The notes beneath the pieces are model-generated. The model was given only the letters and a program-made list of their open reading frames with translations, did no database searches and had not been told where the DNA came from. From a virus, in the IMG/VR virus record IMGVR_UViG_3300031972_000819, positions 1 to 38,709 of that record: a stretch of 38,709 bases of DNA, one strand, 5' to 3'. Below are positions 1 through 38,709 of this stretch, piece after piece. Within the stretch, counting starts at the first letter, position 1; each line of letters starts with the position of its first letter. The position numbers were made by a program, and so were the translations under genes.

Positions 1-162
1 GTCGGCCTCATCTCTTAAAGCTCCGCTTTCTTTTCGGGCTAGGTAGAGCTCCCTAAGTCGGTGGTCTGCCTTGATGCGTATAGTTGTTTTGATATCCTCG
101 ATGGCATCGCCTTGTTTGTCTGTGGGCGTTCCGTCGGGTATTCTAGGTATTAAATAAGTCAT
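1..162 (-). CDS. Unknown leftward gene, 5' part only
   Basis: The first 54 codons of a leftward gene are present; the rest lies beyond the left edge. The start is ATG (complement of 160-162), placed seven to eight bases after a near-perfect Shine-Dalgarno AAGGAGGT on the minus strand (about 169-176). The product begins MTYLIPRIPDGTPTDKQGD and continues as a charged, helical stretch ending in KESGALRDEAD. I do not recognise the family. Hand counting gives roughly 50% G+C over the first 120 bases, clearly above the AT-rich genes to the right. It is the only gene in the window read leftward, so it belongs to a different transcription unit, divergent from the terminase operon. It could be an early or accessory gene, or the start of a virion gene. 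Existence is well supported by the ribosome site and open frame; function is unknown. Confidence 0.7.
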   Translation of the reverse strand, partial: MTYLIPRIPDGTPTDKQGDAIEDIKTTIRIKADHRLRELYLARKESGALRDEAD

Positions 163-273
163 TTCTGACCTCCTTTTGTCTTGGTGTATTAATTAAGGGT
201 ACAAAGCCACAAACAACCTTTTTTAGGGTGTCCGCTCGTCGTGTGTCTGCTTCTCTCGGGTTGTTTCGGCTCA

Positions 274-287
274 TTTCTAGCTAGAAA
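274..287. promoter_or_regulatory. 14-bp perfect palindrome, operator-like
   Basis: TTTCTAGCTAGAAA is identical to its own reverse complement. It lies about 110 bases upstream of the start of the leftward gene in a region with no open frame. A palindrome of this length in a divergent intergenic region is typical of a binding site for a dimeric regulator. No repressor gene is visible in the window, so the binding protein is unknown. Confidence 0.35.
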
Positions 288-354
288 GTACGTTCGCCAC
301 CATTAAACAGCAAGGTAATACTAAAACATTATGCAAGGGTTACTATGACACCCG

Positions 355-373
355 CCAGGTATCAACCAGGTAT
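355..373. repeat. Direct repeat CCAGGTAT, two copies 11 bp apart
   Basis: CCAGGTAT occurs at 355-362 and again at 366-373, so the copies are offset by 11 bases, about one helical turn, and would present the same face of the DNA to a protein. The second copy runs into TATAAA. It may be an iteron or activator site; this is inference from spacing only. Confidence 0.3.
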
Positions 374-425
374 AAATCAAACGGCTGCAAATGCTTTTCT
401 ATAGATCCGAAATGCTAAGCCACAA

Positions 426-570
426 CCCCCCACAAAAAAACAAGCACACCGAGGAAAAAAGCCGAAGCGGTGCAAGTTTGTTTGCTTCGCTGGGTTAAGT
501 AAAAAAAATAATCAAACTAACTTTTTTTGCTCAACGGTTTTTGCCTCTGCGGTTCGCTTAACGTGGGGGG
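426..570. repeat. Large imperfect inverted repeat
   Basis: CCCCCCAC at 426-433 is the exact reverse complement of GTGGGGGG at 563-570. Inside these, the stretch around 441-463 (AAGC, ACCG, AGG, A-run) resembles the reverse complement of the stretch around 536-561 (T-run, GCCTCTGCGGTTCGCTT). The centre holds a further A-tract/T-tract hairpin (494-535), and CGAAGC/GCTTCG (463-468, 484-489) offers an alternative local stem. The block could form a long interrupted cruciform or structured RNA. Confidence 0.45.
494..535. terminator. A-tract/T-tract hairpin, possible bidirectional terminator
   Basis: GTTAAGTAAAAAAA (494-507) can pair with TTTTTTTGCTCAAC (522-535) in 13 of 14 positions, counting one G-T pair, around a 14-base loop. 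The T-run on one strand and A-run on the other is what a bidirectional intrinsic terminator between divergent or convergent units can look like. The stem is AT-rich, so it would be a weak terminator, and it may instead be the core of the larger inverted repeat. Confidence 0.35.
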
Positions 571-681
571 CGGGTCATATATAGTAGACTCTCATAGATT
601 TTACGAGCAATTTTTAGGCATTTTACTGCTACGAGGAAAGCCTTGTTTAGAGATAATATTCTTATATTTCTAAGCCTTAGT

Positions 682-715
682 TTAAGGGTTTGCCTAAGGG
701 TTTGCTTAAGGCTCC
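682..715. repeat. 12-bp direct repeat cluster upstream of small terminase
   Basis: TTAAGGGTTTGC (682-693) is followed without gap by CTAAGGGTTTGC (694-705) and a partial third copy, TTAAGGCTCC (706-715). The partial copy also pairs with AGCCTTA just upstream (about 673-679), giving a short inverted repeat around the cluster. It lies about 85-115 bases before the first packaging gene, which is where small-terminase recognition repeats or a pac/cos site often lie. Function is inferred from position. Confidence 0.4.
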
Positions 716-765
716 CTATATGTATATGTATATGTTAATGTATATGCCTATGTATATTATATAAA
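715..765 (+). promoter_or_regulatory. AT-rich TATATG tract before the packaging operon
   Basis: The tract repeats TATATG/TATGTA with small interruptions and ends in TATTATATA. It is easily melted DNA immediately upstream of the first rightward gene, so it may hold the operon promoter. No convincing -35/-10 pair of the usual spacing could be assigned, because many overlapping -10-like hexamers are present. Confidence 0.25.
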
Positions 766-797
766 ACTTTTTTAAATTTTTTTTCGTATATTAACGC

Positions 798-1565
798 GTG
801 CAAGTAAAGTGTCGAAACAAAGTTTTTGAAGTTTACGAAGTTTCTGAAGCTGAGGAAAATAAACTGCAATTTACAAAAGATTGGCGCAATGCTTCTAAAA
901 ACGATTGGATTGTAACTGCGGATAATAAAGTTATACAAGTTATTGGCCGCAGAGATTACAAAAAAGACAGAAAAAAGAAGGTTTACTTAATTAGAACAGG
1001 TTATGGCGAAACTCCTACATACAAACCACAAATATACGCAAGGCAACAGCCTGACTATGAGTGGGATATACGTTATAAAAAGAATTTAGTTAGAAATGTT
1101 AAGCCTACTGCACTCCAAAGCGCTTTTATTCAACAACTTGTCGACTACTTTGAACCTAACGATAAAGGAATGTGGGAAATTCCTGATATTGTGGATGCAT
1201 ATATGTCCGTATATAACGACAATAACCCTTCAAGCTCTCTACGCAGGGCAATGGCCATACTAAGAAAGGACACTGTTAAAGAAGTTATGTCAAATTTAAT
1301 GAAAGATCGTTTAGTAAATATTGGTGTTGACGATGATTACGTTGCATCTAAGTACAAAAACTTTATTGAAGATATGGATGCGCCTGCTAGTACACGGCTG
1401 CAAGCATTAAATAGAGTAAGTGACATACTGGGTCACGTTAAAAAAGAAGAAACCAGGACAGAGCAAACACTTGTTATGCTATCAGAGGGTGATAAGAAAT
1501 TATTAGCGCAGCATAAAAAAGAATTGCCTGATAAAGATTTAATTAAAAGCTTACCAGTAAGTTAA
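798..1565 (+). CDS. terS: Probable terminase small subunit
   Basis: A 255-residue protein two small-gene steps upstream of the large terminase. An N-terminal basic, beta-rich part contains the segment VIQVIGRRDYKKDRKKKVYL. A mostly helical middle follows. The C-terminal part contains MDAPASTRLQALNRVSDILGH, a helical pattern seen in phage small terminases and their helix-turn-helix relatives. Small terminases recognise the packaging site on concatemeric DNA and hand it to the large subunit. The start is GTG with an in-frame stop only one codon upstream and no Shine-Dalgarno, so this is the longest possible frame; translation may be weak or use an alternative mechanism. It is the first gene of the rightward packaging operon. 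The call rests on position and helical pattern, not on a decisive motif; a general DNA-binding protein is the alternative. Confidence 0.6.
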   Translation: MQVKCRNKVFEVYEVSEAEENKLQFTKDWRNASKNDWIVTADNKVIQVIGRRDYKKDRKKKVYLIRTGYGETPTYKPQIYARQQPDYEWDIRYKKNLVRNVKPTALQSAFIQQLVDYFEPNDKGMWEIPDIVDAYMSVYNDNNPSSSLRRAMAILRKDTVKEVMSNLMKDRLVNIGVDDDYVASKYKNFIEDMDAPASTRLQALNRVSDILGHVKKEETRTEQTLVMLSEGDKKLLAQHKKELPDKDLIKSLPVS

Positions 1566-1567
1566 TA

Positions 1568-1750
1568 ATGGCAAAACAAACTAAGCATTACAAAAAAAGT
1601 GGTCAAGTGCATAAAAGCGGTGTACATAAAATGCCTAACGGTCATCTGCACTCAGGTAAAACACACACAAAATCAAGCAAACGTGTTTTTCATTATGGCG
1701 AACTTAATAAAACAGCACAAGCAATCGCTAGAAAAAGCTGGAAAAAATAA
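1568..1750 (+). CDS. Tiny basic protein, unknown function
   Basis: A 60-residue Lys/His-rich protein (HYKKSGQVHKSGVHKMPNGH near the N-terminus) with the final segment ELNKTAQAIARKSWKK. The many His and Lys residues suggest binding to DNA or RNA, but no domain is recognised. The ATG comes two bases after the stop of the small terminase, so it is probably translationally coupled. It is the first of three strongly basic small genes in a row before the large terminase. An overlapping frame at 1599-1835 was rejected because this frame and the next gene tile the region with good starts. Real gene likely; role (genome condensation, packaging accessory or head protein) is unknown. Confidence 0.65.
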   Translation: MAKQTKHYKKSGQVHKSGVHKMPNGHLHSGKTHTKSSKRVFHYGELNKTAQAIARKSWKK

Positions 1751-1759
1751 GGAATTGTT

Positions 1760-1930
1760 ATGGCAAAACGTGGATTGTACGCTAACATACAAGCTAAACG
1801 CAAACGCATTAAAGCTGGTTCAGGTGAAAAAATGAGAAAACCTGGAACTAAGGGTGCGCCTACTGCAAAAGCATTTAGAAAGTCAGCTAAGACAGCTAAA
1901 AAAAGACCTACAAAAAGAAAACGCAAGTGA
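1760..1930 (+). CDS. Tiny basic protein (RGLYANIQAKRKRI family)
   Basis: A 56-residue protein starting MAKRGLYANIQAKRKRIKAG and ending in a Lys/Arg run. The pattern GLYANI-AKRKRI-AGSGE-MR-PG-KGAPT is one I recognise from small conserved proteins near terminase genes in marine phages; no function has been established for them to my knowledge. A clear ribosome site, AAGGA, sits at 1749-1753, seven bases before the ATG. About 40% of residues are Lys or Arg, so nucleic-acid or inner-capsid binding is likely. It lies between two other basic genes and ahead of the large terminase in one operon. Confidence 0.75.
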   Translation: MAKRGLYANIQAKRKRIKAGSGEKMRKPGTKGAPTAKAFRKSAKTAKKRPTKRKRK

Positions 1931-1954
1931 AATAAAAAAAAGATGGCGTAGGTA

Positions 1955-2248
1955 ATGCCTGGAAAAGCAAAAGCAATAAGAAAAACTACTAGTAAAGGCG
2001 GTAATTATCGCCCTACTAAAAAAGGCGCAGGTATGACTAAAAAAGGCGTAAAGGCATATCGCGCAGCTAACCCAGGTTCAAAGCTTAAAACAGCAGTTAC
2101 GGGTAAAGTTAAAAAAGGTAGTAAAGCTGCTAAAAGAAGAAAATCGTATTGCGCTCGTTCATTAGGACAATTAAAAAGAAGTTCTGCAAAAACTAGAAAC
2201 AATCCTGATTCACGCATTAGACAAGCGCGTAAGCGATGGAGATGTTAA
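1955..2248 (+). CDS. DUF6321-type basic protein
   Basis: A 97-residue, very basic protein. The central part GAGMTKKGVKAYRAANPG, then SKLKTAVTG, and the C-terminal SRIRQARKRWRC match the pattern I know as DUF6321, found in many cyanophages and other aquatic phages. Three conserved-looking features are the Gly/Lys-rich entry, a cysteine-serine segment (YCARS) and the terminal RWRC, so two cysteines at conserved places may bind metal or form disulfides. Function is unestablished. The ribosome site is weak (AGG about seven bases before the ATG). The gene abuts the next one directly. Its fixed location beside packaging genes suggests a role in DNA packaging or head maturation, which is inference. 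Confidence 0.75.
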   Translation: MPGKAKAIRKTTSKGGNYRPTKKGAGMTKKGVKAYRAANPGSKLKTAVTGKVKKGSKAAKRRKSYCARSLGQLKRSSAKTRNNPDSRIRQARKRWRC

Positions 2249-2446
2249 ATGCCTAAAGAAAAAATATCTATTCAGTTAAAAACTGATATTAAAAATATCC
2301 AATTAGGATTTATTTGCATAGAAGGTAAAGATTATCATATATCTCCAGCAGTTACTGCGTGTATTATGGATATGCTTGAAGAAATTGAAAACTTAGAAGA
2401 TATTATTGATGAATTAAAAAATTCTGACATAGTAGCGAGGTCATAA
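2249..2446 (+). CDS. Small acidic protein, unknown
   Basis: A 65-residue acidic protein, in sharp contrast to its basic neighbours. The first half is beta-like (KISIQLKTDIKNIQLGFICI) and the second half is a helical acidic stretch (MDMLEEIENLEDIIDELKN) that may form a coiled coil. No family is recognised. The ATG follows directly on the stop of the upstream gene and its own stop abuts the large terminase ATG, so it is expressed as part of the same coupled set. It may be a small terminase accessory or a chaperone for the basic proteins, but there is no direct evidence. Confidence 0.6.
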   Translation: MPKEKISIQLKTDIKNIQLGFICIEGKDYHISPAVTACIMDMLEEIENLEDIIDELKNSDIVARS

Positions 2447-4057
2447 ATGGATCAACGTAAAAAAATACTAGAACGAATGTATGTAGACCCTTTTTTCTTT
2501 GCTAAAGTTTTATTTGGCGATAAAGAAAATCCTATGCATTATCACTTGCGTTGCGAATCGCCCCAATTTCATCGCGATATATTTAAAGCCTTACAAGACC
2601 TAGACGTTGGCGAAAAAATAGCGATAGTCGCGCCAAGAGGCCACGCAAAAACGACTTTAGTATCTTTGATATACCCATTGCATCAAATATTATTTGGTAA
2701 TGAAAAATTTATTTTACTTATATCTGAATCAGAAACACAGTCTAAGTATTTGCTAGAGGCTATAGGAAACGAAATAGAATATAATAAAAAAATACACGAA
2801 TACTTTGGTAACCGTATGGGGCCAACGTGGGGTAAAGAAGAAAAAGAAGTTATAACAAGTTTTGACGAAAACGGTGAAGCGTCCGGTTTATGTAAAGTTT
2901 TAATTAGAGGAACTGGACAAAAAGTTAGGGGTTTGAAGTATGGTGCATATAGACCTACATTAACTATCATTGATGATGGTGAAGGTGAAGCAAATACCCT
3001 TACTGAAATGTCAAGAGATAAGTTTAAACGGTGGTTTAACGCTGCTGTTATTCCGGGCTCTACCGACGCTAGGCTTTGTTTTATTGGAACCATTGTTGAC
3101 GATAATTCGTATTTGAATAAAATTGCTGGGAGACGCTCTTTTAATAAACTTGGTGAGAGAATTGTCAAAGGATGGAAGACGCTTTTTTATCAAGCCATTC
3201 CACAAAATGTGGAGAATGGACAATTCATTGCCTCCGGAAAAGAGTTTCGCAGCAATAAAAAAGTTAAAGTATTATGGAAGGAGCATAGACCTTATAAGTG
3301 GCTAAAGGCAGAAAGAGACAGATTGAAGTCTGAAGGCCACGTTTCGTTTTTTTATCAGGAATATCAAAACATTCCTATGGATGATTCATTTCGTATATTT
3401 AAAGAATCAGATATACAATATTGGGATGGATACTATTCAAACGATGCAGGTCAATCTTATGTTACGAAAATTACAGACCAAGGTGAAGAAAGAGTTCCTG
3501 TTAACACTTTTATGGGTGTTGACCCAGCTTCCTCGGAAAGCGTCAAAGCTGACTATACGGTCATAATGGTTATAGCAGTTGATCCTGATTTTAATATTTA
3601 TGTGATTGACTATTTTAGAGGGCAAGTATCTCCAATGGATGGTGCTGACCGAATTTTTGCTATGGCTGACATGTATTCTCCTAAAGATATAAAGATTGAG
3701 GAGACAGGTCACGTTATGTTAGCAGATTATATTCAACGGACTTCTAAGGAAACAGGAAGGTTTTTAAACATTAATGGCAAGAAAGCTATTAAAAACAAAT
3801 ATTACAGAATTAAACAAATGCAACCGTATTTTGCATCAAAAGCTATATTTATTAAAGAAACCCATTTTGATTTAATAGATGAACTGTTGCAATTTAAGGA
3901 AGTTGGTTCGTTTAAAAAAGATACACTTGATGCACTTAGATGGGCACTTGATGATGTGTGGAAGCCAAATCTTACATACAGAAATAAGGCTTGGATGGAA
4001 CCTGAAAACGATAAAATAAAGGCTGACTGGGAAACTGGTCAAGTATTCTATAGCTAA
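2447..4057 (+). CDS. terL: Terminase large subunit
   Basis: A 536-residue packaging ATPase-nuclease, of normal length for the family. Walker A is APRGHAKTT at residues 62-70. Walker B is LTIIDDGE at 172-179, with the catalytic acid at 179 or 181. The coupling motif is around CFIGTI (211-216). The C-terminal RNase H-like nuclease shows its first acid in GVDPA (D359), a second in KIEETG (E418/E419) and a third in KDTLDALRWALDD (D492/D495). It cuts concatemeric DNA and drives it through the portal using ATP. It directly abuts the upstream small gene and overlaps the portal start by one base (TAATG). All key residues are present, so it should be active. Identity is secure. Confidence 0.96.
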   Translation: MDQRKKILERMYVDPFFFAKVLFGDKENPMHYHLRCESPQFHRDIFKALQDLDVGEKIAIVAPRGHAKTTLVSLIYPLHQILFGNEKFILLISESETQSKYLLEAIGNEIEYNKKIHEYFGNRMGPTWGKEEKEVITSFDENGEASGLCKVLIRGTGQKVRGLKYGAYRPTLTIIDDGEGEANTLTEMSRDKFKRWFNAAVIPGSTDARLCFIGTIVDDNSYLNKIAGRRSFNKLGERIVKGWKTLFYQAIPQNVENGQFIASGKEFRSNKKVKVLWKEHRPYKWLKAERDRLKSEGHVSFFYQEYQNIPMDDSFRIFKESDIQYWDGYYSNDAGQSYVTKITDQGEERVPVNTFMGVDPASSESVKADYTVIMVIAVDPDFNIYVIDYFRGQVSPMDGADRIFAMADMYSPKDIKIEETGHVMLADYIQRTSKETGRFLNINGKKAIKNKYYRIKQMQPYFASKAIFIKETHFDLIDELLQFKEVGSFKKDTLDALRWALDDVWKPNLTYRNKAWMEPENDKIKADWETGQVFYS

Positions 4058-6069
4058 TGGCAATAAGTATAAAAAAATTAGATTTACCGGAAATTGACTT
4101 TACAGAAGTTTGGAATGAATATCATTTATATGAATCTTCAGGAGAAGAATGGCGGTATCAAATGGCAGAAGATGAAGATTTTTTCTTAGGCAATCAGCTA
4201 ACTGAAGCACAAAAAGAATATTTAGAATCTGTGGGACAGCCGCCCGAGGCTAATAATAAAATTAGGCCGGCTGTTGAAACTGTGTTGGCAAACATAGCGG
4301 CGGCTTCCCCTGAATGGGATGTACGACCTATTGGTAAAACTGATAACGATATGGCATATGTTTGCAATCAAATGTTAGATATGGTGTGGAGAGAATCTGA
4401 TGGAGATATACAATTTAGAAAAGCGTGTAAAGATTTTATTATAAAAGGATTGGCTTATTTTTATGTGTATCCTGATTGGAACTCAGATGGAGGTAAAGGA
4501 GGAGTAAGATTTAAGCGGATAAGTCCTGAGTCTGTATTTGTAGACCCTAATTCTATGTTACCTGATTTTTCAGACGCTTCTTCTATTTTGTTTTCAGATT
4601 TACATACAAAAGAATCATTAAAAGCTGTATTTCCACAATACGAACAACAAATAGAAGATGCAAGGGAAGATGAAGATAGAAATGAAGTAGGTTCAGGTAA
4701 ATATTCTCGCGACCAAGTTTTTACACGAGATGATGTTAGTAAAGACCATCAAAGAATGGTAAGAAAATATATTCATTTTTCTAAAGTAAATGTTCCAAAA
4801 GCTTTAGTAACAGATACAAACACAGGAAAATCAAAAAAATTCGACAAAGAAGAATATAAAAGTTTAATAGAAGATGAGCGCTATCAATCGCTAGTAGAGC
4901 AGAATATAATTATAGAAGAGCTTGTGTACGACCAAAAAATTAGAGAAGTTGCATTATTTGGTGACCAACTTATCTATGACGAAGTTTTACCTATTTCTAA
5001 ATATCCAATAGTTCCTGCGTGTAACGAGCATACATCTACTCCATACCCTTCAGGGGACGTGCGTCATTCAAAGTCACCGCAACGTATGTTAAACAGGACA
5101 GAAGCATTATTAATTTCTCACACCAGTGCCACAACAAATTTTAAATTACTTTATGAGGACGGAGCGCTCGACCCAGGTGAAGTTAATAAATGGCACATAC
5201 CTAATGCGCTCATTCGGGTTAATCCGGGTGCTTTGAGGGAGCAGAAGATTAAAGAGTTTGCTCCGCCCTCCATAAGTTCGCAATTGTATAGCGAAAAAGC
5301 TCGCTATGAATTAGACATTGAGCAGGTATTTGGTGCGTATAAATATTTACAAGGTTCAGCATCAGACGCTCCGGGATCTGTTGGCGAAGCTGCAATTGTT
5401 GACGAAGCGGTTGCAAGAAAACAAAATTGGAAAATACTTCCTGTGTATGATATGTTAACAAGAAGTGCGGATATTGTGCAACAGTGGATGCCAAATGTAT
5501 ACACAACGCAACGAGTATTGCGCGTTGTTAATCCTGATGGTAATGAACAAGAGTTAATGCTAAACGAACCTGTTATTGATGATAAGTCAGGAGCAGTTAT
5601 TAAAATGTACGATATGGAAACTGCAAGAATAGATGTTAAGGTGGTTATTGGCAGTACAAGAGCTAAGTCTCCTGCAGCAGATTTACAAAGAGATTTAACA
5701 TTGTTAAACGCAGGCATATACGATAAAACACAAGTTATTATGAATATGCAAGGCGATATTGACAAGTCAGCATTAATACAACGCAATAGTGAAATACAAC
5801 AATTGCGCGGTATGGTAGAGCAAATGGACGCAGAATTAAAACAAATGCGCGGAGATATGCAGACACGCGAAAGAGAAATCTTCCACGCAAATATGAGGGC
5901 AGAAATTGCTGAGGCTACAAAACCAGTACAACAAGCCCTAAGCAATGTAAAGGCAAACGCAAAACTTGAAGAAGCGAGACAGCGTGACGTATCTAAAAAG
6001 GCTAAAGAAGATACGTCCTCTGTATTAAACGCGATTAACTCTCAAACAGCGGCTCCTATACTTGGATAA
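4057..6069 (+). CDS. Portal protein (P22-like type)
   Basis: A 670-residue protein that would form the dodecameric ring at the capsid vertex through which DNA is packaged and ejected. The N-terminal part (FFLGNQLTEAQKEYLESVG, then NKIRPAVETVLANIAAASP) and the segment FKRISPESVFVDPNS are characteristic of the larger portals of short-tailed and related phages. The last ~110 residues are charged and heptad-like (from IQQLRGMVEQMDAELKQM onward), consistent with a long helical barrel projecting into the capsid. Its start overlaps the large terminase stop by one base, so the two are coupled. It is followed by the scaffold and capsid genes in the usual order. Confidence 0.9.
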   Translation: MAISIKKLDLPEIDFTEVWNEYHLYESSGEEWRYQMAEDEDFFLGNQLTEAQKEYLESVGQPPEANNKIRPAVETVLANIAAASPEWDVRPIGKTDNDMAYVCNQMLDMVWRESDGDIQFRKACKDFIIKGLAYFYVYPDWNSDGGKGGVRFKRISPESVFVDPNSMLPDFSDASSILFSDLHTKESLKAVFPQYEQQIEDAREDEDRNEVGSGKYSRDQVFTRDDVSKDHQRMVRKYIHFSKVNVPKALVTDTNTGKSKKFDKEEYKSLIEDERYQSLVEQNIIIEELVYDQKIREVALFGDQLIYDEVLPISKYPIVPACNEHTSTPYPSGDVRHSKSPQRMLNRTEALLISHTSATTNFKLLYEDGALDPGEVNKWHIPNALIRVNPGALREQKIKEFAPPSISSQLYSEKARYELDIEQVFGAYKYLQGSASDAPGSVGEAAIVDEAVARKQNWKILPVYDMLTRSADIVQQWMPNVYTTQRVLRVVNPDGNEQELMLNEPVIDDKSGAVIKMYDMETARIDVKVVIGSTRAKSPAADLQRDLTLLNAGIYDKTQVIMNMQGDIDKSALIQRNSEIQQLRGMVEQMDAELKQMRGDMQTREREIFHANMRAEIAEATKPVQQALSNVKANAKLEEARQRDVSKKAKEDTSSVLNAINSQTAAPILG

Positions 6070-6092
6070 CCGCACAAAAAACGGAGCATCGA

Positions 6093-7004
6093 ATGGCTAA
6101 AGAACAAGCACAGATAACCGACATCGTAGGTGGGGATAACCCAAAAGGCGACTTTATGTTAGATACATTAAATGAATTTAACAAAGGTGTACCACAGGGC
6201 TCTCCTGATGAAAATCAAACAGACGGTGAAGTTTCTGAGGAAAAAAGTGCCAACTCTGAAGTACAAATGACAGAAGCAGAAGCAAAAACTTGGTTAATTG
6301 AAAACAAATTCCCCGACAACGAGGAAGGACGTTCTAAATTAGCAGAGTCTTACAAAAAGCTTCAAAGCGAAAAAGATAAAATGTCAAATGATTATCAAAC
6401 TAAAGAAGAAAAATACAAGCAACTAGATAGCTTGGATACTTTTTTAAAAGATAATCCTGAGGTTGTATCTAAAATGCGTAATGAAATTCAAAAGGTAAGC
6501 AACGCAACTGTAGCGCCTGAGAAACCCGAGGACTATGACCCTTACGAGGAAAATGTTCCCGGTTCTACATCTCAACAATGGCGTGAATTGCAAGATCAGT
6601 ATCTTATCAGAATGGGCTCTGAAGGCGCAAAGCAAGAACTTAATAAGTTCAGGCAAGAGCTTCAGGCTGAAAAAGCAACCCAAGCTGAGATAGATACATT
6701 GAATAACCTTGGATTAAATAACGAAGAAATACAGGAATACAGGGACTTTATTAATGACCCTAATGTAGTTACTCCTGAAAATCTCGTTAACATTTGGAGA
6801 TATATGAGTGGCAAAAGGAATAACGAAACTGCATCTACTAATCCCAAAAACTCTAATTTGCAAGGTTCGAGCGGTCGAACGAGCATCGCGAGTGTAAGCG
6901 GAGTTACGCCTTCTCCGAAGAAATCGTCAGATAAGCAAAAAGAAGATTTTTTTGATGGACTTATGCAGTTTTCTAATAATTACTCCAATTTGAAAGGTAA
7001 GTAA
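6093..7004 (+). CDS. Capsid scaffolding protein
   Basis: A 303-residue, acidic, low-complexity and coiled-coil-rich protein located between portal and major capsid genes, the standard place for a scaffold. Residues about 70-120 (AESYKKLQSEKDKM and following) are strongly heptad-like; the middle is Pro/Glu-rich; a second helical part lies around 155-215. The C-terminus is Ser/Thr/Lys-rich and ends in a short hydrophobic-basic segment with DFFDGLMQFS, resembling capsid-binding tails of scaffolds. A ribosome site, CGGAG, precedes the ATG. No protease domain is visible, so it is a pure scaffold unless processing is supplied elsewhere. The call is based on position and composition. Confidence 0.8.
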   Translation: MAKEQAQITDIVGGDNPKGDFMLDTLNEFNKGVPQGSPDENQTDGEVSEEKSANSEVQMTEAEAKTWLIENKFPDNEEGRSKLAESYKKLQSEKDKMSNDYQTKEEKYKQLDSLDTFLKDNPEVVSKMRNEIQKVSNATVAPEKPEDYDPYEENVPGSTSQQWRELQDQYLIRMGSEGAKQELNKFRQELQAEKATQAEIDTLNNLGLNNEEIQEYRDFINDPNVVTPENLVNIWRYMSGKRNNETASTNPKNSNLQGSSGRTSIASVSGVTPSPKKSSDKQKEDFFDGLMQFSNNYSNLKGK

Positions 7005-7009
7005 TACTT

Positions 7010-8521
7010 ATGGCTAATACTTCATATGGAACTGGAACCGCAATGCAATTCAGCGATGGAACGCAAAGACAGGTTTTAGAACTCGGAAGTAAAATTCACT
7101 ATTACAACCCCGATGTAACACCAATCTTCTCACTATTTGGAATGAGCAGTATAGCAACGCCTGTACCGATTTTTGAATGGATGGAAGATGAGCATATGAT
7201 AAAGCGTAGCGTAAAAGTAAGCTTTGCTGGTGGAAGCGCTGGAGCAGATTCAGGAACTACAGTTCTCTCTGATACCGCAACAAGTGGCGTCAATGGAGAA
7301 AATGCTGTTGTTAACTTCCCAAGACAAGCTCAAACAGAAATGTTTGAAGTTGGTGGAATCTACAGTGCTACTCTAGCTGGTTCAGCTTCTATGGCAACTG
7401 ACGTAACTCACTTAATCTGTATCGCTATTGGTAAAGATGTTAATGTAACATCACCTAGCGACAGGTCAGTGCAGTTTGTTGGTGCACACGTTCACGCATC
7501 ATTAAACGCTTATAATACAGAAGCAATTGCTGGTGGAACAGATATTATCGGTTTTAACACCGATTCAACTCTGACACTATCTTATGTTGCTACTGCTGGT
7601 CAGCTTTATGACAATGGTACAGCTGTATCACAATATGGTTACCAAACTCACAGTGGAACTAACGGTTTTGGCGAAATAAACTTTGCTGATGCTGATTATT
7701 TCATGGTTGAGGGTGGCCCTGGTCAATATGCTGAAGGTGCTGGCGTTGGTTTAGAAACACGAAAAAAAGTACGCAGACTAAAGAACTGTACACAGATTTT
7801 CCGTGAACCTTATACCATCACTGGTACAGCAGACGCTTCCAAACATTATGGCGGTTCAGAACTTGCGCGCTTACAAGCTCGTAAGCTTGCTAAAATCAAA
7901 GTAGATTGTGAAAATGCTATCTTAACTCAAGGTAACATTTCACTTGACGCTACTTCTGAAAACCCAAAAAGAACCTTCGCAGGTTTTGGTATTGGGCAAT
8001 CAGCAAGCACAGGTTTTGTTCAGTCACTTGATGGACGCGGAGATACTAATATGCAACTTGGCTACTCAGCCGGAACTATGAATAACATGGATGATATATG
8101 TGAATATATTTTCCACGATATGGTTGCAGGATCTATGCGTAAGACAGTGTTTGCATCGAATAAGTGGCTAAAGAAGATGTCCTCTATGGTTCGTATGGGT
8201 ACTGGTGCTGGCACCGGTACAACAGCGTTCTATGATTTAGGTGACTCTGCTCAAGCTGCTGGTGTTCGCGTGCGTCGATTCGTTGGCGCAGTTGGTGAAT
8301 TAGACTTTATTCCACACCCTCTATTAAATGGTGCTAACGAAGATTATGCACTTGTTGTCGACCCAGCGAACTTTAGTGTTCGCCCATTATCAGGTCGCGA
8401 TATGCAGCTTCGCAGTGACATAGTTAAAGATGGTCGTGATGGACAAACCGATGAATGGCTAGTTGAGTTTGGCGTGGAAGCACGCAATGAACAGACTCAC
8501 GCTATTTTAAAGTTAACTTAA
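7010..8521 (+). CDS. Major capsid protein
   Basis: A 503-residue protein immediately downstream of the scaffold. It starts MANTSYGTGTAMQFSDGTQR and has the early motif YYNPDVTPIFSLFG typical of HK97-fold capsid proteins (N-arm followed by a TP-F segment). A Gly/Ala/Ser-rich stretch around residues 65-110 probably contributes to the E-loop region. The C-terminal part (FIPHPLL, YALVVDP, MQLRSDIVKDGRDGQTDEW) matches the P-domain/A-domain ending common in such capsid proteins (compare DUF5309/SU10-like capsids). It would form the icosahedral shell. It is followed by a strong hairpin, consistent with terminating or stabilising an abundant transcript. The family assignment within the HK97 fold is inferred. 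Confidence 0.9.
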   Translation: MANTSYGTGTAMQFSDGTQRQVLELGSKIHYYNPDVTPIFSLFGMSSIATPVPIFEWMEDEHMIKRSVKVSFAGGSAGADSGTTVLSDTATSGVNGENAVVNFPRQAQTEMFEVGGIYSATLAGSASMATDVTHLICIAIGKDVNVTSPSDRSVQFVGAHVHASLNAYNTEAIAGGTDIIGFNTDSTLTLSYVATAGQLYDNGTAVSQYGYQTHSGTNGFGEINFADADYFMVEGGPGQYAEGAGVGLETRKKVRRLKNCTQIFREPYTITGTADASKHYGGSELARLQARKLAKIKVDCENAILTQGNISLDATSENPKRTFAGFGIGQSASTGFVQSLDGRGDTNMQLGYSAGTMNNMDDICEYIFHDMVAGSMRKTVFASNKWLKKMSSMVRMGTGAGTGTTAFYDLGDSAQAAGVRVRRFVGAVGELDFIPHPLLNGANEDYALVVDPANFSVRPLSGRDMQLRSDIVKDGRDGQTDEWLVEFGVEARNEQTHAILKLT

Positions 8522-8543
8522 GTCTGATACTTCATAATCAATG

Positions 8544-8588
8544 TTTAGGGGGCAGGTCATGCGTGTAAACGCTCTATCTGCCCCTAAA
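8544..8588 (+). terminator. Hairpin after the major capsid gene
   Basis: TTTAGGGGGCAG (8544-8555) pairs with CTGCCCCTAAA (8578-8588), an 11-bp GC-rich stem with one bulged G. The 22-base loop contains a smaller GCGT/ACGC stem. It is followed by an A-rich, not T-rich, sequence, so it may be a partial terminator or a 3' stabiliser of capsid mRNA that also sets downstream expression lower. Its position just after the capsid gene is typical. Confidence 0.65.
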
Positions 8589-8613
8589 GACATAAAAAAA
8601 GAAAGGCTTTAAA

Positions 8614-8721
8614 ATGCCAAAAGTAGGAAAAAAGAAATTTCCTTATACAAAAAAAGGAAAAGCTGCTGCAAAGCGTGCAAAGTCAACTACGCCTAAAAAA
8701 GCAATGAAAAGAAAATATTAA
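8614..8721 (+). CDS. Tiny basic protein (MPKVGKKKFPYTKKG type)
   Basis: A 35-residue protein starting MPKVGKKKFPYTKKGKAAAK and ending KKAMKRKY, nearly half Lys/Arg. I recognise the opening pattern from small proteins encoded next to capsid or connector genes in marine phages; function is not established. The ATG follows GAAAGG, a usable ribosome site eight bases upstream. It is the first gene after the capsid hairpin. Strong basicity suggests binding to packaged DNA or to the acidic capsid interior. Short, but the family-like pattern and good ribosome site support it as real. Confidence 0.65.
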   Translation: MPKVGKKKFPYTKKGKAAAKRAKSTTPKKAMKRKY

Positions 8722-8722
8722 G

Positions 8723-8815
8723 TTGAAAAGCAAAAAAATAAAAAAAGAAACTAATTTGTTTTTAATTTGCGTTATGAATGGATTTAAAAAAATCTTTGGT
8801 AAAGGTTACAAGTAA
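8723..8815 (+). CDS. Doubtful tiny frame between two basic genes
   Basis: A possible TTG-started frame of 30 residues (LKSKKIKKETNLFLI then CVMNGFKKIFGKGYK), or a 13-residue peptide starting at the ATG at 8774 (MNGFKKIFGKGYK). Its stop overlaps the ATG of the next gene as TAATG, the coupling pattern used by many genes here, which is the main reason to list it. Neither start has a convincing ribosome site. The peptide would be basic and amphipathic. It may be only a leader that couples translation of the following gene. Confidence 0.25.
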   Translation: MKSKKIKKETNLFLICVMNGFKKIFGKGYK

Positions 8816-8943
8816 TGACTGAAACAACTTACGGTACTGGTGCGACAGTGTTTTCTGATGGAAGCACACGAACAGTTAGTGGTTTGCAAAAAATGAGAAA
8901 AAAACGCAAAAAACGTAAGACAAAAAGTAAAAGAAAAAAATAA
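8815..8943 (+). CDS. 42-residue protein: capsid-like N-terminus plus polybasic tail
   Basis: The first ~22 residues, MTETTYGTGATVFSDGSTRT, closely match the start of the major capsid protein (MANTSYGTGTAMQFSDGTQR): both have T-YGTG, then FSDG, then a Thr/Arg segment. After SGLQKM the protein becomes almost entirely Lys and Arg (RKKRKKRKTKSKRKK). The frame is bounded by TAATG overlaps at both ends, at 8813-8817 and 8941-8945. So it probably arose from a capsid-gene 5' end fused to a basic tail, or it retains an N-terminal signal shared with the capsid. It may be an internal head protein that is recruited with the capsid and binds DNA; that is inference. Confidence 0.6.
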   Translation: MTETTYGTGATVFSDGSTRTVSGLQKMRKKRKKRKTKSKRKK

Positions 8944-9839
8944 TGAGATATAGAGAAGCATATCAATTAATTGACGCAGCTTTACATAAAGCAGAGATTG
9001 GGTTTCCAGTTACAGAGGTTTTAAAAGCAACGTTTTTTGACCAAGAGGTAGAAAACATAGGATTACGAGTTGTAAAAAAATCAATAATGCAAAGTTTTAC
9101 TGCGTCAGGCAAAGAATTTGTTTTAACAGACAGCAAGCGCACTAATAAAATTTATAAAGTAGAAATAGAAGATGGAACAGGCGCAACAAAGTCAGTTCCT
9201 TTTGTAGACGATTCTGTTATGTTTTTCAATACAGACGAAGATACAATTGCTAATTTAGCTTTTAGTGTTAGAACAGATGCTACATCAGGAAGTATGAGTG
9301 CTGGAACTAGAGCAAATCCTTGTGCTATTACAGCTGCTTCTCATGGATTAGATACAGGTGATTTTGTTATTTTTAGTGAAGTTGTAGGTTTAGATCATGA
9401 TACAACAGGTGTTAACGCGCTAAATGGCAAACGACTTGCAATTACAAAGGTAGATGATAACTCATTTACAGTAGCTGTAAATACAAGCTCAGGATACGGA
9501 GGAAATGCTACAGCAGGAAAATGGCAAGAGGATACGTTAAAAATAGTTTTTAATAAAACTCCGTCGGCAAGCAGCACTGCAATAAGAGTTTTTTATTATG
9601 CAAGACCTGAACCAAAAACAGACAATACAAGTCGTGTAGACCTTCCAGGTCAATTGGTTCCTTGCGCAATACACAGAACGGTTGCACAAATATTAAATCT
9701 TGACGGAAATTTACAATTAGGTTCAGGACATAGAGGCCTCGCGAAAGCATTAGAGAGTGAATATATGGGCACGGATAGAGCAAGGGAAGCAATGCCTGAC
9801 CTTGTATCTATGCCGTTGCAAGATTTTGTAAATAAATAG
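8943..9839 (+). CDS. Head-tail connector/adaptor-like virion protein
   Basis: A 298-residue protein in the place of the first connector gene after capsid. N-terminal helices (YREAYQLIDAALHKAEIGFP) and a C-terminal helical part (QLVPCAIHRTVAQILNLDGN, then AKALESEYMGTDRARE) would form the adaptor fold that docks on the portal. In the middle, about residues 120-180, is a beta-rich insert with ITAASHGLDTGDFVIFS and NGKRLAITKVDDNSFTV, the pattern of the small beta domain known from E1-FCCH-like repeats in phage virion proteins. It overlaps the previous stop by TAATG. Connector is the best call; an attached decoration role for the insert is possible. Confidence 0.6.
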   Translation: MRYREAYQLIDAALHKAEIGFPVTEVLKATFFDQEVENIGLRVVKKSIMQSFTASGKEFVLTDSKRTNKIYKVEIEDGTGATKSVPFVDDSVMFFNTDEDTIANLAFSVRTDATSGSMSAGTRANPCAITAASHGLDTGDFVIFSEVVGLDHDTTGVNALNGKRLAITKVDDNSFTVAVNTSSGYGGNATAGKWQEDTLKIVFNKTPSASSTAIRVFYYARPEPKTDNTSRVDLPGQLVPCAIHRTVAQILNLDGNLQLGSGHRGLAKALESEYMGTDRAREAMPDLVSMPLQDFVNK

Positions 9840-9851
9840 TAAGAGGAAGTA

Positions 9852-11225
9852 ATGGCAACATTTCAAGTCAGAGTAGAAGATTTAATAGGCTCCGTAGGAG
9901 ATACACAGCTCATATCGGACAGTTTAACTTCTGCTACTGAAGAATTAGTTAGTACGCTTCCAAAAGAATGTTTGTGGGTTGTATCTGACAACAGCGGTGA
10001 CCAATCATCTGCTTATACTTTAAATCGGTGTGTAATTTTAAATGTATATAGAGAAAGCGGTACCAATGGACAATATCGCGCTTGCAAAGAGGTTCCAGCT
10101 CATTACCTTGCTGACGTTGAAGATGTTAATAGTGTATGGTATCCTTCTACTTCAGAACCAGTGTATATATTAAGAAACTCTAGTGTTTATGTGTATCCAA
10201 CTCCCGCCGGAAGTCCAAACGCATTTCAAGTTGAATTTGTTAGCACACCCTCAGTAGCTTTTGGTTCTAGTTCTATTGCAAATTTTCCTGACGAATACGA
10301 ATCTGTAGTCGTGACTGGGGCTGCAATGAAATGCTTAACTCGCCTAATGTCTGATAGCGTTGCTTCTTTAACGGTAGTACCTCCTGATGTGCCTGATGTT
10401 CCAAATATTTCTTATTCAAATGCAATTGTTGGTGATGCTGTCAATTCTGCTCAAGATGTACCTACAGGTAGTGTAGCACCAACCGATGCAGCTGGTGTAT
10501 CAGCAACCGCAGCAACAACTAATGCAACTGCAAGTACAGACTCTGCATATACTTCGCCTAGCGTAGAAGGGCACACTGTAGATAAAGGACTTCTTTCTAT
10601 GACGGGTGGAGTTATTAATACAGACGCAGATCAAATTGATTATGATAAATTTTGGGATGTGTTAGCTGATTATATTGAAAATGAAGAAGATGTTGAACTT
10701 GCAAATGTACAATTATCTAAAATAAGAACATATATTGACGCATTTCAAGCGGAAGTACAAGACGCCTCTTCTGCTATGCAAGCTACCATTGAAGATGCGC
10801 GTCAATCAACTCAAGCAAGCGTATCAAATGCTGGTAACGACACATCTGTGTATACTTCGTCTATTTCAAGTCAAACACAGGCATCTATAGCTAACGCTTC
10901 AAACGATGTTAATGTTGCTGTATCTAAAATGAGAGAATCTACGGGAGCAGCAATTCAAAAAATGTCGCTTTCTACTAATACTAATATTCAAAACGCAGCA
11001 AGAGCAATGGATGCATTGATTCAAGATTATACATTAACAATAAGTAGATACTCACAAGAATTAGCACAATATCAAGCAGAAGTTTCTAAGGAGTTAGGAG
11101 AAAGCAATGCTAAATTCTCACAGTACAGCAAAATTTACGATAATCTATCAAAAGACTACGAGCGTGGTTTAACTATAATAACAAATAGGTTTAGGCAGTA
11201 CGATAAGCAGCAGGCGCGTAGCTAA
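9852..11225 (+). CDS. Virion connector protein with long coiled-coil C-terminus
   Basis: A 457-residue protein with a ribosome site GAGGAAG before the ATG. Residues 1-180 look like a gp6/adaptor-type head completion protein (FQVRVEDLIGSVGDTQLISD, then AFQVEFVSTPSVAF and FPDEYESVVVTGAAMKCLTR, where a conserved helix ends such adaptors). Residues 180-240 are a Ser/Thr/Ala-rich linker. The last ~170 residues are heptad-rich, with repeated segments of the kind SKIRTYIDAFQAEVQDASSA and ELAQYQAEVSKELGE, so a long coiled coil is expected. It probably caps the portal and extends into the tail or neck. The next gene starts within its stop codon (TAATG). Confidence 0.6.
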   Translation: MATFQVRVEDLIGSVGDTQLISDSLTSATEELVSTLPKECLWVVSDNSGDQSSAYTLNRCVILNVYRESGTNGQYRACKEVPAHYLADVEDVNSVWYPSTSEPVYILRNSSVYVYPTPAGSPNAFQVEFVSTPSVAFGSSSIANFPDEYESVVVTGAAMKCLTRLMSDSVASLTVVPPDVPDVPNISYSNAIVGDAVNSAQDVPTGSVAPTDAAGVSATAATTNATASTDSAYTSPSVEGHTVDKGLLSMTGGVINTDADQIDYDKFWDVLADYIENEEDVELANVQLSKIRTYIDAFQAEVQDASSAMQATIEDARQSTQASVSNAGNDTSVYTSSISSQTQASIANASNDVNVAVSKMRESTGAAIQKMSLSTNTNIQNAARAMDALIQDYTLTISRYSQELAQYQAEVSKELGESNAKFSQYSKIYDNLSKDYERGLTIITNRFRQYDKQQARS

Positions 11226-11626
11226 TGGCTACAAATGATGTAACGTTAACTTATAAAAACTCTTGTATTCCACAAGAACTTGATAGTGGTGGTACTCGCT
11301 GGTTTATGGATAGTGATTGCGGACGTAAGCTTTCAGGTAACTCTATTTTGTCGTCAGAAATGGGAAATACTTTAAATTATGTTTCTGCTGGCGATGTAAC
11401 AGATAGTACGGCTATAGACTTAGAAACTGGATTTGATTTTTTTTATTTAAAATGCGTATCAGGAAATGATGTAAAGCTTTCTTTTGATGGAGGATCTAAT
11501 TATTTAGTATTACTATCAGCAGGTGAAGCTTTTGCATCTTTTGTAGATAGTTCTGCGGCAGACATAAAATTTTTAACAGCTACTGGTGGAGGAAGCTCCG
11601 TAGTAGAATATTTAACAGTAACGTAA
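11225..11626 (+). CDS. Small beta-rich virion protein, member of a tandem pair
   Basis: A 133-residue, Ser/Gly/Thr-rich protein with no membrane segment. The C-terminal half (FFYLKCVSGNDVKLSFDGG, AGEAFASFVDSS, SVVEYLTVT) has alternating hydrophobic residues expected of a beta-sandwich. The same pattern of elements occurs in the C-terminal half of the next gene, so the two look like diverged tandem copies. Linked by TAATG on both sides to virion genes, it is probably a minor structural or decoration protein. I do not recognise a named family. Confidence 0.6.
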   Translation: MATNDVTLTYKNSCIPQELDSGGTRWFMDSDCGRKLSGNSILSSEMGNTLNYVSAGDVTDSTAIDLETGFDFFYLKCVSGNDVKLSFDGGSNYLVLLSAGEAFASFVDSSAADIKFLTATGGGSSVVEYLTVT

Positions 11627-12129
11627 TGGCACAAGACAGAAAAATACAATTTGCAACACAAGTCATTCCAAAAATAGAGTCAGGGCTTGAAGGACATAGT
11701 AGCCCTCGTCATAACAAACTTCACACTAGCGTCAATAAAACGTTAGGCGGAAATGGATATATAGATGTTAATGCTACTCAAGCAGACGATAGCTGGACTT
11801 CCTTTATTGCGCCTGCAGCGGATTGGGATAGTAATTTAAGTCAATGGGAAGCAGCTACAGATACTTGGGATGGTATAATAACAATATCTAGCTCGTTAGT
11901 TCAATTAACAAGCAATTCAAACACTATGGCTTTTTGTTATATAAAAAACACAGGAACAAATACCGTTAAGGTAACGCTGGAATACGGCGCAGGTTCGCCG
12001 ACGTTTCCAATGAAAGTAAAAGGCGGAGCAAGTGTCCAGTTTAGAGGAAACGGGATAGATACCAATAAAATTGGCGTAATAAGGGACTCTGCTGATTCAA
12101 CCATAGAATATGTAATAGCGAAAACATAA
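11626..12129 (+). CDS. Small beta-rich virion protein, second member of a tandem pair
   Basis: A 167-residue protein. The N-terminal part (IPKIESGLEGHSSPRHNKLH) is unique. The C-terminal ~70 residues (MAFCYIKNTGTNTVKVTLE, VKGGASVQFRGN, TIEYVIAKT) follow the element order of the preceding 133-residue protein: aromatic-Tyr-Leu/Ile-Lys, a Gly/Asn turn, a beta strand, an Ala/Gly-rich turn with an aromatic strand, and a final EY strand. A shared fold is likely though identity is low. It starts in the stop of the previous gene and its stop contains the start of the next (TAATG twice). Possible roles are head decoration or a tail-attached cement protein. Confidence 0.6.
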   Translation: MAQDRKIQFATQVIPKIESGLEGHSSPRHNKLHTSVNKTLGGNGYIDVNATQADDSWTSFIAPAADWDSNLSQWEAATDTWDGIITISSSLVQLTSNSNTMAFCYIKNTGTNTVKVTLEYGAGSPTFPMKVKGGASVQFRGNGIDTNKIGVIRDSADSTIEYVIAKT

Positions 12130-15100
12130 TGCCAAAACAAGTAAAAATAATAGATGATTTCTCAGGTGGTGAAAATTCTTTTGTTGGTTCCCGCAAAATA
12201 GAAGATAATGAATTAACAAAACTGCAAAATTTAACCGTTGGAGCAAGTGGTGTTATTCGGTCAGGAACAGTAGGAACAGCTGCAATATCTTCTAGTGTTG
12301 GTAACGGGTTAGACCCGTACCCTACAACACTTAGTACGCTTATAAAAGATGGCCATAATTTATTTACATTTAGCTCAGATAGGCACTATAACGGAAAACA
12401 AGACAATGGAGCTTCTGTAGCAGGTGAAGATTGGGTAGCTATAGCAGACTCTACAGGTTCAAATAAAATTAATATTTTTGGTAAAAACAACGGGCAAGGT
12501 TTAACAATAAGTAGTATTACTGCAGCATCTGACGCAGCAATTACAACTTCAGCCAATCATAATTTATTAGCAGGAGACGTTGTAAGGTTTAATGGTATGA
12601 CTGGAACAATGGGCACTTTGTTAAATGGAACAATACATGCAGTTAAAGCAAAATCTAGCGACACTGTGTTTACAATAGAAGAAGATAGTTCTTCTGCCAG
12701 TACAACTATAGGAAGCGGTGGCAGGGTTAAAGGTGGAGCTCCAGGTTGGATTGATGCAGGAGATGAACCACAGCCTTCAGATGCAACTAATTCAATTATA
12801 GATTTTTCTTTTGCCGATGGCGTATTAAGAGCATCAAATGGAAATTATGCAACTTCAGGCCAATCAAATAGCTGGTGGGGATATATAGATAGAGAATTAT
12901 TTACTGATGCAAGCATAACAGATAAGGTGATTGCTGATTGGTATCCAATGAACGCTGAATGTAAAAAACCCAATCCTTCTACATTTAAATTAGCAGAAAC
13001 ACTAGGACTTGTTGCTTCAGCAACATATTCATTTAATCCAGCATTAGCAGGAAACGGAACTTCAGACTCTACAGACACAGACTTTGAAGATGAAGAAACT
13101 ATGCAAACAGGAGGTTTAAGTAACGCTCCTACAATAACATCAATCACAGTAGAAGTAAGTATTATAGACGAAGAAGATGGAAAAGCACTTTATGACAACG
13201 TTATAGTTAGGGTTGGTAGATCTGTAGACACAGGAAGTTCTTTTGATGGCTCTAACTTTGAAGAATGGAATTTGTCAGGAGCTGGTTCAGGGACTAGGAC
13301 TTTAACTTTTACGGGAAGCTTGGCTATTGCTAATGGCACTGCGCAAGGTATACGTTCTGAATTGGTAATTACCGCAGCGGATGTTGCTGATTCAATTACT
13401 ATTAATATAAATACTATTACAGTGAACGAAACAAGCGGCTCTTGGTCTAACCATGCAGGTTTAGCAGGGAATAATGTCCACGTTGGTTTTAACGAAGATA
13501 CAGTGTCAGGCTCAACAGGTTGGGGTGGAAATTGGGAAGTAGGTGTAAGTTTTATGTACGACCATCCACGCCGACAAGAAAGCACAATCACAACGTGCAC
13601 AAACGAAGCAACAGGTGGCGTAGGACACGTTGTATTAACAAACGGTAAAGCTCCTAGTATACCTATATTTATAAAATACGACAATGACTCGGCAACGTCT
13701 GCGAATAACTGGAATAGACGAGTTACTGGTTGCAAATTGTATATGCGTGAATTGCAATCACCAAGAAGTAGTGATTCTTCAGAATGGTTTCCTCAAGCTG
13801 AGTGTGATTTTGTAGACGGAACTGTTACTGCTTTTGAAAGTGGCAAAACAACTACAGCAGAATACAACGCAGCAAATGGTCAAATTATCTTTTTTTTAAA
13901 TAGAGATAATTTTATTAGACCTCACAAAAGGTCAACGTATGAAATAGAAAGCGGTATTCCTGAAGGTGAAACGGTTACTAATCCAAGATATAAAACTTCA
14001 GTAGTTGCAAATAGACGATTGTATGTAGGCAATGTAATGGCTACATACCCTGACGGAAAAGAAGAAGTATTAGGCGATACGATGATAAAATCTGTTGTAG
14101 ATAATTACGATGTATTGCCTTTAAAAAATGCAATAGATGCGTCAGTTAAAGATGGTGATGAAATTGTAAGACTAATGCATTATGGTGATAGAATATTGCA
14201 ATACAAAAAAAGAACGTTATATATTATAAATATTTCTCAAGACAAAGAATATTTAGAGTCAACGCACGCGCAAAAAGGTATTCCTGTTAAATCAGCAGTT
14301 GTAGAAACAGATTATGGAATTGCTTGGGTAAATCAACACGGTTGTTATTTATACAATGGAAGAACTGTTGTCGATTTAATGGTTGATCGTCAAGGAAAAA
14401 GAAAATTTGACCCTGAAGCGTGGAAAGGTTCTATTGGAACAGCTGTAGACGCACCTGTTAGCGTAGGTTACAGTGCTACAGGAAAAATTCTTGTTGTTGA
14501 TTTAAAAGCTAATAGCACGTCACTACACGCATACGTGTATGATTTTAAAACAGGAGCGTGGTCATCTAATCCCGGAAGTATGACAAGCGCAGACAATGAT
14601 AAATCAAGAAGTAATTTTGTACAAAGGTGGGATGGTGAATTAATGTATTCTAATGCTGGTGCGTTTTATTTATGGAAAGATGAAATGCACAAAGGAAGTT
14701 TAGCAGACTTTACAACTAAAGATTATATTCTTGCAGCTCCGCATAAAAAAGTAAAATTATATAACGTATATGTGACATATAAATCTACAGAGGAAATTAC
14801 TACCGCTGTTCAAAAGCTTAGATACGCTGTAGATGGCACAGGAAATTTTAACAACTTTGCTTCTTGCTCTGTAGATAGCGCAGCTGTAACTCATTTACCT
14901 TCTACATTTACTGCTTTAAAAAATGGAGGCACAGCTGTTTTAACAGATGGAACAACTACTGCTGCTGCAGTAAATGACGCTATAACTATAGATGTTTCCG
15001 GAGCGTTTGAGGTTGAACTTGGTGATTTTATATCTATTGAAGGCAATAATGATGAATATATGAAAGTACTTGAAGTTCAATTTACAAACGTATTAAGAGT

Positions 15101-15335
15101 AGCAAGAGGGCATCCTATTGGTGGAATTATTGACTCTACAAGCAATGATAGCGCATTAACAGTTTTAAAATGGAAACAAGCAAAATTTGGAATTACAGAG
15201 ACAGTGGACACTGAAGCAAGAAATGGTGTAACTTGCAATAGCGTGCAGGTACGATTTAGACCAGCTGTCGCAACCGGTTTAATGGTACAAAGCATTATTT
15301 TTGAGTACAGACCTTTATTTAAGGAAAATACATAA
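12129..15335 (+). CDS. Large tail nozzle-like virion protein
   Basis: A 1,068-residue beta-rich protein opening with KQVKIIDDFSGGENSFVGSR and NELTKLQNLTVGASGVIRSG, a start I associate with tail-tube-B, nozzle or stabilisation proteins of short-tailed phages. Residues about 115-165 hold an FCCH-like beta insert (ANHNLLAGDVVRFNGMTGT) related to that in the connector at 8943. The region about 620-870 (NRRLYVGNVMATYPDG, GDRILQYKKRTLYII, GIAWVNQHGCYLYNGR, then KTGAWSSNPG and WDGELMYSN) looks like a beta-propeller, as in nozzle proteins. It would form the distal tail tube that gates DNA exit. Translation is coupled by TAATG at both ends. Confidence 0.65.
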   Translation: MPKQVKIIDDFSGGENSFVGSRKIEDNELTKLQNLTVGASGVIRSGTVGTAAISSSVGNGLDPYPTTLSTLIKDGHNLFTFSSDRHYNGKQDNGASVAGEDWVAIADSTGSNKINIFGKNNGQGLTISSITAASDAAITTSANHNLLAGDVVRFNGMTGTMGTLLNGTIHAVKAKSSDTVFTIEEDSSSASTTIGSGGRVKGGAPGWIDAGDEPQPSDATNSIIDFSFADGVLRASNGNYATSGQSNSWWGYIDRELFTDASITDKVIADWYPMNAECKKPNPSTFKLAETLGLVASATYSFNPALAGNGTSDSTDTDFEDEETMQTGGLSNAPTITSITVEVSIIDEEDGKALYDNVIVRVGRSVDTGSSFDGSNFEEWNLSGAGSGTRTLTFTGSLAIANGTAQGIRSELVITAADVADSITININTITVNETSGSWSNHAGLAGNNVHVGFNEDTVSGSTGWGGNWEVGVSFMYDHPRRQESTITTCTNEATGGVGHVVLTNGKAPSIPIFIKYDNDSATSANNWNRRVTGCKLYMRELQSPRSSDSSEWFPQAECDFVDGTVTAFESGKTTTAEYNAANGQIIFFLNRDNFIRPHKRSTYEIESGIPEGETVTNPRYKTSVVANRRLYVGNVMATYPDGKEEVLGDTMIKSVVDNYDVLPLKNAIDASVKDGDEIVRLMHYGDRILQYKKRTLYIINISQDKEYLESTHAQKGIPVKSAVVETDYGIAWVNQHGCYLYNGRTVVDLMVDRQGKRKFDPEAWKGSIGTAVDAPVSVGYSATGKILVVDLKANSTSLHAYVYDFKTGAWSSNPGSMTSADNDKSRSNFVQRWDGELMYSNAGAFYLWKDEMHKGSLADFTTKDYILAAPHKKVKLYNVYVTYKSTEEITTAVQKLRYAVDGTGNFNNFASCSVDSAAVTHLPSTFTALKNGGTAVLTDGTTTAAAVNDAITIDVSGAFEVELGDFISIEGNNDEYMKVLEVQFTNVLRVARGHPIGGIIDSTSNDSALTVLKWKQAKFGITETVDTEARNGVTCNSVQVRFRPAVATGLMVQSIIFEYRPLFKENT

Positions 15336-15712
15336 TGGCATATATGGAAAAAGAAGGATTTAACCCAGCAAACCCTGTCAATGAAGATGATTTATATAGA
15401 GACATTCTTGCAATTAAAAACAAAGCTCAAAATAAAATAGAGGTAAAGACTGGCTCACCAAGTGTTAATGACTTAGAAGAAGGTGGAATAACTTTACGTT
15501 ATGTGCCAGGTCAAGGTATGTTCTTATTTGTAAGATACATTAATAGATTGTTTAATACAAGACTAGCTGAAGAAGGTCGTACAGGTATACAAAAAATAAC
15601 TGACAGCACAGGCGGAACTGTCACAGATACAGTAGATGATACAACTTCAGCGCAAAAAGATGACGTTGCAACTTTAGCAGCTAAAGTAAACGAGATTATA
15701 GGAAAATTATAA
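15335..15712 (+). CDS. Small virion-associated protein, unknown
   Basis: A 125-residue protein with a helical N-terminus (NEDDLYRDILAIKNKAQNK), a short beta-like middle (GGITLRYVPGQGMFLFVRYI) and a Thr/Asp-rich C-terminus that ends in a helix (DDVATLAAKVNEIIGKL). No domain is recognised. It sits between the nozzle-like protein and the internal-core proteins with TAATG overlaps on both sides, so it is made together with them. It could be a tail or core accessory protein, or a chaperone for their assembly. Confidence 0.55.
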   Translation: MAYMEKEGFNPANPVNEDDLYRDILAIKNKAQNKIEVKTGSPSVNDLEEGGITLRYVPGQGMFLFVRYINRLFNTRLAEEGRTGIQKITDSTGGTVTDTVDDTTSAQKDDVATLAAKVNEIIGKL

Positions 15713-16575
15713 TGGCAGAAATACAATATCCACAATACCCTGTTCAAGAAGGCCCCAGCTTTAGTTCAATTGTACAACGACAAAGAATGGGTATAGATGA
15801 TGCTTTAATGGCAGAGCAAGCACAAAAAGAAAGAGTGCAAAAATTAGCGGTTACAGGTGGTAAAGCATTTATGGGCTATGATAAAATGTTGCGTGGTTTT
15901 ATGCAAGCTAAGTACGCTAATCCTGAATTAAAGTTTTGGGATTATGCATCAAATCCAACTACAGGTGCAGCATATAGACTTGAAGGTCAAAGAAAAATTG
16001 CACAAGATATAAAAAGTGGCGTAGATCCAAAAGATATACCAGGAATGAAGTTTGGAGAAAGACAAAAAGCAGGATTAAAAGGTATTTTTGGAAAAGACGC
16101 GCCTTTAGATTTAAAAAGCGATGCACCAATAGTTAAAAGCTTAGAAGCGTCAGGTAAAGAAAAAATAGCAGAAGCAGGTATGGGACTTGACCCTGTACCC
16201 GGAGATGCTATGGCTGCTCAACTAGAATATGATGATTTGGCTTTAGCTAATGCAGGAGCAGAAGAAGCTGCTAAGGGCGGTTTAAAAAGCACACTAGGCA
16301 AGGCTGCCGGTGGTATTGGGGCTGGACTATCTATTGCGTCAGGAGCGAAAAGATTGCAAAGCGAGGATGAAATGACTAGAGTAGGTGGCGCGTTGCAAGT
16401 AGGTGGTGGTGTTGCTGGTGCGGTTGCTTTAACTAACTTTTGGAATCCAGTAGGTTGGGCTGCGGCAATTCCAGCTGCGTTAAGTATTGGCGGTGGGCTT
16501 ATAGGCGGTGGAAGTAGTGATTCTTTAGGAAAAACACCAATAGGAAGAGCTAGAAGAAGGTTGAATATAAGCTGA
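15712..16575 (+). CDS. Internal virion protein with hydrophobic glycine-rich segment
   Basis: A 287-residue protein. The first ~170 residues are helical and charged. From about residue 190 onward it becomes Gly/Ala-rich and hydrophobic (GKAAGGIGAGLSIASGAK, VGGGVAGAVALTNFWNPVGW, AALSIGGGLIGGG), ending in a basic tail RARRRLNIS. This resembles the small ejected core protein of T7-like phages (the gp14 type) that inserts in the outer membrane. It lies just before two other small genes and the giant ejected protein. Role in a DNA-ejection channel is inferred from composition and order, not from a specific motif. Confidence 0.5.
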   Translation: MAEIQYPQYPVQEGPSFSSIVQRQRMGIDDALMAEQAQKERVQKLAVTGGKAFMGYDKMLRGFMQAKYANPELKFWDYASNPTTGAAYRLEGQRKIAQDIKSGVDPKDIPGMKFGERQKAGLKGIFGKDAPLDLKSDAPIVKSLEASGKEKIAEAGMGLDPVPGDAMAAQLEYDDLALANAGAEEAAKGGLKSTLGKAAGGIGAGLSIASGAKRLQSEDEMTRVGGALQVGGGVAGAVALTNFWNPVGWAAAIPAALSIGGGLIGGGSSDSLGKTPIGRARRRLNIS

Positions 16576-16946
16576 TGGTTGCAGTAGCAGAAAATTATAC
16601 TGATAGATTTCCTAGTAGGATAACTAAAAATCTTTCGCGTTATTTAAAAAAATCAAAAGATACTGCTGAAGAATATTTGCAAGCAAAAAGCCCTGAACAT
16701 ATGTACGCTCCTCAATACAGTAGTTGCTGGGCAGATTTTGATGTATACGGTGATATTATGTGGATAAGAACAGCTTTTAGTAAAAACAAAAAAGAAACAA
16801 CAAGAGCTTGGAAAGAATTAAAAGAAATAGCTAAAAGTATGAATTGTAAAAAAATACAATTTACAACAAGAAGAAATGGAAAAGCTTGGGAGAGGCTATT
16901 TGATGATATGAAAATTGTTCAATGGAAAATTGAGGTTAAATTATGA
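16575..16946 (+). CDS. Small GNAT-like virion accessory protein
   Basis: A 123-residue protein with the order strand (CWADFDVYGDIMWIRTAFS), helix (ETTRAWKELKEIAKSMNC), strand (KKIQFTTRR), helix (GKAWERLFDDM) and strand (IVQWKIEVKL). This resembles a shortened GNAT acyltransferase fold, as in the T7 gp13 class of virion assembly proteins, which lack transferase activity. I see no clear acetyl-CoA loop. It starts in the stop of the previous gene (TGATG) and overlaps the next by four bases. Position before the internal-core genes matches gp13. Fold assignment is from pattern only. Confidence 0.45.
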   Translation: MVAVAENYTDRFPSRITKNLSRYLKKSKDTAEEYLQAKSPEHMYAPQYSSCWADFDVYGDIMWIRTAFSKNKKETTRAWKELKEIAKSMNCKKIQFTTRRNGKAWERLFDDMKIVQWKIEVKL

Positions 16947-17560
16947 GTGACGCAAAATGGCATCCAATATCGGGTGAGTTTGGAGTTTTTGGCGATTATG
17001 GTGAAGGTTACGAAGGAAGTCGTGCTGAGCGAGCAGCAAAAAGTCAAGCAAGAAGCGGTCTTGATGCGTTAGATGAATATGAAGCTAAAATAACAGGGAG
17101 TGATGAAACTGTTGGAAGAAGAGAAGGGATTGAAAAATACTATGATGAACAAGAAGCTTTGTCGGAAAAAGATTTTGCTTTAAGGCGAGAAGGAGTTAAC
17201 ATATCTCAACAAAGACTTGATACAAGGCAAGCAACTGCATTAGACCAGTTTTTAGGAGACGCATATAGCTTTAGAAGGTCAAGCGATGTTCAAAAAGCTA
17301 TTGGCGGTCGCGGTCTTTATTCGGCAGAATCAGAGCGCGGAATGGACAGGCAACAAGCTACAATGTCGAGGATGATGAGTGGTCAACAACAAGGATTTGA
17401 TTTGGCAGGTCAAGAATTAAGTAATCAATTGCAAGGTTTAGACATAGCACAGGCGCGTGGTTTATCTGATTTAATGAAATCGCGTGGAGTTGAAATGTCA
17501 GGAATAGAAGATTTATTATATCAAATTGAAACAGAAAGAATATCATACGAGGGAGTATAA
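16943..17560 (+). CDS. Helical internal virion protein, unknown
   Basis: A 205-residue protein rich in Gln, Glu, Arg and Ser with almost continuous helix propensity (ALSEKDFALRREGVNISQQR, then RGMDRQQATMSRMMSGQQQG, and LSNQLQGLDIAQARGLSDLM). No membrane segment or cysteine. Gln/Arg-rich helical proteins are typical of ejected core proteins that pass through a narrow portal. It overlaps the preceding GNAT-like gene by four bases (ATGA) and the following gene by TAATG, so it is tightly coupled to the internal-protein set. No named family recognised. Confidence 0.5.
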   Translation: MSDAKWHPISGEFGVFGDYGEGYEGSRAERAAKSQARSGLDALDEYEAKITGSDETVGRREGIEKYYDEQEALSEKDFALRREGVNISQQRLDTRQATALDQFLGDAYSFRRSSDVQKAIGGRGLYSAESERGMDRQQATMSRMMSGQQQGFDLAGQELSNQLQGLDIAQARGLSDLMKSRGVEMSGIEDLLYQIETERISYEGV

Positions 17561-18552
17561 TGGCAAGGTCATATGGTTCATATTATAAAGAAAGAGAAAA
17601 AGATAAGCCGTACCGCACAGCGGAAATAGCGCTTGGGTTTTTAGGCGATTTAATTGCACAAAACAATCAACAATCTCTTGATTATCAAAAATTAGCATTA
17701 CAAGAAGAAGCAACTCAGGCAACGCAAGATTATCGAGAAGATCAGTTAGCTTCTAAAACGATTACATTGCCAACTGGAGAAGTAATGCAGTATAATCCTG
17801 ATACTAGTAAATATGATATGCAAATTGGAGGACAAGGCGCAGGTGTGCAAGATTGGGGACAGGCTTATGGTGACCAGTTTTTTAATAAGTATTTAGACGG
17901 TCAAGTTGAATATGAAGACACTGATAAAAATGGAGTTATTGGAAGTAAAGGCGATAGACCTTGGGTGGGGCCTGCTGCTCAGCTATGGAGAGATTACACT
18001 ACAGCAAAAGTTAACAATGAGCCTGATTTTGAATTAAAACATCCTGAAACAATTATATCGGGAATGAAAGCTTATGATGGTGATGACTCAACTAAACTAA
18101 ACGAAATTAATACGTTTTTATCTGAATTAGGTGGCTATCAAAACAAAATTGATGCTTATAATACGTTAAGAAATATGCCGACAGGAACTAAAGAGTCAGA
18201 GGTTAGAAATTATTTTAAACAATCGGATGAACAATTTCAACCTAAAAAATTAAGCCGTCAAAATTTAATTGGTATTCAAACACAACTTAATAGAAGAAGT
18301 ACGTTGTTAGGCTACCTTGAGGGCGCTAAAGAAGTTACTGTATATAGTGGGGCTGATTCTGATTTCTTTAGCGAGGATGCTCCAACCGAAGGATTAACAG
18401 AATCAAGAAAAACTTTATCTGCAATAGTAATGAATCCTGAAAAAAGAAAACAGATGGAAACGCAAATAGCAAATATAGAAAAATTCTTAGATAGTATGGA
18501 TATACCATATTCTAAAGCAATAACAGATGACCCTTTAGGCATATTAGACTAA
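17560..18552 (+). CDS. Probable internal virion protein, unknown family
   Basis: A 330-residue protein. The N-terminal ~60 residues are helical and Gln-rich (RTAEIALGFLGDLIAQNNQQ); a beta turn segment with LPTGEVMQYNPDTSKYDMQI follows; then there is an acidic loop, DTDKNGVIGSKGD (about residues 121-133), that looks like a calcium-binding loop; the remaining half is helical. It stands directly ahead of the giant ejected protein, the place of the second internal core protein in T7-like gene order. No enzymatic motif is evident. Confidence 0.5.
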   Translation: MARSYGSYYKEREKDKPYRTAEIALGFLGDLIAQNNQQSLDYQKLALQEEATQATQDYREDQLASKTITLPTGEVMQYNPDTSKYDMQIGGQGAGVQDWGQAYGDQFFNKYLDGQVEYEDTDKNGVIGSKGDRPWVGPAAQLWRDYTTAKVNNEPDFELKHPETIISGMKAYDGDDSTKLNEINTFLSELGGYQNKIDAYNTLRNMPTGTKESEVRNYFKQSDEQFQPKKLSRQNLIGIQTQLNRRSTLLGYLEGAKEVTVYSGADSDFFSEDAPTEGLTESRKTLSAIVMNPEKRKQMETQIANIEKFLDSMDIPYSKAITDDPLGILD

Positions 18553-18555
18553 ACA

Positions 18556-21500
18556 ATGGCTAATGGACAAATACCACAGGCTAAATTTCTTAGTCAGCTA
18601 AGAAGTAAATATCCATCGTACGCAGAAATACCTGATAGTACGTTGTTGGATAAAATTCTTACAAAATATCCTGAGTACAAAAATCAGATAGTCTTTGACA
18701 GTTCTACCGAATTAACCCAAGAAGAAGCATTTGATACAAGCGGCGATGGGTATGACTACGACACAGCAAATCAATATGGATTAGAGCCTGATTCTGCTGG
18801 AAATTTGCAACCTAAAGAACCTAATACGGGTAAAGTATTAGTAGGTGAAAACAACGAAACATTTAACCAAACTCTTGCGAATGAAAGAGAGATGGATAAT
18901 GTAGTATATCGTGGAGATGATGGATCTATTTATTCACACCCTATCAAAAGCGTTAATGTAAGTCCTGACGACACTCTTTCGTCTGAAATAACAAACCCAA
19001 ATTCTTCTTCAGCAAATTTAAACAGAGCTACAAGAGGAGTAGATACATCAAAAAAAGAGATACATTCTAATGACTATGGTATACCTCAAATAAACGATAG
19101 CACTTGGGAAAATGCATTTAAGGAAGAATACAAAACTTCATTAAAAGAAGGATTGCCTGAACAGCATTTAGAATTTGCTATAAACAGAATATTATTAAAC
19201 AGCAAAGGTGATAGTCCAGCGGGTATACAAAATTGGACAGCGTATATAAACGGCTCTTGGGCAAAGTATAAAGACTGGAAAGACGAAGATTATATTGCTG
19301 TAATGGGAGCAGACCCAAGACATCTTGCTTTGATAGATTCGCTTGCTGGTGGAGAGGCATCTACAATTAAAGCAGTGTTTGCAGCAGAGTCAGATTTTGA
19401 TTCTAACAGCATTAAAACAAATTATAGGCCAAGCACCGCTTCTCAACAAGATGAAACTGAACTCACATTAGATTTGCCAAATGCAGGAGTTTTGTTAGAT
19501 AAAAACAAAAAAGAACCCACTATGTCAGAAGCGCCTGAGCCAAGTTTTCTTAAAAGAACAGCAAGTCGTTTGGCAAACGCTTGGAGGTATAGAGATTTAA
19601 CTTTTAAAGACCCATCTCAAGCTGCAATGGCTGGTAGGGCGCAAGCAGATTATTTAGCTTTAGAAAATTTAAAAGAACTATCAAAAACACAAGGCGTGTT
19701 TAAGCATCCTAATAGTCCTGAGTGGGAGCAAGAAGTAAAGGAAATGGTTGCTTGGAATGTAATGAGCGAACCGGAATTATTTTCAGGTCAGCAAGATACA
19801 GCTTTAGGTCGTGGACTGCAAGCAGCTCAAAAAGACGCATATAATCGCAAGGTACTGTCAGGAAGCCCAAGAGAAAGATATAAAAAAGCGTTAGCAGGGT
19901 TTGATATAGAGACGGGGCCTGGTTTTGCAAATGACAATGATTTCTTATCATTGTCTTGGAGTAACTCTCTTTCAGGAATTGCGTGGAAACTTGCATCAGG
20001 CAATGAAGTAGATTTAACATTCTACGAACCTAGTGAACGCGAACAAATGGCAGCTGGAATTGTAGGGCTTATGATGCCTCTTGACGCTCTGTCTTTTGGT
20101 GTTGGCGGTATTATAGGTAAAGGTGGAATGAGTGTAGCAAAAGTGACAGACCTGACAAAGAAAACTTTAACTGCAACCTCAGGTAGATTAGCTAAACAAA
20201 GACTTATAAAAAATGGTGTTAGCGAAGTTGCGGCTAATAGAGCGGTACAAATAGCTGTAAATAAAACAGCAAATAGAATGGCAAGTTTTGGAGGAGCTCT
20301 TGGAACATACGAAGGGCTTGGTTCTGCTTTAACGCAATACGATGAAAAAGGTTTTATTGACCCTGTTACTTGGACGAAGGATGTTGTAGCTCACACTGTA
20401 TTAGGTATGGTTACAGGAACATTGGCTGAACTAGGTGCAGCAGCTCCTAGGATTGTTAAGCCGTTAGCAAAGGGCAAAGGAGCAAAGCTAACTCAAGAAG
20501 GTTTAGGTTTTGTAGGTGAAGTAGGTGGTTTTGGAGGATTTTCTCCGTTAATAGTTGAAGGAAGAAAGCCTGAAGGAAAAGACTTTGTAGATGCTGGTAC
20601 ATTTTTACTTGGAATAAAACTAGCCGCACCATTACAGCAGGTGTATGGTCAGGCAGCTAGCACTCTTGTACAAAAGTCTTTAGCGTTTAGAATAAGAAAA
20701 GAGTATAGTAAAGGCAAAAGTTTTGAAGAAGCACAAAGAATAGTTCATAACGAATTAAAGTCAGCTGTTGAACTTGCTATTGAGCGCGAAGGACTTGTTT
20801 CAGAAGGTAGTGAAGTTGGAATGTCAAGTGGTGGTAAAGGGCATATTCTTGGAGAAAAACCAAACATACCTATAGATGAAAATGGCGTAGGTATAATACT
20901 AGATGCAAATGGAACTAGAATACCTTATAGACCTTTATCAACACAAAAAGAATTAGTAACAACAGGAGAAATTAAAAAGCCTCAGTTAGATGCGGATGGT
21001 AATCCAGTAATGGGTGCAGATGGTAAGCCTGTTTTTCGCACTATATCATTAGGCAGAGGACAGGTTCCTGAAAAAGCAGAAAAAGAAACAACAGTCCCAG
21101 GGGAAGTTGTTGATACGAGAAAAGTAACAGAGCCTGTTTTAGATAAAGAAGGTAGGCCTGTTTTAGATAAAGAAGGGAAGGAAGTAACTAGGGAAGTTAC
21201 AGAGCCAATAAGAGAAGAAGTTCCAATAAGCGAGGCTGTTGCAAGAGAATTTGAATTACCTGCTTATTTGAAAAAAGATGCGTTGCAATCTGCTCCTGAA
21301 TCTGCGTTACGAGCAATGCTTAAAGACAAAAATATTTCTGAACGTGAATCTCAAGCTATTCGCGTAGAGTTAGAACGCAGAAAGCTAATTGCACCAAAAG
21401 GTGAAGATGTCAGTGATCTAGTGCAACAACGTGGAAATATGCAAGCAGAGCAAAATAGACTATTTCAAGAGCTACAAGCATTAAAAGAGGGCACAGCTGA

Positions 21501-24500
21501 ATACGATGCGAAAGAAAAACAAATTGTAGAAATGGGTGGTAAAATAGAAACACTTGATTCTCAAATAGCAGGTAAAGCAGTTCCAGTTGAGTCGCCAGTT
21601 AAAGGCGAAAGAGTTGTTGGTCGTGAAGGACAAAAACAACTACCGGGTGAAGCAGAAGTTCCGCTGGGTAAAGCTGGTGAAGGCGGTGTCGTAAAAGTTG
21701 CTGTTGGCGGAGCAAAAGGTCGTGGGCCTGAAGTTTCACCTGAGCAGGCAAAAGCTGTTGATTTAGCAAGTAGAGGTGAAGCTCCAGTTGTAGAGCCAGC
21801 TAAAAAACCAGCTAAAGTAGAACTGCAAAGAAAGCTAGATAAGTTTGCTCCTAACTTAGAAGTAGAAACAAAGAAACTAGCTGAAAAAAATAAAAATGCA
21901 TCATTTCTTACTGAATCAACTACTAAAGAGTTACAAGAACGGTTAGGCGGTGCGAAAGAAAGAATTGAAAACGCTGAAGCAAGATTGGAAAGGTTTACTG
22001 ATGAGGCTATTGAAAGAGGAAGTGATATAACTAAAGAAATGCTGGACGCTGATGTTAGCCAGCTTAAGAGTTATAGAGCCGAAGTAATTCTTTTAGAGGC
22101 TGAATTAGCAAAAAGAGGTGGTGAAACTTCTAAGCCAAATATAGAAGTAGTGCAAACACCAAAGCCTAAAACACCAGCTGAGCCTAAGTTTGAGGACATT
22201 ACAGGCTCAAAAGGAAATAAGCTTGGTGAGATAAATTTACAACAAGAAGGCGGAAGTTTTGGCAATTACGGCATAAGAAAAGATGTAAAAGATGGTAAGG
22301 AAATCTATAAGGTTGTTATAAAACGTGCAGACACAGGGCTAAGAGCACAAGTACAAACAATAGAAGGTGAGTTTTTTGGTTCATATAAAGAAGCTTTTGA
22401 TAAGTTAGCAGACCGAATAGCAAGAGATGTTGGAACAGCTATAGATAAAAATGAATTTTCTAAAGAATTGCAAGATGCAGTTTTACAAATAGAGAAAACG
22501 TTTGACAATAAGATATTAAGAAACAACACAGAATCTGATTTAGTAGCTTTGCCTAAATCCAATTTACTAGAATTATTAAACAAAACGGTACATATTGGTG
22601 GGTACAAAACTTTAAACTCTCTTACTAAGCCTCAAATAGCAGCAGAGCTAAAGAAATGGCAAGGACAAGGAGATGCAGCGCGTAGTAAGCTTGGAGAAAA
22701 AATAGATTTAGCATCAGGAAGAATTTTAGAAGAAGCGCCAATAAAAAAACTTGAACGAGACGCTAACGACACAAAACCTGTTAATGAAAAATTAGCTAAA
22801 GCAAAGCTTAGTGGAAATCTTGAAAAAGCAGAAATAATAGAGAAAGCAGGGCGAGGTGAGGTTAGGGAAGATGCGCCAAAGTCTATTCAAGAGATGGTTT
22901 TGCAAAAAGCAGAGATAGAAAATAAAATAGCAGCAGAGTTTAAAAAAGGCGAAAAAGCAGATGAGAACAAGCTAAGAGATTTAGCAATGGACAAGGCAGA
23001 ACTAGCTGAATTAATAAACAATGCAAAGCTTGGTAAACCTCGTGATGGCGACCAAGTTACTATGACACCTACTGCTAAGGTAACAAAAGGCAAAAAGAAG
23101 GTTGCAAGAAAACCAACTCCGGACAACACAGGAAAATTAGAATTACAAAATATATTTGGCAGTATAAGAGAGCAGGTAGAAGCACAGATTGTTGCTGCTA
23201 AAGCTGAGGGAAGTTTTGAAATAGACTATAGTAAGATTATAGCTCCTGAGCATAGCAGAATAGATTATAATAAGTATAAATTAAAAATTGAACTGCCACA
23301 AGTAAATGGAGAATATAGCGTAAGTGTTCCTTCAAGCATTGTTGTAAGAGATGGTAAAATAAATACGCGCGACAGCGGTGGAGAGTTTTTTGGTAATTTT
23401 AGCAAAGCAAAAATTAATAAAGCGTTTGCAGAATACAAGGTAACACCACCAAGAGGAGGGCGCACTCAGCCTTTAACTTCAGAAAACGCTCCTATATTTA
23501 CAGCGCCCAATAGGCAGTCGTTAGCTAAATCAGATTTAAAAGGTTTAGAAAAAGCATTAAAAGGATACGAAGCGCGTTTAAAAAGGTATTCAACTTTATC
23601 TTCTCCTGATGTAGAGCGTTCTGCTGGTCAGTTAAAAGAAGCAATTAGAATAGCTAAAGATTTAATTAAAACTCAAAAAGAAGCAGATCGTTTAGGCGGC
23701 ACGATTGCTGGTGTAGATTTTATACCGGGAACTACTGCGCTATTTAACGCAATGCGTAATTGGAAACGTTCAAAACTACCTGTATCCGATAAGCAAAAGT
23801 TTGATAGCCTTGCTCAACGCTCAAATAAGCTTTATAATGAGTGGGTAGCAGGCGGAAAAGTAGATAGGGAGATGGAAGGTCGCTTAGAAAAATTAAGCAC
23901 CGAAATGACGCGATTAGAAAACTCTGTTAAAAATCAAATACCAACAGAGCAAGAGATTATAAAGGTTGCTGAAGATATAGCTTGGCCAACAAGAACAGCT
24001 GATTTAAGACGTACGCACACAATGCAAAAAGACATATTAGTAAAAATGAAAAGGAATGGCATAGAAACTAATGACACTGAATTTAGAGATTTAAAATTAC
24101 AGATTACTAAAGGCAGAACGAATACGCAAAAAGATTTTACACAAGAAGAAATGATACATTACGAGCAAGTTTTAAAAGAAATGAATAGAACAGGTGGTTA
24201 TTTAGACGAATTGCCTGCAATGCGTTTTGACAGCCCTGTTAAAACAAGAAAATATATAAACGATTTTTCTTTTCTTTTTGATAAACTTACAAGACTCAGA
24301 AATATGGGTAAGGGTGGAAGTGAATTAGCTGACTTATCTTTTAGGTTCGTAAGGAATCAAACAAACATAACTGGAGCTGGTGAAAATGCTGTATTTAAAA
24401 TACAAAAATTAATTGGCAAAAAGAATATGCAGAATTTTGTAGCTGCAGTTGACCCGTACTTAGCAGAAGGAATGAACTTTCGAGGCAAAGAAGCATTTTT

Positions 24501-26682
24501 AAACAATCCTAAAACAAAAGAAGCTGCTAAAATTTGGAAAGAATACACAGACTATTTACACTCTTTAAGAAAAAATTATGATACTTATGTAGAATTTGAA
24601 ATAGATGGGAAAAAACAGCGAGTAAAGGCAGATGATGTTTATTTAGATAATTGGATTAGGTATCAATTAAAAAAAGATGTAGCAAAAGATTTTACATTGC
24701 AGGGCGAAGGTTTTTATAAAGAAGTAAACAAATTACTTAAAAGCGGCAAGGCAAAGACTATAGAAGAAGCTCAGGCTATAATTGGCGAATGGACAAGGCG
24801 CTCTCCTTTTTACAAAGGCCCCGTTAGATATGGTTCAGCTGACCGACTAAGAACGCAGTTATTATCACCTGAACTGTATGAAACAGACTTTACAAATCTT
24901 GCTCCAGGTATTTCACGCAAATATGCAACTTTTCTTGCAGGAGCAGAAGCATTTGGACAGGATATGTCTAGGCGAGACCAGTTAGTTGGTCAAATATACA
25001 CAGAAAGTGGACAAAAAAATTCAAAAGAAGCTTCAAGTTTAATAGAAAGAATTGTAGATGGAGAGTCAGACACATCGCCTTGGATATTGAGTGGTTCTAC
25101 ACGAGGATTTTCAGCGTTACACTTGACAAGTCCGCAAACATTTAAAAACAATATTATGTATTCGTTTACTACAGATTTGCCGACATACGGAGTTAGAAAT
25201 ACATTAAAAGGAATTTTTACTTTACTTTCTAATCCTTACGGATCTGTAGAAAGAGCAAGGAAAAGAGGACAGCTTGGCGTAGGCACAAGAGAAATAAAAG
25301 CAATAACATTTGAAAAAGGAGCAGCAGATTTAATAACATTCTTTGGTGGAATAAAACCATCTGAAACGATTAATAGAGCAAAGTCTGTTATATCAGCAGG
25401 AGCTACAGCGCAAACACATATAGATTATATGTCAGGAAAAATGTCTGCTGAACATATTAATTATTTTGGTAGAAAAAAATTAGAAAGAGGCAGGCTCTTT
25501 TTTAAAGAATTTGGCGGATTTACAGATAGGGAAATAGATGTAATGGTCAAGCGTGGGTATTTGACTGAAAAAGAGATGGCAGCAATAGAGTCTATAGCTC
25601 CATCTATAACTCAAGGGTCTACTCACCCGTTGTTTATGCCGGATATAATGTCAGGTAAAATGGAGTTTGCTGGTAGTTTGTATAAAATGGCATACAGAGC
25701 AACAGCTGGAGTACATAAAGCCGTTGTAAAACCTGCTCTTAATGGAGATTTTGTGCCGCTTGCAAAATGGGCGGCTGGTGGAGCCATAGCTGGTGAATTG
25801 CAATACTTTATTAACTACGGTTTGTTTGGTTGGGAGCACCCATCAGGTGGCAACATAGATGATTTTATAGAATATTTACACGGAAAAGATGCTCCTAAAG
25901 AAAAATTTAAAGAGTCAGCTTTACGACTTGGTAGAAATCTTGTAAGAGCGCAATCGTTTGGTGTTTTCTCAGATGCGTTTCAAGGGTATGGAATGTATCC
26001 TGTTGTGTTTGATGCTTATAAAAATGTACACACTGAACTAGGATATTTACTTACTGGTAAAAAACCTGCAGCTGACATTAGTGAAGATTTTTTAAAAGCG
26101 CAAGTTGCTCTATATAGAGATTGGCAAAAATTACAAAGAGCAAGGTTAAGTCCTAGATCAGAAGAATACAGAAGATATGGTAATGTGCAACAATACGTTA
26201 GAAAGTTTGAAGAGGATAGAGAAGGAAAGTCTCCAAAAAATATACAATACAAATTAAGCAAAAATTCTACATCTTATAGAGAGGTAGAAGAAGCATTTTG
26301 GATTGCTGATAGAGATGAAATGCGAAGAGTGATGAGAAGTGCCGCTAAAACAATTACTCAAAAAAACGTAGCAGCCGATATGAACGAAGAAATAATGACA
26401 GGGAAAAAGGCTCGCTTAGAAAAAATATACGAAAAAGATGCACAAACTTCAGTAAAAAATATTATAAAAAGAATGCACCCTTTAGATAAACTTGCTGGCG
26501 AGTTAAGAGTGGAGGTAGATGGAAAAATGCGTTTACTAAAAACAGGTTCTAAAAACAAAGCTGAAGCAAGAATTTTTTGGGAACGTTTAACGCCAAGAGA
26601 AAAACTAGCTGTTACAGAGTCAGTAGATAATTACATAGCAATAATTAGGGAGCTTGATTTAGTTAGTATATTTAAAAAATAA
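18556..26682 (+). CDS. Giant internal (ejected) virion protein with lysozyme-like segment
   Basis: A 2,708-residue protein, the largest in the window. Residues 8-45 (FLSQLRSKYPSYAEIPDSTL and a second KYPEYK) are an entry motif typical of large polyvalent or ejected phage proteins. Residues about 150-245 resemble a lysozyme/transglycosylase domain: NRATRGVDT, DYGIPQIND at 173-181, then a helix and NWTAYINGSWAKY. The glutamate expected about 25 residues before DYG is not obvious; AAESDF at 276-281 has a catalytic-site look but in the wrong order. Hydrophobic stretches lie around 498-525 and 600-630. A Lys/Glu/Pro-rich middle (about 780-1600) contains a tandem repeat; the rest is long helices. 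It probably crosses the envelope and digests peptidoglycan during infection, as T7 gp16 does. Confidence 0.75.
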   Translation: MANGQIPQAKFLSQLRSKYPSYAEIPDSTLLDKILTKYPEYKNQIVFDSSTELTQEEAFDTSGDGYDYDTANQYGLEPDSAGNLQPKEPNTGKVLVGENNETFNQTLANEREMDNVVYRGDDGSIYSHPIKSVNVSPDDTLSSEITNPNSSSANLNRATRGVDTSKKEIHSNDYGIPQINDSTWENAFKEEYKTSLKEGLPEQHLEFAINRILLNSKGDSPAGIQNWTAYINGSWAKYKDWKDEDYIAVMGADPRHLALIDSLAGGEASTIKAVFAAESDFDSNSIKTNYRPSTASQQDETELTLDLPNAGVLLDKNKKEPTMSEAPEPSFLKRTASRLANAWRYRDLTFKDPSQAAMAGRAQADYLALENLKELSKTQGVFKHPNSPEWEQEVKEMVAWNVMSEPELFSGQQDTALGRGLQAAQKDAYNRKVLSGSPRERYKKALAGFDIETGPGFANDNDFLSLSWSNSLSGIAWKLASGNEVDLTFYEPSEREQMAAGIVGLMMPLDALSFGVGGIIGKGGMSVAKVTDLTKKTLTATSGRLAKQRLIKNGVSEVAANRAVQIAVNKTANRMASFGGALGTYEGLGSALTQYDEKGFIDPVTWTKDVVAHTVLGMVTGTLAELGAAAPRIVKPLAKGKGAKLTQEGLGFVGEVGGFGGFSPLIVEGRKPEGKDFVDAGTFLLGIKLAAPLQQVYGQAASTLVQKSLAFRIRKEYSKGKSFEEAQRIVHNELKSAVELAIEREGLVSEGSEVGMSSGGKGHILGEKPNIPIDENGVGIILDANGTRIPYRPLSTQKELVTTGEIKKPQLDADGNPVMGADGKPVFRTISLGRGQVPEKAEKETTVPGEVVDTRKVTEPVLDKEGRPVLDKEGKEVTREVTEPIREEVPISEAVAREFELPAYLKKDALQSAPESALRAMLKDKNISERESQAIRVELERRKLIAPKGEDVSDLVQQRGNMQAEQNRLFQELQALKEGTAEYDAKEKQIVEMGGKIETLDSQIAGKAVPVESPVKGERVVGREGQKQLPGEAEVPLGKAGEGGVVKVAVGGAKGRGPEVSPEQAKAVDLASRGEAPVVEPAKKPAKVELQRKLDKFAPNLEVETKKLAEKNKNASFLTESTTKELQERLGGAKERIENAEARLERFTDEAIERGSDITKEMLDADVSQLKSYRAEVILLEAELAKRGGETSKPNIEVVQTPKPKTPAEPKFEDITGSKGNKLGEINLQQEGGSFGNYGIRKDVKDGKEIYKVVIKRADTGLRAQVQTIEGEFFGSYKEAFDKLADRIARDVGTAIDKNEFSKELQDAVLQIEKTFDNKILRNNTESDLVALPKSNLLELLNKTVHIGGYKTLNSLTKPQIAAELKKWQGQGDAARSKLGEKIDLASGRILEEAPIKKLERDANDTKPVNEKLAKAKLSGNLEKAEIIEKAGRGEVREDAPKSIQEMVLQKAEIENKIAAEFKKGEKADENKLRDLAMDKAELAELINNAKLGKPRDGDQVTMTPTAKVTKGKKKVARKPTPDNTGKLELQNIFGSIREQVEAQIVAAKAEGSFEIDYSKIIAPEHSRIDYNKYKLKIELPQVNGEYSVSVPSSIVVRDGKINTRDSGGEFFGNFSKAKINKAFAEYKVTPPRGGRTQPLTSENAPIFTAPNRQSLAKSDLKGLEKALKGYEARLKRYSTLSSPDVERSAGQLKEAIRIAKDLIKTQKEADRLGGTIAGVDFIPGTTALFNAMRNWKRSKLPVSDKQKFDSLAQRSNKLYNEWVAGGKVDREMEGRLEKLSTEMTRLENSVKNQIPTEQEIIKVAEDIAWPTRTADLRRTHTMQKDILVKMKRNGIETNDTEFRDLKLQITKGRTNTQKDFTQEEMIHYEQVLKEMNRTGGYLDELPAMRFDSPVKTRKYINDFSFLFDKLTRLRNMGKGGSELADLSFRFVRNQTNITGAGENAVFKIQKLIGKKNMQNFVAAVDPYLAEGMNFRGKEAFLNNPKTKEAAKIWKEYTDYLHSLRKNYDTYVEFEIDGKKQRVKADDVYLDNWIRYQLKKDVAKDFTLQGEGFYKEVNKLLKSGKAKTIEEAQAIIGEWTRRSPFYKGPVRYGSADRLRTQLLSPELYETDFTNLAPGISRKYATFLAGAEAFGQDMSRRDQLVGQIYTESGQKNSKEASSLIERIVDGESDTSPWILSGSTRGFSALHLTSPQTFKNNIMYSFTTDLPTYGVRNTLKGIFTLLSNPYGSVERARKRGQLGVGTREIKAITFEKGAADLITFFGGIKPSETINRAKSVISAGATAQTHIDYMSGKMSAEHINYFGRKKLERGRLFFKEFGGFTDREIDVMVKRGYLTEKEMAAIESIAPSITQGSTHPLFMPDIMSGKMEFAGSLYKMAYRATAGVHKAVVKPALNGDFVPLAKWAAGGAIAGELQYFINYGLFGWEHPSGGNIDDFIEYLHGKDAPKEKFKESALRLGRNLVRAQSFGVFSDAFQGYGMYPVVFDAYKNVHTELGYLLTGKKPAADISEDFLKAQVALYRDWQKLQRARLSPRSEEYRRYGNVQQYVRKFEEDREGKSPKNIQYKLSKNSTSYREVEEAFWIADRDEMRRVMRSAAKTITQKNVAADMNEEIMTGKKARLEKIYEKDAQTSVKNIIKRMHPLDKLAGELRVEVDGKMRLLKTGSKNKAEARIFWERLTPREKLAVTESVDNYIAIIRELDLVSIFKK
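21133..21178 (+). repeat. 24-bp tandem repeat inside the giant protein gene
   Basis: The sequence beginning CCTGTTTTAGATAAAGAAGG is repeated with a period of 24 bases, nearly perfectly, giving PVLDKEGR then PVLDKEGK. Similar Asp-Gly elements just upstream (LDADGNPV, GADGKPVF) suggest an older, eroded array. The repeats fall in the low-complexity linker region of the protein. Confidence 0.7.
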
Positions 26683-26802
26683 TAATTAGATTACAATGCC
26701 CCCTCAAGGTTTTTATTTATAATCTCACCTAAAATAATAATTGATATGCCCATGTCAGCCAGTTCTCGGTCGGTAAGGCATACATAACAAAAGGAGAACA
26801 CA
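26683..26802 (+). other. Intergenic leader before the fibre genes
   Basis: This is the longest gap in the virion module (120 bases). It contains a perfect -10-like TATAAT at 26718-26723 without a good -35 at normal spacing, and an inverted pair TATGCC/GGCATA (about 26743-26748 and 26777-26782). It ends in AAGGAGAACACA directly before a GTG start. A promoter or an mRNA processing site for the fibre genes is possible; neither is proven. Confidence 0.3.
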
Positions 26803-27957
26803 GTGGCTAATTATACCACTCCTACAATAGATACATATACCGTTAAGGAAGTCCTTAACAAAGTTATTAATTCAGGCGCTGATGCGTTAAAAGTAGATAT
26901 TGATAACGTAACTCTTACCACTGAAGGAAGCGACATTGCTATTGACGTAGCCCTGGATAAAGCTAACGACAGTGTTCTAATATACGGAAATACAAATAAA
27001 GCTGGTTCAGGTACAAGCTATGTCCCGTTAGTTGATGCTGATGGACATTTACAAGTTGACACTTTATCAAGTGCATTACCTACTGGCGCTGCTACTGCCG
27101 CTAATCAAGCAACAATTATAGGCCACGTTGATGGCATAGAGGGTCTGTTAACTACTATAGACGCAGACACTGGCGCGATTAAGACAGCAATAGAGTTACT
27201 AGATAACGCAGTAGACGGAAATTATTTAAATGTAAACGCAAACATAGCAGGAACAGATTTTGTTGGTGGAGCTGGAGCTGTTGCAGCTGGAGTACAAAGA
27301 GTAACTTTAGCATCTGACGACCCAGCAGTTACAGATTTAGCAGCTATGGAAGTATTGTTAACTGGAATAGACGCTGATACAAATGCAATAAAAACAGCTG
27401 TAGAAATTTTAGATAACGCTATTGACGGAAGTCAAATGCAAGTTGACGTTGTTGCAGCTTTACCTTCCGGTACAAATACCATTGGTAAGGTAGAGGTAGT
27501 TGGAGATGTAGCTGAAAATGCTAATGCAGCAGGTAACCCAGTTCTTGTAGCTGGCCGATACGATTCCCCTGGCAATGATAATAGTAGCCTTAGGACTCTT
27601 GGTGATACTGATGTTGGAGCTTTAGCTCTTGACCCAACTGGAGCAGTTTATGTTAGAGAAGCCTTAGGTCAAGCTGGTTGTGCTTTTGTTAGTGGTACAT
27701 CTGCTGTAACTGCAGCTTATGGAAAATTTGTCGCAATACAATTTTTAGAAGATACTGTTTTTAATAGTACTAATGGATTGGTCGCTACTGACACTGGAAG
27801 ATGGGCTGATGATTCAGCTGCAGCTTCTGATGTTTCAAGTAGTAATACAGCCGCTGTTGGAACTCAAGTGTTTCCACAGGGAATGACGATATTTGGAAGA
27901 TGGGATAGTTTCATACTAGCAAGTGGAGCTGTAATAGCTTATGTAGGTAATGTCTAG
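26803..27957 (+). CDS. Fibre or decoration-like virion protein with internal repeat
   Basis: A 384-residue, Ala/Asp/Thr/Val-rich protein lacking Lys-rich or membrane segments. Two copies of a ~34-residue unit occur at residues 112-145 and 182-215, each with LL-IDADT-AIKTA-E-LDNA-DG. These helical units with polar neighbours suggest a trimeric coiled-coil-plus-beta stalk. The C-terminal ~130 residues are beta-rich (VYVREALGQAGC, FVAIQFLEDTVFNS, FGRWDSFILASGAVIAYVGN), a likely globular tip. The start is GTG after AAGGAG with good spacing. Such proteins occur as capsid fibres or tail appendages in marine phages. It overlaps the next tiny gene by TAGTG. Confidence 0.6.
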   Translation: MANYTTPTIDTYTVKEVLNKVINSGADALKVDIDNVTLTTEGSDIAIDVALDKANDSVLIYGNTNKAGSGTSYVPLVDADGHLQVDTLSSALPTGAATAANQATIIGHVDGIEGLLTTIDADTGAIKTAIELLDNAVDGNYLNVNANIAGTDFVGGAGAVAAGVQRVTLASDDPAVTDLAAMEVLLTGIDADTNAIKTAVEILDNAIDGSQMQVDVVAALPSGTNTIGKVEVVGDVAENANAAGNPVLVAGRYDSPGNDNSSLRTLGDTDVGALALDPTGAVYVREALGQAGCAFVSGTSAVTAAYGKFVAIQFLEDTVFNSTNGLVATDTGRWADDSAAASDVSSSNTAAVGTQVFPQGMTIFGRWDSFILASGAVIAYVGNV

Positions 27958-28088
27958 TGATCTCTTTAGCACTAAGCTTACATTCTGTAGTTACTCAAGT
28001 ATCTCGTCTTGCAAGAGACATGTGGAACTCAACAAATCTTAATGACGTATGGGAAAATGAACAGCGTAATTGGGATGATATAATTTAA
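27957..28088 (+). CDS. 43-residue protein between fibre genes
   Basis: GTG at 27957 overlaps the preceding TAG (TAGTG). The product begins MISLALSLHSVVTQVSRLAR and ends DVWENEQRNWDDII, so it has a hydrophobic N-terminal half and an acidic, Trp-containing C-terminal half. The frame fills the gap between the two fibre genes almost exactly. It may be a fibre assembly chaperone or attachment peptide; no family is recognised. Confidence 0.5.
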   Translation: MISLALSLHSVVTQVSRLARDMWNSTNLNDVWENEQRNWDDII

Positions 28089-28108
28089 ATTATGAATAGG
28101 AAAATATA

Positions 28109-29830
28109 ATGGCAACATTAGCAGGAAATACGATAGCGAGTACTTATCCGTTATTATTAAAAATAGATTCAAATGGTATTGATGGTACATTAAGAGCTAT
28201 AGAAGATGGAGATGGAACTGATTCAGCTGTAAAAATATCTACAAGTGCTATGGAAGTAAGCGGTGATGTAAGTATTATCTCATCATCGTCAGCTTCACCA
28301 ACATTGCTTGTTAAAAATACAAATGATGATGGCGAACCTGCTTATATGCAGTTTATAAAAGACACTAGCAATAGCGCAGCAGATAATGATGAAATTGTTA
28401 AAATGGAATTTTATCACGACAATGATGCGAATAGTTTAGTTAGATATGGGGCTATGATTGTTTCAACACCTGATGTAAGTAATGGTTCGGAAGATACTAA
28501 AATTAAATTTATGACAAGACTTAATGGAACCGATACAGAAACATTAACTTTAAATTCAGGCAAAGTAGGTATTGGCGAAACTTCACCAAGCCAAACCTTG
28601 CATATTAAAGGTGCATCTAATACTGGTGGTATAAGATTAGCAAACACAGATGTTGCGTATTACAATGAAATTAGAAACAATGGTGATGGTTTATTAATAG
28701 ATGTAGACAAAGGTGATGCAGGTGGTGCAGGTGCAGATTTAAGAATTAATATTAGTGATAGTGAAAAAATGCGTATTACTAATGGTGGCGATGTTGGTAT
28801 TGGCACAACAAGTCCAGCAAGTTTGCTTCATATAGAAAGCAACTCAGCTGACCCTACGCTACGAATTACAAATAAAACTGCTGCTGCAATTAATACTGGG
28901 GCAGATATAGAATTTTGGAATAATCCTTTTACTGGTAGCACAAGTAATGCTTATGAGTCTGGTGCAATTAGAGTTCATAAAACTAGTGGTACTGATAATA
29001 ACCACGACCACTATATGTCCTTCGAAACAAGAAAAAATAGTCCAGAAGGAATAAACGAGCATATGCGTATTACATCTGGTGGAAATGTATTTATTGGCGA
29101 TACTGTAAATGCAAAAGCTACTCAAGGTCTTACAATAAATCAGGGTGCAAATGATGACGAAATTCTGGCTTTAAAATCAAGTGATGTTGCTCATGGAATG
29201 ACCGATTTAGCAGAAACAGATACATATTTTAGTTTAGCAAAAGCAAGTTCGTCACAAGGTGGTGTAAACGCACAAGCCTTTTCAGATAATACAGAATACG
29301 CATGGTATATGCAAGGAGCTACTTTAGCTTCAGCGAATACTGCAAAAAGCACAAGTGCTGTGGGTGTTATTACTATGGCTTCAGCTACTAAATCAGGAAC
29401 TAATAGAACAGCCGTCACTACTGATGGAAATTTAGTTGTAATGAAAAATGATTCACTTACAAGGTTTATTTTTGATGCTGAAGGTTCTGGTCACGCAGAT
29501 GTAGAGTGGACAACTTACTCTGACGGAAGATTAAAAACTGATAGAGAAACAATACCTTATGGATTAGATGAAATAAATAAATTAAAACCTCAACGATACA
29601 AAAAGCAATCTGGTGGATTTGACAAAGATGGTAATATGGTTCTTGAAGATAATAAAAAAACAGAAATTGGATTTATAGCTCAAGAGGTTAAAGAAATTAT
29701 ACCAGAACTTGTCAAAGATATTGATGAATCAGAATCTTTTTATTCTCTTAATGATGGTAAGATTGTTGCTGTACTTGTAAAAGCAGTACAAGAACTATCA
29801 GCAAAAGTAGAAGCGTTAGAAAATGCGTAA
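28109..29830 (+). CDS. Tail fibre/spike with S74 intramolecular chaperone
   Basis: A 573-residue fibre. Residues about 140-350 carry repeated beta elements: GKVGIGETSPSQTLHIKG, GGDVGIGTTSPASLLHIES and GGNVFIGDTV, the VGIGT-SP-LHI motif of trimeric phage and bacterial fibres. From about residue 465 the C-terminus matches the Peptidase S74 (endosialidase chaperone) domain: TTYSDGRLKTDRE with the Ser-Asp cleavage pair at 471-472, YGLDEINKLKPQRYKK, IGFIAQEVKEIIPELV, and a terminal coiled coil (VLVKAVQELSAKVEALENA). The domain trimerises the fibre and then cuts itself off at the serine. It would bind the host surface. A ribosome site AGGAAA precedes the ATG. Confidence 0.9.
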   Translation: MATLAGNTIASTYPLLLKIDSNGIDGTLRAIEDGDGTDSAVKISTSAMEVSGDVSIISSSSASPTLLVKNTNDDGEPAYMQFIKDTSNSAADNDEIVKMEFYHDNDANSLVRYGAMIVSTPDVSNGSEDTKIKFMTRLNGTDTETLTLNSGKVGIGETSPSQTLHIKGASNTGGIRLANTDVAYYNEIRNNGDGLLIDVDKGDAGGAGADLRINISDSEKMRITNGGDVGIGTTSPASLLHIESNSADPTLRITNKTAAAINTGADIEFWNNPFTGSTSNAYESGAIRVHKTSGTDNNHDHYMSFETRKNSPEGINEHMRITSGGNVFIGDTVNAKATQGLTINQGANDDEILALKSSDVAHGMTDLAETDTYFSLAKASSSQGGVNAQAFSDNTEYAWYMQGATLASANTAKSTSAVGVITMASATKSGTNRTAVTTDGNLVVMKNDSLTRFIFDAEGSGHADVEWTTYSDGRLKTDRETIPYGLDEINKLKPQRYKKQSGGFDKDGNMVLEDNKKTEIGFIAQEVKEIIPELVKDIDESESFYSLNDGKIVAVLVKAVQELSAKVEALENA

Positions 29831-29858
29831 AAAATTTAAATATAACAGGAGTTAAAGA

Positions 29859-30197
29859 ATGGCAATTAAATGGTCAATAAATCAACTAGATTACGAAATT
29901 TCAAAAGACAGTAAATCAAACGTAGTTACATCTGTTCATTGGAATGTTAACGATTCAAAAGAAGTAACAAAAGATGGTGAAAAAGTTACATACTCTGGTG
30001 GAAACTATGGTCAAGTTGGACTAGATACATCTGATTTATCAAGTTTTGTAGAATATGATAAGCTTGATGAAGATACAGTTCTTGGGTGGGTAAAAGCAAA
30101 ACTTGGAAATGAACAGGTCAAGTCAGTAGAAGATGGAATTGCAAATCAAATAGAAGCTAAAGAAAATCCAACTACAGGAAAAGGGAAACCTTGGTAA
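29859..30197 (+). CDS. DUF7936-like small virion-associated protein
   Basis: A 112-residue protein, MAIKWSINQLDYEIS then VTSVHWNVND, GNYGQVGLDTSDLSSFVEYD, EDTVLGWVKAKLGNEQVKSV and a terminal Gly-Lys-Pro-Trp. The order W-I-Q-x(n)-V-x-VHW-V-D, then F-x-Y-L-E-VLGWVK--LG-E-V--E, and a C-terminal PW matches small proteins found beside fibre genes in cyanophages and relatives (the DUF7936 type, from memory). Function is not established; a fibre accessory is plausible. It has a clear ribosome site AGGAG. Confidence 0.65.
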   Translation: MAIKWSINQLDYEISKDSKSNVVTSVHWNVNDSKEVTKDGEKVTYSGGNYGQVGLDTSDLSSFVEYDKLDEDTVLGWVKAKLGNEQVKSVEDGIANQIEAKENPTTGKGKPW

Positions 30198-30455
30198 ATG
30201 CGTAAAAAATTAAACGAATGGGTTGATGCTAGTAAAGCTTTACACGCACTTGTCATAGTAGGATTTATGGTAGCTTTTATGTTCAGCATATTTAGTTGTC
30301 AAGATTATTACATAGGCAAAACACGAGAAGATCTATCAATGGAAATGTTTCGCGTAGATTCTTTAATAAAAACAATTCATATGCAAATGGACTCAGTTGC
30401 AATGGATTTTAATAAATTATATATAGATGCACAAAAAATAAATAACGGACACTAA
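30198..30455 (+). CDS. Small membrane protein, possible lipoprotein
   Basis: An 85-residue protein with a charged N-terminus (residues 1-14), one hydrophobic segment (ALHALVIVGFMVAFMFS, about 14-30) ending in IFSC with Cys34, then a helical, mostly polar rest facing the periplasm. IFSC is an imperfect lipobox, so Cys34 may be lipidated, as in an outer-membrane spanin subunit, but the -2 residue is unusual. It abuts the previous stop and overlaps the next start by TAATG. It opens a run of small membrane genes. Lysis role is inferred. Confidence 0.55.
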   Translation: MRKKLNEWVDASKALHALVIVGFMVAFMFSIFSCQDYYIGKTREDLSMEMFRVDSLIKTIHMQMDSVAMDFNKLYIDAQKINNGH

Positions 30456-30745
30456 TGCTTGAATTTATAATAGGGCTTGCATTGGGCTTGCTTGTCACTA
30501 CTTCTGATTTAGGTGAGCCAGTACCGTACCAAACCATTACTTATACAGATAGTAGTAGGGTGGTAAAAATTTATAATACTTCAGCTTTTCGGTATCGTTA
30601 CCTACCAAATTCTTATGCAACTAGTTGGGACAATCACGATTTTCGGTATTGGGACACAAGGCATATGAATACACCCGTCTACACTAAAAGTATTGTAATT
30701 AATAAAAAACCTAAACCTAAGCCAAAAACAAAAGATGAGGAGTAG
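30455..30745 (+). CDS. Small exported protein with basic C-terminus
   Basis: A 96-residue protein with a short hydrophobic N-terminus (LEFIIGLALGLLVTT, residues 2-16) acting as signal or anchor, a Tyr/Ser-rich beta-like body (YRYLPNSYATSWDNHDFRYW) and a Lys-Pro tail (KKPKPKPKTKDEE). The Lys-Pro tail could interact with peptidoglycan or outer-membrane lipid. Overlaps on both sides (TAATG, TAGTG) tie it to the membrane-gene series. It might be the partner of the preceding possible lipoprotein in disrupting the outer membrane. No named family. Confidence 0.5.
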   Translation: MLEFIIGLALGLLVTTSDLGEPVPYQTITYTDSSRVVKIYNTSAFRYRYLPNSYATSWDNHDFRYWDTRHMNTPVYTKSIVINKKPKPKPKTKDEE

Positions 30746-31002
30746 TGCAAGGTCTTAATTCAAATAGCAATGTAACAATTAGCTTGCAGCTATTAATTAA
30801 GGCTGGCATTTTAATAGCTATTGTTGTTGGTTCTTGGTATCAAGCTCAAATGAGATTTGCATCTATTGAAGTAAGATTAAATGATATGCACGAAGAATTA
30901 ATAGTGCTAACTTCTAAAGTAGCTACAATGGAAAATAAACACATTGTTGAGCTAGAAGAACAAAACAAGACTCTACTACAGAGACTTAAAATAAAAAAGT
31001 AA
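30745..31002 (+). CDS. Small membrane/coiled-coil protein
   Basis: An 85-residue protein starting at GTG inside the previous stop (TAGTG). A Ser/Asn N-terminus is followed by one membrane segment (LQLLIKAGILIAIVVGSWY, about 14-32) and then a coiled coil to the end (RFASIEVRLNDMHEELIVLT, KVATMENKHIVELEEQNKTL). This one-span plus coiled-coil arrangement is common in small phage lysis-region proteins sometimes annotated as holin-like or XhlA-like. It could be a holin, antiholin or i-spanin; the sequence does not decide. Confidence 0.55.
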   Translation: MQGLNSNSNVTISLQLLIKAGILIAIVVGSWYQAQMRFASIEVRLNDMHEELIVLTSKVATMENKHIVELEEQNKTLLQRLKIKK

Positions 31003-31012
31003 AGGAGCTATA

Positions 31013-31252
31013 ATGGCAAAAGATAAAGAAAAAAAACAACCTTATGTCACTCTTGATGGAGTTGAATACGAAGAAAGCAAACTTGATGATAACCAAAAAC
31101 TTATGGTGCAGCATCATAACGACTTAACAAGAAAAATAACAAATGCAACTTTCAATCTTCAGCAGCTTCAGTTTGGAAGACAAGCCTTCGCTGACGCTTT
31201 AAGTGTTTCGTTAAAAAATGAAAAACCAACTGAAGAAAAACCATCAAAGTAG
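31013..31252 (+). CDS. DUF6447-like small protein
   Basis: A 79-residue soluble protein with a strong ribosome site (AAAGGAGCTATA before ATG). The opening QPYVTLDGVEYEESKLDDNQ, followed by a helix rich in Gln and hydrophobics (NATFNLQQLQFGRQAFADAL), matches the DUF6447 pattern: a short beta hairpin ('I-DG--Y---DL') and a helix ending 'AR-AYA-AL'. Function is unknown. It is the only non-membrane gene in this part of the series, and its own 3' end overlaps the start of the next membrane gene. Confidence 0.6.
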   Translation: MAKDKEKKQPYVTLDGVEYEESKLDDNQKLMVQHHNDLTRKITNATFNLQQLQFGRQAFADALSVSLKNEKPTEEKPSK

Positions 31253-31400
31253 TTTAATAGACAAAGCCATAATCTCGGCTATGTTTGTTATGTCTATTAT
31301 AGTAGCCTTTAGCGTTAAAGAAGATATGTATCTACCGGTTGCATTAGGAGCATTGGTAGTAATTGGATTAAGAGCAACGAAGAAGGTATTAGATGATTGA
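31218..31400 (+). CDS. Two-span holin candidate
   Basis: A 60-residue protein with a Lys/Gln/Asn-rich N-terminus, two hydrophobic segments (AIISAMFVMSIIVAFS, residues about 18-33; YLPVALGALVVIGL, about 38-51) and a short charged end (RATKKVLDD). Size and topology fit a class II holin, which would form the inner-membrane lesion that releases the endolysin. Its ATG lies 35 bases inside the preceding gene in another frame, and its end overlaps the next gene by eight bases. No ribosome site is obvious, so coupling is likely. Confidence 0.55.
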   Translation: MKNQLKKNHQSSLIDKAIISAMFVMSIIVAFSVKEDMYLPVALGALVVIGLRATKKVLDD

Positions 31401-31698
31401 AACATATGCCGAGTATGGCGCGATAGGGGTAATAGTAAGCCTCTTTGTAATAATGATAATGAATTTGATTAAAAGTCAAAAAATGCAAAACGAAGATTTA
31501 GACCTTATCAGACAAGCAATTGCAAAGTCTGAGACTAAAATGAGCAATGTTGAGTCTATTGTTTTAAAAATGTTAGACCGATGGAATAAGTCTGACGATA
31601 TTGGACAGAGACATAGAGAAGATATTGTAAAAGAGCTAAATGATGTAACTGATGACCTGGCATACCTTAAAGGAAGGATAAATGGAAGAGCTTCGTAA
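31393..31698 (+). CDS. Small membrane/coiled-coil protein
   Basis: A 101-residue protein with one N-terminal membrane segment (GAIGVIVSLFVIMIMNLI, about 9-26) followed by ~70 residues of charged helix (DLDLIRQAIAKSETKMSNVE, then a second heptad-rich part ending in DDLAYLKGRING). It is arranged like the protein at 30745 and probably sits in the inner membrane with the coiled coil on one side. It overlaps the holin candidate by eight bases. Role as holin-associated or spanin-like factor is inference. Confidence 0.5.
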   Translation: MIETYAEYGAIGVIVSLFVIMIMNLIKSQKMQNEDLDLIRQAIAKSETKMSNVESIVLKMLDRWNKSDDIGQRHREDIVKELNDVTDDLAYLKGRINGRAS

Positions 31699-31801
31699 CC
31701 ATAAAAGATTTTGTTTGTCGTGTCCTGCCCAGCTAACCTTTGCCTCCTTAAACAGACGGTTTAGCTCTTCCGTTCTGTGTTGGCTGGGCAACCTTTTGTA
31801 G
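31682..31801 (+). CDS. 39-residue Cys-containing frame, uncertain
   Basis: ATG at 31682 lies within the end of the previous gene and follows AAGGAAGG at a good distance. The product is MEELRNHKRFCLSCPAQLTF followed by a Ser/Arg-rich segment and a hydrophobic end (VLCWLGNLL). FCLSC offers a Cys-x2-Cys pair. The base composition is more GC-rich than the surroundings and the stretch forms a strong hairpin, so it may be a structured RNA region that merely happens to be open. Listed because of the ribosome site. Confidence 0.35.
   Translation: MEELRNHKRFCLSCPAQLTFASLNRRFSSSVLCWLGNLL
31726..31790 (+). terminator. Strong hairpin within the lysis region
   Basis: TGCCCAGCTAA (31726-31736) pairs with TTGGCTGGGCA (31780-31790) over 11 positions with one G-T pair, around a 43-base loop that itself can form TAAAC/GTTTA. 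A second, wider pair GGAAGAGCT (31684-31692) with AGCTCTTCC (31763-31771) competes with it. The 3' side runs into ACCTTTTG, a short T-run, so partial termination or switching between two folds is possible. Confidence 0.45.
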
Positions 31802-31807
31802 ATCGTT

Positions 31808-32026
31808 ATGAATAAAAATATACCAGTACAAAAATATAGAGATACTGTTTTATTAGAATTAAAATACATAAAAGAGATGGTAGAAAAAAACGAAACATCT
31901 CTTGAGAAACTAAATGGAAGAGTAAGGGATAATGAAAAAGACCTTGAGAGGCTCAAAGGAGTCACTTCGGTTGTCAGTGTAGTTTTCACTGGATTTATTG
32001 CTTGGCTCTTTAAAATGAAAGGATAA
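31808..32026 (+). CDS. XhlA-like coiled-coil/C-terminal membrane protein
   Basis: A 72-residue protein: residues about 12-50 are a coiled coil (LELKYIKEMVEKNETSLEKL, then RVRDNEKDLERLKG) and residues about 52-68 form one C-terminal membrane span (VTSVVSVVFTGFIAWLF) followed by KMKG. Coiled coil then single C-terminal span is the arrangement of the haemolysin XhlA family, which helps holins permeabilise the membrane in some phages. It follows the hairpin region; no strong ribosome site precedes the ATG (weak GTAGATCG). Confidence 0.6.
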   Translation: MNKNIPVQKYRDTVLLELKYIKEMVEKNETSLEKLNGRVRDNEKDLERLKGVTSVVSVVFTGFIAWLFKMKG

Positions 32027-32031
32027 CTATC

Positions 32032-32265
32032 ATGGAATGGTTAAGTTTGTCTAATTTTGCATACTTAGTCGCGATTATGATTGGTGGCTGCATTACGTTT
32101 GCTGCAACAAAATATCGCAAAGTATTAAAAGAGATACAGGAAGCATTAAATGCATACCACGAGGCTGCTAAGGATGGCGAAATAACAGAAGAAGAGCGCA
32201 ATCACATAGTAAAAGAGGTGCTCGATATAGCGCAAGCTGGTATAAAAATATTTTGGCGTTGGTAA
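32032..32265 (+). CDS. Holin-like single-span protein
   Basis: A 77-residue protein with one N-terminal span (FAYLVAIMIGGCITFAA, about 8-24), a short basic turn (TKYRKVLKEI) and a C-terminal helix with an acidic loop (AAKDGEITEEERNHIVKEV). The span plus 'Y-KV-KE--E-L-AY--A--DG-IT-EE---I-KE-LD' pattern is one I associate with small phage holin-like proteins. A ribosome site AAGGATAACT precedes the ATG. It ends the series of small membrane genes before the metallophosphoesterase. Confidence 0.55.
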   Translation: MEWLSLSNFAYLVAIMIGGCITFAATKYRKVLKEIQEALNAYHEAAKDGEITEEERNHIVKEVLDIAQAGIKIFWRW

Positions 32266-32277
32266 CATTGTTATTAT

Positions 32278-33522
32278 ATGCCGTTCAACGCAATAGATGA
32301 CGAAGGCAACTTTTTAAGTTGTCCCGAGTGCGGTTCGTCGCACTTAAACAGACAGGGCTACAAGACCTTACGCAGTGGTGAGGCAAAACAAAGATGGAAA
32401 TGTGTAGTTTGTGCCTACAAAACAGTATCTCCTGTACGAAACAGTAAAGATACTATTGTTGAAAATGTTCGTTTAAGTAAACAAAAGCAGGGCTATCAAG
32501 ACCGAAGCAGGATAGAACGTAAATCCTTTCGTGAGTACGCTAGGCTAGAAAATGCCGTAACAGAATTAAATACAAAGCTTATAAGAGTCCTAGAAAAGCA
32601 ACAATTAACACCATTAAAAAAGGACAAAAAAGAAAATCCTAAATGTGTAGGTGTGTTGCAGCTTTCGGATAACCATTTAAATGAGCGTGTAGACCTTCCA
32701 CATAATACCTTTAACTATACAGTAGCTGGAAAACGCTTAAAAATGCTGGTAGAACGTGCTAAAACCTTTTTTAGTACATACAAGGTGTCTAATGTTCTTA
32801 TTGCCTTTACAGGCGATTTATTAAACTCTGACCGCCGATTGGACGAATACCTTACAAATGCAGGTAATCGTTCAGGAGCATTGTTTAGCGCTGTAGATCT
32901 ATATCAGCAATTGATTGTAGATATGCAAAAAGACTTCAACCTTTCTGTGTTGAGTGTTAGTGGCAACGAGTCCAGGGTAAAAGAAGAATATGGATGGGTG
33001 GATGTTGTAGCTACCGATAACTATGACCATACAATTGCTAATATGTTAAGGTATTTGTTTCGAGAAAGACGTATAAGGTTTATAGATGGTGACCCTATGG
33101 AGAAAATAGTTGACTTAGCAGGTCAAAAAGTATTGTTCCTGCACGGTCACGGCCGCATAAAAGCAAATCACGAAACCTCTGTTAATCAAATAAAAGGTGT
33201 GTATTCATCACGAGGCGTTAACATAGACTATGTTGTATCAGGCCACGTTCATTCAGCGCGTGTTGGCGATACGTTTGCTAGGTCAGCTTCATTAGTTGGT
33301 GCTAACGACTACAGCGAAAAAGCGCTGAACCTTGAAGGCCGCGCTTCGCAGAATTGTTTTGTGTTTCACGAAAACGGAAATAGGGATGGAATAAAGATAG
33401 ACTTAAATAATGTAGGCGACGTTACAAATGGCTACGAAGTTCCTGAAGAAACAAAACAATATCATTCCAAGTCTTATGAAAAGTTAAGAGAACCTACAAC
33501 TATCTTAAAAATACAGGTTTAG
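32278..33522 (+). CDS. Zinc-ribbon metallophosphoesterase
   Basis: A 414-residue protein. Residues 15-45 form a zinc ribbon (CPEC at 15-18, CVVC at 42-45) of the kind seen in insertion-element InsA proteins. A basic helical linker follows (about 55-120). From residue 125 it is a calcineurin-like phosphoesterase: D131-N-H133, G179-D180, G229-N230, H289/H291 and GHVH at 322-325, the usual metal ligands. The common GNH[D/E] is GNES here, so the usual histidine proton donor is missing. It may hydrolyse phosphodiesters or nucleotides and bind DNA or RNA via the ribbon. It sits oddly between the membrane proteins and endolysin. Activity and role are unknown; the two-domain reading is clear. Confidence 0.8.
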   Translation: MPFNAIDDEGNFLSCPECGSSHLNRQGYKTLRSGEAKQRWKCVVCAYKTVSPVRNSKDTIVENVRLSKQKQGYQDRSRIERKSFREYARLENAVTELNTKLIRVLEKQQLTPLKKDKKENPKCVGVLQLSDNHLNERVDLPHNTFNYTVAGKRLKMLVERAKTFFSTYKVSNVLIAFTGDLLNSDRRLDEYLTNAGNRSGALFSAVDLYQQLIVDMQKDFNLSVLSVSGNESRVKEEYGWVDVVATDNYDHTIANMLRYLFRERRIRFIDGDPMEKIVDLAGQKVLFLHGHGRIKANHETSVNQIKGVYSSRGVNIDYVVSGHVHSARVGDTFARSASLVGANDYSEKALNLEGRASQNCFVFHENGNRDGIKIDLNNVGDVTNGYEVPEETKQYHSKSYEKLREPTTILKIQV

Positions 33523-33523
33523 T

Positions 33524-33775
33524 GTGAAAAAGAAAAAAACAATAACTAGACACGATATAGTCAGGGCAATTAATTCTTTAAATATTAGTCAAGACAATAT
33601 GCTAAAAAGGATAGAAATGCTTGAAAAAAATTTAGGCGACTATATTGAAATGAAAAATGACGTTAAAAGTCTTAAGTCTTATAGAACTAAAAAAAAAGAA
33701 GGGAATCCATTATGGACAATTCGTTTGAAGAAATGGTTGAAAGGATTATTGTCAGGGAAGGCGGCTCAAAATTAA
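33524..33775 (+). CDS. Small coiled-coil protein overlapping the endolysin
   Basis: An 83-residue, Lys-rich protein starting at GTG one base after the previous stop. It is mainly helical (RHDIVRAINSLNISQDNMLK, then RIEMLEKNLGDYIEMKNDVK) and ends with a basic-hydrophobic stretch (WTIRLKKWLKGLLSGK). Its last 64 bases overlap the endolysin in another frame. The pattern 'I-RA-N-LN----ML-RIE-LE----DYI--K-D' resembles small unknown proteins near lysis genes in aquatic phages. It may regulate or accompany the endolysin; unproven. Confidence 0.5.
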   Translation: MKKKKTITRHDIVRAINSLNISQDNMLKRIEMLEKNLGDYIEMKNDVKSLKSYRTKKKEGNPLWTIRLKKWLKGLLSGKAAQN

Positions 33776-34200
33776 CACGAGACCCAGTTGACCCTGGCGG
33801 CACAACTAAGTATGGAATTAGTCAGCGTGCACATAAAGACGTTGATATTGAAAATTTAACACATCAAAAGGCGGTCAATATTTATAATACATATTATGTA
33901 AAACCATCTAAAGCAGCATCGTTTCCAGCTGAGTTGCAAGAAGTGTATCTTGACATGGTTGTTAACATGGGGTACTCAAGAGCCGTTAAGGTTGTGCAGC
34001 AGGCAACAAACGCAAAAGGTGCAAAGTTAGTTATTGATGGAAAGTTGGGCCCGAAAACATTAAAGGCCGTAAAAAGTAAAAAACTAGAGCCTGAAAGATT
34101 AACTGCTTACAGGTTATTGTACTACTCCAAACTGATTACAAAGCGTCCAAGTTTAGAAAAATATTTCTTCGGTTGGTATCGTAGATCAGTTGAAGTATAA
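33712..34200 (+). CDS. Endolysin, GH108 family
   Basis: A 162-residue peptidoglycan hydrolase. The N-terminal GH108 domain shows the catalytic glutamate in VREGG (E16) and the diagnostic DPVDPGGTTKYGIS (24-37), then the helical body (QEVYLDMVVNMGYSRAVKVV). The C-terminal part contains VIDGKLGPKTLKAV, a peptidoglycan-binding element typical of the family, and ends YFFGWYRRSVEV. Length matches single-domain GH108 lysozymes. It has no signal peptide or N-terminal membrane span, so it needs a holin to reach the cell wall. The start ATG is inside the preceding gene, following GAAGGG. Confidence 0.92.
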   Translation: MDNSFEEMVERIIVREGGSKLTRDPVDPGGTTKYGISQRAHKDVDIENLTHQKAVNIYNTYYVKPSKAASFPAELQEVYLDMVVNMGYSRAVKVVQQATNAKGAKLVIDGKLGPKTLKAVKSKKLEPERLTAYRLLYYSKLITKRPSLEKYFFGWYRRSVEV

Positions 34201-34219
34201 AGATTTCTCATAATATATT
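34190..34219 (+). promoter_or_regulatory. Candidate promoter for the replication/recombination genes
   Basis: TTGAAG (34190-34195) and TATATT (34214-34219) are separated by 18 bases, a fair sigma-70-type match (four of six and five of six). They lie at the end of the endolysin and in the 71-base gap before the small histone-like gene. A second -10-like TACAAT at 34266-34271 abuts the next ATG and cannot serve a normal leader. A separate early promoter is expected here because the module changes from late to early functions. Confidence 0.35.
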
Positions 34220-34271
34220 AGGCGAAATTGTTTTTTTGGCTTACATTTGAGGCAAAACAAAGGGCTACAAT

Positions 34272-34475
34272 ATGTTATTAAGAGCAAATCAGGTAAGAGC
34301 AAAGTTTAATAAAGCTAACATTCAAGTAAGCGATGATACAATGAAATTGATAAATGACGTTGTTGAGCGAGAAGTTCAAAAGATGGTAGTTCGTTGCAGT
34401 GAAGGAAGTGTAAAAAGACTGACTCCAGGGTTATTCTATATTGCTCTTGGCAATTTAGTTACACCAAAAGATTAA
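34272..34475 (+). CDS. Small histone-fold-like protein (candidate)
   Basis: A 67-residue protein. Its pattern helix (RANQVRAKFNKANI), short loop with QVSDDTMK, a long central helix (KLINDVVEREVQKMVVRC), a loop with KRLTP, and a last helix (GLFYIALGNLV) corresponds to the helix-loop-long helix-loop-helix order of the histone fold; VSDD and the KRLTP entry are in the positions of equivalent histone elements. It would bind DNA as a dimer, perhaps to control the early region or replication. It is the first gene after the candidate promoter and sits directly before the exonuclease. Fold is inferred by eye; a DNA-binding helical protein of another kind is possible. Confidence 0.45.
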   Translation: MLLRANQVRAKFNKANIQVSDDTMKLINDVVEREVQKMVVRCSEGSVKRLTPGLFYIALGNLVTPKD

Positions 34476-34476
34476 T

Positions 34477-35430
34477 ATGGATAGAGAACAATTTCTCAAA
34501 GAAAGACTGACTGGTCTTGGAGGCTCTGACATACATCACCTTTTTAATGCAAAACCCTACGGTTGTGCTCGTAAACTTTGGTACGAAAAGACTGAACAAG
34601 AGCCTGACTATCCAGTAATCACATCCAACGTAATGAAGCGCGGCAATAAACTTGAGCAATTAATCAGAGATGAATACTCTGAGGTTACTGAGCGTAAAAT
34701 ACGGCGCGTTAACCGAATGATAAATAATGAACAATTGCCTTGGGCTATGTGCCATTTAGATGCGGAGATTGTAGCTATTGATGATAGAGGCACTGGTATA
34801 TTAGAATGTAAATCTGTTGGCCGTCCTATGTATTATAAGATTAAAGATGACGGGATACCTGATAGTTGGATATTTCAAATGCAGCACTATTTACTAACAA
34901 CCGGCAGACAGTGGGGTAGCTATGCTATTCTTTGGGCTGATAACTGGGAGTTTATTCATTTTGATATTGAGGCAGACAAAGAATTGCAGCGTTCCATTGA
35001 AGAAGTTGGAGAAAGTTTTTGGAGAATGGTGGAGAATGGCCCTACTCCTGAAAGACTTGATGTTAAAGATAAGCGTTGTAGTAACTGTGAATTTAGAAAT
35101 ACTTGTCAAGGCGAGCAATTAATGAAATTAGCAGAAGTGGAGTCGGACGACATACCATTAGACAATTCACTTGACGTTCTTATGGAAGAATATGTTACAA
35201 TGAAAGACTTGCAGCAAGAAGCTACTGAGCTTGTTGATGGCAAGAAACGTGAAATACAAGAAGCATTAGGCGATAGGGTGTTAGTAGATTGCACTGGATT
35301 TAGATTGTATTTTAAACCTATTGAGTCTACGCGGTTAAAGAGCGCCGCATTAAAAAAAGACGACCCTGAAACATACGCTAAGTATAGTTACAAAAGCGTA
35401 TCACGACCATTTAGAATTAAACCATTATAG
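34477..35430 (+). CDS. YqaJ/Cas4-like exonuclease with Fe-S cysteines
   Basis: A 317-residue nuclease of the PD-(D/E)XK type. GLGGSDIHHLF (13-23) is the YqaJ/lambda-exonuclease entry; E60, D95 (CHLDAEI), E110-C-K112 (ILECKS) and Q136 (FQMQHYLL) are the active-site positions. Four cysteines, C30 (GCARKLW) and C201, C204 and C210 (CSNCEFRNTC), are placed as in the Cas4/AddB iron-sulfur cluster, which clamps the N- and C-terminal parts. It would resect DNA ends to give single strands for the RecT-family protein encoded next. C-terminal ~90 residues are helical and then basic. It starts one base after the previous stop. Confidence 0.88.
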   Translation: MDREQFLKERLTGLGGSDIHHLFNAKPYGCARKLWYEKTEQEPDYPVITSNVMKRGNKLEQLIRDEYSEVTERKIRRVNRMINNEQLPWAMCHLDAEIVAIDDRGTGILECKSVGRPMYYKIKDDGIPDSWIFQMQHYLLTTGRQWGSYAILWADNWEFIHFDIEADKELQRSIEEVGESFWRMVENGPTPERLDVKDKRCSNCEFRNTCQGEQLMKLAEVESDDIPLDNSLDVLMEEYVTMKDLQQEATELVDGKKREIQEALGDRVLVDCTGFRLYFKPIESTRLKSAALKKDDPETYAKYSYKSVSRPFRIKPL

Positions 35431-35438
35431 GAGGTTAT

Positions 35439-36260
35439 ATGAGCAAAGAAACAAGCTTGGTAATGAAAGACGTTGACTTTACCCCAGGCCAAATAACAAC
35501 GATTAAAGAAACAGTAGCTGTTGGAGCATCAGATAATGAGCTAAAGCTATTTTTGTACCAATGCAGCCGAACTGGATTAGATCCCTTAAGTAGACAAATC
35601 CATTTTATAAAACGTGGAGGCAAAGCTACAATACAAACAGGTATTGACGGCTTTAGAGCTATTGCTGAACGCACTGGTAAGTATGCTGGTAATGATGACT
35701 ATCTATTTAATAATGATATGTCAATGTTTGATATGTTAAAAGCAAAGATGCAGCACCCAATAACAGCTACCGCAACTGTGTATAAAATTGTAGGCGGTGT
35801 AAAAGTATCTTTTGCGGCGACGGCTATATGGGATGCGTATTGCCCTAAAGGTGGTGAGTCTTTTATGTGGAAAAAGATGCCTTATCTTATGCTGGGTAAG
35901 TGCGCGGAAGCATTAGCCCTTCGTAAAGCATTTCCAAACGATTTAAGTGGAGTGTATACAGAAGATGAGATGCAGCAGGCCAACGCTCCTAAAGAAGCTG
36001 TTGTGGCTACTGCAACACAAACTAAGACTCAAGAGTTAAAGAAAAAAGTTACTGAGGCAAAAAAGGTTGAAGTTGAATTTGAAGAAGATAAGCCAATGAC
36101 AGATGAACAGCGTTTAAAGATAGAAGAGTTAGCTGACGATGAAAAATGTGCCGATGTAAAAGAAAAAGTTATGGTTTGGATTACTGGTTCAGTGAAAGAC
36201 CACACCTACGATGCAGCCGAGCTTACAATTACAAAGCTTAAAAAAATAATATCTGAATGA
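35439..36260 (+). CDS. RecT/Bet single-strand annealing protein
   Basis: A 273-residue protein. The core (LFLYQCSRTGLDPLSRQIHF, TIQTGIDGFRAIAERTGKYA, KKMPYLMLGKCAEALALRKAF) is the RecT/Red-beta signature, with FPNDLSGVYTEDEM closing the domain near residue 185. The C-terminal ~80 residues are acidic and charged (QELKKKVTEAKKVEVEFEED), the usual tail of this family, and may contact a single-strand-binding protein. It anneals complementary strands produced by the exonuclease immediately upstream, giving a Red-like pair. A very strong ribosome site (AGGAGGTTAT) precedes the ATG, so it is probably abundant. Confidence 0.93.
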   Translation: MSKETSLVMKDVDFTPGQITTIKETVAVGASDNELKLFLYQCSRTGLDPLSRQIHFIKRGGKATIQTGIDGFRAIAERTGKYAGNDDYLFNNDMSMFDMLKAKMQHPITATATVYKIVGGVKVSFAATAIWDAYCPKGGESFMWKKMPYLMLGKCAEALALRKAFPNDLSGVYTEDEMQQANAPKEAVVATATQTKTQELKKKVTEAKKVEVEFEEDKPMTDEQRLKIEELADDEKCADVKEKVMVWITGSVKDHTYDAAELTITKLKKIISE

Positions 36261-36745
36261 GATATTACGAGGTTTCAGTTAGAACGTGGGTATCTGCCGA
36301 CTTTAAAGGGCTATCGCAGGACGGCCAGCTATTATGGCTGTTCTTTCTGTGTGGCCCTATCAAAACACCATTACCCGGCTTTTATAGCGTAGGTGTTGGT
36401 GCGTGCTTAGATCATTTGCGCTGGGACTCAGAAAAATTTCATTATGCTTTTAAAGAATTACAAGATAGAGGCATGCTTTTGTTTGACGATGACAATAACG
36501 TTATTTGTTTGCCTAAATGGGCTAAGTATAACAGGCCACCATCAAATCCAAATGTGATGAAAAGCTGGCTGTCTTTATTAGAAAACATTCCTGATTGCGA
36601 TTTAAAAACAAATTACATTGAAAGATTACAAGAAGTTGTTAGACATTTAGAACCTTCAATACAGAAGGTGTTTGATAAATGGGCTGCAATGTACGGTATA
36701 TCTATACAAAATGTAGAAGATATGGAGATAGAGTACAATGTCTGA
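36257..36745 (+). CDS. Winged-helix replication initiator-like protein
   Basis: A 162-residue protein. Residues about 5-100 (YEVSVRTWVSADFKGLSQDG, then QLLWLFFLCGPIKTPLPGFY and VGACLDHLRWDSEKFHYAFK, VICLPKWAKYNRPPSNPNV) are the winged-helix domain I recognise from phage replication initiation proteins next to helicase loaders. The C-terminal part is helical (LLENIPDCDLKTNYIERLQE). It probably binds the replication origin and recruits a loader. It overlaps RecT by four bases (ATGA) and the next gene by eight. Confidence 0.8.
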   Translation: MRYYEVSVRTWVSADFKGLSQDGQLLWLFFLCGPIKTPLPGFYSVGVGACLDHLRWDSEKFHYAFKELQDRGMLLFDDDNNVICLPKWAKYNRPPSNPNVMKSWLSLLENIPDCDLKTNYIERLQEVVRHLEPSIQKVFDKWAAMYGISIQNVEDMEIEYNV

Positions 36746-37376
36746 CTTTAACAAACCTTATAATAGAATGTCTGATGAAGAAAAGCGTGAATATTCTAAA
36801 TTTATACAAACAAAATATATTAACGATTTTGATGGATATTTACGCGTATTAAATAAAGGCAGAATATCATTACATAAACGTCAAATAATCGAGTGGGTAG
36901 AAGCTCTTCGTATGTTTAGCCCTGAAGTTATAGATAGTGGCTGGAAAAAGTTTATACAACTATTAAGACCAAACTTTGTTCCATCAATAAAAGATGCAAT
37001 TGACCATTTTAAAACAACACCAACGCCTATTAGGACGGTCAGGAGAGAGGAACCTGAAGAAAAAGTTTCTGATGAGCAGAAAACAGATTTACATAAACTT
37101 ATGAACCTATGCATGAAGTATTCAGAGGTTGGGCCTATCGCGTTTCACAGCCAGTGCATTGATTTTTACGAAACAATGGCTGAAAAAGAGCAAGATATAG
37201 ATAACAAGTCATCTTTTAAACAAGCGGTAAGGGAGCATAGGAAAATGTTAAAAGAGGCGGAAAATATACCTGAGTATAAATCAATAGCAAAGAAAAACAG
37301 GGAAAAAGTAATAGACACAATAGAGGAAGTTTTTGAAACTGACCCTATACATAGAGGCAATAAAAGTCCAATCTAA
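36738..37376 (+). CDS. Probable helicase loader
   Basis: A 212-residue, mostly helical protein. The N-terminal half (DFDGYLRVLNKGRISLHKRQ, IIEWVEALRMFSPEVIDSGW, then NFVPSIKDAIDHF) resembles the N-domain of small phage helicase-loader or replicative-helicase-inhibitor proteins (the G39P-type pattern: 'al---f-----gw--f----p-f-Ps--di-'). The C-terminal half is charged and helical with a Cys-Met-Cys region. It follows the initiator by an eight-base overlap, the place expected of a loader for a DnaB-type helicase. No Walker motif is present, so it would be a non-ATPase loader. Confidence 0.5.
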   Translation: MSDFNKPYNRMSDEEKREYSKFIQTKYINDFDGYLRVLNKGRISLHKRQIIEWVEALRMFSPEVIDSGWKKFIQLLRPNFVPSIKDAIDHFKTTPTPIRTVRREEPEEKVSDEQKTDLHKLMNLCMKYSEVGPIAFHSQCIDFYETMAEKEQDIDNKSSFKQAVREHRKMLKEAENIPEYKSIAKKNREKVIDTIEEVFETDPIHRGNKSPI

Positions 37377-37385
37377 GGAGGTTGT

Positions 37386-37688
37386 ATGGCTTATTACAAT
37401 ACAAACAATGAAACTAGCCTGACTCTACAAAAGAGCTGGAATCAGGCAAACAAGCAAAAAAAGCTAATTCATCATATCTTTACTTCATTGTGGAGTGATG
37501 AAACTGGCGTATACTTTGCGCCACATCAAATAAAAGATGTTTTAAATGAAAGATACGATGAAAACTATCCGTTGACATCTGTTCGTAGAGCAATAACTGA
37601 TTTGACAAACGAAGGTAAGTTAATAAAAACTAAATACAGGGTTATGGGCAATTACGGTAAAAAAGTATACACTTGGAGGGTAGCGTGA
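37386..37688 (+). CDS. Small winged-helix DNA-binding protein
   Basis: A 100-residue protein: NETSLTLQKSWNQANKQKKL, a helical entry; HIFTSLWSDETGVYFAPHQI, then YPLTSVRRAITDLTNEGKLI as the recognition helix and wing start, and GKKVYTWRVA as the final strand. This is a complete winged helix, similar to small proteins in replication regions of aquatic phages. It may regulate the region or help initiation. A perfect ribosome site (AAGGAGGTTGT) precedes the ATG. Confidence 0.7.
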   Translation: MAYYNTNNETSLTLQKSWNQANKQKKLIHHIFTSLWSDETGVYFAPHQIKDVLNERYDENYPLTSVRRAITDLTNEGKLIKTKYRVMGNYGKKVYTWRVA

Positions 37689-37813
37689 TTGGTATATCTA
37701 CATTTATTGCAAATATGTTTATACTGGCGATAGCGGTTGTTTTATGGTTGGTTGCTATAGCAGGTGCCTTTATAATGTTTAGTAAAGTATATCACGAAAT
37801 TAAGAGGTTTTAA
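37685..37813 (+). CDS. 42-residue single-span membrane protein
   Basis: GTG at 37685 overlaps the stop of the winged-helix gene (GTGA), and its stop contains the start of the next gene (TAATG). The product is almost one long hydrophobic helix (FIANMFILAIAVVLWLVAIA, about residues 7-33) ending SKVYHEIKRF, so it is an inner-membrane peptide with a basic cytoplasmic tail. It is in the replication region, not the lysis region; it may tether replication proteins or act on a host membrane protein. Both are speculative. Confidence 0.55.
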   Translation: MIGISTFIANMFILAIAVVLWLVAIAGAFIMFSKVYHEIKRF

Positions 37814-38040
37814 TGAGTAGCGTAGCATCAGTCACAATTAAATGTACCGAGTCAGAACTTGTACTGTTGGTTAATAGTTTAGAAATGACTACTTCCAGCA
37901 AAGTTCCGTGCGTAGAAGGCGGAGAATGGAAGGCTCCATACAAAACATTAAAAGCAGATCTATTAAATATTAAAAATCAACTAGTTGAATATAAAAGACA
38001 GAAAACAATTAAAGGGGGTATTAATGGGCAATCAAAATAG
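37813..38040 (+). CDS. Small unknown protein
   Basis: A 75-residue protein. The start SSVASVTIKCTESELVLLVN followed by LEMTTSSKVPCVEGGEWKAP and a helical basic end (LKADLLNIKNQLVEYKRQKT) suggests a beta strand, an amphipathic helix and a Cys-containing loop. No family is recognised. It overlaps the upstream membrane peptide by TAATG and its end overlaps the next gene in another frame, so it is expressed as part of a coupled chain. Confidence 0.5.
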   Translation: MSSVASVTIKCTESELVLLVNSLEMTTSSKVPCVEGGEWKAPYKTLKADLLNIKNQLVEYKRQKTIKGGINGQSK

Positions 38041-38197
38041 CGACGACCATATATCAATTTTTGGAGCAATATCATTATACCATCACTTGTTAAAAACAAA
38101 AAAAATTAAAGAGAATGGTGCAGCGCATAAAAGGATGCGTTTGTTAGAGTTTAGATATAGGGCTGGTGATAAGTATTTTGCGAAAGCTCATAAATGA
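38024..38197 (+). CDS. 57-residue unknown protein
   Basis: The frame is open from 37985, but the ATG at 38024 is preceded by AAAGGGGG with good spacing and is chosen as start. The product begins MGNQNSDDHISIFGAISLYH and continues as a basic helical protein (KRMRLLEFRYRAGDKYFAKA). No domain recognised. It overlaps the preceding gene by 17 bases and the next frame by four (ATGA). Confidence 0.5.
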   Translation: MGNQNSDDHISIFGAISLYHHLLKTKKIKENGAAHKRMRLLEFRYRAGDKYFAKAHK

Positions 38198-38313
38198 AAC
38201 ATTATTTATTATCCATTATTATCAATATACCTTATAAAATAAAAAAAAGAAGGCTGTCAATGACTGCAGCGCCGCAATTTACAGTGCCTTCAGGAGTAAT
38301 TTATGACTATTAA
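38194..38313 (+). CDS. 39-residue frame, uncertain
   Basis: ATG at 38194 overlaps the previous stop (ATGA). The product has a hydrophobic-basic N-terminus (KHYLLSIIINIPYKIKKRRL) and a short C-terminus (MTAAPQFTVPSGVIYDY) that could also start separately after AAGAAGG at the internal ATG. The frame fills the gap between two better-supported genes and overlaps the next by 11 bases, but no family or strong ribosome site supports it. Confidence 0.3.
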   Translation: MKHYLLSIIINIPYKIKKRRLSMTAAPQFTVPSGVIYDY

Positions 38314-38509
38314 TATGAAAGAAGTGTATCCTAATTACTGTACAAAAGAAGATTGTTATAATATGGCACAATACGAGTTTACAGACTACAAAGACGGAAA
38401 AACCATTACGCTTGGCTACACTTGTAAAGACCATTTAATTGAAAATCAAAAAATGTTTAAAGAAAATAATAAATCAAAAAAAGAAAGAGAAAAAGATGAC
38501 ATTAGATAA
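38303..38509 (+). CDS. Small Cys/His protein, probable zinc-binding
   Basis: A 68-residue protein with C13, C18, C41 and H44 (NYCTKEDCYN and YTCKDH) arranged as a possible zinc site, an aromatic/acidic beta middle (QYEFTDYKDGKTITLGY), and a Lys/Glu-rich C-terminus. The ATG follows CAGGAGTAATTT, a clear ribosome site. Unknown function; small zinc proteins in replication regions often bind nucleic acid or host factors. It overlaps the next gene by 14 bases. Confidence 0.55.
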   Translation: MTINMKEVYPNYCTKEDCYNMAQYEFTDYKDGKTITLGYTCKDHLIENQKMFKENNKSKKEREKDDIR

Positions 38510-38709
38510 AGTTTATATCAATATGTGCTGGTTAAGAGAAAAGGTATTTGATGATGGTGGTAGTGTAATTAACTGCGCTTTTAATGTTGAAGAATTGCAA
38601 GGACACGCTGACGATAGTGGTTGGGTTAATATGGTGATTAAAAAACGTAGAGAACCTAACGAAAAAGGGTACACTCATTACGCACAATTAGACACTTGGA
38701 AACCCACTG
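38496..38709 (+). CDS. Unknown small protein, 3' end missing
   Basis: 71 codons are present before the right edge. The product starts MTLDKVYINMCWLREKVFDD, then NCAFNVEELQGHADDSGWVN and MVIKKRREPNEKGYTHYAQL, ending TWKPT at the edge. The pattern 'V-I--FNVEEL', 'GWVN--IKKR-EP---G-TH---L-TWKP' resembles small conserved proteins near single-strand-binding genes in several phages; no function is known to me. The ATG lies inside the previous gene. The TWKP element usually falls near the C-terminus, so little should be missing. Confidence 0.55.
   Translation, partial: MTLDKVYINMCWLREKVFDDGGSVINCAFNVEELQGHADDSGWVNMVIKKRREPNEKGYTHYAQLDTWKPT

Follow-up and report, generated by a model that had tools for sequence, protein, structure and literature searches.

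A micropeptide with a polybasic tail that mimics the N-terminal arm of the major capsid protein in a group of uncultured marine phages

Introduction

What could be the role of a phage protein of only 42 residues that begins like the major capsid protein (MCP) of the same genome and ends in a run of lysines and arginines? Such a protein is encoded in the window analysed here, namely the whole of IMG/VR record IMGVR_UViG_3300031972_000819 (38,709 nucleotides), where its start lies 1.8 kb from the MCP start, as given in a first-pass annotation of this DNA. That annotation offered two explanations, either a capsid gene duplicated, eroded to its 5′ end and fused to a basic tail, or a shared N-terminus acting as a signal that targets a DNA-binding micropeptide into the head. 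Two questions follow. First, is the likeness to the capsid protein genuine and maintained? Second, what would a capsid-like start joined to a basic tail do in a phage head?

Results and Discussion

The micropeptide gene and the capsid protein

The ORF at 8815–8943 on the plus strand is an open frame with an ATG start. Its product is MTETTYGTGATVFSDGSTRTVSGLQKMRKKRKKRKTKSKRKK, with the N-terminus reading MTETTYGTGATVFSDGSTRTV, and has no match in PHROGs or Pfam. The Lys/Arg-rich run said to follow the capsid-like start is indeed there, accounting for 14 of the 18 residues from 25 to 42. The stop codon shares one base with the start codon of the next gene (TAATG). The head genes of the window are ordered as terminase, P22-like portal, acidic scaffold candidate, MCP and adaptor-like genes (Table 1).

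Table 1. Coordinates of the head-gene features in the window.
Feature	Position	Strand	Remarks
Terminase large subunit	2447..4057	+	phrog_38, E 2.2e-77
Putative scaffolding protein, 303 aa, acidic	6093..7004	+	Position between portal and MCP
Major capsid protein, SU10_MCP family, HK97 fold	7010..8521	+	PF17236, E 4.9e-35; phrog_1328; PDB relatives 9in6, 7z45, 9ny2
MCP N-arm segment common to the micropeptide, codons 1–25	7010..7084	+	
RNA hairpin between MCP and small ORFs	8541..8593	+	−31.7 kcal/mol, z −5.5 (for 8519–8615)
Second polybasic micro-ORF, 35 aa, phrog_33179-like	8614..8721	+	Without the capsid motif
42-residue capsid N-arm mimic micropeptide gene	8815..8943	+	Stop codon included
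N-arm-like segment, codons 1–24	8815..8886	+	Y-G-T-G-x3-F-S-D-G-x2-R-x-V-x2-L; Y6, G7, T8, F13 and G16 invariant (n = 26 sequences)
Polybasic tail, codons 25–42	8887..8940	+	14/18 K/R
Adaptor/tail gene	8943..9839	+	Weak, sub-threshold SU10_adaptor match

The MCP of the window begins MANTSYGTGTAMQFSDGTQRQV / MANTSYGTGTAMQFSDGTQRQVLELG and matches SU10_MCP (PF17236) over residues 19–501 with 121.9 bits, against a gathering threshold of 24.1; its nearest solved relatives are the capsid proteins of Vibrio phage VP1 (9in6), Pseudomonas phage Pa223 (9ny2) and SU10 (7z45). Since the MCP belongs to this HK97-fold family, the stretch that it has in common with the micropeptide is the N-arm of an HK97-fold protein. 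The micropeptide is not itself a member of the capsid family (SU10_MCP, PF17236; HK97 core), as only the N-arm of ~24 residues is common to both. The N-arm appears to be ordered in the mature VP1 shell, because 398 of 399 residues are present in the modelled chain of 9in6. In the P22 procapsid the N-arm holds on to the scaffold, and on maturation it turns into a loop reaching into the adjacent subunit (PMC9965877). AlphaFold models of the MCP have a mean pLDDT of 59 and 66 and leave residues 1–65 unresolved, and hence say nothing on docking.

The putative scaffold has no significant family match. In relatives it carries a net charge of −15 to −39, and a C-terminal DF(W/M/F)xG(I/L)M motif, likely the capsid-binding end, is kept in all clades.

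Likeness of the micropeptide start to the capsid N-arm

Local alignment of micropeptide residues 1–21 with MCP residues 1–22 gives 13 identities and one gap at a score of 55, which is reached with P = 0.0002 when the N-terminal part is shuffled 5000 times; the second-ranking ORF of the window scores 31. Because the alignment holds in at least 51 distinct homologues, the match is far beyond chance, and the resemblance claimed from the window is thus borne out. The same conclusion is reached with profiles. Comparison with the capsid N-termini of relatives, which the first-pass annotation had suggested as a check, gives matches with E values of about 1e-6. The micropeptide profile A1 matches the MCP N-termini of micropeptide-carrying relatives as well as those in 11 contigs of a micropeptide-less clade (E 1e-6 to 3e-4), the MCPs of which had no share in building the profile. 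Reciprocally, when 46,620 six-frame segments are searched with an MCP N-arm profile made from the micropeptide-less clade only, micropeptides are the highest-ranking hits other than MCPs. F, R, V and L stand at equal distances (F, F+6, F+8, F+11) in micropeptides and MCP arms, while the micropeptide has one residue fewer between G9 and F. A chance match is ruled out by the shuffles, the reciprocal profiles and the collection-wide pattern scans.

The two starts might instead have converged with no binding partner in common, for instance as a translation-initiation or disorder-prone sequence, and it would fit with this that the motifs of MCP and micropeptide, searched genome by genome for co-variation, show none. 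We regard convergence as very improbable, given the 8–10 identical residues at equal spacing, the reciprocal profile matches and the pattern scan of the viral collection, in which the MCP spacing close to an N-terminus was found in MCPs only and the pattern in no other N-terminus.

Micropeptides are no more similar to the MCP of their own genome than to those of other genomes, with an amino acid identity of 0.5875 for own-genome and 0.587 for cross-genome pairs (permutation p 0.51) and a same-codon fraction of 0.30 in both cases. This comparison of codons and residues rules out recent duplication or gene conversion; the likeness is therefore old and kept at the protein level, and shows no sign of ongoing conversion. 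The N-arm segment of the micropeptide probably arose once from the 5′ end of the MCP gene, long ago. The micropeptide mimics the N-arm of the MCP.

A conserved family under purifying selection

Homologues were sought in loci with MCP relatives (79 fetched, then 80 more, with overlap) and in contigs from the pattern scans. The search recovered at least 51 distinct sequences of 36–50 residues with a net charge of +7 to +16 in related IMG/VR contigs, so the frame, whose absence from all relatives would have spoken against the first-pass annotation, is present in them. The pattern [YT][GS]T[GN]x3F[ST][DN]G[STQ]x[RK]x4[LI], with a basic tail of 14–26 residues behind it, describes 51 distinct sequences. 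Across the 51 members, K/R make up 48–82% of the tail (median 72%) and acidic residues number at most one. In the 26-sequence alignment A1, G9, S14, D15, R19 and L24 are nearly invariant, next to the five invariant positions given in Table 1. Wherever both regions of a contig are readable, the MCP arm YGxGx4F...RQ(V/I)LEL is present alongside the micropeptide.

A scan of the whole viral collection (2.9 million contigs) for Y-G-T-G-x3-F-[ST]-D-G returned 68 stretches. The readable matches are short ORFs in which the motif is followed by a basic tail, with the exception of three unrelated places (L086, L140 and L142), and the N-terminal motif is hence essentially confined to the micropeptide family. 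Searching the MCP or the micropeptide by tblastn against 50,697 phage records gave no significant match; no cultured phage or described family with such a micropeptide, and no phage peptide of its kind in the literature, was found. The capsid N-arm mimic micropeptides are a new family, of which the principle has known analogues, as discussed below.

The motif has a pooled dN/dS of about 0.25 and the tail one of 0.34, rough values with synonymous sites near saturation, and the gene is under purifying selection. A spurious A-rich ORF is ruled out by these ratios, by the constant charge of the tail and by the presence of the gene throughout the window clade (termed D). The same data bear on the first of the two original explanations, a partial MCP-gene duplicate that is eroding or neutral and has no function. 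The N-arm likeness itself would be expected from such a duplicate. However, the ratios of 0.25 and 0.34, a frame intact in every D-clade genome checked, two stable genomic positions and the constant tail charge already contradict it, own-genome pairs are no more alike than cross-genome pairs, and we consider it scarcely credible. The other original explanation, an N-terminus that serves as a head-targeting signal, is the better of the two and fits the conservation and location of the gene, with packaging and DNA binding being its conjectural parts.

Distribution and placement among related phages

The micropeptide gene is conserved and selected, follows clade lines and lies in the head-gene operon, at two places. 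In the D clade it is found between the MCP and adaptor genes; within the tree set, all 49 D-clade genomes with a readable MCP–adaptor region carry it and none is without. Genomes of a second clade (U) carry it immediately 5′ of the terminase gene, several kb from the MCP region. The MCPs of the U clade also bear the N-arm (MAQTYGAGTTTQFNDGTQRQVLEL, MPNTYGAGTATQFSDGTQRQVLEL). In one U subclade, YSTG/TSTN replaces YGTG in the micropeptide and FTDGSSRLxTTL is kept, while the MCP retains YGAG. A third group (N) has the same MCP arm, no motif micropeptide and other polybasic ORFs behind the MCP. The MCP motif is therefore independent of the micropeptide.

The micropeptide is truly absent from L217, L238, L267, L268, L271 and L272, which are readable on both flanks. 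A supposed lack in L049, L056–L064, L072 and L076 proved false wherever the upstream region was covered, the gene being located upstream of the terminase.

The D, U and N groups are distinct in a tree built from terminase, portal and MCP, with the micropeptide-less group set off by one branch (ultrafast bootstrap 92). The root is placed differently by midpoint and by the distant outgroup L317, with low support. Since the root differs by method, one gain or one loss of the micropeptide plus one relocation are both compatible with the tree.

In most homologues the stop codon and the start of the following gene overlap or nearly do so, the overlapped start being that of the adaptor in one clade group and that of the terminase in the other. 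From these partners one may picture the micropeptide as a part of the portal vertex or neck, where the peptide would fill the N-arm site of a missing MCP subunit and the basic tail would touch DNA or portal. Nothing else points to the vertex, though, and the location may merely mirror the order of the head operon; we hold a vertex part to be improbable.

A proposed role: a capsid N-arm mimic carrying a basic tail into the head

How then might the two halves of the micropeptide work together? We give roughly even weight to the proposal that it is a capsid N-arm mimic ferrying a DNA-binding tail into the head, a proposal in which the docking site, presence in the virion and DNA binding are all conjectural. 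Here, the N-terminal ~24 residues imitate the N-arm of the phage's own MCP and the final ~18 form the polybasic tail. During procapsid assembly, the peptide would dock at the site of the MCP N-arm, be it the MCP-binding end of the scaffold or a groove of the neighbouring MCP, and would thereby become enclosed in the head. The Lys/Arg tail would then extend toward the lumen, where it could bind the incoming DNA, neutralise charge and hold the outer layer of the DNA at the shell. More tentatively, and somewhat short of an even chance in our estimation, a phage family may have copied the docking arm of its own MCP to fix a protamine-like tail inside the shell, so that the lattice gains DNA-binding tentacles in trans. 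No description of such a docking-arm-copy device was found for tailed phages.

The N-arm mimic reading is supported by the matching reciprocal profiles, the equal spacing, the near-exclusive motif, the complete presence in the D clade, purifying selection, the preserved tail charge and the place of the gene in the head operon. The role of the P22 N-arm as scaffold dock and later inter-subunit loop, and the apparently ordered arm in VP1, speak for it as well. Against it stand the lack of motif co-variation, the loss of Tyr-Gly in one clade and a sister clade without the micropeptide. Polybasic ORFs do occur in that sister clade at the same place, as would be expected if, contrary to the first-pass annotation, the basic tail could be kept without the capsid-like start; homology between them and the micropeptide is, on the other hand, not demonstrable.

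The micropeptide might otherwise act in assembly only. Its N-arm-like end would bind scaffold or MCP and its basic tail would bridge the acidic scaffold, tuning procapsid nucleation, size or vertex, and the peptide would neither be kept in the virion nor contact DNA. The acidity of the scaffold candidate and its C-terminus kept in all clades speak for this, as does the N-arm of P22 being the scaffold dock (PMC9965877). There is a precedent in CpmB of SaPI1, which has the terminal motif of the scaffold and competes for the scaffold's capsid site (PMC5644958). However, there is no sign of transient action, and the sister clade has the same type of scaffold and other polybasic ORFs without an N-arm mimic. 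We judge a purely assembly-related function unlikely.

Several known systems resemble the proposed N-arm mimic in part. The internal proteins IPI–III of T4 are, like the micropeptide, small head proteins, which are brought into the head by a short N-terminal CTS, and their Lys residues touch DNA phosphates (PMC3012670). The CTS differs in that it sends proteins to the scaffolding core, and it is not presented as copying the MCP N-arm (PMC3012670); the T4 proteins are also larger, and the micropeptide is known here from sequence. A prohead protease, such as would cleave a T4-type tag, was not noticed among the portal, scaffold and MCP genes of the window. In adenovirus, VII is a polybasic DNA-binding core protein, the N-terminal peptide of which takes a capsid pocket used by the N-terminus of another virion protein, VII and VI having this hexon pocket in common (PMC8156859). 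Adenovirus belongs to another virus realm, and VII is much larger and matures by proteolysis, so the analogy is one of working and not of homology. SaPI1 CpmB, compared with the scaffold of 80alpha, is a small protein that re-uses the terminal motif of an assembly protein and takes the same capsid site (PMC5644958). Unlike the micropeptide, CpmB carries the motif of the scaffold rather than the MCP, serves the size redirection of a satellite and lacks a polybasic tail. The closest in capsid are the SU10/VP1/PaP2-type podophages (PF17236-like capsids), which have a related MCP and a similar order of portal, scaffold-position gene and MCP. The 8 deposited relatives of this type that were inspected have other N-arms (e.g. 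MATIAGLRGTGDW) and no such polybasic ORF directly behind the MCP.

If the N-arm mimic reading is true, copying the capsid's docking arm and fusing it to a short effector tail would be a simple way for a virus to add a function to a fixed capsid lattice. The reading would also account for some of the many polybasic micro-ORFs that stand without annotation in the head operons of phages, offer a 24-residue tag with which cargo could be loaded into SU10-type capsids, and give a testable handle on DNA organisation near the shell of tailed phages.

Other elements behind the capsid gene

The hairpin between the MCP gene and the small ORFs is kept in relatives, where 6 of 10 pairs show compensatory base changes and a U-run is usually lacking. 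It may be an element for the processing, stability or attenuation of mRNA that parts the MCP from the downstream genes. Tails of Arg and Lys commonly bind RNA, and in the D clade this conserved, covarying hairpin adjoins the micropeptide gene. The micropeptide could then be a regulator, the tail binding phage mRNA (e.g. this hairpin) and the N-arm-like end sensing free MCP or scaffold to give feedback on the head genes. In the U clade, however, the gene is several kb off, upstream of the terminase, and such a regulator appears decidedly improbable to us.

A 30-codon ORF with a TTG start (MKSKKIKKETNLFLICVMNGFKKIFGKGYK, 8723–8815) terminates on the micropeptide's start codon. The closest relatives retain this ORF, which may serve translational coupling alone. 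Besides the second polybasic micro-ORF (8614–8721), further small polybasic ORFs occur in the head-gene regions at 1568–1750, 1760–1930 and 1955–2248, and one of these four has DUF6321, a domain located at the C-terminus in larger phage proteins (‘YCARSLGQLK’). Since other clades bear different polybasic ORFs behind the MCP, this region looks like a hotspot of basic micro-ORFs. In some relatives the MCP–adaptor interval holds consecutive arrays of polybasic ORFs (L256, 5756–6810; L270, 2807–3700; L271, 8101–8830), e.g. MPYGKGTYGKKRGRPSKK and MAVKRKSKKDPRLARAGVSGYNKPKRTP.

As to the host, two related phage contigs (L273 and L274), one of which bears the micropeptide, were placed by binning in the MAG Candidatus Marinimicrobia bacterium UBA7303, which is a lead, rather than proof, pointing to Candidatus Marinimicrobia as the host of this uncultured marine phage group.
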